A stretch of DNA of 64,000 bases, taken from NCBI GenBank assembly GCA_016779005.1, contig JADHOL010000001.1, forward strand, positions 62,001 through 126,000, given 5' to 3'. This stretch comes from Alphaproteobacteria bacterium. GTDB taxonomy: Bacteria > Pseudomonadota > Alphaproteobacteria > Puniceispirillales > Puniceispirillaceae. The notes under the pieces were generated by a model. It ran no database searches. It was given only the letters and a program-made list of their open reading frames with translations, and was not told where the DNA came from. Shown here piece by piece: positions 1-64,000 of the stretch (its first letter is position 1; every line of letters begins with the position of its first letter). The translations under genes were made by a program, and so were the position numbers.

Positions 1-364
1 GGACTGCCAAGTAATGAATAAGGATAGAATATTTGAACAGGCCTGCGCTTTAAATCTAAATATGCAGGAGGCATATACCCCGCCAGAAATACCAACATTC
101 AAACTGGCTAATCCAACTATGCGAGAGAAAATGCATGCCTTTATGGAAAATGGCGTATCACAGGGCATGTTTACACCTCATAATCTAACAACCGCCATGG
201 CGATAGCAGATGTAATTGTTGCAAAAGAAGGGGAGCGGCAATCTATCACCGAGCAAGAGATGTTCGCAAGAGAACGTGCGAATTTTATTAAACTCGCAAA
301 AACGCCCCAAACGCTAACTCGTATCGCATCTTTACTTGATTCAGGAACGGCAGAGCAGAATTAA
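1..364 (+). CDS. 3-hydroxyacyl-CoA dehydrogenase (FadJ/FadB-like), C-terminal fragment
   Basis: The frame is open from base 2 of the window to a TAA at 362-364, so this is the 3' end of a gene that starts upstream. The 120 or so visible residues resemble the C-terminal helical end of the large alphaproteobacterial 3-hydroxyacyl-CoA dehydrogenase/enoyl-CoA hydratase proteins of fatty-acid beta-oxidation, which finish with a 'ER..F..L.K.PQT..RI..LL.tG' pattern; here it reads FIKLAKTPQTLTRIASLLDS. The ATG at 14 is probably internal. No catalytic domain lies in the window, so the call rests on this tail and on the acyl-CoA ligase that converges on it. A different acyl-CoA-metabolising protein is possible. 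Confidence 0.6.
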   Translation, partial: DCQVMNKDRIFEQACALNLNMQEAYTPPEIPTFKLANPTMREKMHAFMENGVSQGMFTPHNLTTAMAIADVIVAKEGERQSITEQEMFARERANFIKLAKTPQTLTRIASLLDSGTAEQN

Positions 365-403
365 ACGTCCACCTCCCGTCCCTAACAGGATAAATGCGAT
401 AGT

Positions 404-427
404 CGGAATATTATCCGGAATATTATT
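404..427. repeat. 12-bp tandem duplication between convergent genes
   Basis: CGGAATATTATC (404-415) is followed directly by CGGAATATTATT (416-427). The second copy overlaps the stop codon of the acyl-CoA ligase on the minus strand. The unit length of 12 bp recurs in the soe operon downstream. Confidence 0.8.
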
Positions 428-2072
428 CAGTATCCTGCAAAGATTGCCGAAGTAAGTATTTCTGAATTTTTCCGGTTGATGTTTTAGGGATTTCTTGAAA
501 AATTATTGTTTTTGGTGCTTTGAACCCTGCTAAATGCTGACGGCAAAAGGTAATAATATCTTCTTCGGTAGCGGTAACATTTTGTTTCATCTCAACAAAT
601 GCGCATGGGGTTTCGCCCCATTTATCATCTTTTTTGGCAACTACTGCTGCAAATGCAATTCCTTCATGGCGATATAATACATTTTCAACTTCCACAGATG
701 AGATATTCTCTCCTCCTGAGATGATAATATCTTTTAGTCTATCTTTAATTTCCACATAGCCCGTATCATGACGAATGGCTAAATCGCCTGATCTAAAAAA
801 GCCATCAGATAGGCTTTCTTCGGTTGCTTTTTGGTTCTTATGATACCCTTTCATAATGGTATTAGAGCGAATTACAATTTCGCCAATTGTCTTGCCATCT
901 GCTGGCACAGGCTTGTTGGTATCACGGTCTAACACTTCAACCATTTCTGTATGTGTGAATTGTACGCCCTGCTGCGTTTTAATCGCAGCTTGTTCTGCAA
1001 AATCAAGCGGGTTCCATTTGTCCTGCCATACACATTGCACAACATGTCCGTAGGTCTCTGTTAATCCATATACTTGCATAACCCTAAATCCAAGCGCCTC
1101 TATTTTTTGCAAAATAGCGGCAGGAGGCGGTGCACCAGCAGTCATTACTTGTACAGGCCAAGCAGGCTTAAACTGAATCTGTGCTGGTGCATTAACAAGC
1201 ATACCTAAAATAATGGGGGCACCCCCAAAATGAGTGACTTTATGTTTTTCTATTAAACCAAAGATGGCTTCTGCTGTAAGCTGGCGTGTGCAAATGACGG
1301 TAGCCGCAAGTAAGGTCATCATCCAAGCATGTCCCCACCCGTTACAATGGAACATAGGCACTGTATATAGATAAGTTGGATGCATCTGCATGTGCCATGC
1401 AGGAATTGTCCCCATAGCCATTAAATAAGCGCCTCGGTGGTGATACACCACCCCTTTTGGAAGCCCTCCAGTGCCGGAGGTATAGTTAAGACATACAGCA
1501 TCCCATTCATCCTCTGGGAGCCGCCATTTAAATTCTACATCGCCTTCTTCTATGAGTTGCTCATAGTTGAAGGTGCCAATGGGTGTTGCAGAAGCGCTTG
1601 AGCTATCTTGTTGGTCAATAATATCAATTATCTCAAATTCAGTGTAATCAGCTTGTGATATTGCAGATGAGACTGTTTTTGAAAAACTAGCATCTGCGAT
1701 AAGTATTCTTGGCTCTGCATGCTCAAAAATATAAGCAATTGTATCCGCATCTAGCCTGATATTTACCGTGTTTAGAACACCACCAGCCATTGCAACAGCA
1801 AATTGGCATTCAAATAACTCAGGGGTGTTGGCAGCGATTACCGTTACAACCTCACCTTTTTGTAAGCCATGTTTTTGCAAGGCAGAGGCAAGTCTCACGC
1901 ACCGCTCATACGTTTCGCTCCAGCTATATTTTCGCTCCCCATAAATAAGGGAGACCCTTTCTGGATAGAGTTTAGAGGTGCGCTCTAAAAAAGATAATGG
2001 ACTTAGCGGAACGTAATTTGCCTCACATTTTGACATAAAGGCTGCGTTTATTTCATCAATATTCTTTGCCAT
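423..2072 (-). CDS. acyl-CoA ligase, AMP-forming (DmdB-like / medium-long chain)
   Basis: This 549-residue protein of the adenylate-forming (ANL) superfamily activates a carboxylic acid to its acyl-CoA through an acyl-adenylate. It has the long-chain/DmdB-type N-terminus with PLSFLERTSKLYPER, the P-loop-like YTSGTGGLPKG followed by VVYHHRGAY, the VYGLTETYGH motif, the GFFRSGDLA and KDRLKDIIISGGENIS hinge region, and the C-terminal catalytic lysine context PKTSTGKIQKYLLR. The closest familiar relatives are 3-methylmercaptopropionyl-CoA ligases (DmdB) and related medium-chain ligases; substrate cannot be set from sequence alone. The P-loop has Gly where Thr or Ser is usual (SGTGG rather than SGTTG). 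The start is an ATG preceded by a GGGAAG ribosome site. It converges on the beta-oxidation fragment. Confidence 0.88.
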   Translation of the reverse strand: MAKNIDEINAAFMSKCEANYVPLSPLSFLERTSKLYPERVSLIYGERKYSWSETYERCVRLASALQKHGLQKGEVVTVIAANTPELFECQFAVAMAGGVLNTVNIRLDADTIAYIFEHAEPRILIADASFSKTVSSAISQADYTEFEIIDIIDQQDSSSASATPIGTFNYEQLIEEGDVEFKWRLPEDEWDAVCLNYTSGTGGLPKGVVYHHRGAYLMAMGTIPAWHMQMHPTYLYTVPMFHCNGWGHAWMMTLLAATVICTRQLTAEAIFGLIEKHKVTHFGGAPIILGMLVNAPAQIQFKPAWPVQVMTAGAPPPAAILQKIEALGFRVMQVYGLTETYGHVVQCVWQDKWNPLDFAEQAAIKTQQGVQFTHTEMVEVLDRDTNKPVPADGKTIGEIVIRSNTIMKGYHKNQKATEESLSDGFFRSGDLAIRHDTGYVEIKDRLKDIIISGGENISSVEVENVLYRHEGIAFAAVVAKKDDKWGETPCAFVEMKQNVTATEEDIITFCRQHLAGFKAPKTIIFQEIPKTSTGKIQKYLLRQSLQDTE

Positions 2073-2195
2073 TTGACTTCCCGAAACATAGTATTTTCTG
2101 ACATTAGGTGATGATGGGTCAAATTTATATTCACTTCAATGCAAAAGTTTAAAATATTATATTTGTCATCGGAGGAATAATATTATTAATATCAT

Positions 2196-2267
2196 TTAGT
2201 CAAATTCAGCAGGCGAATTGGTTAGGCAAATTTGATTAGACAAAATTAGTTAAAAAAATTAGTCAAA
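2196..2267. repeat. degenerate TTAGNCAAA repeats upstream of soeA
   Basis: Within the 249-bp gap before soeA the 9-mer TTAGNCAAA occurs at 2196, 2222, 2236 and 2259, with a variant (TTAGTTAAA) at 2246, on an AT-rich background. Spacing is 10-26 bp. It could be a worn tandem expansion or a multi-site regulator target; the sequence does not decide. No riboswitch fold or convincing sigma-70 promoter was recognised in this gap. Confidence 0.5.
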
Positions 2268-2321
2268 TAACAAATGAGTTGATACCCTCTTTTTTTCAGC
2301 GTGATAGCAGGAATTTATGAT

Positions 2322-5150
2322 ATGGCAAAATCTGGGCTAAAACAGCCAGAAATAGAGCTTTCAAAGCGAATTTCAGACGAGATTAAGACAACAACCTGTT
2401 ACATGTGTGCCTGTCGATGTGGCATTAAAGTATATTTAAAAGATGGCAAGGTTAAATATATTGAAGGCAATCGTGAGCACCCGGTAAATAAGGGTGTGTT
2501 ATGCGGCAAAGGTGCTGCTGGTATTATGCAACATTACTCCCCTGCAAGATTGCACGCACCGCTCAAGCGAGTGGGGCCACGCGGTTCAGGCGAGTTTGAA
2601 GAAATTAGCTGGGATGAAGCGCTTACGCTTGCGACATCATGGCTTTCTGAAATAAGACATAGCGACCCTCGAAAATTAGCATTTTTTACTGGCAGAGATC
2701 AAAGTCAGGCTTTGACGGGATGGTGGGCCTCTCAGTTTGGTACGCCTAATTTTGCGGCTCATGGCGGGTTTTGCTCTGTTAATATGGCAGCCGCAGGTCT
2801 GCATACGTTTGGGGGTTCTTTCTGGGAGTTTGGGGAGCCTGATTGGGATTTAACAGAATATTTTATGCTTTGGGGCGTTGCAGAAGATCATGCCTCTAAC
2901 CCCATTAAAAGAGCGATAGGAAAGCTGAAAAAAAGAGGGGTTAAGATTACGGTTATTAATCCTGTTAGAACTGGATATGGAGCAGTCGCAGATGAATGGA
3001 TTGGGATTAAGCCAGGAACAGATGGATTATTCGCTGGTGCATTAGTACAGCAGCTATTAGCCAATCACGCAATCGATACAGATTACCTGCAACGCTATAC
3101 AAATGCTACTTGGCTTGTTGTAAATGCACCAGATGATGCAGATCATGGTCTTATTGCAAGAGATGATGAAGGCAATCCATTTGCGTATGATTTACAGCGT
3201 AATTCACTTGTTAGTGCTAATCAGAAATCACAAAATCATGCGTTGCATGGTGCGTATGAGCTTGCAGATGGGCGGGTTGCAACGCCTTCTTTTGCTTTGG
3301 TAGCAGACAGATTTTTAAGCGAGGAATATTCCTTAGAATCTGTAAGCTTGAAAACAGGTATCGCAGAAGAAACCATTATCAGGATATCAGATGAGTTAGC
3401 AAAAGCGGCTTTTGATAAAGAAGTGCGTTTGGAACAGGAATGGACAGATTGGACAGGAACACAGCATAGTGAAATGGTTGGAAGACCTGTTTCTATGCAT
3501 GCAATGCGCGGTATATCTGCACACTCAAATGGTTTTAATAGTTGCAGGATAATTCACTATTTGCAGATAATGTTAGGGGCAATTGATTGTCCTGGCGGAT
3601 TTAGATATAAGCCGCCCTTTCCAAAAGCAGTGCCGCCAGCCTTGCGCCCTGCTGGCAAGCACGGTGATGTCACCCCTGGAAAGCCGCTACCAGGGCCGCC
3701 ATTGGGCTTTGTTACATCCCCATCTGATTTGCTTGTAGATGACGAAGGCAGCGCGCTTAGAATAGATAAGGCATATTCATGGGAAGCGCCTTTTGCTGCT
3801 CATGGATTAATGCATATGGTGATACATAACGCGGCAAATCAGACACCTTATAATGTGGATTTACTTTTTTTATATATGGCCAATATGGGCTGGAATTCAT
3901 CTATGGATATTCCAGAAACACTTAGAAACTTAACAAAAATCAATCCTGAAACTGGCGAATATGCCATACCAAGAATAATTTATTCGGATGCCTATTACTC
4001 GGAAACAGTTGCTTATGCAGATCTCATTCTTCCAGATACCACCTATCTTGAGAGGTGGGATGCCATATCACTACTTGATAGACCAATATCTGAGCCTGAT
4101 GCCGCAATTGATGCGATAAGACACCCTGTCGTAGAAGCAGACAGAGATGTTCGCCCATTTCAGACTGTGTTGATAGAATTAGGAGCACGCCTTGGCTTGC
4201 CAGGGATGGTAAATGATGATGCGAGTGCTAAATATGCTGATTATGCTGATTACCTTGTAAATCATGAGAGAGGCGCTGGCATAGGCCCATTATCTGGCTG
4301 GCGCGGAAAAAAGGGAGAGCAATCTGGCATAGGCGCTCCAAACCCAGAACAGCTCAAGAAGTATCAGGAAAATAATTGTTTTTTCTCAAGCCCAGTTCCT
4401 GCGGATGCACGCTATTTTAAACAGGCTAATAAAGCCTATCTTGCATGGGCAAAAAATCAGGGGTTTATGGGCTCAGAAAAACCAATAATATTTGAATTAT
4501 ATAGTGAGGCATTGCAGAAATTCAGATTAGCGGCGGATGGAAAAATTAATCCTACACCGCCTGCCATACATCAAAAAAGGGTTCTTGCATTTTTTGATCC
4601 AGTTGCATTTTGGTATCCGCCATTTGAAGAAAGCAGTTTAGATGAACAACATTATAGCTTTCATGCCATAAGCCAACGCCCGATGAATATGTATCATTCA
4701 TGGGGCTCTCAGAATGCGTGGCTTCGTCAGATCACCAATGCCAATAAGCTATATATGAATTCTAAGAGGGGGGCTGACTTAGGGCTTGCAGATGATGATT
4801 GGATTGAAGTCTCAAGTCATATTGGCACAGTAATTTGTCAGGTAAAATTAATGGCTGGTTGTCAGCGAGATACTGTTTGGACTTGGAATGCAATTGGTAA
4901 AAGAGCAGGGGCATGGGGGATTGATAATGACTCTCCTGAAATAAAAAAAGGGTTCCTTCTAAATCATCTGATCTCAGCCCTATTGCCAGAAAAAGAGGGT
5001 GGGTATCATTATAGTAATTCAGACCCTATCACAGGCCAAGCGGCTTGGTATGATTTAAAAGTACATATTCAAAAAGCTAAGCCATCTTCTGAGCAACGCT
5101 CCGAGCCCTATTTTGCACCTATTAATGCTGATATAAAGCCAAGGGCATGA
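2322..5150 (+). CDS. soeA: sulfite dehydrogenase (quinone), molybdopterin subunit SoeA
   Basis: This is the catalytic subunit of a DMSO-reductase-family molybdoenzyme. The protein of about 942 residues begins with a [4Fe-4S] motif C-x2-C-x3-C (near residues 26-33) and a fourth Cys about 28 residues later in GVLCGKG, followed by the molybdopterin oxidoreductase domain and a C-terminal molydopterin-dinucleotide-binding domain. There is no twin-arginine signal, which fits SoeA, the cytoplasmic quinone-linked enzyme oxidising sulfite to sulfate, rather than the exported DmsA or PhsA. The SoeB/SoeC-type partners downstream support this. I take ATG 2322 as start because AGGA lies 9 bp upstream; an in-frame GTG at 2301 would add seven residues. 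Its bis-MGD cofactor needs MoaC and MoeA, encoded at 57.5-59 kb. A related polysulfide or thiosulfate reductase is the main alternative. Confidence 0.83.
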   Translation: MAKSGLKQPEIELSKRISDEIKTTTCYMCACRCGIKVYLKDGKVKYIEGNREHPVNKGVLCGKGAAGIMQHYSPARLHAPLKRVGPRGSGEFEEISWDEALTLATSWLSEIRHSDPRKLAFFTGRDQSQALTGWWASQFGTPNFAAHGGFCSVNMAAAGLHTFGGSFWEFGEPDWDLTEYFMLWGVAEDHASNPIKRAIGKLKKRGVKITVINPVRTGYGAVADEWIGIKPGTDGLFAGALVQQLLANHAIDTDYLQRYTNATWLVVNAPDDADHGLIARDDEGNPFAYDLQRNSLVSANQKSQNHALHGAYELADGRVATPSFALVADRFLSEEYSLESVSLKTGIAEETIIRISDELAKAAFDKEVRLEQEWTDWTGTQHSEMVGRPVSMHAMRGISAHSNGFNSCRIIHYLQIMLGAIDCPGGFRYKPPFPKAVPPALRPAGKHGDVTPGKPLPGPPLGFVTSPSDLLVDDEGSALRIDKAYSWEAPFAAHGLMHMVIHNAANQTPYNVDLLFLYMANMGWNSSMDIPETLRNLTKINPETGEYAIPRIIYSDAYYSETVAYADLILPDTTYLERWDAISLLDRPISEPDAAIDAIRHPVVEADRDVRPFQTVLIELGARLGLPGMVNDDASAKYADYADYLVNHERGAGIGPLSGWRGKKGEQSGIGAPNPEQLKKYQENNCFFSSPVPADARYFKQANKAYLAWAKNQGFMGSEKPIIFELYSEALQKFRLAADGKINPTPPAIHQKRVLAFFDPVAFWYPPFEESSLDEQHYSFHAISQRPMNMYHSWGSQNAWLRQITNANKLYMNSKRGADLGLADDDWIEVSSHIGTVICQVKLMAGCQRDTVWTWNAIGKRAGAWGIDNDSPEIKKGFLLNHLISALLPEKEGGYHYSNSDPITGQAAWYDLKVHIQKAKPSSEQRSEPYFAPINADIKPRA

Positions 5151-5172
5151 TGCATCGTGCTTTTTATGTTTG

Positions 5173-5256
5173 CCAGAGAGAATTGCAGAAAGAATTCTGG
5201 GGAGAATTCTGGAGAGAAGTCCAGGGAGAATTCTGGAGAGAATTCCAGGGAGAAAT
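5173..5256. repeat. seven-copy 12-bp tandem repeat between soeA and soeB
   Basis: Seven adjoining 12-mers fill the soeA-soeB junction: CCAGAGAGAATT, GCAGAAAGAATT, CTGGGGAGAATT, CTGGAGAGAAGT, CCAGGGAGAATT, CTGGAGAGAATT and CCAGGGAGAAAT. The consensus is CYRGRGAGAATT. CCAG and CTGG ends occur in most units and are complementary, so short hairpins are possible. Most units carry an AGGGAG- or GGAGAG-like ribosome-binding core, and the last unit supplies the likely soeB ribosome site. The array stays open in the soeB frame (4 codons per unit) but probably lies outside the protein. Confidence 0.92.
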
Positions 5257-5259
5257 AAA

Positions 5260-6015
5260 GTGACCAATTTGCCTTCTCAGACCGATAAAAAACTTGGATT
5301 GCTGATAGACCTTGATATTTGCGTTGGATGTCATGGCTGCGTTACAAGTTGTAAGGAATGGAACAGCACGGATGATATGTTGCCATTATCTGACTTTGAT
5401 TCCTATGGTGATTCCCCAGATGGGGTATTCCTGAATAGGGTACATGGATATGAGGTAAATGATGGCATGACAGCCCAGACAGTTCATTTCCCGCGTTCAT
5501 GTCTTCATTGTGAACAGCCAGAATGTGTGAGTGTTTGTCCAACAGGCGCAAGTTATAAAAGACAGGAAGATGGCATAGTGCTGGTTAATCCAGAAACCTG
5601 CATAGGCTGTAAGCTTTGCTCTTGGGCTTGTCCTTATGGCGCACGCGAATATGACCATAATCAGGGCATTATGAAAAAATGCACTCTTTGTGTGGATAGA
5701 ATTTATAATGAGGAGCTTGCAGAGGAGGACAGAAAGCCTGCTTGTGTGCTTGCATGTCCGACGAGCGCTAGATTATTTGGCGATTTTTCTGATCCGCATA
5801 GTGAAGTGTCAATTTTATCTCAAGAGCGGGGCGGTGTCGCGCTTATGGAATCACTAGATTACAAGCCTGTTAATAGATACCTTCCGCCGCGCAAAAAACA
5901 ACTATCAGATAGGGGTGAGACCACTAATGAGCACTATTCATCTGGTTCTAAAATTCGCTCAAGCGATGCGGTTTTAGATAATTTTTTCTCTTGGTTAGAT
6001 AAGAAATTATCATAA
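5260..6015 (+). CDS. soeB: sulfite dehydrogenase iron-sulfur subunit SoeB
   Basis: This ferredoxin-like electron-transfer subunit of about 251 residues should carry electrons from SoeA to the membrane anchor SoeC. Four cysteine groups typical of the DmsB/NrfC/PhsB family are visible: CVGCHGCVTSC (residues 21-31), CLHCEQPECVSVCPTGA, CIGCKLCSWACPYGA and CTLCVDRI with a later CVLACPTSAR, enough for four [4Fe-4S] clusters. I choose GTG 5260 as start because AGGGAGA ends 6 bp before it and the conserved region begins a few residues in. A TTG at 5170 would add a repeat-encoded Arg/Ile/Glu-rich stretch with no family counterpart. It lies 109 bp after soeA and is presumably co-transcribed. Confidence 0.87.
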   Translation: MTNLPSQTDKKLGLLIDLDICVGCHGCVTSCKEWNSTDDMLPLSDFDSYGDSPDGVFLNRVHGYEVNDGMTAQTVHFPRSCLHCEQPECVSVCPTGASYKRQEDGIVLVNPETCIGCKLCSWACPYGAREYDHNQGIMKKCTLCVDRIYNEELAEEDRKPACVLACPTSARLFGDFSDPHSEVSILSQERGGVALMESLDYKPVNRYLPPRKKQLSDRGETTNEHYSSGSKIRSSDAVLDNFFSWLDKKLS

Positions 6016-6060
6016 TGCAGTTAGCTAATAGGCGCAAAATTCTGTTAGATAATCCTCATG

Positions 6061-6084
6061 TCGTTAGGCATATCGTTAGGCATA
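6061..6084. repeat. 12-bp tandem duplication just upstream of soeC
   Basis: TCGTTAGGCATA occurs twice in perfect tandem (6061-6072 and 6073-6084), ending 4 bp before the soeC ATG, where a ribosome site would normally be. The rest of the 73-bp soeB-soeC gap has two further GTTAG words. No strong Shine-Dalgarno sequence is visible before soeC. Confidence 0.85.
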
Positions 6085-6088
6085 GAGC

Positions 6089-7075
6089 ATGAACCCTGCA
6101 TATTCTGTCATTCTATTTACGGTTTTGTCTGGTGTTGGCTACGGCCTTTTGGCTGTGCTTGGGCTTTTATGTTTATTCAGCCTTAACGCGGCATCAGTAT
6201 TAATGAACATATCTGTTCTTTTAATTTCACTTATATTAATAACCGCTGGGCTTATTTCCTCTACCAGCCATCTTGGGCGGCCAGAGCGGGCATGGAGAGC
6301 GCTTAGCCAGTGGCGAACATCATGGTTATCACGTGAAGGTGTGCTGGCAGTTTTAACCTATGTGCCAGCCTTGTTACTTGCGCTTATCTGGGGCATTGAG
6401 TTTGTGCCAGAAAATTCAGTATTATGGGCCGAATTATGGGCCGAATTATGGAAAGACGAAATCCAAACCTATATTTCTGTAATTGGCGGTGTTGCAGGGT
6501 TATTTGCTATCTCAACTGTTTTTTGTACCGGGCAGATATATGCAAGCTTGCGAACAATTCCAGCATGGCATTACTCCCTTACAACACCTATCTATTGTGT
6601 GCTTTCAATTACAAGTGGTCTTTTACTATGGATATTTTTGAGTGCGTTGTTCGGATATGATGTAAATCAAATCATAATGGTAATAACGATAGGGATGTTA
6701 GAAGCATCACTCATATTAAAATGGGTGTATTGGCGTTATGTTGATAGCGCAGAATTTGGCGTTACTAAGGCAGATGCTATCGGCTTTGAAACCCAAACAC
6801 AGGTGCAAAATTTAGAGCCGGCAAACCAAACGCAGAATTATCTGATGAGGGAAATGGGCTATCATATTGCACGCAAACACGCTTTGAAATTACGCCGTTA
6901 TGCCGCTTTGGCGGGTTTTATTATGCCCGCTTTATTGCTGTTGCTTGTTTTTGTTAATCCCAGCTATGCATTGGTTTTTAGCTTTGCTGCAATCATAAGT
7001 TACCTATTTGGGCTTTTGATCGAACGGTGGCTTTTTTTTGCTGAGGCAAAACATATCGTTACACTTTATTACTAA
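6089..7075 (+). CDS. soeC: sulfite dehydrogenase membrane anchor SoeC (DmsC-like)
   Basis: This 328-residue integral membrane protein of the DMSO reductase anchor (DmsC) family has about eight hydrophobic segments. It would anchor SoeAB on the cytoplasmic face and pass electrons to quinone. The signature SSTSHLGRPERAWRALSQW followed by RTSWLSREG after the second helix is characteristic of DmsC/SoeC proteins. Position directly after soeA and soeB completes the three-gene set. Oddity: a 12-bp in-frame duplication (ATTATGGGCCGA, 6421-6444) encodes the repeated LWAE of LWAELWAELW in a loop. The gene ends 14 bp before the converging DUF4198 gene. Confidence 0.85.
   Translation: MNPAYSVILFTVLSGVGYGLLAVLGLLCLFSLNAASVLMNISVLLISLILITAGLISSTSHLGRPERAWRALSQWRTSWLSREGVLAVLTYVPALLLALIWGIEFVPENSVLWAELWAELWKDEIQTYISVIGGVAGLFAISTVFCTGQIYASLRTIPAWHYSLTTPIYCVLSITSGLLLWIFLSALFGYDVNQIIMVITIGMLEASLILKWVYWRYVDSAEFGVTKADAIGFETQTQVQNLEPANQTQNYLMREMGYHIARKHALKLRRYAALAGFIMPALLLLLVFVNPSYALVFSFAAIISYLFGLLIERWLFFAEAKHIVTLYY
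6421..6451. repeat. in-frame 12-bp tandem repeat inside soeC
   Basis: ATTATGGGCCGA is repeated 2.6 times (6421-6432, 6433-6444, partial 6445-6451). It adds four codons per copy and so keeps the frame. Confidence 0.85.
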
Positions 7076-7089
7076 ATTTGAAGCGTTTA

Positions 7090-7917
7090 TTATTTATCAG
7101 TTTTAAAAGTCGCTGATGCCCATAGTGACTCCCAAATCGCACCTTCTGGGTTTAAGCTGGGATCCATTTTTCGGATAATTACAGAATCTATTAAATAGCG
7201 TGTATCAGGATTAGTATGGAGGATGAATTTACCATATTGGTCTGTTTTCCCAATTGATTTTTGCACATCGCCTTCGCTATCTTTGGCAAAAATAGAGAGT
7301 TGCGCATTTGGATTTGGTTTTCCGTCATAATAAAGCGTGAATTCGAACTGTCCTTCGAAGGTGTTGGATAAATCTGTATTCTCCATTACCCATTCAAGTT
7401 CCATTCCTGAGTATTTATCAGCGCCATTACTGTTTCTAACCAAGACATAGCTTTTAGCAAATCTTGTATAGCTCTCCTTAAAGCCTGTTTTAGGATATTT
7501 GGCAGCTAAATGCTGGCTTGGTATTTCAGGAAACCCCTTTTCTTTGGCAAAGCTAATAAATTTATCAAAATTATTATAGGTCAGATAAGTAGCTGTTGAT
7601 TGGTGTAGTATTACAGATAATCCGCCATGAAGAGGAATAACATTTAATGCTGGCCGGTCACCAATTCTTCCATTTATTTGCTGAACGCCTTTTGAGGATA
7701 TAATCTCGAACCTAGTGAAATTATTCTCTATATACGGCATTTCATAACCAGTAAAATCTTGTCCAACAAATAATGAGGCACTTAAAATATCGCCCTGAAC
7801 AAGCGTGTATTTTTTTGGCTCAATCCAAAATTCATGTCCAATTGCTGGTAGCGCAATAAAACATAGAATAGTGATAATGTTTGCAAATATAATGCGTATT
7901 TTATATACCACACTCAT
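7090..7917 (-). CDS. DUF4198 domain periplasmic protein (probable metal-uptake associated)
   Basis: This 275-residue protein has an N-terminal hydrophobic signal segment (about residues 8-27) and, right after the expected cleavage, HEFWIEP, the hallmark opening of DUF4198 proteins (often annotated as nickel/cobalt-uptake periplasmic components). The C-terminal part resembles a carboxypeptidase-regulatory/transthyretin-like beta domain (GKTDQYGKFILHTNPDTRYL). It is divergent from the HupE-like gene with only 33 bp between them, so the two probably share a regulatory region. The function in metal handling is an inference from family and neighbour; the ligand is not known. Confidence 0.7.
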   Translation of the reverse strand: MSVVYKIRIIFANIITILCFIALPAIGHEFWIEPKKYTLVQGDILSASLFVGQDFTGYEMPYIENNFTRFEIISSKGVQQINGRIGDRPALNVIPLHGGLSVILHQSTATYLTYNNFDKFISFAKEKGFPEIPSQHLAAKYPKTGFKESYTRFAKSYVLVRNSNGADKYSGMELEWVMENTDLSNTFEGQFEFTLYYDGKPNPNAQLSIFAKDSEGDVQKSIGKTDQYGKFILHTNPDTRYLIDSVIIRKMDPSLNPEGAIWESLWASATFKTDK

Positions 7918-7950
7918 TTATAATCTTCTTACCTCGATAGAAATATTGTT

Positions 7951-9147
7951 ATGTGTTACAAATTTATGAATCAATTCCATGTTCTGCTTTATAAACCGTT
8001 CTTACATTTATTTATAGCACTTATAATTACTTTAATAGGTAGCGTAAATCAGTCCTCATTCGGACATGAAATCACCCCAGCCATTGCTGAGGTATCATTT
8101 AAAGAAGATTCAGTTCAGATTGATATTACGCTTTCGGTTGAGCTGTTTTTGGCAGATATTGATGCCTCCTCTGCGAGTGATACAAATGAAACAGAAAAGT
8201 CAGATATTTATGATGCGTTGCGAGGGCGCAATGGCGAGGAAATAAAGCAGTTATTTACAAATAGATATTCTTCTTTTTCTGATCTCATTACATTGCGCTC
8301 ACAACAACAAGTGCTACCCGCGCAATTAGCATCTATATTAGTAGTTGAAAATGATACTGTTATATACCCGCGTGAGAGTAGAATTACATTAATTGCGCCG
8401 ATTAATAAGGATGATACGCAAATTGAATTTGGGTGGGATAAAAGATTAGGCCCGCTTATTATCAGGCAAGTATCAGATAGTGTTACTGACATACCAGCTA
8501 AAACAGAGGACCAGCTCTATTCTGCGTACCTAGCTGCAGGGGAGCTAAGCGCGCCTATCCGTCGAGATGGAATTACTACTGTTTCTATCCCAGAATTAAT
8601 TGTGGATTATATTATTATCGGCTTTGAGCATATAATCCCAAAGGGCCTTGATCATATTTTATTTGTTCTTGGATTGTTTTTATTTGCAACACAGTTTTCC
8701 CAGCTAGCGGCCCAGATTTCTTTATTTACTATCGCGCATACCATCACGCTTGCATTAGCTAGCCTCAGCATTGTCTCTGTGCCATCCAGCATCGTTGAGC
8801 CGCTTATCGCATTATCCATAAGTTACGTAGCATTAGAGACCTTGTGGCATAGGCGCATAGGCTGGTCACGGCTTACTATAATCTTTGGATTTGGTTTGTT
8901 GCACGGGCTTGGATTTGCATCTGTTCTATTAGAGATAGGCCTTAGTCCACACCATTTTATCACCAGCCTTATTGCATTTAATGTCGGTGTGGAGCTTGGT
9001 CAGATTGCAGTATTATTAATAGCATATCTTCTCGTTGGTAAATGGTTTTCAAAACGCCGATATTATCGCTCTTTCATACAAATCCCAGCATCCCTAATTA
9101 TTGCGTCGATAGGGGCGTGGTGGTTTATTGAGCGCACCTTTTTATAG
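7951..9147 (+). CDS. HupE/UreJ-family membrane protein (probable nickel/metal permease)
   Basis: This 398-residue protein starts with a signal-like hydrophobic segment, then a periplasmic domain of roughly 180 residues (HEITPAIAEVSF opening), then a C-terminal membrane domain of about six helices. The membrane part carries the HupE/UreJ motif G-L-D-H-x-L-F-V-L-G-L (IPKGLDHILFVLGLF) and the second motif FTIAHTITLALA, whose His and Asp residues are thought to take part in Ni2+ transport. The longer architecture with a periplasmic domain matches the HupE_UreJ_2 subgroup. Pairing with the divergent DUF4198 gene suggests a metal-uptake pair; no hydrogenase or urease genes are nearby to identify the enzyme served. 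An alternative start is ATG 7966. Confidence 0.75.
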   Translation: MCYKFMNQFHVLLYKPFLHLFIALIITLIGSVNQSSFGHEITPAIAEVSFKEDSVQIDITLSVELFLADIDASSASDTNETEKSDIYDALRGRNGEEIKQLFTNRYSSFSDLITLRSQQQVLPAQLASILVVENDTVIYPRESRITLIAPINKDDTQIEFGWDKRLGPLIIRQVSDSVTDIPAKTEDQLYSAYLAAGELSAPIRRDGITTVSIPELIVDYIIIGFEHIIPKGLDHILFVLGLFLFATQFSQLAAQISLFTIAHTITLALASLSIVSVPSSIVEPLIALSISYVALETLWHRRIGWSRLTIIFGFGLLHGLGFASVLLEIGLSPHHFITSLIAFNVGVELGQIAVLLIAYLLVGKWFSKRRYYRSFIQIPASLIIASIGAWWFIERTFL

Positions 9148-9167
9148 CACGTAATGTGAGGCATAAA

Positions 9168-9195
9168 AAAAGAGGTGGTATAAACCACCTCTTTT
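9168..9195. terminator. bidirectional Rho-independent terminator
   Basis: A perfect 12-bp stem, AAAAGAGGTGGT (9168-9179) with ACCACCTCTTTT (9184-9195), has the 4-base loop ATAA. It ends in T on the plus strand and, because of the A-run before it, in T on the minus strand too. It sits between the convergent HupE-like and DUF1127 genes and can serve both. Confidence 0.9.
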
Positions 9196-9222
9196 AACGC
9201 GTTAGTATATGGAGGAAAATTA

Positions 9223-9426
9223 CTAAGCTGCGTTTTCGTTCTGAATATTGGTGTTGGAAACCATTTTTTCAGAAACAAATTCTGGGATTTGGCCTCTCAC
9301 GATACCAATATCTGCTAATGTGTAATCATCTAGACCATTTAGGGCTCGGCACGCATTTGAGTATTCGAGCCAAGATAAATATTTAGAGACAATAGCATTA
9401 TTTTTAAGATTATTTAGAACGGACAT
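9223..9426 (-). CDS. DUF1127 small protein
   Basis: This 67-residue protein carries the DUF1127 core, an Arg and Leu followed by LDDYTLADIGIVRGQI (family pattern LsdheLkDIGlsR..I). DUF1127 proteins are small alphaproteobacterial regulators linked to phosphate, carbon and RNA-turnover control; which role applies here is not visible. The C-terminus is Asn/Glu-rich. A GAGCTC-type purine stretch lies just before the start codon. It is a stand-alone gene with its own terminator and a long AT-rich upstream region. Confidence 0.82.
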   Translation of the reverse strand: MSVLNNLKNNAIVSKYLSWLEYSNACRALNGLDDYTLADIGIVRGQIPEFVSEKMVSNTNIQNENAA

Positions 9427-9782
9427 TTTTGAGCTCCTACATGAGAAAAAAGTGAAAAGTGGGTAAATCGTTTTGGGAACAATTATATATAGATAATATA
9501 TAATACCTGTATTGGAAAAAGTAAATATAAAAGAAACAATAAAAAAAATAAAAAATTATATATTAAAAATAGTATCAATTGAGTAATAAAATACCAAAAT
9601 AAGTAACAAAAATAATATAAAAAATTAGTAATTCTTCTTTATAAACTGTTTATTTCGAAATAAGAAATAAATATACAGAACTAAAGGGAATCTTGATGCT
9701 TGGTTTTGATTTAATTGAAAAGATTATGTGTTTAGGCTATGTTGCATAACGTTACGTAATATAGGATGTGTTGGGGTATGAT
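9427..9782. other. 356-bp AT-rich intergenic region
   Basis: This is the only gap over 300 bp in the window. It separates the divergent DUF1127 and DUF2842-like genes and is extremely AT-rich with long A-runs and TATA-like stretches (for example around 9486-9507 and 9540-9575), so it could hold promoters for both genes. No coding frame, tRNA, sharp hairpin or repeat was recognised, and individual -10/-35 boxes cannot be picked out safely on this background. Confidence 0.6.
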
Positions 9783-9986
9783 ATGAAACGTTGGCGACAT
9801 TTGCTGGTTGCATTATTGGTTGTTCCAGCATTAACGCTTTATATTATAGCGGCAATGGTGCTGTCGCAGTATATAACTGGTTTTTCGGGTGTGATTGATT
9901 TGGTGTATTATATTATAGCCGGATTAGCTTGGATTCCAGGGGCAGCTATCGTCATAAGATGGCTTGCTGATAATGAGGCGCACTAA
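9783..9986 (+). CDS. small membrane protein, DUF2842-like
   Basis: This protein of about 67 residues has two hydrophobic helices. The second helix and tail, YYIIAGLAWIPGAAIVIRWL, match the pattern of alphaproteobacterial DUF2842 proteins (AGLaW.lP...lirWm). The function of that family is unknown. I prefer ATG 9783 because GGGG lies 6 bp upstream; a GTG at 9768 is also in frame. It stands alone, followed by 90 bp of non-coding sequence before the SprT-like gene. Confidence 0.6.
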   Translation: MKRWRHLLVALLVVPALTLYIIAAMVLSQYITGFSGVIDLVYYIIAGLAWIPGAAIVIRWLADNEAH

Positions 9987-10076
9987 ATAATATAACATCT
10001 GGAATAATGTAACGAGTGAATATTTTCCATATTTAGGTATCTGGTTTGTGCAGAATCTAGTTTAAAACCATGGTCA

Positions 10077-10556
10077 ATGGGGTTGTTTAACATCAGTTCG
10101 AGATTGGGTATGTTCGGTAAAACAGAAAAAAGGCCATTAAAAAATATCTCAGATGTTGCGTATCAATTATTTAGCCAGCATGGTCTAGAGAATTGGAGCT
10201 TTCGGTTTGACTATGCCAAATCGCGCGCAGGAATGTGCGATTATTCTAAAAAAGTAATCTCAATTTCCAGACGCTACGCCAGAACAGCCAGCCAATCACA
10301 AATTGAAAATACGCTATTGCATGAAATCGCGCATGCTCTTGTGGGTCACTCTCACGGTCATGATGCCATCTGGAAGTCCAAAGCGTTAGAGATTGGCTGC
10401 GATGGAAAGCGATGTCATAACCTTGTTTTCTCCACACCTAAATGGAAAATGCACTGTCCAAAGGGTTGTTTTTCAGCCCCTCGTCATCGAAGAAAAGAAA
10501 ATTTAATGTGCGGTATCTGCCATAGTCCTGTGCTTTATTCGAGTAACGATGTTTGA
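10077..10556 (+). CDS. SprT-like zinc metalloprotease domain protein
   Basis: This 159-residue protein contains the metalloprotease motif HEIAH followed by a third histidine (LLHEIAHALVGHSHGHDAIW) and then a C-terminal cysteine-rich zinc ribbon (C-P-K-G-C ... C-G-I-C). This matches the SprT-like family, related to the DNA-protein-crosslink protease Spartan; bacterial substrates are mostly unknown. The start is uncertain: ATG 10077 has no clear ribosome site, and an ATG at 10110 would drop 11 residues. It overlaps the next gene by 8 bp, so the two are probably translated together. Confidence 0.75.
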   Translation: MGLFNISSRLGMFGKTEKRPLKNISDVAYQLFSQHGLENWSFRFDYAKSRAGMCDYSKKVISISRRYARTASQSQIENTLLHEIAHALVGHSHGHDAIWKSKALEIGCDGKRCHNLVFSTPKWKMHCPKGCFSAPRHRRKENLMCGICHSPVLYSSNDV

Positions 10557-11169
10557 GATTAATGAGCAGAAAAAACAAAAAATAGAGAGTTGTTTAGCTC
10601 AACTATCAATGCTGGACAGGCAAATAGTATCTACTCCTTATTTTACCAATATTGAAATATCCAGCCTCATTAAATATTGTAGCCAAATCACCTTCAGAGA
10701 AGTAAACTCAATAACCAAGACAGGGGTTACCCAAGATTTTTCTGTTTGTTTTCCAGCGCCAAAAACAGGGGCAATGAGAAAATGCATAAACCATTTTAAT
10801 GCGATGTTTGCCCTGTCGGGCATCCAGCATTATTTCAGCGCGCCTATGAGTTTCAACGATATTGCGGCACAACATTATAAAAAAGGCTCTAATGGAATAG
10901 GAATTCATAGAGACGGGCTTCGCTACCGTGATCTCGTTTTAATAATTTGTCTTTCAGGACGCTCAGAATTATTTACCGCTGATAATCGTGAAGGGATGGG
11001 CGCTCAACTTATCGATGACACGCCTGGCACACTGGTAATGATGAGCGGACCCGGCTTTAAAAATTTAAGTGACCCCAAAAGCCGTCCGATGCATGGGGTT
11101 AGAAACATAACAGAAGGACGACTTTCGCTGGGTCTTAGATGTGATAGCAAGAAATCAAATTTTGATTAG
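10549..11169 (+). CDS. putative 2-oxoglutarate/Fe(II) dioxygenase (AlkB-like)
   Basis: I do not recognise this 206-residue protein at family level, but it shows the double-stranded beta-helix iron-site pattern: H-x-D in GIHRDGLRYRDLVL, a distal His in RPMHGVRN, and an Arg a few residues later in RLSLGLR that could bind 2-oxoglutarate. The order and spacing, including PGTLVMMSGPG before the distal His, resemble AlkB-type nucleic-acid demethylases. It overlaps the SprT-like gene by 8 bp and the convergent hpf by 4 bp. The role could be DNA/RNA alkylation repair or protein hydroxylation; the sequence does not settle which. Confidence 0.5.
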   Translation: MFEINEQKKQKIESCLAQLSMLDRQIVSTPYFTNIEISSLIKYCSQITFREVNSITKTGVTQDFSVCFPAPKTGAMRKCINHFNAMFALSGIQHYFSAPMSFNDIAAQHYKKGSNGIGIHRDGLRYRDLVLIICLSGRSELFTADNREGMGAQLIDDTPGTLVMMSGPGFKNLSDPKSRPMHGVRNITEGRLSLGLRCDSKKSNFD

Positions 11170-11810
11170 ATGTCACCACGATTTCCGCGAGGGTCAACCC
11201 ACGCAATCATATTATCATTCCGCTTATATACAAGGTTCAGGCCAAGGTGGCTTGCATTCCTGAACATCAAGCAGGGCTCGTCTGATAATTCAAGCTGCAT
11301 AACAGCTTGTTCCACCGTTAATAGCTCTACCTCGTATGATAATTGCGCGATTATGGGCAAAGCATCACTGTCTTTATAGGATGTATCAATATCTGTATTG
11401 CTATTTGGCGTTTCTGTTGAAAGAGGAGGCTCAGTGTTTGATGCGGCACTCTCATATATAGATAAAGACGCTGTGATTGTTTGTTCTGCTACTTCCTGTT
11501 CGGTTAAATTATTTCTGTGGCTTTTTAATCTTCGTTTGTGCCTTCTAAGGCGCTTTTCTGCATGAGAGAGAGCCGCATCAAGAGCGATATGCGCATCTCG
11601 CGTGTCGTGACCGGTAGATTCAAGATCTATTCGTTTTGTTAAATTAACTTTTGTTTTTACGGTAAATCCTGCAAGTGTTTTCTCAAGGGTGACAGCAGCA
11701 GCAATAGCATCTGCAAAATATTTATTTACAACATCCTGCAACCCATCTTCAGCATGGCGCTGAAACGCAGCGCCTGTTTCGATATTTTTTCCGCTTATCT
11801 TAATATCCAT
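11166..11810 (-). CDS. hpf: ribosome hibernation-promoting factor, long form
   Basis: This protein of about 214 residues has two parts. The N-terminal S30AE/RaiA domain (MDIKISGKNIETG to about residue 100, ending in the basic stretch RLRRHKRRLKSH) binds the 30S decoding region. The C-terminal dimerisation domain (VEQAVMQLELSDEPCLMFRN, then LNLVYKRNDNMIAWVDP) joins two ribosomes into 100S particles. They are linked by a variable Ser/Thr-rich region. ATG 11810 is chosen because GGAG lies 6 bp upstream; a longer frame would add seven residues without a ribosome site. The last codons overlap the end of the opposing oxygenase gene. Confidence 0.9.
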   Translation of the reverse strand: MDIKISGKNIETGAAFQRHAEDGLQDVVNKYFADAIAAAVTLEKTLAGFTVKTKVNLTKRIDLESTGHDTRDAHIALDAALSHAEKRLRRHKRRLKSHRNNLTEQEVAEQTITASLSIYESAASNTEPPLSTETPNSNTDIDTSYKDSDALPIIAQLSYEVELLTVEQAVMQLELSDEPCLMFRNASHLGLNLVYKRNDNMIAWVDPRGNRGDI

Positions 11811-11879
11811 CTGAATCTCCTCTCTTGGCAAATCTTGACAAATTATTGTATTTACAAATACATCACCTACTAATTCTTG

Positions 11880-11960
11880 TGACCTTTTTTTGGTCTAATT
11901 TTTTTGGTCAATTCTTCTGTTATTTTCTTTTGGCATTCTGTTTTGGCAATTTCTCCTTCC
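11880..11960. repeat. degenerate T-rich/TTTTGG repeats upstream of hpf
   Basis: The 251-bp gap between hpf and the upstream dehydratase-like gene contains about five worn copies of a 13-15-bp unit built on TTTTTTGGTC/TTTTGGCA (plus-strand reading), roughly 11883-11952. Read on the hpf strand the units are NNTTGACCAAAA-like, similar in flavour to the TTAGNCAAA words before soeA. Confidence 0.45.
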
Positions 11961-12061
11961 CCGTTTAAATTTTGTATTAAAATTAGTGTTACTTATTTAG
12001 GAACTGACTGCAATAGCCATAAAAGATTACCTCAAAGATTTGGTTTCTGCTTAATGCTTGG

Positions 12062-13036
12062 TTAGCTGGTGGCGGTTTTTTGCAGAATAGACGCAAAAAC
12101 TGTTTCATCCACATTTCCGCCTGACAATAGTACAACCACGTCGCTACCAAGCGGCTCAAACCCTTTTTTGAGCGCTGATGCAAATGCAACCGCGCCGCCT
12201 GGTTCCACCACAAGTTTAAAATAATGGAAAGCGGCTCTCATGGCATCGCGCACCTCATCATCACTAACAGCAAACCCGCCAGTTACTAATCGTTTGGCGA
12301 TTTCAAATGGCAATTCCCCTGGCGCGGGGGTTACAATTGCATCACATATTGAGTGATTGCCAGCAGGGTTAGATAGAATTTTATGTGCAGCAAGGGAGCG
12401 CTTCATATCATCAAACCCAATCGGCTCTGCTGCAAAAATTTTGCAATTAGGAAATTTATCTGTAACGGCAATCGCTGTCCCAGCAATCAGGCCACCACCA
12501 CCGCAACATACGATAAGCTGTGATGGATTAATGTTATTCTCTTCACATTGCTGTGTAATCTCAATACCAGCTGTTCCTTGACCCGCTATTACCCTCTCAT
12601 CGTTATAGGGGGGTATTAAATGGGCATTCATCTGCGTTTGAAGCCTCTCTCCAATCTCCTCACGGTTTTCGTTTTCTCTATCATAAAGATGAATATTAGC
12701 GCCAAAGGAAGCAGTTGCTTGCCGCTTTGACATCGGGGCATCAGAGGGCATGATTACGGTTGCATCACGTCCAGAAAGTAACGCATTGAGGGCAATTGCT
12801 TGTGCATGATTTCCAGATGAATAAGCAAGGACAGGGGCCCCGTCATCTGCAAGTGTTGAAATGGCATTACAGGCCCCTCTAAATTTGAAAGACCCTGTTC
12901 GTTGCAGCATTTCGCACTTAACCCAAAGTCGGAAACCAAGAGATTGATTTAGTCTATCAGAAGTTATCAAAGGCGTTCTGATAACATCATTTTTAATGTT
13001 CTGATAAGCGGTATTAATTTGGTTAATAGTAATCAT
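12062..13036 (-). CDS. threonine/serine dehydratase-like PLP enzyme
   Basis: This fold-type-II PLP enzyme of about 324 residues has the Schiff-base lysine in GSFKFRGA, the YSSGNHAQA substrate loop, the glycine-rich phosphate site CCGGGGLIAG and the C-terminal LLSGGNVD. It has no ACT regulatory domain, which puts it with catabolic threonine ammonia-lyases and serine racemases (deaminating Thr or Ser to a 2-oxoacid and ammonia). It is distinct from the ACT-containing ilvA-type gene at 26.8 kb. I place the start at ATG 13036 since the family begins near the IRTPLITS region and the longer frame would run into the dapA leader. It is divergent from dapA. Confidence 0.8.
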   Translation of the reverse strand: MITINQINTAYQNIKNDVIRTPLITSDRLNQSLGFRLWVKCEMLQRTGSFKFRGACNAISTLADDGAPVLAYSSGNHAQAIALNALLSGRDATVIMPSDAPMSKRQATASFGANIHLYDRENENREEIGERLQTQMNAHLIPPYNDERVIAGQGTAGIEITQQCEENNINPSQLIVCCGGGGLIAGTAIAVTDKFPNCKIFAAEPIGFDDMKRSLAAHKILSNPAGNHSICDAIVTPAPGELPFEIAKRLVTGGFAVSDDEVRDAMRAAFHYFKLVVEPGGAVAFASALKKGFEPLGSDVVVLLSGGNVDETVFASILQKTATS

Positions 13037-13156
13037 AATGCCGATATATCCTGAGGGCGATGTGAAAAACGGTTGTGACCTTGTTTTATCATGCATTTTG
13101 TAATATTTTCGTCAAATATTATAGAGCTGCTTATCCATTTAAAAAAGGAAATCATT

Positions 13157-14056
13157 ATGGCTGGTATTATTCCAGAACTTCCATTCAAGGGCGTGAATAC
13201 AGCGCTGATAACGCCGTTTAAAGATGGACAGATAGATAAACCAGCCCTTGTTAAGATTGTGAACTGGCAGATTGAACAAGGCGTGCATGGTCTGGTTCCT
13301 GTCGGCACCACAGGAGAATCGCCAACGCTTTCCCATGAAGAGCATGATGAAGTAATTGAAATCACAGTTGCAGAGGCGGCAGGACGTGTGCCAGTAATTG
13401 CAGGTGCAGGCTCGAATAATACGCTAGAGGCTGTGCGTCTTGCAAAGCATGCAGAGAAGGTTGGCGCAGATGCAGTTCTTATTGTATCTCCTTATTATAA
13501 TAAACCAACCCAAGCAGGTCTAAAGGCTCATTTTACCGCGATTGCGAATGAGCTGTCATCCATACCGCTGATTATTTATGATATTCCAGGCAGGTCAATC
13601 GTAAGGGTAGAAGATACCCTTTTGGCTGAGTTAGCAGAGCATAAGAATATTGTTGGTATTAAAGATGCAACAGGGGATACTGGCAGACCAGCCAGACTTT
13701 GCAATTTGATTGGGGAGGAATTCTGTCAGCTATCTGGTGATGATGCGACGGCATTTTCCTACCTTGCGTCTGGTGGTCATGGCATGATTTCGGTTGTCAG
13801 TAATATTGCGCCAAAATTATATGCAGATATGTATAATGCTTTCTCCTCTGGTGAGCTAAAAACTGGGATGGCCCTAAATAAAAAATTAATGCCGCTTCAT
13901 GACGGCCTGTTTTGCGAAGCAAGCCCGGGGCCTGTTAAGTATGCAGCAGAGCGTCTGGGGCTATGCAGCTCTGAGGTACGGTTGCCGTTGGTTTCTATTT
14001 CGGCAGATGCCAAGCGTGTGGTAGATAGCGCTTTGGCTTTTGCTGGGTTAGTGTAA
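13157..14056 (+). CDS. dapA: 4-hydroxy-tetrahydrodipicolinate synthase
   Basis: This 299-residue TIM-barrel aldolase condenses pyruvate and aspartate semialdehyde in lysine and peptidoglycan precursor synthesis. Visible hallmarks are GVNTALITPFKDGQID, the GTTGESPTLS substrate loop, SPYYNKPTQAG, and the Schiff-base lysine in IVGIKDATGD. The start is ATG 13157, with AAAGGAA 6 bp upstream. It is followed closely by smpB (22 bp), an order common in alphaproteobacteria. Confidence 0.95.
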   Translation: MAGIIPELPFKGVNTALITPFKDGQIDKPALVKIVNWQIEQGVHGLVPVGTTGESPTLSHEEHDEVIEITVAEAAGRVPVIAGAGSNNTLEAVRLAKHAEKVGADAVLIVSPYYNKPTQAGLKAHFTAIANELSSIPLIIYDIPGRSIVRVEDTLLAELAEHKNIVGIKDATGDTGRPARLCNLIGEEFCQLSGDDATAFSYLASGGHGMISVVSNIAPKLYADMYNAFSSGELKTGMALNKKLMPLHDGLFCEASPGPVKYAAERLGLCSSEVRLPLVSISADAKRVVDSALAFAGLV

Positions 14057-14078
14057 CTCTTTAATCTAGGTGAAGAAC

Positions 14079-14534
14079 GTGTCAAATATAACAGGCCGCG
14101 TTGCTGAAAATCGACGCGCGCGCCATGATTACCAAATTGAAGAGACAGTAGAGGCAGGCCTTATACTGACAGGAAGCGAGGTTAAATCCTTGCGGTCTGG
14201 TAGGGCCTCCATTGCAGAATCCTATGCTAGTGAGGAAAATGGAAATCTTGTACTAATCAATGCGAATATACCTATTTATCCTGCAGCAAGAGAAAACCAT
14301 GAGCCAAAGCGTATGCGCACGCTTTTGATGAAGGCAAAAGAAAGAGATAAATATCTAGATATGATACGCCGCGATGGATATACGCTGGTTCCTCTATCTC
14401 TTTATTTTAATCAAAAGGGGGTTGCTAAGCTTTCTATTGGTCTTGCTAAAGGCCGAAAAAAACATGATAAGCGAGAAGCCAGTAAACAGCGTGATTGGGA
14501 ACGTCAAAAACACAGGCTACTCAAAGAACACTAA
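14079..14534 (+). CDS. smpB: SsrA-binding protein SmpB
   Basis: This 151-residue OB-fold partner of tmRNA is needed for rescue of stalled ribosomes. It shows the family motifs [31 protein letters not shown] and the basic C-terminal tail [18 protein letters not shown] that inserts in the mRNA channel. I take GTG 14079 as start because AGGTGA lies 5 bp before it; a GTG at 14070 would add three residues. The gene's stop abuts the convergent uracil-DNA glycosylase gene directly. The tmRNA gene itself is not in the window. Confidence 0.95.
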
Positions 14535-15185
14535 TTACTTAATCAGATGCGTCAGCTTGATAAAAACATCATCAAACATAGGCTGTGTAAGACGTCCTGT
14601 ATTCACATTATATCGCGAACAATGATAGGAATTCAACAGGGATAAATCTGGTTTGATTTTGTGTGATTTGCAATGAGAAAAAAGATGGTCTTTGGCAGGT
14701 AATTTAAAATGTCGGATTAGTGTATCATGCGCAATTCTGCCAAGACAAAGAATTACTTTTAACTGGTGCATTCGCTCAAGCTCGGTTGATAGGAACGGGC
14801 GACAATTATTTATCTCAAGGCCAATAGGTTTATTTTGCGGCGGCACACACCGCACTGCATTTGCTATTCTAACATTTATTAACGAGAGAGTGTCATTTCC
14901 ATTTGGGTCGTAATTTCCAGAGGCAAAGCCATGAGATATGAGTGTCTGATAGAGTGTGTCGCCTGCAAAATCACCTGTAAATGGCCTGCCGGTTCTGTTT
15001 GCACCTCGCAGTCCCGGTGCAAGTCCTAAAATAAGAATTTCAGCATTAATACTGCCAAAAGAAGGCACTGGGGCATTATGCCAGTTTGGATTATCTTGTC
15101 TTGATTTATCCAAGAATGCTACGAGTCTTGGGCAGTTGCTGCAAGAAACAGGCGCAACATAATCAAGTTTTGGGTTTAAATGCAT
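14535..15185 (-). CDS. uracil-DNA glycosylase family 5 (UDGb-like)
   Basis: This protein of about 216 residues removes uracil or related deaminated bases from DNA. Evidence: an N-terminal C-x2-C and a later C-x14-C pair that would hold a [4Fe-4S] cluster, motif 1 GLAPGLRGANRTGRPFTGD, and the C-terminal signature YHCSRYNVNTGRLTQPMFDD. These fit family 5 (UDGb), which lacks the Asp/Asn general base of other families. The usual HPS of motif 2 is HCS here. The second of two closely spaced ATGs (15185) has AAGAG at good distance. It stands alone, convergent with smpB. Confidence 0.82.
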   Translation of the reverse strand: MHLNPKLDYVAPVSCSNCPRLVAFLDKSRQDNPNWHNAPVPSFGSINAEILILGLAPGLRGANRTGRPFTGDFAGDTLYQTLISHGFASGNYDPNGNDTLSLINVRIANAVRCVPPQNKPIGLEINNCRPFLSTELERMHQLKVILCLGRIAHDTLIRHFKLPAKDHLFSHCKSHKIKPDLSLLNSYHCSRYNVNTGRLTQPMFDDVFIKLTHLIK

Positions 15186-15405
15186 GTGCATCTCTTTTAC
15201 TAATTACAATTTCTATTTTGTATCAACACAACTTAACACCGTCCCTAAAATAACGATAGATATATGATTTCAAAGCTAAAATAGACTAGAAATACATAAA
15301 TTTTATTGAATGTGAATTATCACGCATATTTGTTGGACTAGCTGCCAGAAAAAGAATAAAAAATAATAGTGCTGACACACACATTTATTTCTGAGCTGAG
15401 GTTAT

Positions 15406-15906
15406 ATGAATAAGATACTTGTAGGGATTGGCGGTAATCTTATCCCAGAGGGATATTCATCACTTCAGGATGGATTAGATGCCGCTATAGAGATGTTGGA
15501 GAAGTATGGGATTAGGGAGGTTCACTGCTCTTCATGGTATGAGACAAGTCCCGTGCCAAAATCAGACCAACCGTTATTTAGAAATGCCGTTTTCTCAGCT
15601 GTTACGGATGCAAACCCTCTGCAATTACTAGAGCGTTTAAACGATATAGAAGCTAGAATTGGGCGTGTGAGAACCACACGGAATGCGGCAAGGGTATTGG
15701 ATTTAGATATATTAGATTTTAATGCCCAGTTAGTTGATTTAGAGAATCTGACTATCCCTCATCCAAGGATGCATCTGCGGGCATTTGTGCTAATACCGTT
15801 GCAAGAAATCAGAGCGGATTATATTCACCCCGTTACAAAAAAGCCGATAATTTCACTGATTAATGACTTGCCAGATGAGCAGGAAATATCAAGATTGCTA
15901 GGCTAA
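15406..15906 (+). CDS. folK: HPPK: hydroxymethyldihydropteridine diphosphokinase
   Basis: This 166-residue folate-synthesis enzyme transfers pyrophosphate from ATP to 6-hydroxymethyl-7,8-dihydropterin. Family features are the N-terminal GIGGNL, SSWYETSPV, the LNDIEARIGRVRTTRNAARVLDLDIL catalytic stretch (cut here only by description: E-x-x-x-GR-R then D-x-D metal ligands) and IPHPRMHLRAFVLIPL. The start is an ATG after a GAGGTTAT ribosome site. It precedes rpoZ, from which it is separated by a promoter, so it is probably its own unit. Confidence 0.93.
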   Translation: MNKILVGIGGNLIPEGYSSLQDGLDAAIEMLEKYGIREVHCSSWYETSPVPKSDQPLFRNAVFSAVTDANPLQLLERLNDIEARIGRVRTTRNAARVLDLDILDFNAQLVDLENLTIPHPRMHLRAFVLIPLQEIRADYIHPVTKKPIISLINDLPDEQEISRLLG

Positions 15907-15971
15907 AATAAAAAGATAAAGGGGATGGTAATTCAAGAAAAAAACTGGTCCTTTAGGATGTAAACATTATC

Positions 15972-16000
15972 TTGTAAATTTGCAGTTTTTATGCTATAAT
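15972..16000 (+). promoter_or_regulatory. sigma-70 promoter for rpoZ
   Basis: TTGTAA (15972-15977) and a perfect TATAAT (15995-16000) are separated by 17 bp, 41 bp upstream of the rpoZ ATG. It is the clearest housekeeping-type promoter seen in the window and probably also drives rsh. Confidence 0.65.
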
Positions 16001-16041
16001 TCGCACTCAGATTTAGCCCTAATCGCAAGAGAGACACAAAT

Positions 16042-16455
16042 ATGGCACGAGTTACCGTAGAAGATTGTATTGAAAAAATCCCTAATCGGTTTGAATTAGT
16101 TCTTACAGCAGGTCAGCGCGCGCGTGCTATTCAAAAAGGTGAGAATCTTACAATCGATCGTGACAATGATAAAAATCCAGTTGTTGCCTTGCGCGAAATT
16201 GCAGCAGAAACAATTGATAAAGATAGAATACAGGATACTATCGTAAGAGGCCTTCAGAGATTGAATGAGCGAGAAGAAGAAATCGTATCTGATGAGGCTT
16301 CTGACGAGGCCCGAAACGAGATGGATGCGTTGGCATCGCAATATGAGGCCGATTTATATGGCGAGCAATCTGGAATGCAGGTTGGTCATTCTGATGACAT
16401 TGACTCAACAGGGTTTCAGGATGTGGATATAAATCTGTTAAATAATGACGATTAA
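16042..16455 (+). CDS. rpoZ: RNA polymerase omega subunit
   Basis: This 137-residue small subunit helps assemble RNA polymerase around beta-prime. The N-terminal [28 protein letters not shown] and [11 protein letters not shown] are the omega core. The acidic C-terminal tail (about residues 85-137) is longer than in E. coli, as is common in alphaproteobacteria. It precedes rsh, so the ppGpp synthetase and an RNA polymerase subunit are co-located, the usual arrangement. Confidence 0.95.
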
Positions 16456-16495
16456 ACAAAAAGACGATTAGACGAAAAGACGATTGAACTGAAAA
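16447..16495. repeat. three-copy 16-bp degenerate repeat at the rpoZ-rsh junction
   Basis: GACGATTAAACAAAAA (16447-16462), GACGATTAGACGAAAA (16463-16478) and GACGATTGAACTGAAAA (16479-16495) lie in tandem. The first copy includes the last two Asp codons and stop of rpoZ, so the repeat seems to have spread from the gene end into the junction. Confidence 0.8.
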
Positions 16496-16525
16496 CGGAC
16501 ATATAAGCGCTCTTGGAGTATTAAA

Positions 16526-18697
16526 TTGGCAGTTTCTGCTGTAGCGGCAAATGAACCACTTGATGATGCGTTTAGCGACCTTCTAAACCGAATAAGATCG
16601 TATAATCCTTTTGTAGACCTAGATAGACTCAAATCTGCTTATGAACTTGGCAAAAAAGCGCATTCAGGGCAGTTTAGAGCTTCTGGAGAGCCTTATTTTT
16701 CCCATCCAATAGCAGTTGGTCACCTACTCGCAGATATGCATCTTGATACAGATACTATTATAACCGCATTACTTCATGACACAGTAGAAGATTGTGACGT
16801 TACACTTCAGGATATTTCTGCTCAATTTGGTGATGAATTATCCAGTCTAGTAGACGGCGTTACAAAATTAAGCAGAATAGAAAACCAGTCTCCAGATACC
16901 CGCCAAGCTGAAAATTTTCGCAAATTAATGGTTGCTCTTAGCCAAGATATCAGAGTGTTACTGGTGAAATTGGCTGATAGAACGCACAATATGCAAACGA
17001 TTAATTCGATTGGCCGGCTTGAGAAAAAAGAACGTATCGCACGAGAAACAATTGAAATTTTTGCTCCGCTGGCGGAACGTCTCGGCATTACTCAATTTCA
17101 AACCGAATTAGAAGACACCTCTTTTAACATCCTATATCCTGAGATGCGCGAATCTATTCAAAACCGACTTGAATTTCTAGCAGCTGAATCGGAAAATATC
17201 ATTCCGCGAATTTGTCAGGAATTACAGTCTTTAATTTCTGATGCAGGCATAGAATGTCAGGTTTCTGGACGGCGTAAATCTGCCTATTCAATTTGGCGTA
17301 AAATGCAGCATCGCCAAATGTCGATGGATCAATTAGCAGATATTATGGCATTTAGGATTATTGTTCCTACAATATCTCACTGTTATTCAGCGCTCGGAAT
17401 GGTGCATACCCATTACCCGATGGTGATGGGAAGGATGAAGGATTACATTTCAACGCCGAAACGAAATGGATACAGATCTATCCATACAGGTGTTATTGGT
17501 CCTCTTAACAGACGTATCGAAATACAAATCAGAACAGCAGAAATGCATGATTTGGCAGAAAGAGGCATTGCGGCGCATTGGGATTACAAAACAGGGCGAT
17601 CTGAAAAGTCTGAAGGCTCATTTGGGTGGGTTCAGGAACTCATAAGTCTAATCGATATGAATAGCGGCGCTGATGAATTTTTAGAAAATACAAAAATGGA
17701 TATGTATGCTGACCAAGTTTTTTGCTTCACCCCTCGCGGTGATTTAATTGGTCTTCCTGCAGGTGCAACAGCTGTTGATTTTGCCTTTGCGGTTCATTCT
17801 AAAGTTGGACGTCATTGTTGCGGTGTTGAAATCAACGGTAAAATCAGACAATTAGCCTCAGAGTTGAATAATGGCGACCAAGTATTAATCAAAACAGATC
17901 CCGACGCCAAGCCAAAAGCGGAATGGGAAGAGTTTGTGGCAACTGGAAGAGCGCGCTCTGCTATTAGACGCTTTGTTCGCGAAGAGCATCTTGCCGAATT
18001 TAGCCGCGTTGGAAGAGCTCTTTTGGAAAAGGAGTATCGGTTTCATCAGGCGGCATTAAAAGAAACAGCTTTAAATGCGTCTTTAAGCTCTTTTAAAGTT
18101 TCACGAACCGAAGAGCTATTTGCCCTCATTGCAGAGGGTAAGATATCTGTGTCCGAGGTGATGAACAGGCTAAATCCAGAGCTGGAAAAAACACAAAAAT
18201 CAGGCCAAAACCGACGTAAAGAAATAAAAAGTAAGAATAAAGAAGGCTCAGATACATTTAATATAACTGGAATGAATCCTGGGATGGCTCTGCATGTTGC
18301 TAATTGCTGCCATCCTGTACCAGGTGATAAAATTATAGGAATTTTAACAACTGGAAAAGGACTTACAATTCATTTCAGGGAATGTATGACTCTTAATAAA
18401 TATACCGATGTGCCAGAATTATGGGTGAAGGTTGACTGGAAGCGTAATGATAAAAAACGGTTTGCTGGCAGAATACAAGTAACGCTTTTGAATGAGGCAG
18501 GCGCTCTTGCGGCACTTACTACCATAATCGCACAGCAAGCTGGTAATATTTCCTATATGCAAATCAGCAAGAGAACTTCTGATTTCTTTACGCTTCTTCT
18601 TGATGTGGACGTTGCTAATTTGTCACAATTAAAGTCTATCATTGCGGTGGTCCGGACGAACCAATATGTTGAATCCGTAGAACGCGTAATGATTTAA
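16526..18697 (+). CDS. rsh: bifunctional (p)ppGpp synthetase/hydrolase
   Basis: This 723-residue long RSH protein makes and degrades the stringent-response alarmone. In order: an HD hydrolase domain (FSHPIAVGHLLADM, ALLHDTVEDC, LADRTHNMQTI), the RelA/SpoT synthetase domain (GRRKSAYSIWRKM, MAFRIIV, RMKDYISTPKRNGYRSIHT), a TGS domain (VFCFTPRGDLIGLPAGATAV) and a C-terminal ACT domain. Intact HD residues show it can hydrolyse, as expected when one RSH does both jobs. The start is TTG 16526 with GGAG 7 bp upstream. It is the second gene of the rpoZ unit. Confidence 0.95.
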   Translation: MAVSAVAANEPLDDAFSDLLNRIRSYNPFVDLDRLKSAYELGKKAHSGQFRASGEPYFSHPIAVGHLLADMHLDTDTIITALLHDTVEDCDVTLQDISAQFGDELSSLVDGVTKLSRIENQSPDTRQAENFRKLMVALSQDIRVLLVKLADRTHNMQTINSIGRLEKKERIARETIEIFAPLAERLGITQFQTELEDTSFNILYPEMRESIQNRLEFLAAESENIIPRICQELQSLISDAGIECQVSGRRKSAYSIWRKMQHRQMSMDQLADIMAFRIIVPTISHCYSALGMVHTHYPMVMGRMKDYISTPKRNGYRSIHTGVIGPLNRRIEIQIRTAEMHDLAERGIAAHWDYKTGRSEKSEGSFGWVQELISLIDMNSGADEFLENTKMDMYADQVFCFTPRGDLIGLPAGATAVDFAFAVHSKVGRHCCGVEINGKIRQLASELNNGDQVLIKTDPDAKPKAEWEEFVATGRARSAIRRFVREEHLAEFSRVGRALLEKEYRFHQAALKETALNASLSSFKVSRTEELFALIAEGKISVSEVMNRLNPELEKTQKSGQNRRKEIKSKNKEGSDTFNITGMNPGMALHVANCCHPVPGDKIIGILTTGKGLTIHFRECMTLNKYTDVPELWVKVDWKRNDKKRFAGRIQVTLLNEAGALAALTTIIAQQAGNISYMQISKRTSDFFTLLLDVDVANLSQLKSIIAVVRTNQYVESVERVMI

Positions 18698-18722
18698 AAA
18701 GAAGTTGTGATGAGATTGTATA

Positions 18723-19262
18723 ATGTTGTTTAAACGCAGAGAACCCTTATCGGTTTTTAACAGATTATTGCAATTTATTCGTCCGAAAACAGGTTATTCG
18801 CGGGCATTAGAATATCTCAAAAAGCGCTTTTACCGCATGACAGAATCACATTATTCCATGGCAATGGGGTTTACCTGTGGGGCTATGCTAAGCTTCACCC
18901 CGTTTGTTGGGTTTCATTTTATAATCGCTGGTTTTGTTGCTTATCTTATTAATGCGAGTATTTTTATGGCTGCTTTAGGCACGCTTGTAGGCAATCCTTG
19001 GACGTTTCCGTTAATGTGGTGGGCTAGTCTGAAAGTTGGCAACTGGGCGCTTGGATATGTCCAACCAACAAATCTGGACACAACGGTGGAGATGAACTCG
19101 ATTGTATCTGACATTTACTCGATAATGATACCATGGATTGTGGGGTCTTTTTTGATTTCACTTGTGTTTGGACCTCCGATTTATTTTATCATGTATTGGT
19201 CAATGAAAAAACTTCGCGAGCGTTTTAGGAAAAAACATAATCAAAAAATGAAACCTTCTTGA
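18723..19262 (+). CDS. DUF2062 membrane protein
   Basis: This 179-residue protein has about three membrane helices and the DUF2062 core: HYSMAMGFTCGAMLSFTPFVG and LGTLVGNPWTFPLMWW. The family is widespread in proteobacteria and its biochemical role is not established. The charged C-terminus (KKLRERFRKKHNQK) is probably cytoplasmic. It follows rsh by 25 bp and is likely co-transcribed; the order rsh-DUF2062-pdxJ-acpS is commonly seen in alphaproteobacteria. Confidence 0.85.
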   Translation: MLFKRREPLSVFNRLLQFIRPKTGYSRALEYLKKRFYRMTESHYSMAMGFTCGAMLSFTPFVGFHFIIAGFVAYLINASIFMAALGTLVGNPWTFPLMWWASLKVGNWALGYVQPTNLDTTVEMNSIVSDIYSIMIPWIVGSFLISLVFGPPIYFIMYWSMKKLRERFRKKHNQKMKPS

Positions 19263-19354
19263 AACGCGCTAATAGCCGTCTGCTAATTAGAAGTGCTATT
19301 GGCAAAATGAATGTCAGTATATAGATAAGGCTAACCATAATCAGGAGCGCTCGA

Positions 19355-20083
19355 ATGAGAAATATAAGACTAGGTGTAAATATCGACCACGTAGCGACAT
19401 TGCGAAATGCGCGCCGAGGCACCCACCCAGATCCAATGCGTGCTGTAAAAATGGTAGCGGATGCAGGCGCAGATGGCGTTACCATTCACTTAAGAGAGGA
19501 TAGACGTCATATTAGAGATCAAGACGCTGAAACCATCATTAAACATTCCACACTGCCTGTTAATCTTGAAATGGCGGCTAATGGTGAAATGGTCAATATC
19601 GCATGCTCTTTGAGGCCAAATGCGGTGTGTATTGTTCCTGAAAATCGCGCAGAAGTTACAACTGAGGGCGGATTATTGGTGGCAGGCCAGGAAAACAAAC
19701 TAACGCCATTTATTCAGCAACTAAAAGATAATAATATAAGAGTGTCGCTATTTATTGACCCCCGCGAGAAAGAAATAGAAGCTGCTGGAGATGTTGGTGC
19801 AGATATTGTTGAATTCCACACAGGAGGCTATTGTGAAGCATCATTGCTCAATAGAGATAAAAAATTAAACGATTTAATAGCCGCAGCTAAGCGCGCAGAT
19901 AAGTTAGGTATTGAAGTTCATGCAGGTCATGGACTAAGCTTTGATAATGTTGCGCCAATTGCTGCAATCGCTGAAATAAAAGAGCTAAATATAGGCCACT
20001 TTATGATTGGTGAAGCTGTCTTCTCTGGTCTTGAGAATGTCATAAAGGAAATGCATCACATTATAAGAGAAGCAAGTAAGTAA
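19355..20083 (+). CDS. pdxJ: pyridoxine 5'-phosphate synthase
   Basis: This 242-residue TIM-barrel enzyme forms pyridoxine phosphate from 1-deoxyxylulose 5-phosphate and aminoacetone phosphate. Features: GVNIDHVATLRNARRGTHPD, DGVTIHLREDRRHI, VNLEMAANGEM, VPENRAEVTTEGG and the C-terminal VHAGHGLSFDN and IGHFMIGEA phosphate site. A CAGGAG ribosome site precedes the ATG. Its substrate comes from the DXP pathway, to which Dxr at 42.2 kb also belongs. Confidence 0.96.
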   Translation: MRNIRLGVNIDHVATLRNARRGTHPDPMRAVKMVADAGADGVTIHLREDRRHIRDQDAETIIKHSTLPVNLEMAANGEMVNIACSLRPNAVCIVPENRAEVTTEGGLLVAGQENKLTPFIQQLKDNNIRVSLFIDPREKEIEAAGDVGADIVEFHTGGYCEASLLNRDKKLNDLIAAAKRADKLGIEVHAGHGLSFDNVAPIAAIAEIKELNIGHFMIGEAVFSGLENVIKEMHHIIREASK

Positions 20084-20102
20084 TGATAATGCGAGATATA
20101 AT

Positions 20103-20507
20103 ATGATTGTAGGAATTGGCACAGACTTATGCGATATCCGGCGAATTGAACAGGCGCGTAGTCGTTTTCCTTTAAATTTTGATAAAAAAATTCTCACCTA
20201 CCGTGAGCGGGAAGAATTAAGCGCGAGATCTGAAAAAAACGCATATGTTGCAAAGCGCTTTGCGGCTAAAGAAGCCCTTTATAAAGCGTTTCATTTTTCC
20301 GATCAAAATAGTCTAGGCTGGCAGCAAGCTGAGATTTTAAATCAGGGAAAAAAAGGGGCTCCTATTGTTCATCTGTACGGAAATTGTCTAAGCAAATTCA
20401 ACCAGCAGTTGGCAGTCGGGCAAACAGGTGCTATTCATCTTTCTTTAACAGACGAATATCCGTATGTTATGGCTTATGTGATATTGGAAATAATATCAAA
20501 ATCCTAA
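20103..20507 (+). CDS. acpS: holo-[acyl-carrier-protein] synthase
   Basis: This 134-residue enzyme transfers 4'-phosphopantetheine from CoA to ACP. Family motifs are GIGTDLCDIRRIEQ at the N-terminus (Mg2+-binding Asp) and VAKRFAAKEALYKAF. It sits 19 bp after pdxJ and just before lepB, as in the E. coli-type and alphaproteobacterial lep-rnc-era-recO cluster. Confidence 0.94.
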   Translation: MIVGIGTDLCDIRRIEQARSRFPLNFDKKILTYREREELSARSEKNAYVAKRFAAKEALYKAFHFSDQNSLGWQQAEILNQGKKGAPIVHLYGNCLSKFNQQLAVGQTGAIHLSLTDEYPYVMAYVILEIISKS

Positions 20508-20553
20508 ATTCAATTTGACTAAACAGGCGACTAAAGATGAAGAAAGCAAACTA

Positions 20554-21327
20554 ATGGCTAAACAAAAACCAGACTTTAAGGCATCACAGATCGAATCTGG
20601 TAAAAAGAATTCTGGCATTGGCGAGACTATCAAGACCATACTTATTGCAGGTGTGATAGCGTTGAGCTTTCGCTCGCTGGTAGCAGAGCCATTTAATATT
20701 CCCTCTGGCTCTATGATTCCAACTTTATTGGTAGGGGATTATTTATTCGTTTCTAAATACGCCTATGGCTATTCTAAATATTCCTTTCCTTTTGCAGCTG
20801 TTCCCATCAAAAACAGAGTATTATCAGGTGTTCCAGAGCGAGGGGATGTTGTTGTCTTCCGATTGCCGTCAGACGTATCTATTGATTATATCAAGCGTGT
20901 TGTTGGTCTACCAGGTGATAGAATACAGGTTGTTGGCGGGATTTTGCATATTAACGGAAAACAGGTCTCACGAAGGCAAATTGGTGAAAATGATATATCA
21001 AATGGCATTACTAAAATGCGTGCTGTTCTGTATGAAGAGACATTCCCAGATGGGCATAAACACGTAATCCAAGAATTAAGAGATGACCTAAATTTTGATA
21101 ATACGCCTGTATTTAACGTGCCAGATGGGCATTTGTTTATGATGGGTGATAATAGAGATAATTCTCGTGATAGCAGAAGTAAGGCGGTTGGTTTTGTGCC
21201 TATGCAAAATTTAATTGGTCGCGCAGAATTTATGTTCTTTAGTCATAATAACTCATCAAGCCTATTTGAAATTTGGAAGTGGCCATTTGCCATCCGATAT
21301 GACCGAATTGGTAAGGGTATTTATTAA
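20554..21327 (+). CDS. lepB: signal peptidase I
   Basis: This inner-membrane protease of about 257 residues cleaves signal peptides from exported proteins. The N-terminal membrane segment (ILIAGVIALSFRSLVAEPF) is followed by the catalytic Ser in NIPSGSMIPTL (about residue 53) and the general-base Lys in YIKRVVGLPGD (about residue 114), then the conserved GDNRDNSRDSR box. ATG 20554 is chosen over a TTG at 20515, which has no ribosome site. The stop overlaps the rnc start by one base (TAATG). Confidence 0.92.
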   Translation: MAKQKPDFKASQIESGKKNSGIGETIKTILIAGVIALSFRSLVAEPFNIPSGSMIPTLLVGDYLFVSKYAYGYSKYSFPFAAVPIKNRVLSGVPERGDVVVFRLPSDVSIDYIKRVVGLPGDRIQVVGGILHINGKQVSRRQIGENDISNGITKMRAVLYEETFPDGHKHVIQELRDDLNFDNTPVFNVPDGHLFMMGDNRDNSRDSRSKAVGFVPMQNLIGRAEFMFFSHNNSSSLFEIWKWPFAIRYDRIGKGIY

Positions 21328-22001
21328 TGAGTGAGAGTTCGCTCGAGAAATTACAATCCGCATTAGGGCATCAGTTTAACAGCATTTCTTTATTACGGCA
21401 GGCACTTGCGCATCGGAGTGTGTTTTCAGCTGAGCTGTCTTATGAACGGCTTGAGTTCTTGGGAGATAGAGTGCTTGGACTTATTCTCGCAAAGCATCTT
21501 TTCCTTGAATTTGACCATGATGACCAAGGTAAGCTTACAAAACGATTTCATGCACAAGCACAGCAATCAAAATTATACGAAATTGCTCTTAAAATAGAGC
21601 TGCAAAACCACATCATAGCAGAAAAAGGAACAGAGCTTGCAATCCAGCCCTCAATAATGGCAGATGTGGTAGAATCTATCATCGCCGCTCTTTATCTTGA
21701 TTCTGGATTAGAAGTAGCCGAGCGGTTTATATTGAGCTATTGGAATTGGCAAGGCGATGTTCCGCAAGATATACTCCATAATCCAAAATCAGCACTTCAA
21801 GAATGGTCAGAAGCCCAAGGATTAGGGTTGCCATCATATGAGCTTATGCAGAAAACTGGGCCAGACCATCAGGCACGCTTCACAACAAAAGTGACGATAG
21901 AGGGATTTCAACCATCAACAGGTTCTGGCGCATCGAAAAAACTATCAGAGCAGGACGCGGCAAGACAATTTATGGATTTTTTATCCAAACAGAGTATTTA
22001 G
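21327..22001 (+). CDS. rnc: ribonuclease III
   Basis: This 224-residue double-stranded-RNA endonuclease processes rRNA and regulates mRNAs. The catalytic signature ERLEFLGDRVLGL is at residues 40-52, the second acidic site in IMADVVESIIAALYLD, and a C-terminal double-stranded RNA-binding domain follows (NPKSALQEWSEAQGLGLPSY to GSGASKKLSEQDAARQ). It is translationally coupled to lepB and followed 7 bp later by era. Confidence 0.95.
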   Translation: MSESSLEKLQSALGHQFNSISLLRQALAHRSVFSAELSYERLEFLGDRVLGLILAKHLFLEFDHDDQGKLTKRFHAQAQQSKLYEIALKIELQNHIIAEKGTELAIQPSIMADVVESIIAALYLDSGLEVAERFILSYWNWQGDVPQDILHNPKSALQEWSEAQGLGLPSYELMQKTGPDHQARFTTKVTIEGFQPSTGSGASKKLSEQDAARQFMDFLSKQSI

Positions 22002-22008
22002 TATCACA

Positions 22009-22950
22009 ATGACAACAGATCTTCAAACACCATCAAACCTTACAACCAGAGCTGGATTTGCGGCACTGATTGGGGCGCCCAATGCAGGAAAATCAACGTT
22101 AATGAATTATATCGTTGGTGCAAAAGTATCTATTGTAACCCCGAAAGTACAGACCACCCGCTCTCGAATACGCGGCATCGCTATGTCTGGGGAGTCACAG
22201 ATTATATTTGTTGACACGCCTGGAATTTTTAAACCAAAACGCAGATTAGATCGCGCAATGGTGCACGCAGCATGGCAAGGAACGGACGAGGCAGATGTAA
22301 CCTTGTTGCTTCATGATAGTGCCCGCACCAGTCTTGATGAAGAAACCGAAGCAATAATCAAACAGATCATAAAAATAAAAGAGGAGTTTCCACATCGCAA
22401 ATTTGCCCTCATTCTAAATAAGATCGACCTTACCAAGCCTGAGAATTTATTGGGAAGAGCATCACAGCTCACACAAATGTTAGAATTTGAAAAAATATTC
22501 ATGATATCTGCTGAAAAAGGAAAAGGGGTGAAAGATTTGGTCAAATGGCTTGCAGAGCAGATGCCACAAAGCCCGTTTTTGTTCGACCCTGAGGATTTAT
22601 CTGACTTGCCACAACGCCAGTTAGCCGCTGAAATATTGCGAGAGAAGCTATTCATGAATTTACATCAAGAGCTGCCGTATCAGCTTACTGTTGAAACAGA
22701 TAGCTGGCAGGAAAAAGACGATGGCAGTGCAGAAATTCATGCAAGCATTTATGTGGCAAGAGAGGGTCATCGTGGAATTGTTCTTGGAAAAAAGGGCCAG
22801 TCAATGAGGCGTATTGGCCAGTCTGCCAGATTAGAACTTGAAGCAATGTTTGAGCGTAGGATCCATTTATTTACCCATGTCAAATATCGTAAAGACTGGA
22901 TGAATGATCCTGACAGATATCGTAATTGGGACCTTGAATTTGATGCCTGA
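22009..22950 (+). CDS. era: GTPase Era
   Basis: This 313-residue ribosome-assembly GTPase binds 16S rRNA. G1 is GAPNAGKST (residues 22-30), G2 lies in VQTTRSRIRG, G3 is VDTPGIF, G4 LNKIDL, and the C-terminal KH domain includes GHRGIVLGKKGQSMRRIGQ. Order rnc-era-recO is conserved. The last codons overlap the recO start by 8 bp. Confidence 0.96.
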   Translation: MTTDLQTPSNLTTRAGFAALIGAPNAGKSTLMNYIVGAKVSIVTPKVQTTRSRIRGIAMSGESQIIFVDTPGIFKPKRRLDRAMVHAAWQGTDEADVTLLLHDSARTSLDEETEAIIKQIIKIKEEFPHRKFALILNKIDLTKPENLLGRASQLTQMLEFEKIFMISAEKGKGVKDLVKWLAEQMPQSPFLFDPEDLSDLPQRQLAAEILREKLFMNLHQELPYQLTVETDSWQEKDDGSAEIHASIYVAREGHRGIVLGKKGQSMRRIGQSARLELEAMFERRIHLFTHVKYRKDWMNDPDRYRNWDLEFDA

Positions 22951-23677
22951 CTGGCAGGATGAAGGCATTATTCTAAGTAATAAGCCATATGCTGAACTAC
23001 ATAGTGTTACCACAATTTTGACCAAATCTCATGGCCGCCATGCAGGGTTAGTGCAGGCTGGCCAATCTAGTAAAAAGCGCTCAATGCTGCAACCTGGCTC
23101 GCTTGTTGATGCTCAGTGGCGGGCAAGATTGGATGAACAGCTTGGCACATTTAAGCTAGAACTTGCAAAAAATTATTCTGCATTAATGATAGATACTCCG
23201 TTGCGCCTTTCTGCATTATCAAGTATGTGCAGCTTGTTAGAAACTAGTTTGCCAGAGCGTGAACCACAACCCGCTTTATGGCAGGCGACAACGGCTCTGC
23301 TGCAAATAGTATCATTAAGCAAAGAGGATAATGAATGGCTTAATTTCTTTGTTAAATGGGAGTTGGGCTTGCTTCAGGAATTAGGCTTTGCCCTAAAGCT
23401 AGAGACGTGCGGTGTTACGGGCACAAGCGAGGAGCTTGCTTATGTGAGCCCTAAATCTGGAAGTGCCATTAGCAAACCAGCTGCTGGTATATATGCGGAC
23501 AGGTTGCTGGTTTTGCCTATGTGCCTTGGTGGGCATGTAAAGATAGATAATGAGCTTGCGGCCGGAATTAAAATCACAGGTCATTTTTTGCAGAAAAATA
23601 TATATAATCCTGTAGATAAACAACTGCCCTCCGCCAGACAGAGATTGGCAAATATGGTAGAATCGTCAAATTGGTAA
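22943..23677 (+). CDS. recO: DNA repair protein RecO
   Basis: This protein of about 244 residues loads RecA at gaps together with RecR. The N-terminal OB-fold region begins WQDEGIILSNKPYAEL and continues THGR-type 'SHGRHAGLVQAG'. The C-terminal part is helical with a DRLLVLPMCLGG segment. The usual zinc-site cysteines are not evident, as in many alphaproteobacterial RecO proteins. The start is ATG 22943, overlapping the end of era; a longer frame would overlap era by 47 bp and has no homologous extension. Confidence 0.88.
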   Translation: MPDWQDEGIILSNKPYAELHSVTTILTKSHGRHAGLVQAGQSSKKRSMLQPGSLVDAQWRARLDEQLGTFKLELAKNYSALMIDTPLRLSALSSMCSLLETSLPEREPQPALWQATTALLQIVSLSKEDNEWLNFFVKWELGLLQELGFALKLETCGVTGTSEELAYVSPKSGSAISKPAAGIYADRLLVLPMCLGGHVKIDNELAAGIKITGHFLQKNIYNPVDKQLPSARQRLANMVESSNW

Positions 23678-23721
23678 CCCTACATATTGTATTCTAATTA
23701 AGATGACGTTATCAAGGATGC

Positions 23722-25950
23722 ATGGTTGATTTTAATAACACACTTACAGATGTAGAAGATGCATTTGCCGCAACAGATTTTGCATCTGCATTATCGGAGC
23801 GCTATTTAGCCTATGCGTTATCTACAATTACGTCTCGTTCTCTGCCAGATGTACGAGATGGGCTAAAGCCAGTGCATCGCAGATTATTATTCGCGATGAG
23901 ACAGTTAAAACTAGACCCCGATCAGTCATTTAAAAAATCTGCACGTGTTGTTGGCGATGTAATTGGTAAATATCACCCACACGGCGATAGCGCGATTTAT
24001 GATGCGATGGTAAGGCTGGCTCAGGACTTTGCAATGAGATACCCGTTGGTTGATGGGCAGGGTAATTTTGGCAATATTGACGGCGATAATGCAGCTGCGA
24101 TGCGATATACAGAAGCACGCCTTACCCAAGTCTCAAGACTGCTTCTTGCCGGTATAGATGAGAATGCAGTTGATTTCAGGCAAACCTATGACGGTGAGTC
24201 TGAGGAGCCTGTTTTATTGCCAGCTGGTTTTCCAAATTTACTGGCAAATGGGGCTCAAGGTATCGCGGTTGGTATGGCTACCAGTATCCCGCCTCATAAC
24301 GTTATCGAACTTGTTGATGCCGCCAAGCACCTGATTAAACATCCAGGCGCCTCAGTCGAGACAATGATGAATTTTGTAAAAGGGCCAGATTTTCCGACTG
24401 GCGGTGTATTGGTTGAAGCTGAGGCATCAATATTATCTGCTTATCAAACAGGAAAAGGAAGCTTTCGGCTACGCGCAAATTATGTGGTTGAGAGAGAAAA
24501 GAACGGCATTTGGCGATTGATCGTAACTGAAATTCCCTATCAGATACAAAAATCACGACTAATCGAGAAGCTCGCAGATGCATTGCAGCAGAAAAAACTG
24601 CCTATGCTGTCTGATATTCGCGACGAATCAGCAGAAGATGTGCGTATTTTGTTAGAGCCGAAATCTCGCAGATTATCGCCAGAAATAGTAATGGAAAGCC
24701 TGTTTCAGGTAACAGACCTAGAGGTTAGAATACCGCTAAACCTTAATGTATTGGATACTGATAATAAGCCTAATGTTTTAAGTTTAAAACAGGCATTACA
24801 GCAATGGCTAGATCATAGAAAAAACGTCCTCTTACGCAGAACACAGTTCAGGCTAGATGCAATCGCACGGCGGCTTGAGGTTGTAGCTGGCTATTTGGTT
24901 GTTTTTCTAAATCTAGATGAAGTGATTGAAATCATAAGGGAGGATGAGCATCCCCGTGATGCGCTTATGTCACGGTTTTCACTTACTGAATTTCAGGCAA
25001 ACACAGTTCTTGATATGCGGCTTCGCTCTCTCAGGCGGCTAGAAGAAGAAGGCTTGAAGAGTGAGCAAGGGGCCTTAAAGCAAGAACAAGACGAGTTGCA
25101 CAACCTTCAAAGTAACGAGGAATATCAGTGGCAGAAAATATCAGGTGAGTTAAGCGATTTGAAATCTGATTTTGCTAAGAGCGATGCACGCAAGACACAG
25201 ATCGGCGTTGCACCACAAATCGATTTTGACCCAACAGAAATGCTGGTTGAGCGTGAGCCGTTAACGATTATTTGCTCTGAGAAAGGCTGGATTAGAGCGA
25301 TGAAAGGGCATCTTGATTTAGCATCTGAGTATAAATTTAAAGAAGGGGACGGCCCAAAATTTATCCTGCATGCAGAGACCACAGATAAATTACTAATATT
25401 AAATGATAGAGGCCGTTTTTATACGATTGGATGTGATGCACTGCCGAAAGGTCGTGGTTTTGGCGAGCCATTAAACCTCATTATTGATATGGCGGCGGAA
25501 AATACGCCTGTTGCACTGTTAAAAGCAGATACAGAGCAGCTTTTGCTTGTATCAAGCAAGGGATATGGCCTGCGCGTTCAAACCTCTAATGTGATTGCCC
25601 AAACCAAGAATGGGAAACAGATATTAAACCTTAATCAAGATGAGAAAGCCCAGATATGCCTTCCTGTGAATGCGGATATGGTTGCAAGCGTTGGAAAAAA
25701 CAGAAAGCTGCTTATTTTTCCGGTTTCTGAAATTCCTGAAATTAATAAAGGCAAGGGCGTTATTCTACAGCGTTTTAAAGAGGGGGATTTAGCGGACCTT
25801 ACATTGTTTGATAGTAAGAGCGGTCTTAACTGGCAAACCAATGGTGATAGAACCCGCCATTTAACAGATTATACAATGTGGGTTGGAAAGCGTGGTAGTG
25901 CGGGCAAGCTTCCCCCAAACGGTTTTCCAAGACCAGCAAGATTTACCTAA
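23722..25950 (+). CDS. parC: DNA topoisomerase IV subunit A
   Basis: This 742-residue subunit of the chromosome-decatenating type IIA topoisomerase has the breakage-reunion domain with [24 protein letters not shown], the [18 protein letters not shown] quinolone region and the catalytic Tyr in [11 protein letters not shown] (about residue 129). The C-terminal half holds a shortened beta-pinwheel set of repeats. Length and the absence of a full GyrA-box pinwheel favour ParC over GyrA. AAGGA lies only 3 bp before the ATG. It converges with bpt. Confidence 0.93.
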
Positions 25951-25969
25951 AAAAACAGGTTTTTTTTAT
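25946..25969 (+). terminator. possible terminator after parC
   Basis: ACCT and AGGT with an A7 and T8 tract between and after them (A-run 25949-25955, CAGG, T-run 25960-25967) can form a weak A-T-rich hairpin ending in a T tract in the 37-bp gap between convergent parC and bpt. The low GC of the stem makes this tentative. Confidence 0.35.
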
Positions 25970-25987
25970 TCTGTGTTTATTCTGGAT

Positions 25988-26710
25988 CTATTCTGTATCC
26001 ACCCATTTGCCATTTAGATATAGCTGGTAGGGGGTAAAGCGCGCCTTATAGGCCATTTTAGGGCTGTTTTTCACAAGATAACCAAGATAAAGCCATTTTT
26101 TGGAAAGGTGTTTGGTTAATATAATACTGTCTAAAATCAGAAAAGTTCCAAGTGATTGCTTCGCATGATTTGGATTGAAAAAACTATATACAGCACTTAA
26201 GCCGTCTCTTTGACTATCCATCAACATACAAGCGATAAGCGCATTATTTTCATCGCGATATTTTACCATGAATGTATCAATTGGTGAGTTATGGATCATT
26301 GAATGAAAATCGCTAAATGACATTGTGGCCATCTGGCCATCATTATGTCGTGAATTCAGATAGCTTTTGAATAGCTCATATGCTTCTTCATCTGCCTTAT
26401 TATCAAGGCGTGATTTTTGTAAATGGCTGTTTTTCGCGATAATACGTTTTATATTTTTGGATAGCGAAAAATTATGCGCATCTACCCGAATAGGAATACA
26501 AGCGTTGCAACTGCCGCAAACTGGACGATATACCCAGTTTTCAACACGTCGAAACCCGCTTTCGGCTAGCTGATCATGTAACTGAGGTGCCTCTGAAATA
26601 TCAGCTGCAAGTCGTTGTTCTGCTCTATTCTCAAGATACGCACATTCATGACTTCGCGTAATTCGAAGATTAAGTGGTTTATGATTAAAATTTATTTTTG
26701 TCTGATCCAT
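25988..26710 (-). CDS. bpt: aspartate/glutamate leucyl- or arginyltransferase (Bpt/Ate)
   Basis: This 240-residue N-degron pathway enzyme adds Leu (Bpt) or Arg (Ate) from charged tRNA onto N-terminal acidic residues, marking proteins for ClpAP. Family signs are GFRRVENWVYRPVCGSCNACIPIRV, with the C-G-S-C-x-A-C cysteine cluster, FSLSKNIKRI, and the C-terminal LYLGYLVKNSPKMAYKARFTPYQLY. Bacterial members of this length are mostly leucyl-specific. It stands alone on the minus strand. Confidence 0.9.
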   Translation of the reverse strand: MDQTKINFNHKPLNLRITRSHECAYLENRAEQRLAADISEAPQLHDQLAESGFRRVENWVYRPVCGSCNACIPIRVDAHNFSLSKNIKRIIAKNSHLQKSRLDNKADEEAYELFKSYLNSRHNDGQMATMSFSDFHSMIHNSPIDTFMVKYRDENNALIACMLMDSQRDGLSAVYSFFNPNHAKQSLGTFLILDSIILTKHLSKKWLYLGYLVKNSPKMAYKARFTPYQLYLNGKWVDTE

Positions 26711-26811
26711 TCTTTAGATTTATCTGTCAGTTTTGGTAATATGCAAAATAGTTTTTTCCCAAAACTCTGAACTTTTTCATAAACCAACATGAACAGGGGC
26801 AAACTAAGCAG

Positions 26812-28059
26812 TTAATGGCTTTGGAATTGCTCATCAAGCAGGTGAACTTCAAACCCAATGCTTTTAAGTGTTGATATAATATCATGGGGATGGGTAGACC
26901 CTCTTGTTTCTATTACGACATCTAATTTAGCAAGCTTAGCCGGGACGTTATAAAATAATCTTTGGTGGTATACTTCTATGATATTGCCGTGATGCTGACT
27001 GATAGAATGGGCAATTTTAGCAAGCATTCCAGGCTCGTCACTAATGCCAATGCGTATTCTAACAAGTCTTCCATCTGATATTAATGTTCGGTTCAAGATA
27101 GTGCCTAACAGACGAGAATCGATATTTCCGCCACATACAACAATACCAACGCGTTTATTGCGAAATCGCTTCTGGAAGGCATAAATAGCCGCAAGACCAG
27201 CAGCGCCTGCACCCTCACTGATAGTTCTTTGATGTTCAATCAAGGCGCCAATGGCCCATTCAATCTGGCGCTCATTTACTAGAATAATATCATCAACAAG
27301 TTCGGCTACGATAGGACGGCTCAAAACCCCAGGGGTTTTAACGGCAATTCCCTCAGCTAGAGTATCCCCTCCTGATTGCGGCGATAAACCTGCAAGGGAG
27401 CGGCTCATGGATGGGTATAGCGCGCTCTCAACACCAATTATTTTAATATCTGGATTGAGCGATTTAGCCGCAATACTAATACCAGAAATCAGCCCGCCAC
27501 CTCCTATAGGTACGATAAGATAATCAAGGTCTGGATTAGACTCCATCATCTCAAGTCCGATGGTACCCTGACCAGAGATAATATTTAAATCATCATATGG
27601 ATGAATGAGACGATACCCATGAGTATCAATGAGCTGGTCGACTGTTTTTTTTGCTTCATCTAATGTTCTGCCAGTTAGCACCACTTCTGCGCCATATGCC
27701 TTTGTTTTTGAGATTTTTGTAAAGGGTGTTTGTTCTGGCATTATGATTGTTGCCTTAATGTTTTCCTGCTGTGAGCGAAAAGCCAATGCTTGAGCATGAT
27801 TGCCAGCAGACATTGAAATCACGCCTACTTTTTTATCTTCATCCTTCAGAGCTTTTAGCGCAAGAAAGGCGCCTCTGGATTTAAACGAGGAGGTATATTG
27901 CAAATTCTCTAATTTTAAATGCACACTGGCGCCAAGCAAGTTGGATAATGAGGGCGCAAAAATAGTCGGGGTTGGCAAAATGTGAGCTCTGAGATGCTCA
28001 GCAGATTGTCTAAGACTATTTAGGTTAATGCCATGAAAGTCTGGCTTGGATTTAGTCAT
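26812..28059 (-). CDS. ilvA: threonine ammonia-lyase with ACT domain
   Basis: This fold-type-II PLP enzyme of about 415 residues deaminates threonine to 2-oxobutanoate. It has the PLP lysine in TSSFKSRGAFLAL, MSAGNHAQALA, the PIGGGGLISG phosphate loop, VVCGGNIDSRLLG and a C-terminal ACT domain (RIRIGISDEPGMLAKIAHSI onward) that usually gives allosteric control. The length matches the single-ACT-domain alphaproteobacterial form rather than the E. coli two-ACT IlvA. ATG 28059 follows a GGGGGTGGG stretch; an in-frame GTG start would add four residues. A second, ACT-less paralogue lies at 12-13 kb. Confidence 0.88.
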   Translation of the reverse strand: MTKSKPDFHGINLNSLRQSAEHLRAHILPTPTIFAPSLSNLLGASVHLKLENLQYTSSFKSRGAFLALKALKDEDKKVGVISMSAGNHAQALAFRSQQENIKATIIMPEQTPFTKISKTKAYGAEVVLTGRTLDEAKKTVDQLIDTHGYRLIHPYDDLNIISGQGTIGLEMMESNPDLDYLIVPIGGGGLISGISIAAKSLNPDIKIIGVESALYPSMSRSLAGLSPQSGGDTLAEGIAVKTPGVLSRPIVAELVDDIILVNERQIEWAIGALIEHQRTISEGAGAAGLAAIYAFQKRFRNKRVGIVVCGGNIDSRLLGTILNRTLISDGRLVRIRIGISDEPGMLAKIAHSISQHHGNIIEVYHQRLFYNVPAKLAKLDVVIETRGSTHPHDIISTLKSIGFEVHLLDEQFQSH

Positions 28060-28162
28060 ACCCACCCCCACATTATGTTATAATAACCAAAGTGAACGGG
28101 ATACCATAAACACATTATATCCGATGTGCGACTATTTGAATGCTATTTGCGATAGGCGTTTA

Positions 28163-29167
28163 CTAAATCTGTTTAGGGTTTAATTTTTTCGCGATTAGGG
28201 GCGCAAAATACGTTAAAATTGCAGAGGCGCCAGCTCTTTTAATTCCAAGGATGGACTCAAAAATAGCAGCATCTTCAGAAAGCCAACTCTTTTCAATCGC
28301 TGCCATCAACATGCTATATTCACCTGAAACCTGATAGGCAAAGCACGGAACATTAAAATTATCACTTACATGTTTAATGATATCCAGATAGGGCATTGCT
28401 GGCTTAACCATCACAATATCTGCACCCTCGCTTATATCTAGCGTTACTTCAGAAAGGGCTTCTCTTGAATTTCTTGGATCCATTTGATAGGTGGATTTGC
28501 CGCTACTTCCCGATAAATTGCCAGCCCCAACAGCGTCTCGAAAAGGGCCGTAGAATGCAGATGCATATTTTGCTGCATAAGATAAAATAATCATATCAGG
28601 GAAACCATTTTCTTCTAATGCATCTCGAATTTGGCCAATTCTGCCATCCATCATATCTGACGGAGCAATAATATCACAGCCTGCCTCTGCTAGAATGAGC
28701 GCTTGTTTAACAAGGCGTTCATTTGTCAGGTCGTTCAGTATAATATCATTCTGTATTATCCCATCGTGACCATGGTTTGTGTAAGGATCAAGAGCAACAT
28801 CACAAATAATAATAAGATCTGGGAATTGGTTTTTTACCTCTCTGACACATCGGCAAATAAGGGTATCACGATGTAGAGCATCACTGCCCTCAGCATCTTT
28901 TTTGTCAGCCTCAAGCTTTGGGAACAGAGCTATCATTTGTATCCCTAGCGTAACTGCAAGACCACATTGCACCAGAATTTGGTCTATAGAATACCGATTA
29001 ACGCCTGGCATTGATGATATTGCTTGTATCTGATTTTTACCCTCAATTACAAATAAGGGCCAGATAAGGTCTGTTGGAGCAAGATTGGTTTCAGCAATAA
29101 TATCCCGAATTGCGTTTGTGCGGCGAAGCCTTCGTAATCTGGTTGCTGGAAAATTTCTGGTTGTCAT
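28163..29167 (-). CDS. hemB: porphobilinogen synthase (delta-aminolevulinate dehydratase)
   Basis: This 334-residue enzyme joins two 5-aminolevulinates into porphobilinogen for heme and tetrapyrroles. Recognised stretches: RLRRLRRTNAIRDI, LIWPLFVIEGK, ICDVALDPYTNHGHDG, DIIAPSDMMDGRIG, SYAAKYASAFYGPFRDA with the first active-site lysine, and MVKPAMPYLDII with the Schiff-base lysine. The metal-site region CDVALDPYTNHGHDG lacks the cysteine triad of zinc enzymes, as expected for the Mg-dependent alphaproteobacterial type. Confidence 0.95.
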   Translation of the reverse strand: MTTRNFPATRLRRLRRTNAIRDIIAETNLAPTDLIWPLFVIEGKNQIQAISSMPGVNRYSIDQILVQCGLAVTLGIQMIALFPKLEADKKDAEGSDALHRDTLICRCVREVKNQFPDLIIICDVALDPYTNHGHDGIIQNDIILNDLTNERLVKQALILAEAGCDIIAPSDMMDGRIGQIRDALEENGFPDMIILSYAAKYASAFYGPFRDAVGAGNLSGSSGKSTYQMDPRNSREALSEVTLDISEGADIVMVKPAMPYLDIIKHVSDNFNVPCFAYQVSGEYSMLMAAIEKSWLSEDAAIFESILGIKRAGASAILTYFAPLIAKKLNPKQI

Positions 29168-29384
29168 TTATAAGAATCCGGTAGTTTGTATCTCTATAGT
29201 TTGTGGACGGAGTATGCCTCAATCCAAGGTAGCTTGGGAATAGCGGAATGGAAGACAAAAAACTACAATAAACTTAATTTCCAGCAAAATCACGTCTGGT
29301 AAAAAAACATGGTATATGAGACATTCTTATCGTCTTAGGATATCGGCTAATTTTCATAAAACTAGGAATAATATTGGATTTACA

Positions 29385-30440
29385 ATGTCAGTTCATTTTT
29401 TAAAAAGCGGTAATGCTGGAATTATTACACTTGATAGACCAGATGCACTGCATGCACTCAGCATAGAAATGGTTCAACAAATGACAGCACGCCTTTTAGA
29501 ATGGCAAGAAGACCATGAGGTCGGTCATATCATTATATCTGCTACAGGGCAGAGGGCATTTTGTTCTGGCGGTGATGTAAGACAAGCCGTTTCATATGTA
29601 CAAGCAGATCCAACGGGTTTTTCCGCAGAGCCTTATTTTCGGGCGGAATATAGCCTTGATACGGTTGTTGCCACCTATTCAAAACCAATTATATCACTTG
29701 TGAATGGGGTGGTTATGGGGGGTGGGTTAGGGCTATGTCGCAACGGCGCCATAATGATTGTGAGTGAAACAATCAAATGCGCTATGCCAGAAACGGCAAT
29801 TGGATTATTCCCTGACGTAGGCGCAAGTCTGTTTCTAAGAGCGCCTGGTATTGCTATTGGATTGATGCTTGGTATGACGGGACAAATTATTGGGGCTGGT
29901 GATGCTATTGCTTGGCAAATTGCAGATAAATGCGTGCCTTTTGATAGGTTTGATGAATTGCAGGATAAATTATGTGGATGTGATAGTAACATTTCCTCAC
30001 TTGAAGAGTTGATCTCAGAATTTGAGGTTTCTGGACCTGACCCTATTTTGGCACAACAAGAAACATTAATAAATAGTCTATTTCAGGGGACTGTTGCGCA
30101 AATAGTGGAACGCGTTGCAGCAAGTGCAGATGAGATAGAGCAAGCACAAAGCTGGCATCACGCTTTGACTACACGTTGTCCAGCGTCTATTTTCGTTATT
30201 CACCGACTTCTTGCTAAGATGCCGCCCTCTGATAGCGTGTCAGAAGCATTGCAATTGGATTTTCAGATTGCCTGTCGAATGATGCGCCGGTCTGATTTCT
30301 CAGAAGGCGTGAGAGCTGTCTTAATTGATAAAGACAACGCACCGAGCTGGTCTCCGAATAATATTTCTTCCATAACTGAAAATGAAATAGATACGATTTT
30401 TGAATTTGACTCATCTCTTCGTTTGAATAAAACAGGATAA
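29385..30440 (+). CDS. 3-hydroxyisobutyryl-CoA hydrolase
   Basis: This crotonase-fold protein of about 351 residues is most like 3-hydroxyisobutyryl-CoA hydrolase of valine breakdown. Signs: ITLDRPDALHALSIEMV, the oxyanion-hole motif QRAFCSGGDVRQ, VNGVVMGGGLGL, CAMPETAIGLFPDVGAS with the catalytic Glu, and the C-terminal DFSEGVRAVLIDKDNAPSW that separates this group from plain enoyl-CoA hydratases. ATG 29385 is preferred; an upstream in-frame start at 29316 would add 23 residues without family support. It lies between divergent hemB and the proS operon. An enoyl-CoA hydratase/isomerase activity is the alternative. Confidence 0.83.
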   Translation: MSVHFLKSGNAGIITLDRPDALHALSIEMVQQMTARLLEWQEDHEVGHIIISATGQRAFCSGGDVRQAVSYVQADPTGFSAEPYFRAEYSLDTVVATYSKPIISLVNGVVMGGGLGLCRNGAIMIVSETIKCAMPETAIGLFPDVGASLFLRAPGIAIGLMLGMTGQIIGAGDAIAWQIADKCVPFDRFDELQDKLCGCDSNISSLEELISEFEVSGPDPILAQQETLINSLFQGTVAQIVERVAASADEIEQAQSWHHALTTRCPASIFVIHRLLAKMPPSDSVSEALQLDFQIACRMMRRSDFSEGVRAVLIDKDNAPSWSPNNISSITENEIDTIFEFDSSLRLNKTG

Positions 30441-30503
30441 AATCAGCATTATTAAGCGAGCATTTTTTAATCTTTTTCGGCCAATCAATTATCAGAGACA
30501 AAC

Positions 30504-31874
30504 ATGAAACTTTCCAACTATTTTCTACCTGTGCTTAAAGAAAACCCCAAAGAGGCACAGATTGTATCTCATCGTCTGATGCTTCGTGCTGGTATGATAC
30601 AGCAATCTAGTGCGGGTATTTATTCATGGCTGCCGCTCGGCTTGAAAGTGCTTAGCAAGATAGAACAAATAGTTCGCGAGGAGCAGGATAATGCAGGCGC
30701 ATTGGAAATAAAGATGCCTACAATACAACCTGCTGAAATCTGGCAGGAATCTGGACGCTATGATGATTACGGTCTAGAAATGCTACGTGTTAAAGACAGG
30801 CATGAAAGAGATATGCTGTATGGTCCCACAAATGAGGAGCAAGTCACTGATATTTGTCGCTCGCATGTAAAAAGCTATCGCGCACTGCCTCTTAATTTAT
30901 ACCATATTCAATGGAAGTTCAGAGATGAAGTAAGACCAAGATTTGGGGTGATGAGGGGGCGCGAATTTTTAATGAAGGATGCCTATTCGTTTGATTTAAC
31001 ACCAGAAGATGCCAGGGTGGCATATAATAAGATGTTTGTATCCTACCTTAAAACATTTGCAAGAATGGAGCTTACTGCAATTCCGATGGAAGCAGATACA
31101 GGTCCAATTGGCGGGGATATGAGCCATGAATTTATCATTCTTGCAGACACAGGTGAATCTGGGGTGTTTTTTCACAAGGACTGGCTGAAAACTGATCTTA
31201 TTACCAACATTGATTATTCGGCAGACTTAGAACCTGTTATTCATAAATTTACAGAGCTATATGCCAGAACAGATGAAAAACACGAACCAGATAATTGTCC
31301 GATAAAGCCAGAAGATTTGGTGGAGAAAAGAGGCATTGAGGTTGGTCATATATTCTATTTTGGAACAAAATATTCCAAAGCAATGGCCGCATCTGTTTCA
31401 GGCACAGATGGCAAGCCTGTTGATTTACATATGGGCTCTTATGGAATAGGGGTTTCAAGACTGGTTGGCGGGATTATCGAAGCCAGTCATGATGAAAAAG
31501 GAATAATCTGGCCAGAGGCAGTTGCCCCATTTAAGATTGCTATCGTTAATTTGAAACCTGGAAATGTGGCAACAGACGAATTGAGCGAAACACTCTATCA
31601 AGCAGGGCTATCAAACGGACATGATTGTTTATATGATGATAGCAAAGATAGTGCAGGAGCTAAGCTTGCAACCATGGATTTAATCGGTATTCCTTGGCAA
31701 ATAGTGGTAGGGCCAAGGGGGCTTGAGCGAAATAGTGTTGAGCTAAAACACCGAAAATCGGGAAGCGTTGCTGAAATCACACCTGAAATGGCCCATGATT
31801 TTATGTCGGGCCAAGGACGTTTGAGTATGCCAGAAGCAGATATATCAGAGAAAGATATACCAGATGCAAACTAG
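30504..31874 (+). CDS. proS: prolyl-tRNA synthetase (short alphaproteobacterial type)
   Basis: This 456-residue class II synthetase charges tRNA-Pro. Motif 1 lies in [23 protein letters not shown], motif 2 in [23 protein letters not shown], and motif 3 in [13 protein letters not shown], followed by an anticodon-binding domain ([10 protein letters not shown]). The large editing insertion of E. coli-type ProS is absent, typical of alphaproteobacteria; misacylated Ala-tRNA would be cleared by a free-standing editing protein. It leads the proS-lolC-lolD-dnaE run. Confidence 0.94.
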
Positions 31875-31896
31875 CAAAAAAGAAAGTTAGAAACCA

Positions 31897-33144
31897 ATGT
31901 TCACTCCTCTTGAAAGATTATTGGCATTTCGATATTTGCGCTCTCGCAGGTCAGAGGGTTTTATTTCTGTAATTGCTTGGTTCTCGTTTGCAGGTATTAC
32001 GCTTGGGGTGGCAACCTTAATTATTGTGATGTCTGTTATGAACGGTTTCAGAGCAGAATTAGTCAATCGTATATTGGGACTTAACGGACATCTTGGGATA
32101 TCAAGCACGCTGGCAAATGGCATTGATGATTATGAGACCCTAACCAGTTATATCGCGCAAAACCCAAATATAATGGCAGCAACGCCGCAAATTGAATCAC
32201 AAGTATTAGTGTCTGCAAACAATGTTACGATAGGAGCGGTTGTGCGAGGGGTGATCTGGTCAGATTTGGCAATTAGAGCGCCTTTATGGGACAGCATAAC
32301 AGATGAAATTATTACTCGTTTCAGAGACGATAAAGCGATACTTATTGGCAAGACTATGGCGCGCAATTTAAACCTTGCACAAGGCGATAGCATTACTCTG
32401 CTGGCTCCAAAAGGAAGGAGCACTGCTTTTGGCTCAATTCCCACAAGGCAGAGTTTTATAATTGGCGGGATATTTGATGTTGGCATGCATGAATATGATT
32501 CAAGCTTTGTTTTTATGCCGCTTCCTGCCGCGCAAAAATTCTTCTCTATGCCAGATAGGGTTAGCGGAATTGAGCTTTATATTAATGATCCAGATGATGC
32601 GCCTATCGTGAAGGCGGAAATGACAAGAATACTGCCAGAAAAAACAGCTGTTTTTGATTGGATGGACCGGAATAGAAATTTTTTAAATGCGCTACAGGTT
32701 GAACGAAATGTAATGTTTTTAATCCTTACTCTAATTATTCTAGTGGCTGCTTTTAATATTATCTCATCAATGATTATGCTGGTGCGCTCAAAAAATGCAG
32801 ATATTGCGGTGCTAAGGACGATGGGATTAGGAAGAACAAGTTTGCTTAAAATATTTTTACTCACAGGCACCTCAATTGGGATAATAGGTACGATAGTAGG
32901 AAGCCTTTTGGGGCTTTTATTTTGCTGGAACATAGAGGGTATAAAATCTTTTATTGAAAATCTAACAGGCTCTGAATTATTCTCAGCTGAAATTTATTTC
33001 TTATCAAAATTACCAGCTGTGGTCGAACCAACAGAGGTCGGAGTGGTTATAGTGATGACATTAACCTTAAGTCTTCTGGCCTCACTATATCCAGCTTGGA
33101 GGGCGTGTGCCATCGCGCCTGCTGAGGTGCTTCGCTATGAGTAG
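31897..33144 (+). CDS. lolC: lipoprotein-releasing ABC transporter permease LolC/E
   Basis: This 415-residue inner-membrane permease hands outer-membrane lipoproteins to LolA. It has one N-terminal helix after the FERLLAFRYLRSRRSEGFISVIAWFS-type opening (here PLERLLAFRYLRSRRSEGF), a large MacB-like periplasmic domain and three C-terminal FtsX-domain helices (from about residue 270). Only one permease gene is present beside lolD, so it probably works as a homodimer (LolF-like), the usual alphaproteobacterial arrangement. Its stop overlaps lolD by 8 bp. Confidence 0.92.
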   Translation: MFTPLERLLAFRYLRSRRSEGFISVIAWFSFAGITLGVATLIIVMSVMNGFRAELVNRILGLNGHLGISSTLANGIDDYETLTSYIAQNPNIMAATPQIESQVLVSANNVTIGAVVRGVIWSDLAIRAPLWDSITDEIITRFRDDKAILIGKTMARNLNLAQGDSITLLAPKGRSTAFGSIPTRQSFIIGGIFDVGMHEYDSSFVFMPLPAAQKFFSMPDRVSGIELYINDPDDAPIVKAEMTRILPEKTAVFDWMDRNRNFLNALQVERNVMFLILTLIILVAAFNIISSMIMLVRSKNADIAVLRTMGLGRTSLLKIFLLTGTSIGIIGTIVGSLLGLLFCWNIEGIKSFIENLTGSELFSAEIYFLSKLPAVVEPTEVGVVIVMTLTLSLLASLYPAWRACAIAPAEVLRYE

Positions 33145-33823
33145 TTTTCCGCTAGAGCTAAGCCGAATAAGTAGACGCTTTAAACAGGGGGATGCGTATC
33201 TTCATGTGTTAGAAGCGGTTAGTCTCTCGCTCACCCCTGGCAAGCTTACGGTGCTGGTTGGGCCTTCTGGTTCAGGTAAATCCACATTGTTGAATATTGC
33301 AGGCTTGCTGGAGAGTCCCAATAGCGGTGAAGTCTGGATTAATGGAAAAAACGTAACGAAATTATCTGAAACGCACCGTACTGCCTTTAGACGCAAAAAT
33401 ATTGGATTTATATTTCAAGTACATCGTCTATTGCCTGAATTTAATGCGTTGGAAAATATAGTAATACCACAAATGATTAATGGTCTTGTTAGAAGTAGCG
33501 CTGAAAATAGAGCTATCCAGCTTTTAAAAATGGTTAATCTTGAAAATAGAAAATTGCATAGGCCAGGTCAGTTATCTGGAGGAGAGCAGCAACGTGTTTC
33601 TATTGCTCGTGCGTTATCGAATGCACCTGCTATATTGCTTGCGGATGAGCCGACAGGAAATCTTGATCCCGCCACTGCCTCTGATGTGTTTGGGTATCTC
33701 AAACAGATTGTTTACGCAAGTAACACAGCAGCACTCATTGTAACCCATAATATGAAAATTGCAGCCGAAATGGACGAGATGCTAGAGATGCGAAACGGCG
33801 AAATCGTAAAAGTGATGGGGTGA
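33137..33823 (+). CDS. lolD: lipoprotein-releasing ABC transporter ATPase LolD
   Basis: This ATPase of about 228 residues powers LolC. Walker A is GPSGSGKSTLLN, the Q-loop lies in FIFQVHRLLPEF, the signature is LSGGEQQRVSIARAL, and Walker B ILLADEPTGNLD. The start ATG 33137 overlaps the lolC stop. A frame beginning at 33107 would overlap lolC further and has no family extension. The stop overlaps the dnaE start (TGATG). Confidence 0.95.
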   Translation: MSSFPLELSRISRRFKQGDAYLHVLEAVSLSLTPGKLTVLVGPSGSGKSTLLNIAGLLESPNSGEVWINGKNVTKLSETHRTAFRRKNIGFIFQVHRLLPEFNALENIVIPQMINGLVRSSAENRAIQLLKMVNLENRKLHRPGQLSGGEQQRVSIARALSNAPAILLADEPTGNLDPATASDVFGYLKQIVYASNTAALIVTHNMKIAAEMDEMLEMRNGEIVKVMG

Positions 33824-36800
33824 TGGTATCAAAATTTGTCCATTTGCGGGTTCACACTGCCTATTCATTATCTGAATCAACCCTTGGTATTTCTAAATTA
33901 GCAGAATTAGCTCAGAATGATGGCCAGCCAGCTATGGCAATTACAGACAGCCAGAATTTATTTGGGGGCTATGAATTTTCCAAGACTATGGCGCAGTCAG
34001 GTATCCAGCCTATCATTGGGGCTTCCATTTTTCTTAATGATGAAAATGGTGATGGAGAGGTCGCTTTATTAGCTCAGAGCGAGATTGGGTATAAAAATCT
34101 AAGCAAGCTTATGTCTGATGCTTGGATGCGATGTGACGGCTCGGAAAAACCCAAAATTAAGGTGGGTGAGTTTCTCACATTATCCGAGGGTCTGATACTT
34201 TTAACAGGTGGTCCAAAAGACGGATTTATTTCTAGGGTGGTGCTGCAATCACCAGCGATCGCGTTGGCAAGGCTACACATGCTATCTGATAATTTGCAGG
34301 GGCGTGTTTATGTAGAATTGCAAAGACATGGATTACAGCTTGAATATGATATTGAAGAGAAATTATTAGAGTTTGCTGACCAGTTAACGCTTCCTTTAAT
34401 AGCAACAAATGATTGCCATTTCGAAAATGACGAAATGTTTGTTCCACAAAAAATTCTTACCTGTATTGCAACCAATCAGCGGCTTGCTAGCATGACGACC
34501 TATAATCAGTCTGCTCATCATCGATTTAAAAATGCTGATGAAATGGCAGCGTTATTTGTAGATATACCAGAGGCAATCTCAAATAGCCTTCTTATCGCAA
34601 AGCGTTGCGCCTTTATGATACAAGAAAGAGAGCCTATTCTGCCTGAATATAGGGATCCAGAATGTCGCACCCCAGAACAGGTGTTGCGTAATCAGGCTGA
34701 ACAAGGTTTAACCCAACGCATAGATTCGCTTGAGAGCGCAGGTAAATTAGAATTTGATAAGCAAGATTATATTGAGCGATTAAATTATGAATTATCGGTT
34801 ATCATTGAGATGGGTTTTACAGGTTATTTTCTTATTGTCTCTGATTTTATCAATTGGGCAAATGATAATAATATTCCTGTTGGGCCGGGGCGAGGTTCTG
34901 GCGCTGGTTCGGTTGTGGCATGGGCGCTGCGAATTACGGGATTAGACCCATTAAAATGGGGATTGCTTTTTGAGCGCTTTTTGAATCCTGAGAGAATATC
35001 AATGCCAGATTTTGATATTGATTTCTGCCAAGATAGAAGAGATGAGGTAATTCAATATGTTCAGGAAAGATATGGCAAAGACAAGGTGGCGCAAATCATT
35101 ACCTTTGGAAAATTGCAGGCGCGTGCTGCATTAAGAGATGTTGGAAGAGTTCTAGATATGCCGTATGGGCAAGTCGATAGAATTGCTAAATTAATACCAA
35201 ATAATCCAGCAAAGCCGACAACGATTGCGCAAGCTCTGGATACGCAAGACGAGCTAGCAACGATTTACAAGCAAGATGAGCAAGTAGCAACATTAGTACA
35301 AACCGCAATGAAGCTTGAAGGAATGTATCGACATGCCTCTACTCACGCAGCAGGTTTGGTGATCGGGGATAGACCGTTGCCAGAGCTGGTTCCTATTTAT
35401 CGTGATCCGCGCTCCGAGCTACCTGTAACACAGTTTAACATGAAATATGTTGAGCAGGTAGGGTTGGTGAAGTTTGATTTTCTCGGCCTTAAAACACTTA
35501 CCGTTATTCAAAAAGCACTTGCTCTCATTAAAGAGAGTGGCATATCCATTGATCTTGAGAACCTGCCTTTAAATGATAAAACCACATTCAGAATTCTGGC
35601 AGAGGGGGATACAGTAGGCGTCTTCCAGCTTGAATCATCTGGTATGAGAGAGGTATTAAGAGGGCTAAAGCCTGATAGGTTTGAGGATATTATTGCGGTT
35701 GTTGCACTCTACCGTCCAGGCCCGATGGATAATATTCCAACCTATATAAGCAGGAAGCATGGGCGCGAGCCAGTTATCTATATGCATGATAAGTTAGAGC
35801 CGATACTCTCTGAGACTTATGGCATTATGATTTATCAGGAACAGGTTCTGCAAGCAGCGCGTGATTTGGGCGGCTATACACTTGGCAAGGCTGATATACT
35901 TCGCCGTGCGATGGGTAAAAAAATACAGTCCGAAATGGACGAACAGCAAGCAAAATTTGTGGAAGGTGCGGCCAATAACGATATTGATAATATATTAGCA
36001 GCTCAAATATTTGAGCAAATATCCGCGTTTGCAGGCTATGGATTTAATAAATCACATGCAGCAGCATATGCATTAATTTCCTATCAAACAGCGTATCTTA
36101 AAGCGAATTACCCAGTTCAGTTCATGGCTGCTTTGATGGCGTTGGATGCCGGTAATATTGAAAAACTTGCTGTCTTTAAGCAAGATTGCGTAACCCAGAA
36201 GATACAGGTTCTTGCGCCAGATATTAATCTCTCACAAGCGAGTTTTTCTGTTGAAAAACAAGAGAATGGCGGACTTGCGGTTCGCTATGCGCTTGGTGCA
36301 ATTAAAAATGTGGGTGAAGAGGCGATGCGGCATTTATGCAATGCGCGTGCTTCTCTTGGTGGGTTTAAATCAGTAGATGAGTTTGCACATCACTTGCCAC
36401 GAGAAGTTGCAAATAAAAGGCAATTAGAAAATTTGGTTAATGCAGGTGTCTTTGACAGCTTGCATTCGTGCCGAAAACAGGTTTTCGAAGCCATTGATAT
36501 GATTTTAAGTACTTCTAACCTAATCAGAAGGGAGTCTAGCTCACAACAGGAAAATTTGTTTGCGGGCGGATCTCATGAGCCTGAATATGCAGCCATTAGA
36601 TTTACGAGCAGTCCGGAATGGAGTCAGACAGAAAAAATGTCGCGTGAGTTTGAAGCATTAGGCTTGCATTTAAGCGCGCACCCCCTTGATCAATATGCCT
36701 ATCAGCTCTCCAAATTGAAAATTGTATCCTCCGCGCTACTAGATAGCGCATTAGCGGATGGGGTGGGGCGGCGAATATATATGGCAGGCCAACTGACTTC

Positions 36801-37260
36801 TGTGCAAGAACGTGTGTCACAAAAAGGAAATAGGTTTGCATTCCTTCAATTTACAGATCAATCCGGAATATTCGAGATGACCTGTTTTTCTGAATTGCTG
36901 GCAAGTAGCAGAGAAAAGCTTCAAGAGGGGAATGTGCTTATTATCCGTGCTGAAGCAAAAGTAGAAAATGGAGTACCTCGTCTTCTTGCGCAGCGTATAG
37001 ACCGTGTTGAAGATAAAATAGCATCAGCACATAGTGGTATCGGTATTTGGGTAGAAACAGATGAGTGCTTGCAAGACATAAAATCTATTCTTAGTGAGGA
37101 TGGTGCAGGCAGGGCTGAGGTAGAAATTTATATAAAAGACAGAGCGTCTCGGATAAAAATATCGCTACCGCATCATTTCCAGCTTTCAGGAGAATGCAGG
37201 GAGAAATTAAAAACCGTACCTGGTATATTGCAAATTCAAGATATCATGGAAATTGCGTAA
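33823..37260 (+). CDS. dnaE: DNA polymerase III alpha subunit
   Basis: This replicative polymerase of about 1145 residues has an N-terminal PHP domain (FVHLRVHTAYSLSE), the C-family palm with PGRGSGAGSVVAWAL and the catalytic aspartates of MPDFDIDFCQDRR (near residues 396-400), the thumb/finger regions including YRPGPMDNIPTYI and GYGFNKSHAAAYALISYQTAYLK, a helix-hairpin-helix region, an OB fold (IYMAGQLTSVQERVSQKGNR) and a C-terminal tail. The start is GTG 33820 or ATG 33823, either overlapping the end of lolD. It is the last gene of the proS run, before the rpsB leader. Confidence 0.96.
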   Translation: MVSKFVHLRVHTAYSLSESTLGISKLAELAQNDGQPAMAITDSQNLFGGYEFSKTMAQSGIQPIIGASIFLNDENGDGEVALLAQSEIGYKNLSKLMSDAWMRCDGSEKPKIKVGEFLTLSEGLILLTGGPKDGFISRVVLQSPAIALARLHMLSDNLQGRVYVELQRHGLQLEYDIEEKLLEFADQLTLPLIATNDCHFENDEMFVPQKILTCIATNQRLASMTTYNQSAHHRFKNADEMAALFVDIPEAISNSLLIAKRCAFMIQEREPILPEYRDPECRTPEQVLRNQAEQGLTQRIDSLESAGKLEFDKQDYIERLNYELSVIIEMGFTGYFLIVSDFINWANDNNIPVGPGRGSGAGSVVAWALRITGLDPLKWGLLFERFLNPERISMPDFDIDFCQDRRDEVIQYVQERYGKDKVAQIITFGKLQARAALRDVGRVLDMPYGQVDRIAKLIPNNPAKPTTIAQALDTQDELATIYKQDEQVATLVQTAMKLEGMYRHASTHAAGLVIGDRPLPELVPIYRDPRSELPVTQFNMKYVEQVGLVKFDFLGLKTLTVIQKALALIKESGISIDLENLPLNDKTTFRILAEGDTVGVFQLESSGMREVLRGLKPDRFEDIIAVVALYRPGPMDNIPTYISRKHGREPVIYMHDKLEPILSETYGIMIYQEQVLQAARDLGGYTLGKADILRRAMGKKIQSEMDEQQAKFVEGAANNDIDNILAAQIFEQISAFAGYGFNKSHAAAYALISYQTAYLKANYPVQFMAALMALDAGNIEKLAVFKQDCVTQKIQVLAPDINLSQASFSVEKQENGGLAVRYALGAIKNVGEEAMRHLCNARASLGGFKSVDEFAHHLPREVANKRQLENLVNAGVFDSLHSCRKQVFEAIDMILSTSNLIRRESSSQQENLFAGGSHEPEYAAIRFTSSPEWSQTEKMSREFEALGLHLSAHPLDQYAYQLSKLKIVSSALLDSALADGVGRRIYMAGQLTSVQERVSQKGNRFAFLQFTDQSGIFEMTCFSELLASSREKLQEGNVLIIRAEAKVENGVPRLLAQRIDRVEDKIASAHSGIGIWVETDECLQDIKSILSEDGAGRAEVEIYIKDRASRIKISLPHHFQLSGECREKLKTVPGILQIQDIMEIA

Positions 37261-37339
37261 GCTTTTAGCATTATTATCATTTGCATTTCGGTGCGAGAAA
37301 GCGTATATAGCGCGTAATAAAATTCACACATGAAGACTG

Positions 37340-37433
37340 CCTGTTGGCAAATTCCAACATTACAGGCTTTCCGGTGAGAGATTTTTCTCTTTCACACTTC
37401 ATGGAGGTTTAACCGGAGAACAGGAGGATTAAC
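37340..37433 (+). promoter_or_regulatory. structured rpsB mRNA leader (possible ribosomal-protein autoregulation)
   Basis: Upstream of rpsB there are two hairpins. In the first, CCTG (37340-37343) pairs with CAGG (37363-37366), with inner TTGG/CCAA. In the second, GTGAGAGA (37374-37381) pairs with TCTCT and CAC (37386-37395, TT bulge) around a T4 loop. An outer CCGG (37371-37374) can pair with CCGG (37413-37416), just before the CAGGAGG ribosome site (37421-37427). An extra TGGAGG (37402-37407) lies inside the fold. S2-mediated control of rpsB-tsf is known in E. coli; whether this leader does the same is inference. Confidence 0.5.
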
Positions 37434-38309
37434 ATGGCTCTCCCTACTTTTACAATGCGTCAACTGCTTGAGGCTGGCGTGCATTTCGGACATCATACTC
37501 GCAGATGGGATCCAAGAATGGGCCCGTTTATTTTTGGCGAGCGTAATAATGTTCATATTTTAGATTTACAACAAACCGTCCCGCTATTGCATCAAGCGAT
37601 TAAAGCGCTGAGAGATACAACCGCAAAAGGGGGCAGAGTATTATTTGTTGGCACGAAAAGAGTGGCATCAGAAAAAATTGCAGAAACCGCGCGAGAATGT
37701 GGTCAATATTTCGTTAACCACCGCTGGCTTGGAGGGATGATTACTAACTGGGCGACAGTAACACAGTCTATCCGCCGTTTGCGTGAGCTGGAAAAACAAC
37801 TTGAGAGTGAAGAAATTCAGCAGCTTACTAAAAAGGAAGTGCTACAGCTAACGCGTGAGCGTGATAAGCTTGAATTAACCTTAGGCGGCATTAAGGATAT
37901 GGGCGGTTTGCCTGATATGTTGTTTATTCTTGATACTAACAAAGAAGATATTGCCGTTGCAGAAGCCAATAAGCTTGGCATCCCCGTTGTAGCCGTGGTT
38001 GATAGTAACGCCAGTCCATTGGGAATAGATTTTCCAATACCTGGTAATGATGATGCCAAGCGTGCGATATCCTTATATTGTGAACTTGCACGAGATTCAA
38101 TTTTAGATGGATTACAGCAAGAAATGGTTGCAAGTGGACATGATATTGGCGCCGCAACTGAGGCTCCAGCTGAGCAATTAGCAGAAGAGACACCGCAACA
38201 AGATATACCAGCCAGCGCGGCCACAGATGCGCCTGCTGCAGAAACCGAACTTGATACACAAACTACAGATGCATCAAAGCCTGCTAGTGATGAGGCTGCT
38301 TCTGCATAG
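37434..38309 (+). CDS. rpsB: 30S ribosomal protein S2
   Basis: This 291-residue small-subunit protein shows [51 protein letters not shown] and the C-terminal [23 protein letters not shown]. Beyond the conserved body (about residue 238) there is a low-complexity Ala/Glu/Thr/Pro-rich acidic tail of roughly 50 residues, as found in several alphaproteobacterial S2 proteins. It has a strong AGGAGG ribosome site. It begins the long translation-envelope run and is followed by tsf after 101 bp containing a hairpin. Confidence 0.96.
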
Positions 38310-38350
38310 ATAAAAGATAATTGTAAACATGATATAAACAAATTGAATTG

Positions 38351-38373
38351 TCTAAGCTGGAAGACAGCTTAGA
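38351..38373 (+). terminator. intercistronic hairpin between rpsB and tsf
   Basis: A perfect 9-bp stem, TCTAAGCTG (38351-38359) with CAGCTTAGA (38365-38373), has a GAAGA loop. It is followed by TATTTCTT rather than a clean T-run, so partial termination or mRNA stabilisation between rpsB and tsf is more likely than full termination. Confidence 0.6.
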
Positions 38374-38410
38374 TATTTCTTAAATATAAGATGAATGAAG
38401 GATAATAAAG

Positions 38411-39331
38411 ATGGCTGTTACTGCTGCACTAGTTAAGCAACTGCGTGAGACATCAGGTGCTGGAATGATGGATTGTAAAAAGGCTTTGGAAGAAACCAAT
38501 GGGGATATCGATGCAGCGATTGACTGGCTTCGAACCAAGGGACTTGCAACCGCTGCAAAAAAATCGGGTCGAGTAGCCTCCGAAGGGCTTGTTGCAATCG
38601 ATGTAGCAGGCACTTCTGCTGCGATGATTGAATTAAATGCTGAAACAGATTTTGTGTCCAGAAATGACGATTTTCAGTCGCTTGCTCTGAATTTGGCAAA
38701 GCTTGCGAATGATGCCGCTGACATTGCATCGCTTAATGATCTTGCCTTCCCGAATACTCAAAGAACGGTTGCAGAAGAAATCACTCATAATATCGCGACT
38801 ATTGGCGAGAATATGATGCTGCGCCGAATGAAGAATATAAAAGTAGATAAGGGCAGCGTCGTCTCCTACATCCATAACGCAACTGCGGATGGAATGGGTC
38901 GTATTGGGGTTTTGGTTGCACTCGAATCTGAGGCAGATGCACAGACGCTAGAAAGTCTTGGAAAACAGATTGCAATGCATGTAGCTGCCACAAAACCAGC
39001 ATCTCTTTCAGTGGAATCACTTGACCCAGCCATGGTTCAGCGAGAGCGCGATGTGCTTATTGAACAGGCTAAAGAATCTGGTAAGCCACAGGAAATAGCA
39101 GAAAAGATGGTCGAAGGTAGGCTTCGTAAATACTATCAAGAAGTGGTATTATTAGAACAGACATTTGTTATTGACGGCGAAAGCAAAGTTGCCGACGTTA
39201 TAAAGAAGGTGGCAAGTGATTGCGGAAGTGATATTACATTAAAAGAATTTAGCTTATTTGTTCTTGGTGATGGTGTTGAAAAAGAAGAAACTGATTTTGC
39301 AGCAGAGGTTGCCGCCCAATTAAATAAGTAA
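38411..39331 (+). CDS. tsf: translation elongation factor Ts
   Basis: This 306-residue nucleotide-exchange factor for EF-Tu has the N-terminal UBA-like segment VKQLRETSGAGMMDCKKALEE, the TDFVSRN motif in ELNAETDFVSRNDDF, and two core subdomains ending with LLEQTFVID and the coiled-coil region. It follows rpsB in the standard order and precedes pyrH. Confidence 0.96.
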   Translation: MAVTAALVKQLRETSGAGMMDCKKALEETNGDIDAAIDWLRTKGLATAAKKSGRVASEGLVAIDVAGTSAAMIELNAETDFVSRNDDFQSLALNLAKLANDAADIASLNDLAFPNTQRTVAEEITHNIATIGENMMLRRMKNIKVDKGSVVSYIHNATADGMGRIGVLVALESEADAQTLESLGKQIAMHVAATKPASLSVESLDPAMVQRERDVLIEQAKESGKPQEIAEKMVEGRLRKYYQEVVLLEQTFVIDGESKVADVIKKVASDCGSDITLKEFSLFVLGDGVEKEETDFAAEVAAQLNK

Positions 39332-39364
39332 ACTCGTGATTTAACATATGGTTTGATACGCTCA

Positions 39365-40087
39365 ATGTCGGAATTCAAGTATAAACGTGTATTGTTAAAG
39401 ATATCAGGGGAATCCCTGATGGGCGGTGAGGAGTATGGTATAGATACTGCTATGGTAAGCAGGGTTGCCGGCGAAATCAGCGATGTAGTATCCCAAGGTA
39501 TTGAGGTTTGTCTTGTTATTGGGGGCGGAAATATCTTTAGGGGTATTTCTGCTTCGGCAGCTGGAATGGAACGCGCTACTGGTGATTATATGGGTATGCT
39601 TGCTACCGTGATGAATGCGCTTGCTATGCAAAATGCTCTGGAACAGTTACATATTCAAACGCGTGTTCAATCTGCATTACCCATAAGTGCTGTTTGTGAG
39701 CCCTATATCAGAAGGCGTGCAATGCGTCATATGGAAAAGGGGCGCGTGGTTATATTTGCGGCTGGCACTGGAAACCCGTTTTTTACAACAGATACAGCAG
39801 CTGCGTTGCGCGCATCTGAGATGAATTGTAACGTCTTAATGAAGGGAACCCGCGTGGATGGTGTATATTCAGCAGACCCTGAAAAAGATCCAGACGCGCT
39901 TCGATATGACAGATTAAGTTATCTTGAAGTTCTATCGAAGGACTTGAAAGTTATGGATGCGACTGCAATCTCGCTAGCGCGTGAAAATAACATACCTATC
40001 TTGGTGTTTTCCGTAACACAAACGGGTGGGTTTGATAAAGTGTTAAGGCATCAAGATGCGTTCACACTTGTTTCAGATGATGAGTGA
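39365..40087 (+). CDS. pyrH: UMP kinase
   Basis: This amino-acid-kinase-fold enzyme of about 240 residues phosphorylates UMP to UDP. Features: [60 protein letters not shown] and [16 protein letters not shown] 39365 begins the protein at the typical [12 protein letters not shown]; the in-frame TTG at 39353 is less likely. No strong ribosome site is visible, so coupling to tsf may matter. Confidence 0.95.
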
Positions 40088-40102
40088 GGGAGAGGAATTA
40101 AA

Positions 40103-40660
40103 ATGGCTGAATTAGATATGGAAGATGTTAAGCGCCGGATGGATGGTGCCTTATCAAACCTAAGTACAGAATTTTCTGGCTTGCGTGCTGGCAGAGCGTC
40201 AGTTGCAATGTTAGATCCCGTAAGTGTAGACGCGTATGGGTCTAAAATGCCTCTTAGTCAATTAAGTAATATTTCGGTTCCTGAATCTCGTTTATTGTCG
40301 GTTTCAGTATGGGATGCAACGCTTGTCAGCTCCGTTGAAAAAGCAATCCGCGAGTCAGATCTTGGTCTTAACCCTCAGGTAGAAGGGGCAGTTATCCGTG
40401 TTCCTGTTCCCGAATTATCAGAGGATAGGCGCAAGGATATGGTAAAAGTAGCCAGCCGATATGCCGAGGCAGCGCGGGTATCTGTTCGTAATGTAAGGCG
40501 TGATGCGATTGAGACAATTCGTAAAGATGAAAAAGCAGGTGTGATTTCTGAAGATGAGCGCCATAATTATGAAGCAGATGTTCAAAAAGTAACTGACGGT
40601 TTCGTTGGCAAAATCGATGAGATGCTGACGAAGAAAGAAACCGACATAACACAAATATGA
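40103..40660 (+). CDS. frr: ribosome recycling factor
   Basis: This 185-residue factor splits post-termination ribosomes together with EF-G. Family stretches: RMDGALSNLSTEFSGLRAGRAS, VSVDAYGSKMPLSQLSNISVPE, IRESDLGLNPQVEGAVIRVPVP, and EERR-type 'SEDRRKDMVKVASRYAE'. AGAGGA lies 6 bp before the ATG. It follows pyrH by 15 bp and is usual in this operon. Confidence 0.96.
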   Translation: MAELDMEDVKRRMDGALSNLSTEFSGLRAGRASVAMLDPVSVDAYGSKMPLSQLSNISVPESRLLSVSVWDATLVSSVEKAIRESDLGLNPQVEGAVIRVPVPELSEDRRKDMVKVASRYAEAARVSVRNVRRDAIETIRKDEKAGVISEDERHNYEADVQKVTDGFVGKIDEMLTKKETDITQI

Positions 40661-40691
40661 CAGTTGCTTAATTAGGACTTTTTTTTCGGAT

Positions 40692-41441
40692 ATGCAGCAT
40701 TTAGCTATCATAATGGATGGAAATAGACGCTGGGCGCACGAAAATGCGCTTGCTATCGTATCTGGTCATGATAAAGGCGCGCAGACGCTCTCCGAAATTG
40801 GCCGTGAAGTAGCTAGACTTAAAATTCCGTTTCTTACCGTATTTGCCTTTTCGGCCGAAAATTGGCGGCGTTCTAAAGCAGAGGTAAACGCACTTTTTGG
40901 ATTAATGAGGCGCTATTTGAAACAGGAAATGCCAAATTTGATGTCAGAAAATATCAAATTAAGAATCATTGGAGATGTCACCCCATTTCCAGAGGATTTG
41001 CAATCGCTTTTCACAACTGCCGAAACCCAAACTGAACATAATGGTTCCATGACTCTCACCATTGCGGTGAATTATGGGGGGCTTCAGGACATTGTAAATG
41101 CTGCCTCTAAATTTGATGAAGAAAATCCAGACTTATTTTTAGATGAAGTTCTAGAGAGGTTTAAATCCAAGTTAATGACTTCTTTTTTGCCTCCCGTTGA
41201 TATGTTGATACGCACTGGCAAAGAGAAACGAATTTCTAATTTCTTGATTTGGGATTGCGCCTATGCGGAATTATATTTCTCAGATAGCTACTGGCCAGAT
41301 TTTGATCTACCTCAACTACAGAGCGCTATCAAAGATTGGAATTCACGTGTCAGGCGGTTTGGTGGAAGTGTAAATGAGAAAACGACTGAAATTAGCGAAC
41401 AGCCAGCCCCAACAGAAATAAAGAGCGAAAAAAATAGTTAA
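40692..41441 (+). CDS. uppS: undecaprenyl diphosphate synthase (cis-prenyltransferase)
   Basis: This 249-residue enzyme makes the C55 lipid carrier for peptidoglycan and other glycans. The catalytic Asp lies in IIMDGNRRWA (D9), then TVFAFSAENWRRSKAEV and the C-terminal RTGKEKRISNFLIWDCAYAE and YWPDF. The usual RGH-x-x-G motif is SGHDKG here. The C-terminus carries a short charged extension. Its stop overlaps cdsA by one base. Confidence 0.93.
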   Translation: MQHLAIIMDGNRRWAHENALAIVSGHDKGAQTLSEIGREVARLKIPFLTVFAFSAENWRRSKAEVNALFGLMRRYLKQEMPNLMSENIKLRIIGDVTPFPEDLQSLFTTAETQTEHNGSMTLTIAVNYGGLQDIVNAASKFDEENPDLFLDEVLERFKSKLMTSFLPPVDMLIRTGKEKRISNFLIWDCAYAELYFSDSYWPDFDLPQLQSAIKDWNSRVRRFGGSVNEKTTEISEQPAPTEIKSEKNS

Positions 41442-42214
41442 TGAGAGATAAGCTTCCTGATATTAGTCGACGTATGACGGGCATGACGTTACTGTTGCCC
41501 CTGTTAGCTATTTTTTTTGCTGGAAAACCATTCTCTCAAATCATCGTTTTTTTGTGTGGGATTGTAATGGTTTTTGAATATTGTTTTCTTATTACCAAGA
41601 ATTCAGCCTCAAGATTTGCGTTAATCGGATTAATCTGTTGTTTTGGATTAACCACACTTTTTTCGGTCGAGCCGCTGTACCAATTACTCTACCTCGTCTT
41701 GACAGCTATCATTCTTTTTCGGTTTTTCCCCTACCAAACGAGCGCGATGGGACTGATACTAGCATTGCTGCTATATAGCATCGGAAAATTATGGCATTTC
41801 CCATTTTTCCAAGAGGTGATGGCCTATATTATCGTAACAGTTATTTCAGTTGATATTGGCGCTTATATAGTTGGTCGCTTTTTAGGGGGGGCAAAGCTTA
41901 TGCCAGTAGTTAGCCCCGCTAAAACAATTTCAGGTGCTATTGGGGGCCTTGTTGGCGGATTAGTCGCAGGGTTGGGCATGTGTTATTTTCTTAATATTGC
42001 AATAACACAAGAACTTGTTTTTCTGACCTTGGCCGTTGCGGTATTAGCTCAAGCTGGCGATATTACGGAATCTTTTTTTAAGAGATCTGTCAATGCCAAG
42101 GATAGTGCTAAAATAATACCAGGGCATGGCGGATTTATGGATAGGTTCGATGGCTATTTATATGTTATCCCATTATTTGCCCTGTCACCCGCCCAAGGAT
42201 TATTTTTTCAATGA
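41441..42214 (+). CDS. cdsA: phosphatidate cytidylyltransferase
   Basis: This 257-residue inner-membrane enzyme makes CDP-diacylglycerol for phospholipids. It has about seven to eight hydrophobic segments and the CDP-alcohol signature near the C-terminus: GDITESFFKRSVNAKDSAKI followed by IPGHGGFMDRFDG. The motif SPAKTISGAIGGL lies before it. It is coupled to uppS (TAATG) and to dxr (ATGA overlap). Confidence 0.93.
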   Translation: MRDKLPDISRRMTGMTLLLPLLAIFFAGKPFSQIIVFLCGIVMVFEYCFLITKNSASRFALIGLICCFGLTTLFSVEPLYQLLYLVLTAIILFRFFPYQTSAMGLILALLLYSIGKLWHFPFFQEVMAYIIVTVISVDIGAYIVGRFLGGAKLMPVVSPAKTISGAIGGLVGGLVAGLGMCYFLNIAITQELVFLTLAVAVLAQAGDITESFFKRSVNAKDSAKIIPGHGGFMDRFDGYLYVIPLFALSPAQGLFFQ

Positions 42215-43365
42215 AAAAATTAGTTACTGTGCTGGGAGCAACTGGCTCTGTGGGGGCGAGCACCCTACAAATTGTAAGAGAAAACCCCGATAAATTTCAG
42301 ATAATTGGTATTACTGCACACTCAAATGTGTCCTTGTTGGCAAAATTGGCTATTGAATTTAGGCCTAAATTTGTTGTGTTATCTGATTTGACCTTGGTGT
42401 CTGATTTAGAAACGCGATTAGCCCACCTTGAAATTGAAATTCTCATCGGAGAAGAGGGACTTGATTTTCTGGCCTCACAAAAAACAGATATTCTTGTGGC
42501 GGCTATTTCTGGGTTTGCAGGCTTCAAACCTATCTTTAAAGCCATAACCGTTGGGACAGACATTGCTATTGCTAATAAAGAGGCTCTTGTGGCAGGTGGG
42601 CATTTGCTTATGCCGCTTGCTAAGGAAAAAGAGGTTAATATTCTGCCTATAGATTCTGAGCATAATGCTATTTATCAATGTATGATGGGTCATCATTGGG
42701 GCGATGTTGAACATATAACATTAACGGCTTCTGGTGGGCCATTTTTGGCTATGACAAGAGAAGAGATGCATGATATTGCGCCAGCTAAAGCGTTAAAGCA
42801 TCCGACTTGGAATATGGGCGCAAAAATAAGCATTGATAGCGCTACAATGATGAATAAAGGGCTGGAATCTATCGAAGCAGCTTGGCTTTTTGGTATAGGA
42901 CGCGAGAAGGTGTCAGCCGTTATTCATCCACAATCTATCATTCATGGTTTCGTAACGTTTAAGGATGAGACTATTATTTCTCATATGGCACCAGCTGATA
43001 TGAAAGTGCCCATATCACATGCATTAGGCTGGCCTGAACGATTAAAAATCCAGACAGAAAAACTCGATTTAACAAAGATTTCTGGCTTGGAATTTATGGA
43101 AATAAACCATGAGCAATTCCCCTGTTATAACTTAGCGCATCAATTAATTGGCGAGGAGCCATGCTATGCGGCCGCGCTAAATGCCGCAAACGAGATAGCG
43201 GTAAGCCTATATTTAGAGAATAAATTAGCATTTGGTGATATCTATTCATTATGCACCAAAACCGTAAATATGATAGAGATTAGAAGTCTGGATGACTATC
43301 AGTCTGTTATTGACTATGATAGTTTTGCACGCGATATTGCCCGCTCTATTGTGTTATCATTATAA
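42211..43365 (+). CDS. dxr: 1-deoxy-D-xylulose 5-phosphate reductoisomerase
   Basis: This 384-residue enzyme of the MEP isoprenoid pathway has the NADPH-binding GATGSVGAS (residues 9-17), NKEALVAGGHLLM, DSEHNAIYQCM, the TASGGPF loop and HPTWNMGAKISIDSATMMNKG with the metal and substrate residues. It sits between cdsA and rseP in the common envelope order, supplying isoprenoids for UppS. Confidence 0.96.
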   Translation: MKKLVTVLGATGSVGASTLQIVRENPDKFQIIGITAHSNVSLLAKLAIEFRPKFVVLSDLTLVSDLETRLAHLEIEILIGEEGLDFLASQKTDILVAAISGFAGFKPIFKAITVGTDIAIANKEALVAGGHLLMPLAKEKEVNILPIDSEHNAIYQCMMGHHWGDVEHITLTASGGPFLAMTREEMHDIAPAKALKHPTWNMGAKISIDSATMMNKGLESIEAAWLFGIGREKVSAVIHPQSIIHGFVTFKDETIISHMAPADMKVPISHALGWPERLKIQTEKLDLTKISGLEFMEINHEQFPCYNLAHQLIGEEPCYAAALNAANEIAVSLYLENKLAFGDIYSLCTKTVNMIEIRSLDDYQSVIDYDSFARDIARSIVLSL

Positions 43366-43402
43366 CACAAATCTATTTTCACTATTGAGTTAAAGATTTT
43401 AT

Positions 43403-44485
43403 ATGCCTTCTTTCGGATTTTTTGAAATAATCTTGTCTTTTATTCTGGTTTTAACGCCTATCGTTTTTATTCATGAGTTAGGTCATTTTTGGGTAGCCAG
43501 AAAAACGGGCGTTATCGTAGATGTCTTTTCCATAGGATTTGGCAAAGAGATATTTGGGTGGAATGACCGGCATGGCACTAGGTGGCGCTTTGCATGGATT
43601 CCCCTTGGCGGATATGTCAAAATGAGGGGAGATGAAAATGCCGCAAGCGGGGCTTCTGATGAGGCAAAAAACACACCTAATAGTTTTGCAGGCGCCTCTC
43701 TATTCTCCAGAATTGCTATTGTTGCAGCAGGACCAATTGCTAATTTTATCTTAGCTTTTATTTTGTTTATTGGTCTTTATATGGGCGCTGGAAAATTATT
43801 TGTTCCGCCGATAATTGATGAGGTTTTACCTGGGAGTGCAGCAGAGCGTGCTGGCCTACAAGCCAATGATTTGGTGCTGAAAATCAATCAAAACCGCGTT
43901 TCAGATTTTAATGATTTTAGAGTATTTATATTCGAATCCCCTGATAAGCCTATCGAGATGATGATTGACAGGTCTGGTATGATTATTGATGTAACAGCGG
44001 TTCCAGATTCGATATATCTTGAAAAGCTTGATATTTATGCAGGGCAGCTTGGAATCCGCTCTCCTGCGGGTGAGTTCAGACGCCTTGGAATATCAGAAGC
44101 AATAAGCGAGTCTGCTCTGGAATGCTGGTCAATCACTGTTGGGATGGTAAGGGGAATTTCAAGGCTTATTACGGGTAATGCACAGATGGGCGAGATCGGA
44201 GGCCCTGTTCGAATTGCTCAATTCTCCAGAGATGCGGCTTTGCAAGGTGTAACAAGCCTAGTTTTTTTCATTGCTTTGATATCTATAAATCTTGGATTGG
44301 TAAATCTGCTCCCGATACCGGCGCTTGATGGGGGACATCTTACTTTTTTTATAATTGAGGCAATCATAGGCAAGCCGCTCCCTATAGCGTGGCAAAATAT
44401 TCTCATGCGAGGCGGAATAGCATTTTTGCTATCTTTAATGCTGTTTGTTACGATTTATGATATCATAAGAGGCGTATTCACCTAA
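43403..44485 (+). CDS. rseP: RseP-type site-2 zinc metalloprotease
   Basis: This 360-residue inner-membrane intramembrane protease has the zinc motif HELGH (residues 24-28) in the first helix, a central PDZ domain (VLPGSAAERAGLQANDLVLKIN), and the third metal ligand in LLPIPALDGGHL near the C-terminus. Only one PDZ domain is evident, compared with two in E. coli RseP. Location before bamA fits a role in envelope-stress control; it probably also removes signal-peptide remnants. Confidence 0.93.
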   Translation: MPSFGFFEIILSFILVLTPIVFIHELGHFWVARKTGVIVDVFSIGFGKEIFGWNDRHGTRWRFAWIPLGGYVKMRGDENAASGASDEAKNTPNSFAGASLFSRIAIVAAGPIANFILAFILFIGLYMGAGKLFVPPIIDEVLPGSAAERAGLQANDLVLKINQNRVSDFNDFRVFIFESPDKPIEMMIDRSGMIIDVTAVPDSIYLEKLDIYAGQLGIRSPAGEFRRLGISEAISESALECWSITVGMVRGISRLITGNAQMGEIGGPVRIAQFSRDAALQGVTSLVFFIALISINLGLVNLLPIPALDGGHLTFFIIEAIIGKPLPIAWQNILMRGGIAFLLSLMLFVTIYDIIRGVFT

Positions 44486-44568
44486 ATATCATCACAAGAT
44501 ACGAAAAGTGGACTGTTTTGTGCAAGATTGATTTGGCAAAATGTATTTTGAGAAGGATTTTTTTTATT

Positions 44569-46845
44569 ATGACTGGATTTAAACAGCTTTTATCAAAAAG
44601 TGGCATTCTTTCAATAATTCTCTTAATTTGCTTGATGATGGGCTCGCAAGCATTCGCTCAGAAAATCACTGATATCTCTGTAAGCGGCAATCAGCGCGTT
44701 TCTGAAGGAACAATTAGGTCCTATCTTCCGGTTGACATTGGCGACGATATATCAACATCTGCATTAGACAGCGCCATAGACAGATTATTCGCTACGAGCT
44801 TATTTAGTGATGTTGATATTTCAAATGAAAATGGTCTGATAAAAATATTTGTCACTGAAAACCCGATCATTAATCGAGTTACAGTGGAAGGAAATGATGT
44901 TTTAGAGACTAATATATTAATTGCTCAGCTCGGTATTCAACCAAGGCGCGTTTATACAAAAAAAGTCGCTATTGATGGAATGCAGAAGTTACTTCAAATC
45001 TATGAGTTATCTGGGCGGTACGGAGCATCAGTGGAACCTGTTATTATAAAGTTGGATAATAATCGAGTTGACCTCGTCTTTGAGGTAGATGAAGGTCCGT
45101 TGATTAAAATTAGCTCTATCCAGTTTGAAGGGAATGCGCGTTTTTCGGATCGAAAGTTAAAACAAGTTATTGCCAGTAGAGAAAAACGATGGTGGGCGTT
45201 TCTGACGGCGTCAGACAAATATGATGAAAACAGGCTTAATTATGACATTCGCTTGCTTCGTCAATTTTATCAAGCAAGAGGATATGCTGATATTAATGTC
45301 AAAAGGGCCCGCGGAGGATTGCTTCCAGATAGATCTGGTTTTGCTATTTCGTTTATATTGGAAGAGGGGGCTATATACCACTTCGATAAGATAAATGTTT
45401 TGTCTGAAATTGAGGGTGTGAGCGGGGATGTGCTTCTGCCTGAAATTACGATTGAAAATGGTGAGCGTTACGATATTCGAAAGTTAGAAGAAAGCCTACT
45501 TGCAGTCACAAACAAGCTAGGTGACTTAGGCTATGCATTCGTAAATGTAACGCCTGATGTTGTCACAAATTCTGAAAATGCAACGTTAGATGTTAGCATT
45601 ATAATTGATCAGGCCCGAAAAAATTATGTAGAGCGCATTGAAATTATTGATAACTCCCGAACAGCTGATTTTGTTGTCAGAAGAGAGATGCAGCTGGTGG
45701 AGGGAGATGCTTATAATCAGGTAAAACTTCAAAAATCTATTAGAAATATCCGAAATCTTGGCTTCTTTAGCGATGTTTTTGTTAAGTCCCGACCAGGCAC
45801 CAGTTCTGATCAGACGATTATTGAGATAGATGTAGAAGAACAGTCTACGGGGAGTCTTAGTTTTGGTGTAGGTTACTCTAGTATTGATAAATCATCTGTG
45901 TCGCTCGGAATTGATGAGAAAAACTTTTTAGGTACTGGAAGAGCAGTGAGTTTTGGCGCCAAGGTATCAAACTCCAAGTCGAATTTTAATTTATCTCTCA
46001 CGGAACCCTTCTTTCTGAATAGAAACCTGTCTGCATCAACCAATATTTTCCAGAATAAAACAGAAGGCACGTCTGTTACGGTTGATAAGCGAGGTGTTGG
46101 GTTTGGACTTGGGTTTAGGGCTGCCAATGATATTTATCACCGTTTAGCTTATAATCTGATTGAGAGTAAAACGGACGAGACTTCTTCCTCTTCTTCTTCG
46201 TCAACAGGTGAGAACGGCGAAAAACTCCTTAGCTCTGCTGTTAGTTACAGGCTAGGAATTGAAAAGCGTGATAACAGATTCGATCCATCTGATGGGTATT
46301 TTGCCGAAATTTCTGAGACATTCTCTGGAATTGGCGGAGATGTAACCTATCTGCAAACGGTTTTGCGAGGTGCGTATTATAAACCCATTTCGTTTGAGAG
46401 GTTTGTTCTTGGGGCACGCTTGGAAACAGGCCATGTATCTGGACTTGGTGACGATGTAACGCAGTCTAACCGCTTCTTACTTGGTGGTAATAAAGTACGT
46501 GGATTTGATGGCAGCGGCATTGGTCCACGGGATTCATCAAGCGATGGTGCGGTCGGCGGCAATCAATATTATGCAGGAAGCTTCGATGTAATCTCAAATG
46601 CGGGCTTAAATCCTGATTTAGGAATGCGTTGGACGCTGTTTGCAGATTATGGTTCTGCATGGGGCACTGATTTTCCAACAGGTGTCGATGGTGCTGAAGA
46701 TGACAGCATGAGACAATCAATCGGTTTTGGTATATTATGGGATACGGCAATTGGGCCCTTATCATTTTACTGGGCTGATCCAATTTCAAAACAACCCTAT
46801 GATGATTTAAGAGAGTTCCAATTTACAATTGGCACGAGGCTATAA
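44569..46845 (+). CDS. bamA: outer membrane protein assembly factor BamA
   Basis: This Omp85 protein of about 758 residues inserts beta-barrels in the outer membrane. A signal peptide ends at about residue 30 (SQAFA before QKITDI). Five POTRA domains follow (openings such as ITDISVSGNQRV, INRVTVEGNDVL, ISSIQFEGNARF, YVERIEIIDNSRT), then a 16-strand barrel ending in FQFTIGTRL, with Phe three residues from the end. ATG 44569 follows an AAGGA; a frame starting at 44518 would spoil the signal peptide. A run of seven Ser codons (46183-46203) marks a barrel loop. Confidence 0.95.
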   Translation: MTGFKQLLSKSGILSIILLICLMMGSQAFAQKITDISVSGNQRVSEGTIRSYLPVDIGDDISTSALDSAIDRLFATSLFSDVDISNENGLIKIFVTENPIINRVTVEGNDVLETNILIAQLGIQPRRVYTKKVAIDGMQKLLQIYELSGRYGASVEPVIIKLDNNRVDLVFEVDEGPLIKISSIQFEGNARFSDRKLKQVIASREKRWWAFLTASDKYDENRLNYDIRLLRQFYQARGYADINVKRARGGLLPDRSGFAISFILEEGAIYHFDKINVLSEIEGVSGDVLLPEITIENGERYDIRKLEESLLAVTNKLGDLGYAFVNVTPDVVTNSENATLDVSIIIDQARKNYVERIEIIDNSRTADFVVRREMQLVEGDAYNQVKLQKSIRNIRNLGFFSDVFVKSRPGTSSDQTIIEIDVEEQSTGSLSFGVGYSSIDKSSVSLGIDEKNFLGTGRAVSFGAKVSNSKSNFNLSLTEPFFLNRNLSASTNIFQNKTEGTSVTVDKRGVGFGLGFRAANDIYHRLAYNLIESKTDETSSSSSSSTGENGEKLLSSAVSYRLGIEKRDNRFDPSDGYFAEISETFSGIGGDVTYLQTVLRGAYYKPISFERFVLGARLETGHVSGLGDDVTQSNRFLLGGNKVRGFDGSGIGPRDSSSDGAVGGNQYYAGSFDVISNAGLNPDLGMRWTLFADYGSAWGTDFPTGVDGAEDDSMRQSIGFGILWDTAIGPLSFYWADPISKQPYDDLREFQFTIGTRL
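46183..46203 (+). repeat. poly-serine TCN run in a BamA loop
   Basis: Seven consecutive Ser codons (TCT TCC TCT TCT TCT TCG TCA) form a TTC-rich microsatellite in the barrel region, followed by TGENGEK, a typical surface loop composition. Loss or gain of whole codons would vary loop length without breaking the frame. Confidence 0.75.
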
Positions 46846-46887
46846 ACGTCATAAACTGCATTTGATGAAACAACGGAAAGGAATTTA

Positions 46888-47487
46888 TTGGATATGATAA
46901 ATATTCAATCTCGCTTTTTGAACGTTATACTGGGCGCTATTTGTTTTTTTTCCCTATCAACCTTTAGTGTGTATGCGCAAGAAAACGCCGCCTCAGAGAT
47001 TCAAGATAGTTTTAAGCTTGAAAGAATTGCTGTTGTAAATATCGATGAAGTTTTGAGAGACGCAAAGGCCACTGAGCGCGTGCGCGCATTGCTAGATGAA
47101 AAGCGGGAAGAGTTTCAAAATGACTTTGCTACGCGTGAAGCCAGCCTGCTACAGATAGAAAAAGATTTGCAATCAAAAAGAACCCTTTTGTCTGAAGAAG
47201 CATATAGAGCGGAGGTGGCTCAGTTTCAAAATGAGGTAGCCTCAATTCAGAAAGAGATTCAGTTTAAACGTCAGGCAATTGATAAGGCATTTCAAGAAGC
47301 TCAAGACGAGATAAGAGCTCTGGCGGCTGAGATTGTTGCAGAAATTGCCGGCAGTCAAAAATTAGATGTTGTGATTAATAAGAGTTCAGCTTTGGTGTTT
47401 AGGCAGGATTTAGATATCACTGAAGCTGTAATTACCCAGCTTAACGAGCGTACGAAAAACGCTCGATTAGAAATACAAGAAGAGTAA
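46888..47487 (+). CDS. OmpH/Skp-family periplasmic chaperone
   Basis: This 199-residue protein has a signal peptide (hydrophobic to about residue 30, ending YAQE) and a long charged coiled coil (about residues 65-155), the Skp 'tentacle' form that carries unfolded outer-membrane proteins to BamA. The start region AVVNIDEVLRDAKATERV matches OmpH proteins. TTG 46888 has AAAGGA at 5 bp; ATG 46894 is also possible. It lies directly after bamA and before lpxD, the standard order. Confidence 0.88.
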   Translation: MDMINIQSRFLNVILGAICFFSLSTFSVYAQENAASEIQDSFKLERIAVVNIDEVLRDAKATERVRALLDEKREEFQNDFATREASLLQIEKDLQSKRTLLSEEAYRAEVAQFQNEVASIQKEIQFKRQAIDKAFQEAQDEIRALAAEIVAEIAGSQKLDVVINKSSALVFRQDLDITEAVITQLNERTKNARLEIQEE

Positions 47488-47491
47488 CTTT

Positions 47492-49000
47492 GTGACGATT
47501 GACCGTAGTTTTTTTCCAGAACCAGAACCTGTATCAGTCGCTAGAATAATAGAATTAGGCAACTGTTTTCTGCGCAAAGGTAGTCCTGATTTTACGGTTA
47601 AAGATGTTGGGGCATTAGACCAAGCAGCATCAGAGTTTTTAGTTTTTGCAATTAATAAGCAACTAATACAAGAGCTTAAATCTGCGCATGGATATGCATT
47701 GATTTGCACGCATGAATTGTTAGAAGAATTTGGAGAGACTATTTTATCTGGTGCCGAGGTAATTTTGGTATCACAAAATCCAAGATATTTGTTCGCCCAA
47801 GCCTGCTCCATTATCTATCCAGAACAGGGAACTAATTCGGGTAGTATCCATCCAACAGCGCAGATAGATAAAAACGCAAATATTGCACAAGACGTAACCA
47901 TCGGGCCGTTTTGTTGCATAGCTGCTGGTGTGGCTATTGGCAGGGGTAGCAGTCTTGGCGCTGGGGTTAACTGTGCTCCATCTGTAAAAATCGGAGAAGA
48001 TTGTCAAATCGATGACTATGTAACGCTTGAGAAGACAATTATTGATGGCGGCTCATCAGTAGGGCAACATTCTGTTATTGGAAAAGCAGGGTTTGGGTTT
48101 GAGTCACATGAAAACGATATTCAAAAGATTCCCCATCTTGGGCGTGTGATTATTGGACGCAGAACAAGTATTGGCGCGCATTGTTGTATTGATAGAGGAA
48201 CCATTCAGGATACACGCATTGAAGATTTGGTTATGATTGATAATATGGTTCATATTGCCCATAATGTACAGATTGGTAGGAAGTCAATTATATTAGCTCA
48301 GGCTGGGATAGCTGGCAGTAGCATTATAGGCGAAAATTGTATTATTGGTGGTCAGGCAGGTATAGCAGACCATGTGAAAATTGTATCAGGTACTGTTATT
48401 TTATCTCGCTCTGGCGTAACAAAATCTATAACTACAGCAGATGTATATGCAGGTTTTCCGGCAATAATTGCCAAGAATTACTGGCGAGAGCAGGCACAAC
48501 TTCGCCGATTAGCCAAACCTAAAAAAAAGATGAAGGATAAAATTATGTCTGAAATATTCGAAATGGATTATCGTGATATAGAAGCTGCAATACCACATCG
48601 TCCCCCGTTTCTTCTTATCGACAAGGTTACAGATATTGTGGTTGGGCAATCTGCTGTTGGGATAAAGGCGGTAAGTGGAGGGGAGCCTTATTTTGCAGGT
48701 CATTTTCCAGGTAATCCTGTTATGCCAGGGGTGTTGATTATAGAGGCCTTTGCGCAGGTCGCTAGCTGTATGTTTGTGCGTGCCATGCCTGGTGAAACAG
48801 AAGGGAAGTTATTTTTCTTAACAACTGTAGATAAGGCAAAGTTTAGAAACCCTGTTCGACCAGGAGATATGCTATATCTGAAAATTGAAAGGACAGGTGG
48901 CAAAGGGCCATTGCAAAAATTCAAAGGGGTAGCCGAAGTTAACGGGGTCAAAATGGCTGAGGCAGAATTATCCGCGATGGTTGTATCAGCAAGTCAATAA
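47492..49000 (+). CDS. lpxD-fabZ: LpxD-FabZ fusion: UDP-3-O-acylglucosamine N-acyltransferase / 3-hydroxyacyl-ACP dehydratase
   Basis: One 502-codon frame contains two complete enzymes. Residues 1 to about 345 are LpxD, which adds the second 3-hydroxyacyl chain in lipid A synthesis: an N-terminal uridine-binding domain, then left-handed beta-helix hexapeptide repeats with the catalytic His region MVHIAHNVQIG. Residues 352-502 are FabZ, the fatty-acid dehydratase, with AIPHRPPFLLIDKV, the catalytic His in GHFPGNPVMPG and Glu in LIIEAFAQ. These are normally adjacent separate genes. The join runs through an A8 tract (48521-48528) and an intact fabZ ribosome site and ATG (48545) remain, so FabZ can also be made alone. 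The start is GTG 47492, 4 bp after ompH. The fusion may be real, slippage-controlled, or a one-base sequence error. Confidence 0.85.
   Translation: MTIDRSFFPEPEPVSVARIIELGNCFLRKGSPDFTVKDVGALDQAASEFLVFAINKQLIQELKSAHGYALICTHELLEEFGETILSGAEVILVSQNPRYLFAQACSIIYPEQGTNSGSIHPTAQIDKNANIAQDVTIGPFCCIAAGVAIGRGSSLGAGVNCAPSVKIGEDCQIDDYVTLEKTIIDGGSSVGQHSVIGKAGFGFESHENDIQKIPHLGRVIIGRRTSIGAHCCIDRGTIQDTRIEDLVMIDNMVHIAHNVQIGRKSIILAQAGIAGSSIIGENCIIGGQAGIADHVKIVSGTVILSRSGVTKSITTADVYAGFPAIIAKNYWREQAQLRRLAKPKKKMKDKIMSEIFEMDYRDIEAAIPHRPPFLLIDKVTDIVVGQSAVGIKAVSGGEPYFAGHFPGNPVMPGVLIIEAFAQVASCMFVRAMPGETEGKLFFLTTVDKAKFRNPVRPGDMLYLKIERTGGKGPLQKFKGVAEVNGVKMAEAELSAMVVSASQ
48521..48547 (+). promoter_or_regulatory. fabZ: A8 tract, internal ribosome site and ATG for fabZ
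   Basis: A8 at 48521-48528 is followed by AAGGA (48533-48537) and ATG (48545-48547) with 7-bp spacing. With A9 the lpxD frame would stop at the TAA at 48538-48540 (window numbering), 4 bp before this ATG; with A7 it would stop at the TGA at 48531-48533. Both layouts are normal for a separate lpxD-fabZ pair. Confidence 0.8.
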
Positions 49001-49037
49001 TCTTATAAAATAAGTTAATCATTAAATAGGACGTATA

Positions 49038-49856
49038 ATGTCGCCAGCTATCCACCCAACCGCAATTATTGATAAAAAAGCCCAGATTGGAAACAATGTA
49101 AAAATTGGGGCTTATTGTGTAATTGGTGAAGATGTAATCTTACATGATGATGTGTGTTTACACTCCCATGTTGTGGTTGAAGGGCCAACAGCGATAGGAA
49201 GAAAAACTCAGATTTTTCAATTTTCAGTGATAGGGACACCTGCTCAGCATAATTTATTTAAAGGAGAGCCTGCATCTTTGGTAATTGGAGAGGGCAATAT
49301 TATTCGTGAAAAAGTTTCTATTCATCGTGGTACAAAAATTGGTGGAATGAAAACAGTTATTGGAAATAATAATTTTATTCTTGCTGATTGTCATGTTGCC
49401 CATGATTGTAAACTTGGAAGCAATAATATCTTAGCAAATGGAGTTGCCTTGGGAGGGCATGTTACATTAGGCAATAATTGTTATATGGGCGCTTATTCTG
49501 CGGTGCAACAATTTGTAAGAATTGGCGATATAGCTATGATAGGCGCTATGGCTAAAGTAACTGAGGATATTATTCCTTATTCAATAGCAGATGGAATGCC
49601 ATGCAGATTACGGCGCGTAAATACAATTGGTCTTGAGAGGCAGAAAATTTCTAAAGCTGAGATATCGGAAATCAGAGCTGTATATAAAAGGGTATTTAAT
49701 CAAGGTGGTGATTTTGGATCGAGATTAATAGAGGCTAGAAAAATAGTAACCAATACTGAGAGCCCTGCTTGGAATATGTTGGAATTCATCAGTATGAGAG
49801 ATAAGCGCCCTATTTGCATGCAGAACAAAGCCAAAGATATTGTAACGGAAGCGTAA
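49038..49856 (+). CDS. lpxA: UDP-N-acetylglucosamine O-acyltransferase
   Basis: This 272-residue enzyme carries out the first step of lipid A synthesis. It is a left-handed beta-helix of hexapeptide repeats beginning IHPTAIIDKKAQIGNNVKIG, with the catalytic His in DCHVAHDCKLG and the C-terminal helical domain (AEISEIRAVYKRVF). AGGA precedes the ATG. It follows the fabZ part and abuts lpxI with no gap. Confidence 0.96.
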   Translation: MSPAIHPTAIIDKKAQIGNNVKIGAYCVIGEDVILHDDVCLHSHVVVEGPTAIGRKTQIFQFSVIGTPAQHNLFKGEPASLVIGEGNIIREKVSIHRGTKIGGMKTVIGNNNFILADCHVAHDCKLGSNNILANGVALGGHVTLGNNCYMGAYSAVQQFVRIGDIAMIGAMAKVTEDIIPYSIADGMPCRLRRVNTIGLERQKISKAEISEIRAVYKRVFNQGGDFGSRLIEARKIVTNTESPAWNMLEFISMRDKRPICMQNKAKDIVTEA

Positions 49857-50693
49857 ATGTCAGAGGTAGCCAAATTATCTCGCAAATATGGCCTGATTTG
49901 TGGTGCAGGAAGGGAGCCTCTAACAATAGCAAAAATACTATCTAAGCAGCATGTTTCTGTTTTTATTATTAAGCTATATGGAGAGGCAGATGCAGATTAC
50001 AGCGAGTTTGAACATATAGAATTAAAAATTGGTCAGTTGGAGAAAATTTCTAAATATCTAGCAGATGCGGGCTGTACGGAAATTGTATTATCAGGGAAAA
50101 TTAGAAATCTGTCGCTTTTCAAAATCAATCCTGATTTTTCCGCGTTAAAAATATTAGCGCAACACATTAAATTAGGAGATAATGTTCTGTTAGAATCTGT
50201 TTCAAAATTTTTTGAAGAAGAGGGGTTTATTGTTGTTCCTCAAGATAAAATAAGACCAAGAGAGTGTCTTCCAGCGGGCTATGTCTTGGGGTCGATACCA
50301 GAGGGCAGAATAGCAGATGATATCCAAATCGGGATTAGCTATTTGGCGCAATCAAGCCAGTTTGACATAGGGCAGGCGGTAATTGTTCAGTCTGGTAGAT
50401 TTATTGCCATTGAAGCGACAGAAGGCACGGACGCGATGATAAAAAGGGCATCTGGAATGATAAATCCGGATAATTCACCTGCAATTTTCATTAAAATGGC
50501 AAAACTGAATCAATCTTTGGAACTCGATTTACCAGTTTTTGGCCTTGAAACAATAAAAATATTGCAGGCAAGTGATATTAAAATCGCATGTTTGCACGCC
50601 GAAAACTGCAAACTTTCAGTTGGCTTAAATGACATTGAATCTGCTGCAATGCAAGCAGGGATTAGCCTATATGCTGTAGATTATGAGGGGTAA
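49857..50693 (+). CDS. lpxI: UDP-2,3-diacylglucosamine diphosphatase LpxI
   Basis: This 278-residue protein of the DUF1009/LpxI family hydrolyses UDP-2,3-diacylglucosamine to lipid X, replacing the LpxH of E. coli, as usual in alphaproteobacteria. Signs: GLICGAGREPLTIAKI, LSGKIRNLSLFKINPD, the GDNVLLESVSKFFEEEGF segment and AIEATEGTDAMIKRA. Its ATG begins immediately after the lpxA stop, and its end overlaps lpxB by 11 bp. Confidence 0.93.
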   Translation: MSEVAKLSRKYGLICGAGREPLTIAKILSKQHVSVFIIKLYGEADADYSEFEHIELKIGQLEKISKYLADAGCTEIVLSGKIRNLSLFKINPDFSALKILAQHIKLGDNVLLESVSKFFEEEGFIVVPQDKIRPRECLPAGYVLGSIPEGRIADDIQIGISYLAQSSQFDIGQAVIVQSGRFIAIEATEGTDAMIKRASGMINPDNSPAIFIKMAKLNQSLELDLPVFGLETIKILQASDIKIACLHAENCKLSVGLNDIESAAMQAGISLYAVDYEG

Positions 50694-51840
50694 TTGCTTT
50701 TACATTCTTGCCGGGGATACATCTGCAGATTTGCTAGCTGGACACCTAATGCGTGCAGTTCACTCAGATATAAATAAGCCGATAAATTGGATTGGTATTG
50801 GCGGCGAGCAGATGCAACAGCAAGGTCTTGAAACCAGCATTCCAATGTCGAGTTTGTCTGTGATTGGAATCCTTGATGCTGTTACTTCCTATAACCGCCT
50901 ATTGAAAATAGCAAAAGAACAGATTGCTCAGATAATGGTGGCGCGGCCAAAGGCAATTTTTACAATTGATACTAAACAATTTGCGCTAAAATTTGCGATG
51001 CTTCTGCGCGTTGAAATGGACAAAGCAGGATGGCACGTCCCAATTATCCAGCTCGTCGCTCCCACTGTGTGGGCATGGGGGCCATGGCGAGCCAGAAAAT
51101 TTGAGACTGCGTTTGATAAAATTCTATGCCTATTCCCGTTTGAGCCATCTTATTTTAATCCAGAGAAAACAGATGCCGTTTTTGTAGGGCACCCTTATGG
51201 GTATCTGTCTATTCAATCTGAAGCGTTAGATGATAATAGCAAGAAGCGCTCAAACTTAATCGGGCTATTATCAGGTAGCAGAACAAGGGAAATTGCAGAT
51301 AACCTTCCCGATATTTTAAATGCAGCAGAGTTGTTCTCAGCCCGATTTCCGGAATGCCAGTTTATTTTGCCGACGACATCTAATCTTGAAAAAGATGTTC
51401 GCCGTCACCTTAAAAACCACCAATTGAACGCAGAGATTGTTGTAGGCGTAGATGCTTTTGATAATTGTTTATTAGACATAACGGCAGCAATTTGCGTCTC
51501 TGGTACAGCTACGTTGCAACTTGGCTTACACGCCATCCCCGCCGTAACCTGCTATAAAACAAATCCTATAAATTTTATGCTAACGAAGTCTTTGACTAAG
51601 CTAAAAGACCCAATCCTACCTAATATCCTATTGCAAACAGAGATATATTCTTGCTTTCTTCAGTCGAAACAAACACCGGATAATCTTTCATCTGCATTGG
51701 TTCAGATTTATGATGATATCTCTTCGCAGCAACACAAAATGATACAACACGCACAAAGATTGCATCATATCCTTGTTGGTTGCGAAGATAATTTCGAGAA
51801 TGCCCTTGCAAAGGCTATAAATATCACAGAGTTAGTGTGA
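50683..51840 (+). CDS. lpxB: lipid-A-disaccharide synthase
   Basis: This 385-residue GT19 glycosyltransferase joins lipid X and UDP-diacylglucosamine. It has the N-terminal ILAGDTSADLLAGHLMRAV, IDTKQFALKFAMLLR, VAPTVWAWGPWRARKFE, FVGHPYG and LLSGSRTREIADNLP, and CVSGTATLQLGLHAIP. The AGEPSGD opening of E. coli LpxB is AGDTSAD here. It is the last gene of the envelope run and ends 2 bp from the converging gltA. Confidence 0.94.
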   Translation: MRGNCFYILAGDTSADLLAGHLMRAVHSDINKPINWIGIGGEQMQQQGLETSIPMSSLSVIGILDAVTSYNRLLKIAKEQIAQIMVARPKAIFTIDTKQFALKFAMLLRVEMDKAGWHVPIIQLVAPTVWAWGPWRARKFETAFDKILCLFPFEPSYFNPEKTDAVFVGHPYGYLSIQSEALDDNSKKRSNLIGLLSGSRTREIADNLPDILNAAELFSARFPECQFILPTTSNLEKDVRRHLKNHQLNAEIVVGVDAFDNCLLDITAAICVSGTATLQLGLHAIPAVTCYKTNPINFMLTKSLTKLKDPILPNILLQTEIYSCFLQSKQTPDNLSSALVQIYDDISSQQHKMIQHAQRLHHILVGCEDNFENALAKAINITELV

Positions 51841-51842
51841 AC

Positions 51843-53153
51843 CTATTTTCTATCAGTCATGGACGGAAAAGAGCGCATTTCTGGGCCTGTATAAAGCTGT
51901 CTTGGCCTTCCAATGCGTTGCATCGGGTCTTCTATCATTTCTTTCCATTGTGAAATCCAGCCAACTGTTCTGGCAACGGCAAAAAGAACGGTAAACATAG
52001 ATGTCGGGAACCCCATCGCCTTTAGAATAATACCAGAATAGAAATCAACATTAGGGTATAGTTTCTTATCAATAAAATATTGATCATTAAGGGCTATATT
52101 TTCTAATTCCATAGCTAGCTCTAAAAGCGGATCATCAATGCCAAGTTTGTTTAATACATCATGGCAGGACTGTCTCATTACCTTAGCGCGTGGGTCAAAA
52201 TTTTTGTAAACCCTATGACCAAACCCGAATAAGCGGAATGGATCATCCTTGTCACGAGCGCGGTTTACATATTCTGCAATATTCGACTTATCCCCAATTT
52301 CCTGAAGCATATTAAGAACAGCTTCATTTGCGCCACCATGAGCAGGACCCCATAAAGAGGCAATACCAGCTGCGATACAGGCAAACGGATTAGCACCAGA
52401 AGAACCAGCAAGCCGTACCGTAGATGTAGATGCATTTTGCTCATGGTCTGCATGTAAGATTAATATTTTATCCATAGCGTCTGCTATAATAGGATCTGGA
52501 ATGTAATCTTCTGCTGGGACAGAGAAACACATTTGAAGGAAATTCTCAGAATAACTCAGCTCATTCTTTGGATAATTAAATGGTTGGCCAATTGAATATT
52601 TATAAGCCATCGCGGCGAGAGTAGGCATTTTTGCGATAAGCCTGCGAGATGCGATCATCCGTTGATGCGGGTCTTGAATATCTGTTGAATCATGATAGAA
52701 CGCAGATAGCGCGCCTGTTACACCGCATAATATTGCCATTGGGTGCGCATCCCTGCGAAATCCCCTGAAAAAAGTAGATATTTGTTCATGCACCATCGTG
52801 TGATGGGTTATTGCATTTACGAACTCATCTTTTTCAGTTCCGTTTGGTAACTCTCCATTTAAAAGAAGATACGCAACTTCTAAGAAATCCGATTTTTCTG
52901 CAAGGTCTTCAATAGAATAGCCGCGATGAAGAAGAACGCCCTCATCACCATCGATATAGGTAAGCCCAGATATACAAGAGCCTGTTGCACCGTATCCAGG
53001 GTCAAAGGTAAATTTATTGGCTGCTCCGTAAAGTCCGCGTACGTCAATAACATCTGGGCCAATGGTTCCCTTCATCACCGGGAGTTTAATGGATTCGCCC
53101 GTTAAATCATCTGTCAATGTCATGGTATGATTGTCATGCTGCAACTTATTCAT
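51843..53153 (-). CDS. gltA: citrate synthase (type II)
   Basis: This 436-residue TCA-cycle entry enzyme condenses acetyl-CoA and oxaloacetate. Active-site regions: [20 protein letters not shown] (first His), [33 protein letters not shown] (second His, Asp nearby) and RPRQLYTGP. Length and the N-terminal beta domain fit the hexameric Gram-negative type. GGGGA precedes the ATG. It is separated from gltX by 98 bp of AT-rich sequence with nothing recognisable. Confidence 0.96.
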
Positions 53154-53251
53154 TTTTTTCCCCAGTTCAAATATGACTGCTTTTTAGATTAGCCAATTTA
53201 CAGTATTTTATAATATTGATATTTTGAGCCTATTATATCCACAATAGCACT

Positions 53252-54640
53252 CTAATTGCAAATCTGATCAATGCGATATTTCACCTCGTCGAAACCCAAA
53301 GAGTGTATAAGATCAAATAGTGCCGGCGCAGATTTATTTCCAGTTAATACAATTCTAAGCGGGATTCCTAAATCTTTCATTTTTAGGCCTTTTTCCGCAA
53401 GCCAGCTATTCATAAAACTTTGAAAGGCGTCAGCATCCAAAGGCGTCTTATCAACAATATCACAAAAAGATTTTAAGATAGCGCAACTATCATCTGTGAT
53501 TAATGCCTTAACGTCACTGTCAATTTCAGGTGCGCCGTCATATATTAAATAATCAATCTGAGATGAAAGCTCGCTAATAATAGAAGCTCTCTTAGTTAGA
53601 TGTGGGTGAAGTTTATTAAATCTTGCCTCAAACGCGCTGCTTATGGGTTTGTTTGGTTTTTGATGATGGTGACTTAAAATTTGCTCATACAGATTTGCTG
53701 CGCTCTGTTTATTTAACCAATATGCATTTACCGAAATTAATTTCTGCATATCAAATCTTGCAGGCGATTTTCCGATTGAGCGCCCATCAAACCAGGATAT
53801 AGCCTGCGTTAAAGAAAAATATTCATCGTCACCATGAGACCAGCCGAGCCTTGCTAGATAATTATTCATTGCATCTGAATAAATCCCCATATTCTTATAG
53901 GCATCAACGCCGGTAGCACCATGGCGCTTTGACAGCTTGGACCCATCTGTTCCATGTATAAGCGGAATATGCCCAAAAATGGGAGGCTTCCAGTTTAAGG
54001 CATTATAAATTTTAGTTTGCCGAATTGCATTATTGAGATGATCATCTCCTCTAATAATATGAGTGATGCCCATATCATAATCATCTACAACTACGGCAAG
54101 CATGTAAGTGGGAGTCTCATCACTTCGCATTAGCACCAAATCATCAAGCTGTTTGTTTGCAACGCTAACTTTGCCCTGGACCAGATCATCAATAATAGTG
54201 TCGTTTTCATCTGGCATTCGAAGACGTAAAACAGGTTTTTGATTTTTATCGCCATTATAGCTAGGCACTCTCCATGGGGAGCGAAATGGCGTTCCGTCCT
54301 GTTTATTTTCTGCACGCAATGTCTCAATTTCTGCTGGTGACAGATAACAATAATAAGCAGCACCAGATGCCGCTAGCTCATTGGCAACTTGCTTATGTCG
54401 GTTTATATTATGAGATTGATAAATGGCAGGCTCATCGCCTTCAAGGCCAAGCCAGTTTAAGCCCTCAAAAATAGCTTCGATTGCATCCTCTGTTGAGCGC
54501 TGTTTATCTGTATCTTCAATTCTAAGCAGATAGCGGCCACCATAATGTTTGGCAAATAAGTAATTAAAAAGAGCCGTACGAGCACCCCCAATATGTAAAT
54601 ATCCTGTAGGAGAAGGTGCAAATCGAGTAATGACCGTCAT
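53252..54640 (-). CDS. gltX: glutamyl-tRNA synthetase
   Basis: This 462-residue class I synthetase has the HIGH-type motif FAPSPTGYLHIGGARTALFN, the KMSKS-type GSKLSKRHGATGV and a C-terminal helical anticodon-binding domain. Many alphaproteobacteria carry two GltX paralogues, one of which may charge tRNA-Gln; which one this is cannot be told here. It is divergent from comEC. Confidence 0.94.
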   Translation of the reverse strand: MTVITRFAPSPTGYLHIGGARTALFNYLFAKHYGGRYLLRIEDTDKQRSTEDAIEAIFEGLNWLGLEGDEPAIYQSHNINRHKQVANELAASGAAYYCYLSPAEIETLRAENKQDGTPFRSPWRVPSYNGDKNQKPVLRLRMPDENDTIIDDLVQGKVSVANKQLDDLVLMRSDETPTYMLAVVVDDYDMGITHIIRGDDHLNNAIRQTKIYNALNWKPPIFGHIPLIHGTDGSKLSKRHGATGVDAYKNMGIYSDAMNNYLARLGWSHGDDEYFSLTQAISWFDGRSIGKSPARFDMQKLISVNAYWLNKQSAANLYEQILSHHHQKPNKPISSAFEARFNKLHPHLTKRASIISELSSQIDYLIYDGAPEIDSDVKALITDDSCAILKSFCDIVDKTPLDADAFQSFMNSWLAEKGLKMKDLGIPLRIVLTGNKSAPALFDLIHSLGFDEVKYRIDQICN

Positions 54641-54727
54641 TCTTTATTAATCCTTATTTGCTTAGTATTCTTGCAGATGAATTATTCTAGGCGGCCTTAT
54701 AGCATGAGAAATAATATAAGGGCAGAC

Positions 54728-56727
54728 ATGATTCCACAAAGATCTCGTTTTGTCTGGCTTGTGGGGTGTTTTATCGCAGGCATTCTACTCATAGATATTA
54801 TGCCATTTAGACTACCCACAGCGATATATTTGGTGCTAGTTTTGGGGGTGATACTGCTTATCTGTGATGTTTTGATATTTAATCAGAGTGGCTTTTATTA
54901 TTACAGCAAATTGGTGCTATTATTTTTTCTGTTAGGGTTATCTGTATCTGGTTTGCACTTAAATCTGAATAATACGCCGATTTTAAATTCAGTCTATACA
55001 GGCACCGTAACAGCTCAGATAGGTTTGATTGAGAAATATGATCACAATAGAATCCGTCTTACAGTTACCCCAACCATTAGCGATACTGACGCAAATCTTC
55101 AAGCACTACGTAAATTGCGTATTTGGTCCTATGATAGGCATGATTTTAATACAGGGGATATCGTTAGGATTTATGGCAGGTTTTTCCCGTTATCACCGCC
55201 AAGTTTTGCAGGGCAGCCAGATTATTCCCGGCATATGTGGCTAGATGGCATAGGGGCAACAGGCATTGCTTATGAATTGCGTGTCGTGAAACCAGTAAGT
55301 AATGAGGGGCGTTTCTATTCTCAAATTTTATTAAGACTTGAAGATTACAGACATTCGCTTTCTGATAGAATGAGAAAGCAACTTGGAGGGTTTGACCCAG
55401 CCATATCTGGCATCTCATCGGCATTGTTGGTCGGTATGAAAAAAATCATTCCGCGGGAAACTCATTTCAACAGTCTGGCATTGCCCATTTGCTAGCAATT
55501 TCTGGTTTGCATATGGGGTTTTTCTGTTTTGGAATTTATGGTGTATGCCGTTACCTAATGTCTTGTTTTCCTAACATATCCCAGCGCTATCCTATTCACA
55601 AATCAGCCGCATTTTTATCCATACTATCAGCTAGTTTCTATCTTGTTATTTCAGGCGCACCTACAAGTGCTGTTAGAGCGTGGATGATGGCAAGCGCTGT
55701 GATGATTGCTGTAATTTTGGATGCAAGAATTCTTACCGTCCGTAACTTAGCAATCGTTTTGGTTGTTATGTTACTGATTAATCCAGCAAATATTTTTTCT
55801 ATTTCGTTTCAATTATCAGCGATTGCAACCTTCTTTATAATTGGTTTGTTCGAGGCGCTAAAGCCATATGCCTTAAAACGGCAATTCCTGTCAACGATAT
55901 GGCAAACTATGATAGCCTCCATCGCGGCATCTATTGCAACCCTTCCATTTATTGCATGGTATTTTCAGATTATTACTCCATGGGGGGTTATTGCTAACTT
56001 AGTTGCTGTTCCGTTTACGGGCTTTGTTATCATGCCTGTTGGTATTATATATTTGTTTTTGGTTATTATTGGTCTTGGCGATCTATTGGCACCGTTATTC
56101 GGTGCTTGTTTAAACATTCTCTTGCAATTAGCTGTGTTTTTTGAGGGGCTTCCCTTGTCAGGTTTCTGGGTTAAGTCTCCGCCCTCGCTTAGTTTAGTTC
56201 TAGTTCCCGTGGCAGGTTTATTATTTTTCTGTGTTAACAGACTATATCGCAGTTATGGTTTGATAGTTAGTCTAGCATTTTTAATTATCTGGGCTGTAGA
56301 ACCTATACCCTCCTTCCTAACTTTAAAATCTGGAAATAAAATCATCATTTCTCTTAATGATGGCAGAGGAAGAACGGTTATTAATCAGCAGGTAAAAGGA
56401 TTTTTAAAAAGCAGAATTAAGGCATCCATTGGGGCGCATGATTATCAGATTTGTGACACCGAGCGATGCAAGCAGAGCAGAGCTGATGCAAGTGAGAAAT
56501 TATATATATGTTTTTCCGGCACGAATATTGTTGCTCAAATAGTAAATGAAATGCTGATGAAGTTAGACGATAATAAAGCTCAAGAAACAAACTATTATGA
56601 TAGATGTACCTTAGTGCCTGAATTAGCGGAGCAAGGCTCACTAACAGGGGTGCTTTTACCTAATCAAATAATGCATTTTAAATCAAATCAAACAAGATAT
56701 GGTTTTAAGCCGTGGCGTGTGGATTAG
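54728..56727 (+). pseudogene. comEC: comEC/rec2 competence-type membrane channel, frameshifted
   Basis: Two frames together make one ComEC. Positions 54728-55495 encode the N-terminal helices and DUF4131 domain, ending off-family in FNSLALPIC. The next frame, open to 56727, carries the Competence domain (HLLAISGLHMGFF, SAVRAWMMASAVM, SFQLSAIATFFII). Reading one base differently at TTT 55465-55467 (T4 instead of T3) gives a smooth GMKKIIPRETHFQQSGIAHL join, so a single T seems lost. No C-terminal metallo-beta-lactamase domain is seen. The start is taken as ATG 54728 (AAGGG at 5 bp). ComEC moves single-stranded DNA across the inner membrane in natural transformation. The shift is either a true mutation or an error in the sequence. 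Confidence 0.85.
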
Positions 56728-56733
56728 GCGTGG

Positions 56734-57396
56734 TTAGCGATATTTACGAATTAATCCACTAAGCTTTCCTTGAATCCGTACCTGATTATTTGTAAAATAA
56801 CGTGTTTCATATTGTGGGTTAGCAGCTTCAAGTGCGACACGTCCTGATTCGCGTTTAAACTTTTTTAATGTGGCCTCATGCCCGTCAACTAACGCCACTA
56901 CAATATCTCCATTTAAGGCCTGCTCCGTTTTTCGGATTATAACCGTATCACCATCGTGAATGCCAGCATCTATCATTGAGTCGCCAACAATTTCAAGGGC
57001 ATAATGCTCTCCTGATTCTATCATGCTGGAGGGAATAGATAAAAATGATGACGGATCAGAAATAGCTTCGATGGGGGTGCCAGCTGCAATTCTGCCAAGC
57101 ATCGGAAGTTCAATCTGAGACGAGGTTTGAAACGGTGCATGGATAATATTAGTATCTGTTTTCTGATTTGTTTCTAGAGCTGTATTCTCATTTCTAATAA
57201 TTTCTATAGCTCTTGCCCGGTTTGCAAGGCGCCTGATAAATCCGCGCTCTTCAAGCCCGCTTATTAAGCGGTGAATCCCCGACTTGGACGCAAGACCAAT
57301 AGCCTGCCTCATTTCATCAAATGAAGGGGACGCTTGATGTTCATGTTCATAATCTTGCAGAAAATTTAATAATTCACGTTGTTTAATGGTTAACAT
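56734..57396 (-). CDS. lexA: SOS repressor LexA
   Basis: This self-cleaving repressor of about 220 residues has an N-terminal winged helix-turn-helix in the alphaproteobacterial form (ASPSFDEMRQAIGLASKSG, then IHRLISGLEERGFIRRL), the Ala-Gly cleavage site in LGRIAAGTPIE, and the catalytic dyad Ser in GDSMIDAG (about residue 140) and Lys in EATLKKF (about residue 178). The start MLTIKQRELLNF matches relatives; a longer frame would extend through the operator. An SOS box sits 18 bp upstream, so it is autoregulated. It follows moeA-type genes, the common alphaproteobacterial order. Confidence 0.95.
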   Translation of the reverse strand: MLTIKQRELLNFLQDYEHEHQASPSFDEMRQAIGLASKSGIHRLISGLEERGFIRRLANRARAIEIIRNENTALETNQKTDTNIIHAPFQTSSQIELPMLGRIAAGTPIEAISDPSSFLSIPSSMIESGEHYALEIVGDSMIDAGIHDGDTVIIRKTEQALNGDIVVALVDGHEATLKKFKRESGRVALEAANPQYETRYFTNNQVRIQGKLSGLIRKYR

Positions 57397-57413
57397 AACC
57401 AGCCTCGCTATCT

Positions 57414-57428
57414 GTTCTTTTTTTGTTC
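57414..57428 (-). promoter_or_regulatory. LexA operator (SOS box) upstream of lexA
   Basis: GTTC (57414-57417), seven T, GTTC (57425-57428): a perfect alphaproteobacterial GTTC-N7-GTTC direct repeat (GAAC-N7-GAAC on the gene strand), 17 bp from the lexA start codon. Confidence 0.85.
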
Positions 57429-57460
57429 TATCACACAAAAAGAGAACAAATCAAGAATAT

Positions 57461-58681
57461 TTAAAATAAAGCAGGAAAATTTAGAATAGGAACAGGCGCG
57501 CCCGCTTCTATCCTTGGCGAATGAGCTGGGCGCTGTATTAGGCAATCAGCACTTGCTAAGGTTGCTAGCATGGAAGAATCTTGCGTGCTGGCGGCGCTCA
57601 CCTGCTTATTTCCTTCATCATCTACTAAGAGCTTTGCTCGCAAATATTCTTCCCGTCTGTCATTTTCCGGAAGGTTGTTTGTGGTAAGGGCAGATGAAAA
57701 AACAAGGGTTGGGTCTTGGCTTAGAAATTGTTTGATAATGGGCTCCAGAAATAATACCGAACAAACCCCAGCTGATACAGGGTTTCCAGGCAATCCCAGA
57801 AACGGTATGTTTTTATAGTGCCCGAACATTAAAGGCTTTCCAGGGCGCATAGCTATCTTCCAGAAATAAAGCTCCGAGTTAGCACTTTTATTAATATCCT
57901 TGGCAATATAGTCATGGTCACCAACCGAGGCACCGCCTGTTGTAATAATCAAATCAAGATCTGGATATTTCTCTAGATGTTCGATTAAGGCGCCTGATTT
58001 ATCTGGCAGGATGCCAAGATCAACAGCGATACCGCCACATGCCCTAATTAAGGCACAAAGCAGTAAATTATTAGAATTAACCAATTGACCTGTCTGTGGT
58101 TTCTCGCCCGGAGGCACCAGCTCATCACCACTTGTTAGCACGCCTATTTTAGGTTGCTTTATAACAGGCACTTCGTGATAGCCAGCAAGTGCAATTAAGG
58201 CGCATTCTCGTGCGGTAAGCTTGCTTGATTTGGAGATAATTTTCTCGCCCGCTGAAAAGTCTAAACCAGAAGCGCGAATATATTGTCCCAATCTTGGTCG
58301 CTCATTTATTTCTATTCCATCTTGGGATATTTTTGTGTCTTCTTGAAGAATTATGGTATCACACCCATCTGGAATAACAGCGCCTGTAAAAATACGAACC
58401 AGCTGTCCTGATAGTAACGGTTTGTTATAAATATGGCCTGCAGATGATATGCCGACTTGCGGAAGTGTGACAGGAACATCCACAATATCTGAAATTCGTG
58501 CGGCATACCCATCCATTGAAGATACCGCCTCAGCTGGATGAGATAATAAAGCAGTTAAGTCTTGTGCTATAATTCTATTATGAGCCTGTTCAATAGAACA
58601 TTTTTCAGAAGATAAAGAAGATATGTTTTTTAACATATTTTCTCGTGCCTCAGAAACAGGTAGCAGAGGATTATTCTGCAT
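57461..58681 (-). CDS. moeA: molybdopterin molybdenumtransferase MoeA
   Basis: This 406-residue enzyme inserts molybdate into adenylylated molybdopterin. Features: AVSSMDGYAARISD, IFTGAVIPDGCDTIILQED, GVLTSGDELVPPGE, TTGGASVGDHDY and MRPGKPLMFGHYKNIPFLGLPGNPVS (described in parts). It overlaps moaC by 11 bp. The cofactor it helps to make is required by SoeA in this window. Confidence 0.95.
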   Translation of the reverse strand: MQNNPLLPVSEARENMLKNISSLSSEKCSIEQAHNRIIAQDLTALLSHPAEAVSSMDGYAARISDIVDVPVTLPQVGISSAGHIYNKPLLSGQLVRIFTGAVIPDGCDTIILQEDTKISQDGIEINERPRLGQYIRASGLDFSAGEKIISKSSKLTARECALIALAGYHEVPVIKQPKIGVLTSGDELVPPGEKPQTGQLVNSNNLLLCALIRACGGIAVDLGILPDKSGALIEHLEKYPDLDLIITTGGASVGDHDYIAKDINKSANSELYFWKIAMRPGKPLMFGHYKNIPFLGLPGNPVSAGVCSVLFLEPIIKQFLSQDPTLVFSSALTTNNLPENDRREEYLRAKLLVDDEGNKQVSAASTQDSSMLATLASADCLIQRPAHSPRIEAGAPVPILNFPALF

Positions 58682-59150
58682 CGAGCGTTCCAGATTTTCC
58701 GCCAGACTTATGCGTTAATCGAATATCGCCAATACGCATTTTTTTATCGGCTGACTTACACATATCATAGATAGTTAGAGCCGCCACACTTACCGCAGTT
58801 AGGGCTTCCATTTCAATTCCCGTCTTTCCAGAAACAGAACATTCTGCTGTAATCTCAATGGCATCTAATTCATTATTAATTTCAAAAGAAAGGTCTGTAT
58901 GGTCTAACCCTAACGGATGACATAGCGGGATGAGATTAGCAGTTTGCTTTGCCCCTAGCACTCCTGCAATTTGTGCAACGCTTAAAACGTCCCCCTTAGC
59001 AAAATCCTTATTTTTAAGTTTGTCTATTGTTGATTTGGCCATAAATATGCGCCCCTTGGCAATAGCAACCCGCTTGGTTACCGCTTTGCTACCCACATCC
59101 ACCATATGAGGCTGACCTGCTTGATTAAAATGAGTGAATTCATCACTCAT
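58671..59150 (-). CDS. moaC: cyclic pyranopterin monophosphate synthase MoaC
   Basis: This protein of about 159 residues converts the MoaA product to cyclic pyranopterin monophosphate, the first stable molybdopterin intermediate. Family stretches: MVDVGSKAVTKRVAIAKG, LIPLCHPLGLDH and the catalytic GKTGIEMEALTAVSVAALTIYDMCK region (active-site Lys in KSADKKMRIGDI). ATG 59150 starts 1 bp after the trpC stop; upstream in-frame ATGs would overlap trpC. Confidence 0.94.
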   Translation of the reverse strand: MSDEFTHFNQAGQPHMVDVGSKAVTKRVAIAKGRIFMAKSTIDKLKNKDFAKGDVLSVAQIAGVLGAKQTANLIPLCHPLGLDHTDLSFEINNELDAIEITAECSVSGKTGIEMEALTAVSVAALTIYDMCKSADKKMRIGDIRLTHKSGGKSGTLDAE

Positions 59151-59151
59151 A

Positions 59152-59958
59152 TCATGCATCCATTTCAAGCGGGTTGGAGAGAATGAACTTGGTTGCCTGC
59201 ATCACATCCTCATGCCGCATTAGAGACTCCCCAATTAAGAAGCATCTCGCACCAGCCTGCGCCATTTTGTGTAAATCATCAGGGACAAATAATCCTGATT
59301 CAGCAACTGCAATTTTTGTTTTTGGCAGTTTTGGAAGCATCGCAAGCCCAACATCAAGCGAGATATCCATTGTTTTTAAGTTTCGATTATTTATTCCCAT
59401 CAGAGGCGATGATAAACGCATTGCACGCTCTAATTCAGCTTCATCATGAATTTCAACAAGAACATCCATGCCGTGCGAAATTGCAACCGCTTCTAATTCG
59501 TTTGCTTGTGCATCACTAAGAGATGCCATAATTAACAATATACAATCCGCACCAAGGGCTCTTGATTCTATAATTTGAATGGGATCAATCATAAAATCTT
59601 TTCGAAGCACAGGAAGATTTGTGGCTGCTCTTGCTAGTTGCAGGTTTTTATTGCTTCCTTGAAACCATGTCTCATCTGTTAGAACCGATAAGCAAGTAGC
59701 ACCTCCAGCCTCATATTGTTTTGCCAGATGTTCAGGGTCAAAATCAGCTCTAATAAGGCCCTTCGAAGGAGATGCTTTCTTAAGCTCAGCAATCAGGCCA
59801 TATCCTTTTTGCGATGCAATTTCTAAGGCATTTTTAAAACCACGAGGCGCATCAGCCAGTGCCGCGTTTTCTTCTAATTGCGCGACGGAGATGAGCTGTT
59901 TGAGCTTGGCAATTTCTTCTATTTTTTTTGTGTTTATGGTATCCAGAATATTGGTCAT
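59152..59958 (-). CDS. trpC: indole-3-glycerol phosphate synthase
   Basis: This 268-residue TIM-barrel enzyme of tryptophan synthesis has LIAELKKASPSKGLIRADFD with the catalytic lysine, CLSVLTDETWFQGSNKNL, LRKDFMIDPIQIIESRALGADCILLI (in parts), MGINNRNLKTMDI and VAESGLF. It is monofunctional, without a fused TrpF. It lies in the trpG-trpD-trpC-moaC-moeA-lexA order. Confidence 0.95.
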   Translation of the reverse strand: MTNILDTINTKKIEEIAKLKQLISVAQLEENAALADAPRGFKNALEIASQKGYGLIAELKKASPSKGLIRADFDPEHLAKQYEAGGATCLSVLTDETWFQGSNKNLQLARAATNLPVLRKDFMIDPIQIIESRALGADCILLIMASLSDAQANELEAVAISHGMDVLVEIHDEAELERAMRLSSPLMGINNRNLKTMDISLDVGLAMLPKLPKTKIAVAESGLFVPDDLHKMAQAGARCFLIGESLMRHEDVMQATKFILSNPLEMDA

Positions 59959-59975
59959 TTATAGATCACACCAAG

Positions 59976-60992
59976 CTATGAATTGGTTATGGTAACAAGT
60001 TGGTCCAATGCACCTTTGGCGGCACCTGAATCAATTGCAGCTTCGGCACGCTTAAATGCATCCCCAAGCTGTTTTTCATTTTTTGTGGCAACTAAGGCTG
60101 TTGCCGCATTGATACATGCAATATCCCGATATGCGCCTAATTCACCATCCAGTAATGCGCGCAATTTTCCAGCATTAAAGGTAGCATCGCCGCCTTTTAT
60201 CGCATCAAGAGGCGCATTTGATACCCCGAAATCTGACGGATTAATTACAAATTCTGAAATTTTACCTGAATCAAGGGCATAAACACTCGTAGGGCCAGAT
60301 AGTGAAACCTCATCAAGTCCGCCATCACCATGAACGATAAACGCATGCTTAGTGCCAAGAAGTTTAAGGGCTTCTGCAAAAGGGCGACCCCATTTTGCAT
60401 CATAAACGCCTATCAGCGCTTTATCAACAAAGGCAGGGTTTGATAAAGGGCCAAGAAGGTTAAAGATTGTTCTAACTCCAAGCTCGATGCGTGTCGGACC
60501 CACAAAGCGAAGGGCAGGGTGGTGCCTTGGAGCCATCAGAAACCCAATCCCTGCGCGTGTTATGGCATGTTCAATTTGCGTAAAATCACATTCCAGATTA
60601 ATACCTAATTCGCTTAATATATCCGCAGCACCGCTCTTGGACGATACCGCCTTGTTACCGTGTTTTGCAACCGGAACGCCGCAACCAGCAACGATTATAG
60701 CAGCAGCAGTCGAGATATTTAAGCTATTCGCGCCATCGCCGCCGGTACCAACAATATCGATTGAAGTATTAGGGGCTTTGATAGAATGTGCATTGGCACG
60801 CATCTGAGAAGCGCCAGCTGCGATATCAGATGCAGTCTCTCCTCTCATTTTAAGGGCAATCATAAAGCTTGCAATTTGTGCAATTGTAGCATCACCGCTC
60901 ATCAATATGGAAAAAGCTGTTTGCATTTCTTCAAATGAAAGCATTTCTCCATTACAAAGCCGAGTAATAAGCGGTTTTAGAGTGTTAGACAT
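59976..60992 (-). CDS. trpD: anthranilate phosphoribosyltransferase
   Basis: This 338-residue enzyme shows the PRPP site VGTGGDGANSLNISTAAA, KHGNKAVSSKSGAADILSELG, and the anthranilate-site APRHHPALRFVGPTRIELGVR (in parts) plus FNLLGPLSNPA. It is separate from TrpG, unlike the fused form of E. coli. It overlaps the end of trpG by 8 bp and precedes trpC by 17 bp. Confidence 0.95.
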   Translation of the reverse strand: MSNTLKPLITRLCNGEMLSFEEMQTAFSILMSGDATIAQIASFMIALKMRGETASDIAAGASQMRANAHSIKAPNTSIDIVGTGGDGANSLNISTAAAIIVAGCGVPVAKHGNKAVSSKSGAADILSELGINLECDFTQIEHAITRAGIGFLMAPRHHPALRFVGPTRIELGVRTIFNLLGPLSNPAFVDKALIGVYDAKWGRPFAEALKLLGTKHAFIVHGDGGLDEVSLSGPTSVYALDSGKISEFVINPSDFGVSNAPLDAIKGGDATFNAGKLRALLDGELGAYRDIACINAATALVATKNEKQLGDAFKRAEAAIDSGAAKGALDQLVTITNS

Positions 60993-61677
60993 GAATTTGT
61001 TCTGGAAATCGAATATCCAGCCTTAGGGTTTGTTGTTCAAGATTATGAATTAGAGAATCTGTAATGTTGTTTTTTCCTGTTTTTCTAAGAAAATGAGCAA
61101 GTATTCGATATCCACCAACCGATGCGATAGATTCTGGATGAAATTGTACACCCATACAAGGATAGCTTTTATGCTGAAGTCCCATGATTACACCTTCAAA
61201 TTGTCCCGCAGATGTTTGGGCAAATTGTCCCGCAGATGTTTGGGCGATTATCTCTAGCTCGTCTGGAAGGTCTTCGCGATTTACGATTAGTGAATGATAT
61301 CTTGTTACCGGAAATGATTGCTCCAGACCCTCAAACATCCCAATATTCTGATGTTTAATATAAGATAATTTTCCATGAACTGGCGGCGATAATAAACGAA
61401 GCGAGCCGCCAAATGCCGTTGCAATAGCTTGGTGTCCCAGACACACCCCCAGAATGGGGATGGTGGGGGCGGCTTTAATAATTAAATCCTCACAGATGCC
61501 AGCTTGAGCAGGCCTTCCAGGCCCTGGCGAAATAACAATGCCCGAAGGCCCCATTTCTAGGATCTCTGATACTGAAAATGCATCATTCCGGATAGTTTTA
61601 ACATCCGCGCCTAGGTCAGACAGAAAGTGCCATAAATTCCATGTGAAGCTATCATAATTGTCGATTAGAATAATCAT
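60985..61677 (-). CDS. trpG: anthranilate synthase glutamine amidotransferase subunit
   Basis: This class I glutamine amidotransferase of about 230 residues feeds ammonia to TrpE; it may also serve PabB. Features: IDNYDSFTWNL at the start, ISPGPGRPAQAG, the catalytic Cys in GVCLGHQ (residue 79), and the His/Glu pair in GVQFHPESI. A 24-bp exact duplication adds a second AQTSAGQF before EGVIMGLQH. The C-terminal tail of about 30 residues after the usual end has no evident motif. ATG 61677 matches the family start MIILIDNYDSF. No trpE is adjacent; upstream is divergent rplM. Confidence 0.93.
   Translation of the reverse strand: MIILIDNYDSFTWNLWHFLSDLGADVKTIRNDAFSVSEILEMGPSGIVISPGPGRPAQAGICEDLIIKAAPTIPILGVCLGHQAIATAFGGSLRLLSPPVHGKLSYIKHQNIGMFEGLEQSFPVTRYHSLIVNREDLPDELEIIAQTSAGQFAQTSAGQFEGVIMGLQHKSYPCMGVQFHPESIASVGGYRILAHFLRKTGKNNITDSLIHNLEQQTLRLDIRFPEQIHV
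61197..61244. repeat. exact 24-bp tandem duplication inside trpG
   Basis: Two identical 24-bp units (61197-61220 and 61221-61244) lie in tandem, in frame, encoding the repeated AQTSAGQF. Perfect identity suggests recent origin; length is twice the 12-bp unit seen elsewhere. Confidence 0.93.
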
Positions 61678-61796
61678 GGAAGGGTATGGCCTTGCTTTTT
61701 TGGTACAGATTTTAGGCATATTTCAGTATAAAACACTTATACGCAATTTGGCTTGTACAGGTCAAATCTCTTTTTATCCCTTTAAAAATAAGGTAT

Positions 61797-61802
61797 TATA
61801 AT
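61797..61802 (+). promoter_or_regulatory. candidate -10 box for rplM-rpsI
   Basis: A TATAAT lies inside the palindrome GGTATTATAATACC (61792-61805), about 126 bp upstream of the rplM ATG. No good -35 is found 17 bp upstream, so this is tentative; the palindrome itself could be an operator between divergent trpG and rplM. Confidence 0.35.
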
Positions 61803-61927
61803 ACCCTATATCTAATCTACTGAATTATATGTAGAAATATGAGTGTTGGTGAACATAAAATGATTGACTATTAAGGTGTTTTTTATTTATAACGCATTAA
61901 ATTTTATTATTAGGTTTGGAGTTTCTT

Positions 61928-62395
61928 ATGCCTTTGCCGAGAACATATGTGGCAACGCCCGCTGATATCGAAAAAAAGTGGGTTTTAATCGATGCTAATG
62001 AAATCGTACTAGGAAGGCTTGCTTCTATTATAGCAATGCGTCTTCGTGGTAAACATAAAGCAAGTTATACACCTAACATGGATTGCGGTGATCATGTGAT
62101 CGTAATCAATGCTGAAAAAGTTAAGCTTACTGGAAATAAACGCACCCAGAAAACCTTTTATTGGCATACAGGATATCCTGGCGGGATAAAATCACGCACT
62201 GCGGATAAAATCCTAGATGGCAGATTTCCGGAGCGATTGCTTTCAAAAGCTGTAGAACGAATGGTGCCTCGTGGTCCTTTAGGGCGCAAGGTGATGAAGC
62301 ATTTGCATCTTTATGCAGGTGATACGCATCCACATGAGGCACAACAGCCAGAGTTTCTGGATGTAGCAGCATTAAATTCAAAGAATAAGAGGTAG
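61928..62395 (+). CDS. rplM: 50S ribosomal protein L13
   Basis: This large-subunit protein of about 155 residues shows the core [39 protein letters not shown] (in parts), [12 protein letters not shown] and [23 protein letters not shown] 61928 has GGAG at 6 bp, giving [18 protein letters not shown]. It is followed 2 bp later by rpsI, the universal bacterial pair. Confidence 0.96.
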
Positions 62396-62397
62396 GT

Positions 62398-62907
62398 ATG
62401 TCAGAAGAAGTAACTGTAGAAGAAAATGAAGCAGCAGGGTTAGCTGGCTTATCTGCTTTGCAAGATGGAGCCGCTCAGGCAGAAACGCACATATCTGTTG
62501 CTGAGCCCAAAATCGACGAGTTAGGCAGGGCGTATGCAACTGGCAGGCGTAAAAATGCTTCTGCACGTGTATGGGTAAAACGTGGTTCTGGAAACATTGT
62601 GGTTAATGGTAAAATTCTGCCTGAATATTTTGCCCGTCCTGTTTTGCAAATGCTGCTTGTTCAGCCGTTTCAGGCCGCAAGCCGTGAAGGTGAGTTTGAT
62701 GTATTCGCTACTGTTAAAGGTGGCGGTTTGTCAGGGCAGGCCGGTGCTGTGCGTCATGGCATAAGCAGAGCCCTTGTTAATTTTGAGCCTGGCCTTCGCC
62801 CGCGTCTAAAAGCGGGTGGGTTTCTTACCCGTGACCCTCGTGTGGTCGAGCGTAAAAAATATGGAAGAGCCAAAGCGCGTCGCTCATTCCAGTTCTCAAA
62901 GCGTTAA
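62398..62907 (+). CDS. rpsI: 30S ribosomal protein S9
   Basis: This 169-residue small-subunit protein has the conserved [57 protein letters not shown] and the C-terminal [17 protein letters not shown] that reaches the P site. The first 45 residues or so form an acidic, Ala/Glu-rich extension, frequent in alphaproteobacterial S9. AGAGGTAGG is its ribosome site. The last two codons and stop lie within a repeat whose second copy is at 63.7 kb. Confidence 0.96.
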
Positions 62908-62969
62908 GCTGGATACTTCAAAATATCTCTATATTATAGAGGGCTGTGCGAAATATCAGCCCTTTTTTT
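62899..62969 (+). repeat. rpsI-end/terminator direct repeat, copy 1
   Basis: This 71-bp segment starts in the last rpsI codons and ends in a T7 run. It matches 63740-63810 at 69 of 71 positions with no gap (offset 841). The GGGCTG/CAGCCC hairpin (62941-62962) has a 6-bp stem here because of two changes at 62955-62956. Confidence 0.93.
62941..62969 (+). terminator. Rho-independent terminator after rpsI (copy 1, weakened stem)
   Basis: GGGCTG (62941-62946) pairs with CAGCCC (62957-62962), followed by T7. It is the likely end of the rplM-rpsI transcript. Confidence 0.8.
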
Positions 62970-63056
62970 ATCTAAATCTTATATTGAAATTGATCGCAAA
63001 TATTAATGCTAGAATACTAAGGTATCTGCTCAATCAAACTGAGAAATGGGGGCGAA

Positions 63057-63677
63057 CTGTACGTACCAGAGCATTTCAAAGAAAATGATATTGAAAAGAT
63101 TAAGGCTATTGTTGAGCAGTTTCCGCTTGCTACGTGTGTTGCAAGCATTGGAGATGATTTTGAAGCCAACCATTTCCCAATGATTTGGCGTGATGATAGA
63201 CTGATTGGACATATAGCATTTGCAAATAGGATGCATGAAAATTTAAAGGATGGATGCAAGGCGCTATTTATTTTTAAAGCAGAAAACTCTTACATTTCGC
63301 CTAATTGGTATCCAACTAAACCGCAACACCATAAGCACGTACCAACTTGGAATTATCAAGTAGTTCATATGCACGGTGAATTGTATTTTAAACATAGTCA
63401 AAAGGAAAAAATTGCTGCCGTTGGATTGCTTACACAACTGCATGAAAAGCGTGTAAATGGGGATGGCGCTTGGAAAATGCGAGATACTCCATAAGATTAT
63501 ATGAATATAATGCTTGATGGCATTGTTGGCATCGAATTTCATATTAAAAAATTGGAAGCCAAATCAAAATTAAGCCAAAATGATGAAAAAATCGACTATA
63601 CTGCTGTGATGAACAAGATGGAAGAGATGCAGTTTTTTGGTATGAATAAGAGAATGAAAAGCATAGCAGAGAAGTAG
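63057..63677 (+). pseudogene. PaiB-like FMN-binding regulator, decayed
   Basis: A frame of about 206 codons matches the full length of the PaiB/FMN-binding split-barrel family: LYVPEHFKENDIEKI at the start, FEANHFPMIW, SYISPNWYPTKPQHHKHVPT, WNYQVVHMHG, and after the break MLDGIVGIEFHIKKLEAKSK with LSQN. It is damaged in two places: the expected initiator ATG before YVPEHF is CTG (63057-63059), and an in-frame TAA lies at 63492-63494 after RDTP, after which the frame continues to TAG at 63675-63677. No indel is present, so decay looks recent. An ATG at 63180 opens only the middle part. The gene lies between two terminator repeats. PaiB proteins act as transcriptional repressors or pyridoxamine-phosphate-oxidase-like flavoproteins; the role of this one was not determined. 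Confidence 0.8.
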
Positions 63678-63739
63678 CATTTTTGTTGTTTTATGTTAAT
63701 TTATTGATAAATATTACCTAAATAAGGTTCCGAATAGCC

Positions 63740-63810
63740 AAGCGTTAAGCTGGATACTTCAAAATATCTCTATATTATAGAGGGCTGTGCGAAATCACAG
63801 CCCTTTTTTT
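63740..63810 (+). repeat. rpsI-end/terminator direct repeat, copy 2
   Basis: This second copy of the 71-bp unit includes the AAG CGT TAA codons of rpsI although no rpsI body precedes it. TTCC bases 13 bp before it also keep the 841-bp register, suggesting the repeat was once longer. Confidence 0.93.
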
Positions 63811-63811
63811 T
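63782..63811. terminator. Rho-independent terminator (copy 2, perfect stem)
   Basis: GGGCTGTG (63782-63789) pairs perfectly with CACAGCCC (63796-63803) around CGAAAT, followed by T8. It stands between the PaiB-like remnant and the converging oxidoreductase gene. Confidence 0.88.
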
Positions 63812-64000
63812 ATTGTGGTACTTTATAAGCACGCTCATATTGTGGTGGTACTTCTATTGGCTGTTGCAATGCAACCGATGCATCCCAACCCCATCTTGGG
63901 TTTGCAAGGAAGGCGCGCGCAAGAGCGACCATATCAGCCTCCCCATTAAGGATAATATCATTTGCTTGCTCTGCTGTTGTGATTAGTCCAACAGCACGAA
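63810..64000 (-). CDS. NADH:flavin oxidoreductase (Old Yellow Enzyme family), C-terminal fragment
   Basis: A minus-strand frame enters from the window's right edge and stops at TAA (63810-63812). The visible 62 residues are the C-terminus of an Old Yellow Enzyme: AVGLITTAEQANDIILNG, EADMVALARAFLANPRWGW and the PPQYERAY tail typical of the YqjM/NamA group of FMN-dependent ene-reductases. The active site lies outside the window. The stop codon overlaps the T-run of the terminator repeat. Confidence 0.85.
   Translation of the reverse strand, partial: RAVGLITTAEQANDIILNGEADMVALARAFLANPRWGWDASVALQQPIEVPPQYERAYKVPQ

Follow-up and report, generated by a model that had tools for sequence, protein, structure and literature searches.

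The closest described system is the LpxC–FabZ fusion (NF009667/PRK13188), described for Chlorobium (PMC516016) and known in Bacteroidetes, Chlorobi and Verrucomicrobia (PMC3087551); both it and other hotdog fusions are proposed to have originated when operon neighbours lost the stop that kept them apart (PMC516016). FabZ and the lipid A acyltransferases share a pool of (3R)-hydroxyacyl-ACP, and the gene cluster is thought to balance lipopolysaccharide and phospholipid (PMC3087551). The locus studied here, a single LpxD–FabZ reading frame, resembles LpxC–FabZ in carrying FabZ at the C terminus of a lipid A operon neighbour, in the branch-point logic and in its putative stop-loss origin (PMC516016, PMC3087551). 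It differs in its partner, the LpxD β-helix acyltransferase in place of the LpxC deacetylase, and in its distribution, LpxD–FabZ sitting at two isolated tips whereas LpxC–FabZ extends across phyla. Against NF009667 the protein scores 150.8 bits, short of the cut-off of 465, and only its FabZ half aligns (model positions 298–462). Gene order, neighbours and domain lengths are those of the alphaproteobacterial operon skp–lpxD–fabZ–lpxA–lpxI–lpxB, but the stop that separates lpxD from fabZ in that operon is absent here. The best reading of the locus is a new fusion alongside the known LpxC–FabZ type, and we consider it likely to be a real, lineage-private loss of a stop that would give a bifunctional protein together with some free FabZ.

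The window, the whole 64,000-nucleotide stretch that was analysed (G000:C24:62001–126000), comes from a 1.97-Mb assembly of 48 contigs that is 92% complete. An ORF scan of its forward strand shows 47492–49000 as one open frame of 502 residues, with a GTG start and no stop inside; the initial annotation had described this frame, and it proves to be open throughout and to hold two complete domains above curated cut-offs (NF002060, TIGR01853 and NF000582). The LpxD part (47492–48520, approximately residues 1–343) is formed by an N-terminal domain, a hexapeptide left-handed β-helix and a C-terminal helix. It matches TIGR01853 at 267.9 bits (cut-off 242.5; residues 29–347, model positions 11–325 of 325) and the LpxD structure 4e75 (E = 1.3e-46), and a profile search with NCBIfam places the fused protein above the NF002060 cut-off. 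The FabZ part (48545–49000, 151 residues) keeps its own ATG and matches NF000582 at 154.7 bits (cut-off 113; model positions 2–136 of 137) and the FabZ structure 3d6x (E = 1.3e-32); with TIGR01750 it falls narrowly under the cut-off (148.4 against 155.15 bits), the broader NF000582 being satisfied. Codon usage across the junction fits the fused frame and not the other two.

On the same strand, an OmpH/Skp-like gene (46888–47487, named from gene order and sequence and kept beside lpxD in relatives) lies upstream, and lpxA (49038–49856, named from gene order) lies downstream, matching the LpxD query weakly through the common hexapeptide repeat. Within the 92% complete assembly no second LpxD was found, making the fused gene the sole lpxD seen, and no second FabZ either, the only other FabA-like match being a separate protein of 174 residues.

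To compare residues, the lpxD and fabZ genes of relatives were translated as read-through rows, giving an alignment of 17 rows that also served as input for structure modelling. Three residues are invariant in all 17: His257 of LpxD (IAHNV), and His404 (GHFPG) and Glu418 (PGVLIIEA) of FabZ. We take these to be catalytic, His257, in the AHN motif of the β-helix, presumably being the counterpart of E. coli His239. FabZ enzymes use a His/Glu pair, the Glu replacing the Asp of FabA (PMC516016). The AlphaFold2 model, of modest confidence (mean pLDDT 66.8, pTM 0.46), runs from the β-helix through a helix at 327–340 and a linker with pLDDT below 50 to the hotdog strands of FabZ; the linker is thus predicted to be unstructured.

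The junction holds a run of eight adenines read as Lys codons (A8, 48521–48528; contig position 110521), followed by AAGGA (48533–48537), a spacing of 7 nt and the fabZ ATG (48545–48547), so that the retained fabZ start proposed in the initial annotation is borne out. The duplex energy of this ribosome-binding site, −6.2 kcal/mol, matches the best of the 14 further window starts that were scored. Since fabZ keeps both a strong site and its ATG, some free FabZ is probably made, and the fused protein would be expected to occur alongside it. The other two frames close at TGA 48531 and TAA 48538, again as first described; the latter (48538–48540), out of frame and 4 nt before the ATG, is a possible relic of the old lpxD stop, judging by the junctions of relatives. 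These immediate stops in both one-base alternatives are weak evidence, because random spacers often show the same pattern: when 27-nt spacers of matching composition are drawn at random, 42% leave the downstream frame open, and in roughly a third of those both other frames are closed. By comparison of sequences, the informative point is that the frame is open here and closed by a stop at the junction in relatives.

Six genomes of the same genus are readable across the junction (G002, G003, G005, G007, G008 and G009), and in all six lpxD and fabZ are separate, with anything between 4 nt of overlap and 11 nt of gap. In G002 and G007 the genes share a frame and a TAA stands directly before the fabZ ATG, in G008 and G009 they overlap by ATGA, and G005 and G003 leave gaps of 10 and 11 nt, respectively. 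Five of the six carry a fabZ-frame TAA immediately 5' of the ATG, where our genome has ATT; read from this alignment, the missing stop is a difference independent of the A run. The A8 run, whose constancy the initial annotation had suggested checking, is not conserved as a run in relatives; A9 (G009) and A8 (G007) occur at the matching place; spacer length does not settle the run length, because spacers of 26, 27 and 28 nt are all present in the genus. Separate genes in close relatives had been named as the observation that would speak against a fusion. The genes are separate as foreseen, but in other species (~62–68% protein identity) rather than in strains.

Across all the relatives examined in which lpxD and fabZ are adjacent, every junction bar one shows a stop. 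At the DNA level the locus thus has the pattern of an operon-neighbour (Rosetta) fusion, with partners that are separate and adjacent in relatives and stop-free here. In many relatives (L004, L005, L025, L030, L031 and L034 among them) the two genes are in frame and only one stop apart, a single substitution away from fusion.

The exception is G059, the sole genome examined of another genus of the family, which has an uninterrupted LpxD–FabZ frame (L024, 1498–2985 from the likely start; 511 residues from the first start). Its protein exceeds the LpxD and FabZ cut-offs that the window protein passes, and the two align without gaps through the linker. The G059 junction, GTCAAAATGAGATATGGTAAAGGAAAAGCGATG, has no A run longer than A4, so a homopolymer is not needed for an LpxD–FabZ fusion; AAAGGA before the fabZ ATG is also kept there. 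A tree of LpxD plus FabZ places G003 earliest in the genus, then our genome, then the remainder, with G059 outside. On this tree two independent fusions require two changes, against one gain plus two losses for a single old fusion, which favours two independent losses of the stop as the probable history. Within the family, the genus of our genome has the shortest lpxD–fabZ spacer or one of the shortest, so much of the pattern is explained by opportunity. The fusion is probably genuine, though uncommon and of recent origin.

Such a fusion could have arisen from lpxD and fabZ as neighbours in a tight, nearly spacer-free operon, where the lpxD stop would have been lost, probably by a one-base change in its A-rich tail with no in-frame stop before the fabZ ATG. 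Translation would then continue past the end of lpxD through fabZ, yielding a single protein in which a flexible linker of ~15 residues joins LpxD to FabZ, and internal initiation at the kept ATG would supply some free FabZ beside it. As both enzymes use (3R)-hydroxyacyl-ACP, the fusion would fix the proportion of the lipid A step to the phospholipid step; a putative coupling of lipid A acylation with dehydration is plausible. Production and activity of the fused protein, the free FabZ, a metabolic benefit and this order of mutations are inferred. Lipid A and phospholipid synthesis branch at (3R)-hydroxyacyl-ACP, and cells have to keep the two in balance. If the coupling is true, joining FabZ to an acyltransferase that shares its substrate would tie two competing steps together physically, and would provide a test, set up by nature, of whether a fixed ratio of the enzymes is enough. 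Two fusions beside unfused sister species with near-zero spacers offer a view of gene fusion in progress.

Whether selection is involved is a separate matter, and a neutral read-through, fused in the DNA with no functional advantage, transient and tolerated, has somewhat less than an even chance of being the right account. It is compatible with a real fusion and concerns benefit only; the fusion would be tolerated since folding of the two domains would be preserved and free FabZ would be available. The scattered occurrence, at two tips in the order that have unfused sisters, the predicted unstructured linker, the strong internal start kept in our genome and the similar AAAGGA in G059 are all consistent with it. 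Two occurrences in one family argue the other way, yet both are at the tightest junctions, a placement as compatible with opportunity as with benefit. Trimeric LpxD and hexameric FabZ have a threefold axis in common. A bolder proposal, which we regard as doubtful, is that the fusion arose at least twice in the family and was selected as a bifunctional enzyme, which would set the ratio of lipid A to phospholipid by holding the two competitors for (3R)-hydroxyacyl-ACP at 1:1, possibly in a cage where two LpxD trimers sit on one FabZ hexamer.

A real fusion also has to be weighed against an error of sequencing or assembly, or a consensus that captured a minority variant, by which the run length in the population would differ and the genes be separate as in relatives. 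All the evidence for run length is the consensus of one assembly from one strain, and A8 is among the longest runs of the genome (112 A8/T8 and 18 A9/T9 in 824 kb). All six readable relatives of the genus are unfused, and with one more base in the run the lpxD tail would look normal, LAKPKKK plus three residues and a TAA 4 nt before the ATG, resembling the tails of relatives; an A9 ancestor with a recent loss of one A, be it in the cells or in the assembly, is likely on this comparison. We compared ~0.82 Mb of the genome with 0.99 Mb of relatives, matching 573 relative ORFs. The 210 conserved segments (210 kb) hold 86 runs of at least 7 bases, including the junction A8, and no frameshift was found at the ~85 others, 11 of them of at least 8 bases, which puts the error rate per run of at least 7 bases below ~3.5% by the rule of three. 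In the same comparison lpxD–fabZ is the only frame split at the same place by several relatives. With no long-run frameshift in these sequences and an equivalent, homopolymer-free fusion in G059, an error is unlikely and was set aside as the leading reading. Among the three readings in the initial annotation, true fusion is thus the best supported, because of the G059 fusion and the absence of homopolymer frameshifts elsewhere in the assembly sample; homopolymer error is disfavoured, and slippage is not favoured by the data.

Two frameshifts in the genome apart from the junction, in comEC and in a MATE-type transporter gene and neither at a long run, count against the fusion reading. The 573 matched ORFs yielded two frameshift candidates, the MATE-type gene and a divergent stretch on C16, neither shown to involve a long run. 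The former (L206, G000:C4, 3500–3965; named from sequence) has a 2-base deletion near its start, and in the relative G005 a T run in the same gene carries a different frameshift; the C4 gene was considered as a second fusion and rejected on account of these two lesions. In the window, comEC (54671–56727) is split by a frameshift near 55460–55490 into frames of 274 and 412 residues. Six contigs of the same genus have no comEC match, and those that cover the place have the next gene straight after gltX. The split comEC may, from this gene content, be a decaying competence gene; with relatives lacking comEC there, decay is at least as likely as sequence error, and we dropped the frameshift as a sign of error.

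The remaining alternative to a plain fusion, transcriptional slippage, would make a mixture at the junction, A8 transcripts encoding the fusion and A9 transcripts a separate LpxD that ends 4 nt before a coupled fabZ start. A/T runs longer than ~7 make bacterial RNA polymerase slip, with insertions favoured and the frequency growing with run length (PMC5574713), so A8 lies above the limit (PMC5574713, PMC6260861) and both alternative frames stop immediately. But that stop pattern is frequent by chance, and A8 is not conserved as a run among relatives. Slippage, which requires runs of ~7 or more, is reportedly low for the bacterial enzyme, and A runs provoke it less than T runs do (PMC6260861). 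Internal initiation at the retained ATG would already supply free FabZ. Slippage at A8, while possible, is very improbable as the explanation, nothing favouring it over plain translation with internal initiation. The poly(A)-slippage genes of insect endosymbionts share with this locus an A8 run at a frame-deciding place, and differ in that their DNA frame is broken there and mended by slippage, whereas here it is open.

An LpxD–FabZ fusion appears to be rare in wider samples as well. In a survey of the order (136 genomes, ~98 fabZ genes above cut-off), only our genome and G059 have FabZ in LpxD–FabZ frames (~510 residues), and among the matches listed from a class sample (385 genomes) and a phylum sample (399), only our genome spans both domains without a stop. 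The junction, sought with any run length in viral contigs and in the order, matched this genome only. A 544-residue frame in G042 was rejected as a fusion, its length being a read-through count and the genes separate. We found no LpxD–FabZ fusion among the named loci of the genome collection, no NCBIfam model covering both proteins and no open-access paper reporting the fusion, in agreement with the initial annotation, which had known of no established case; unreported cases may exist.

Several named loci have FabZ in frames of ~435–512 residues, the length of LpxC–FabZ, a likeness by length only. The class search also showed LpxD in long open frames (500–611 residues), with no FabZ match joined to them. 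In G443, G358, G255 (genus g140), G485 and G470, LpxD lies in frames of 540–611 residues that are possibly extensions, other fusions or GC-rich open frames. At G127:C154:1765–2169, FabZ lies in an open frame of 251 residues, compared with the usual 150–190.
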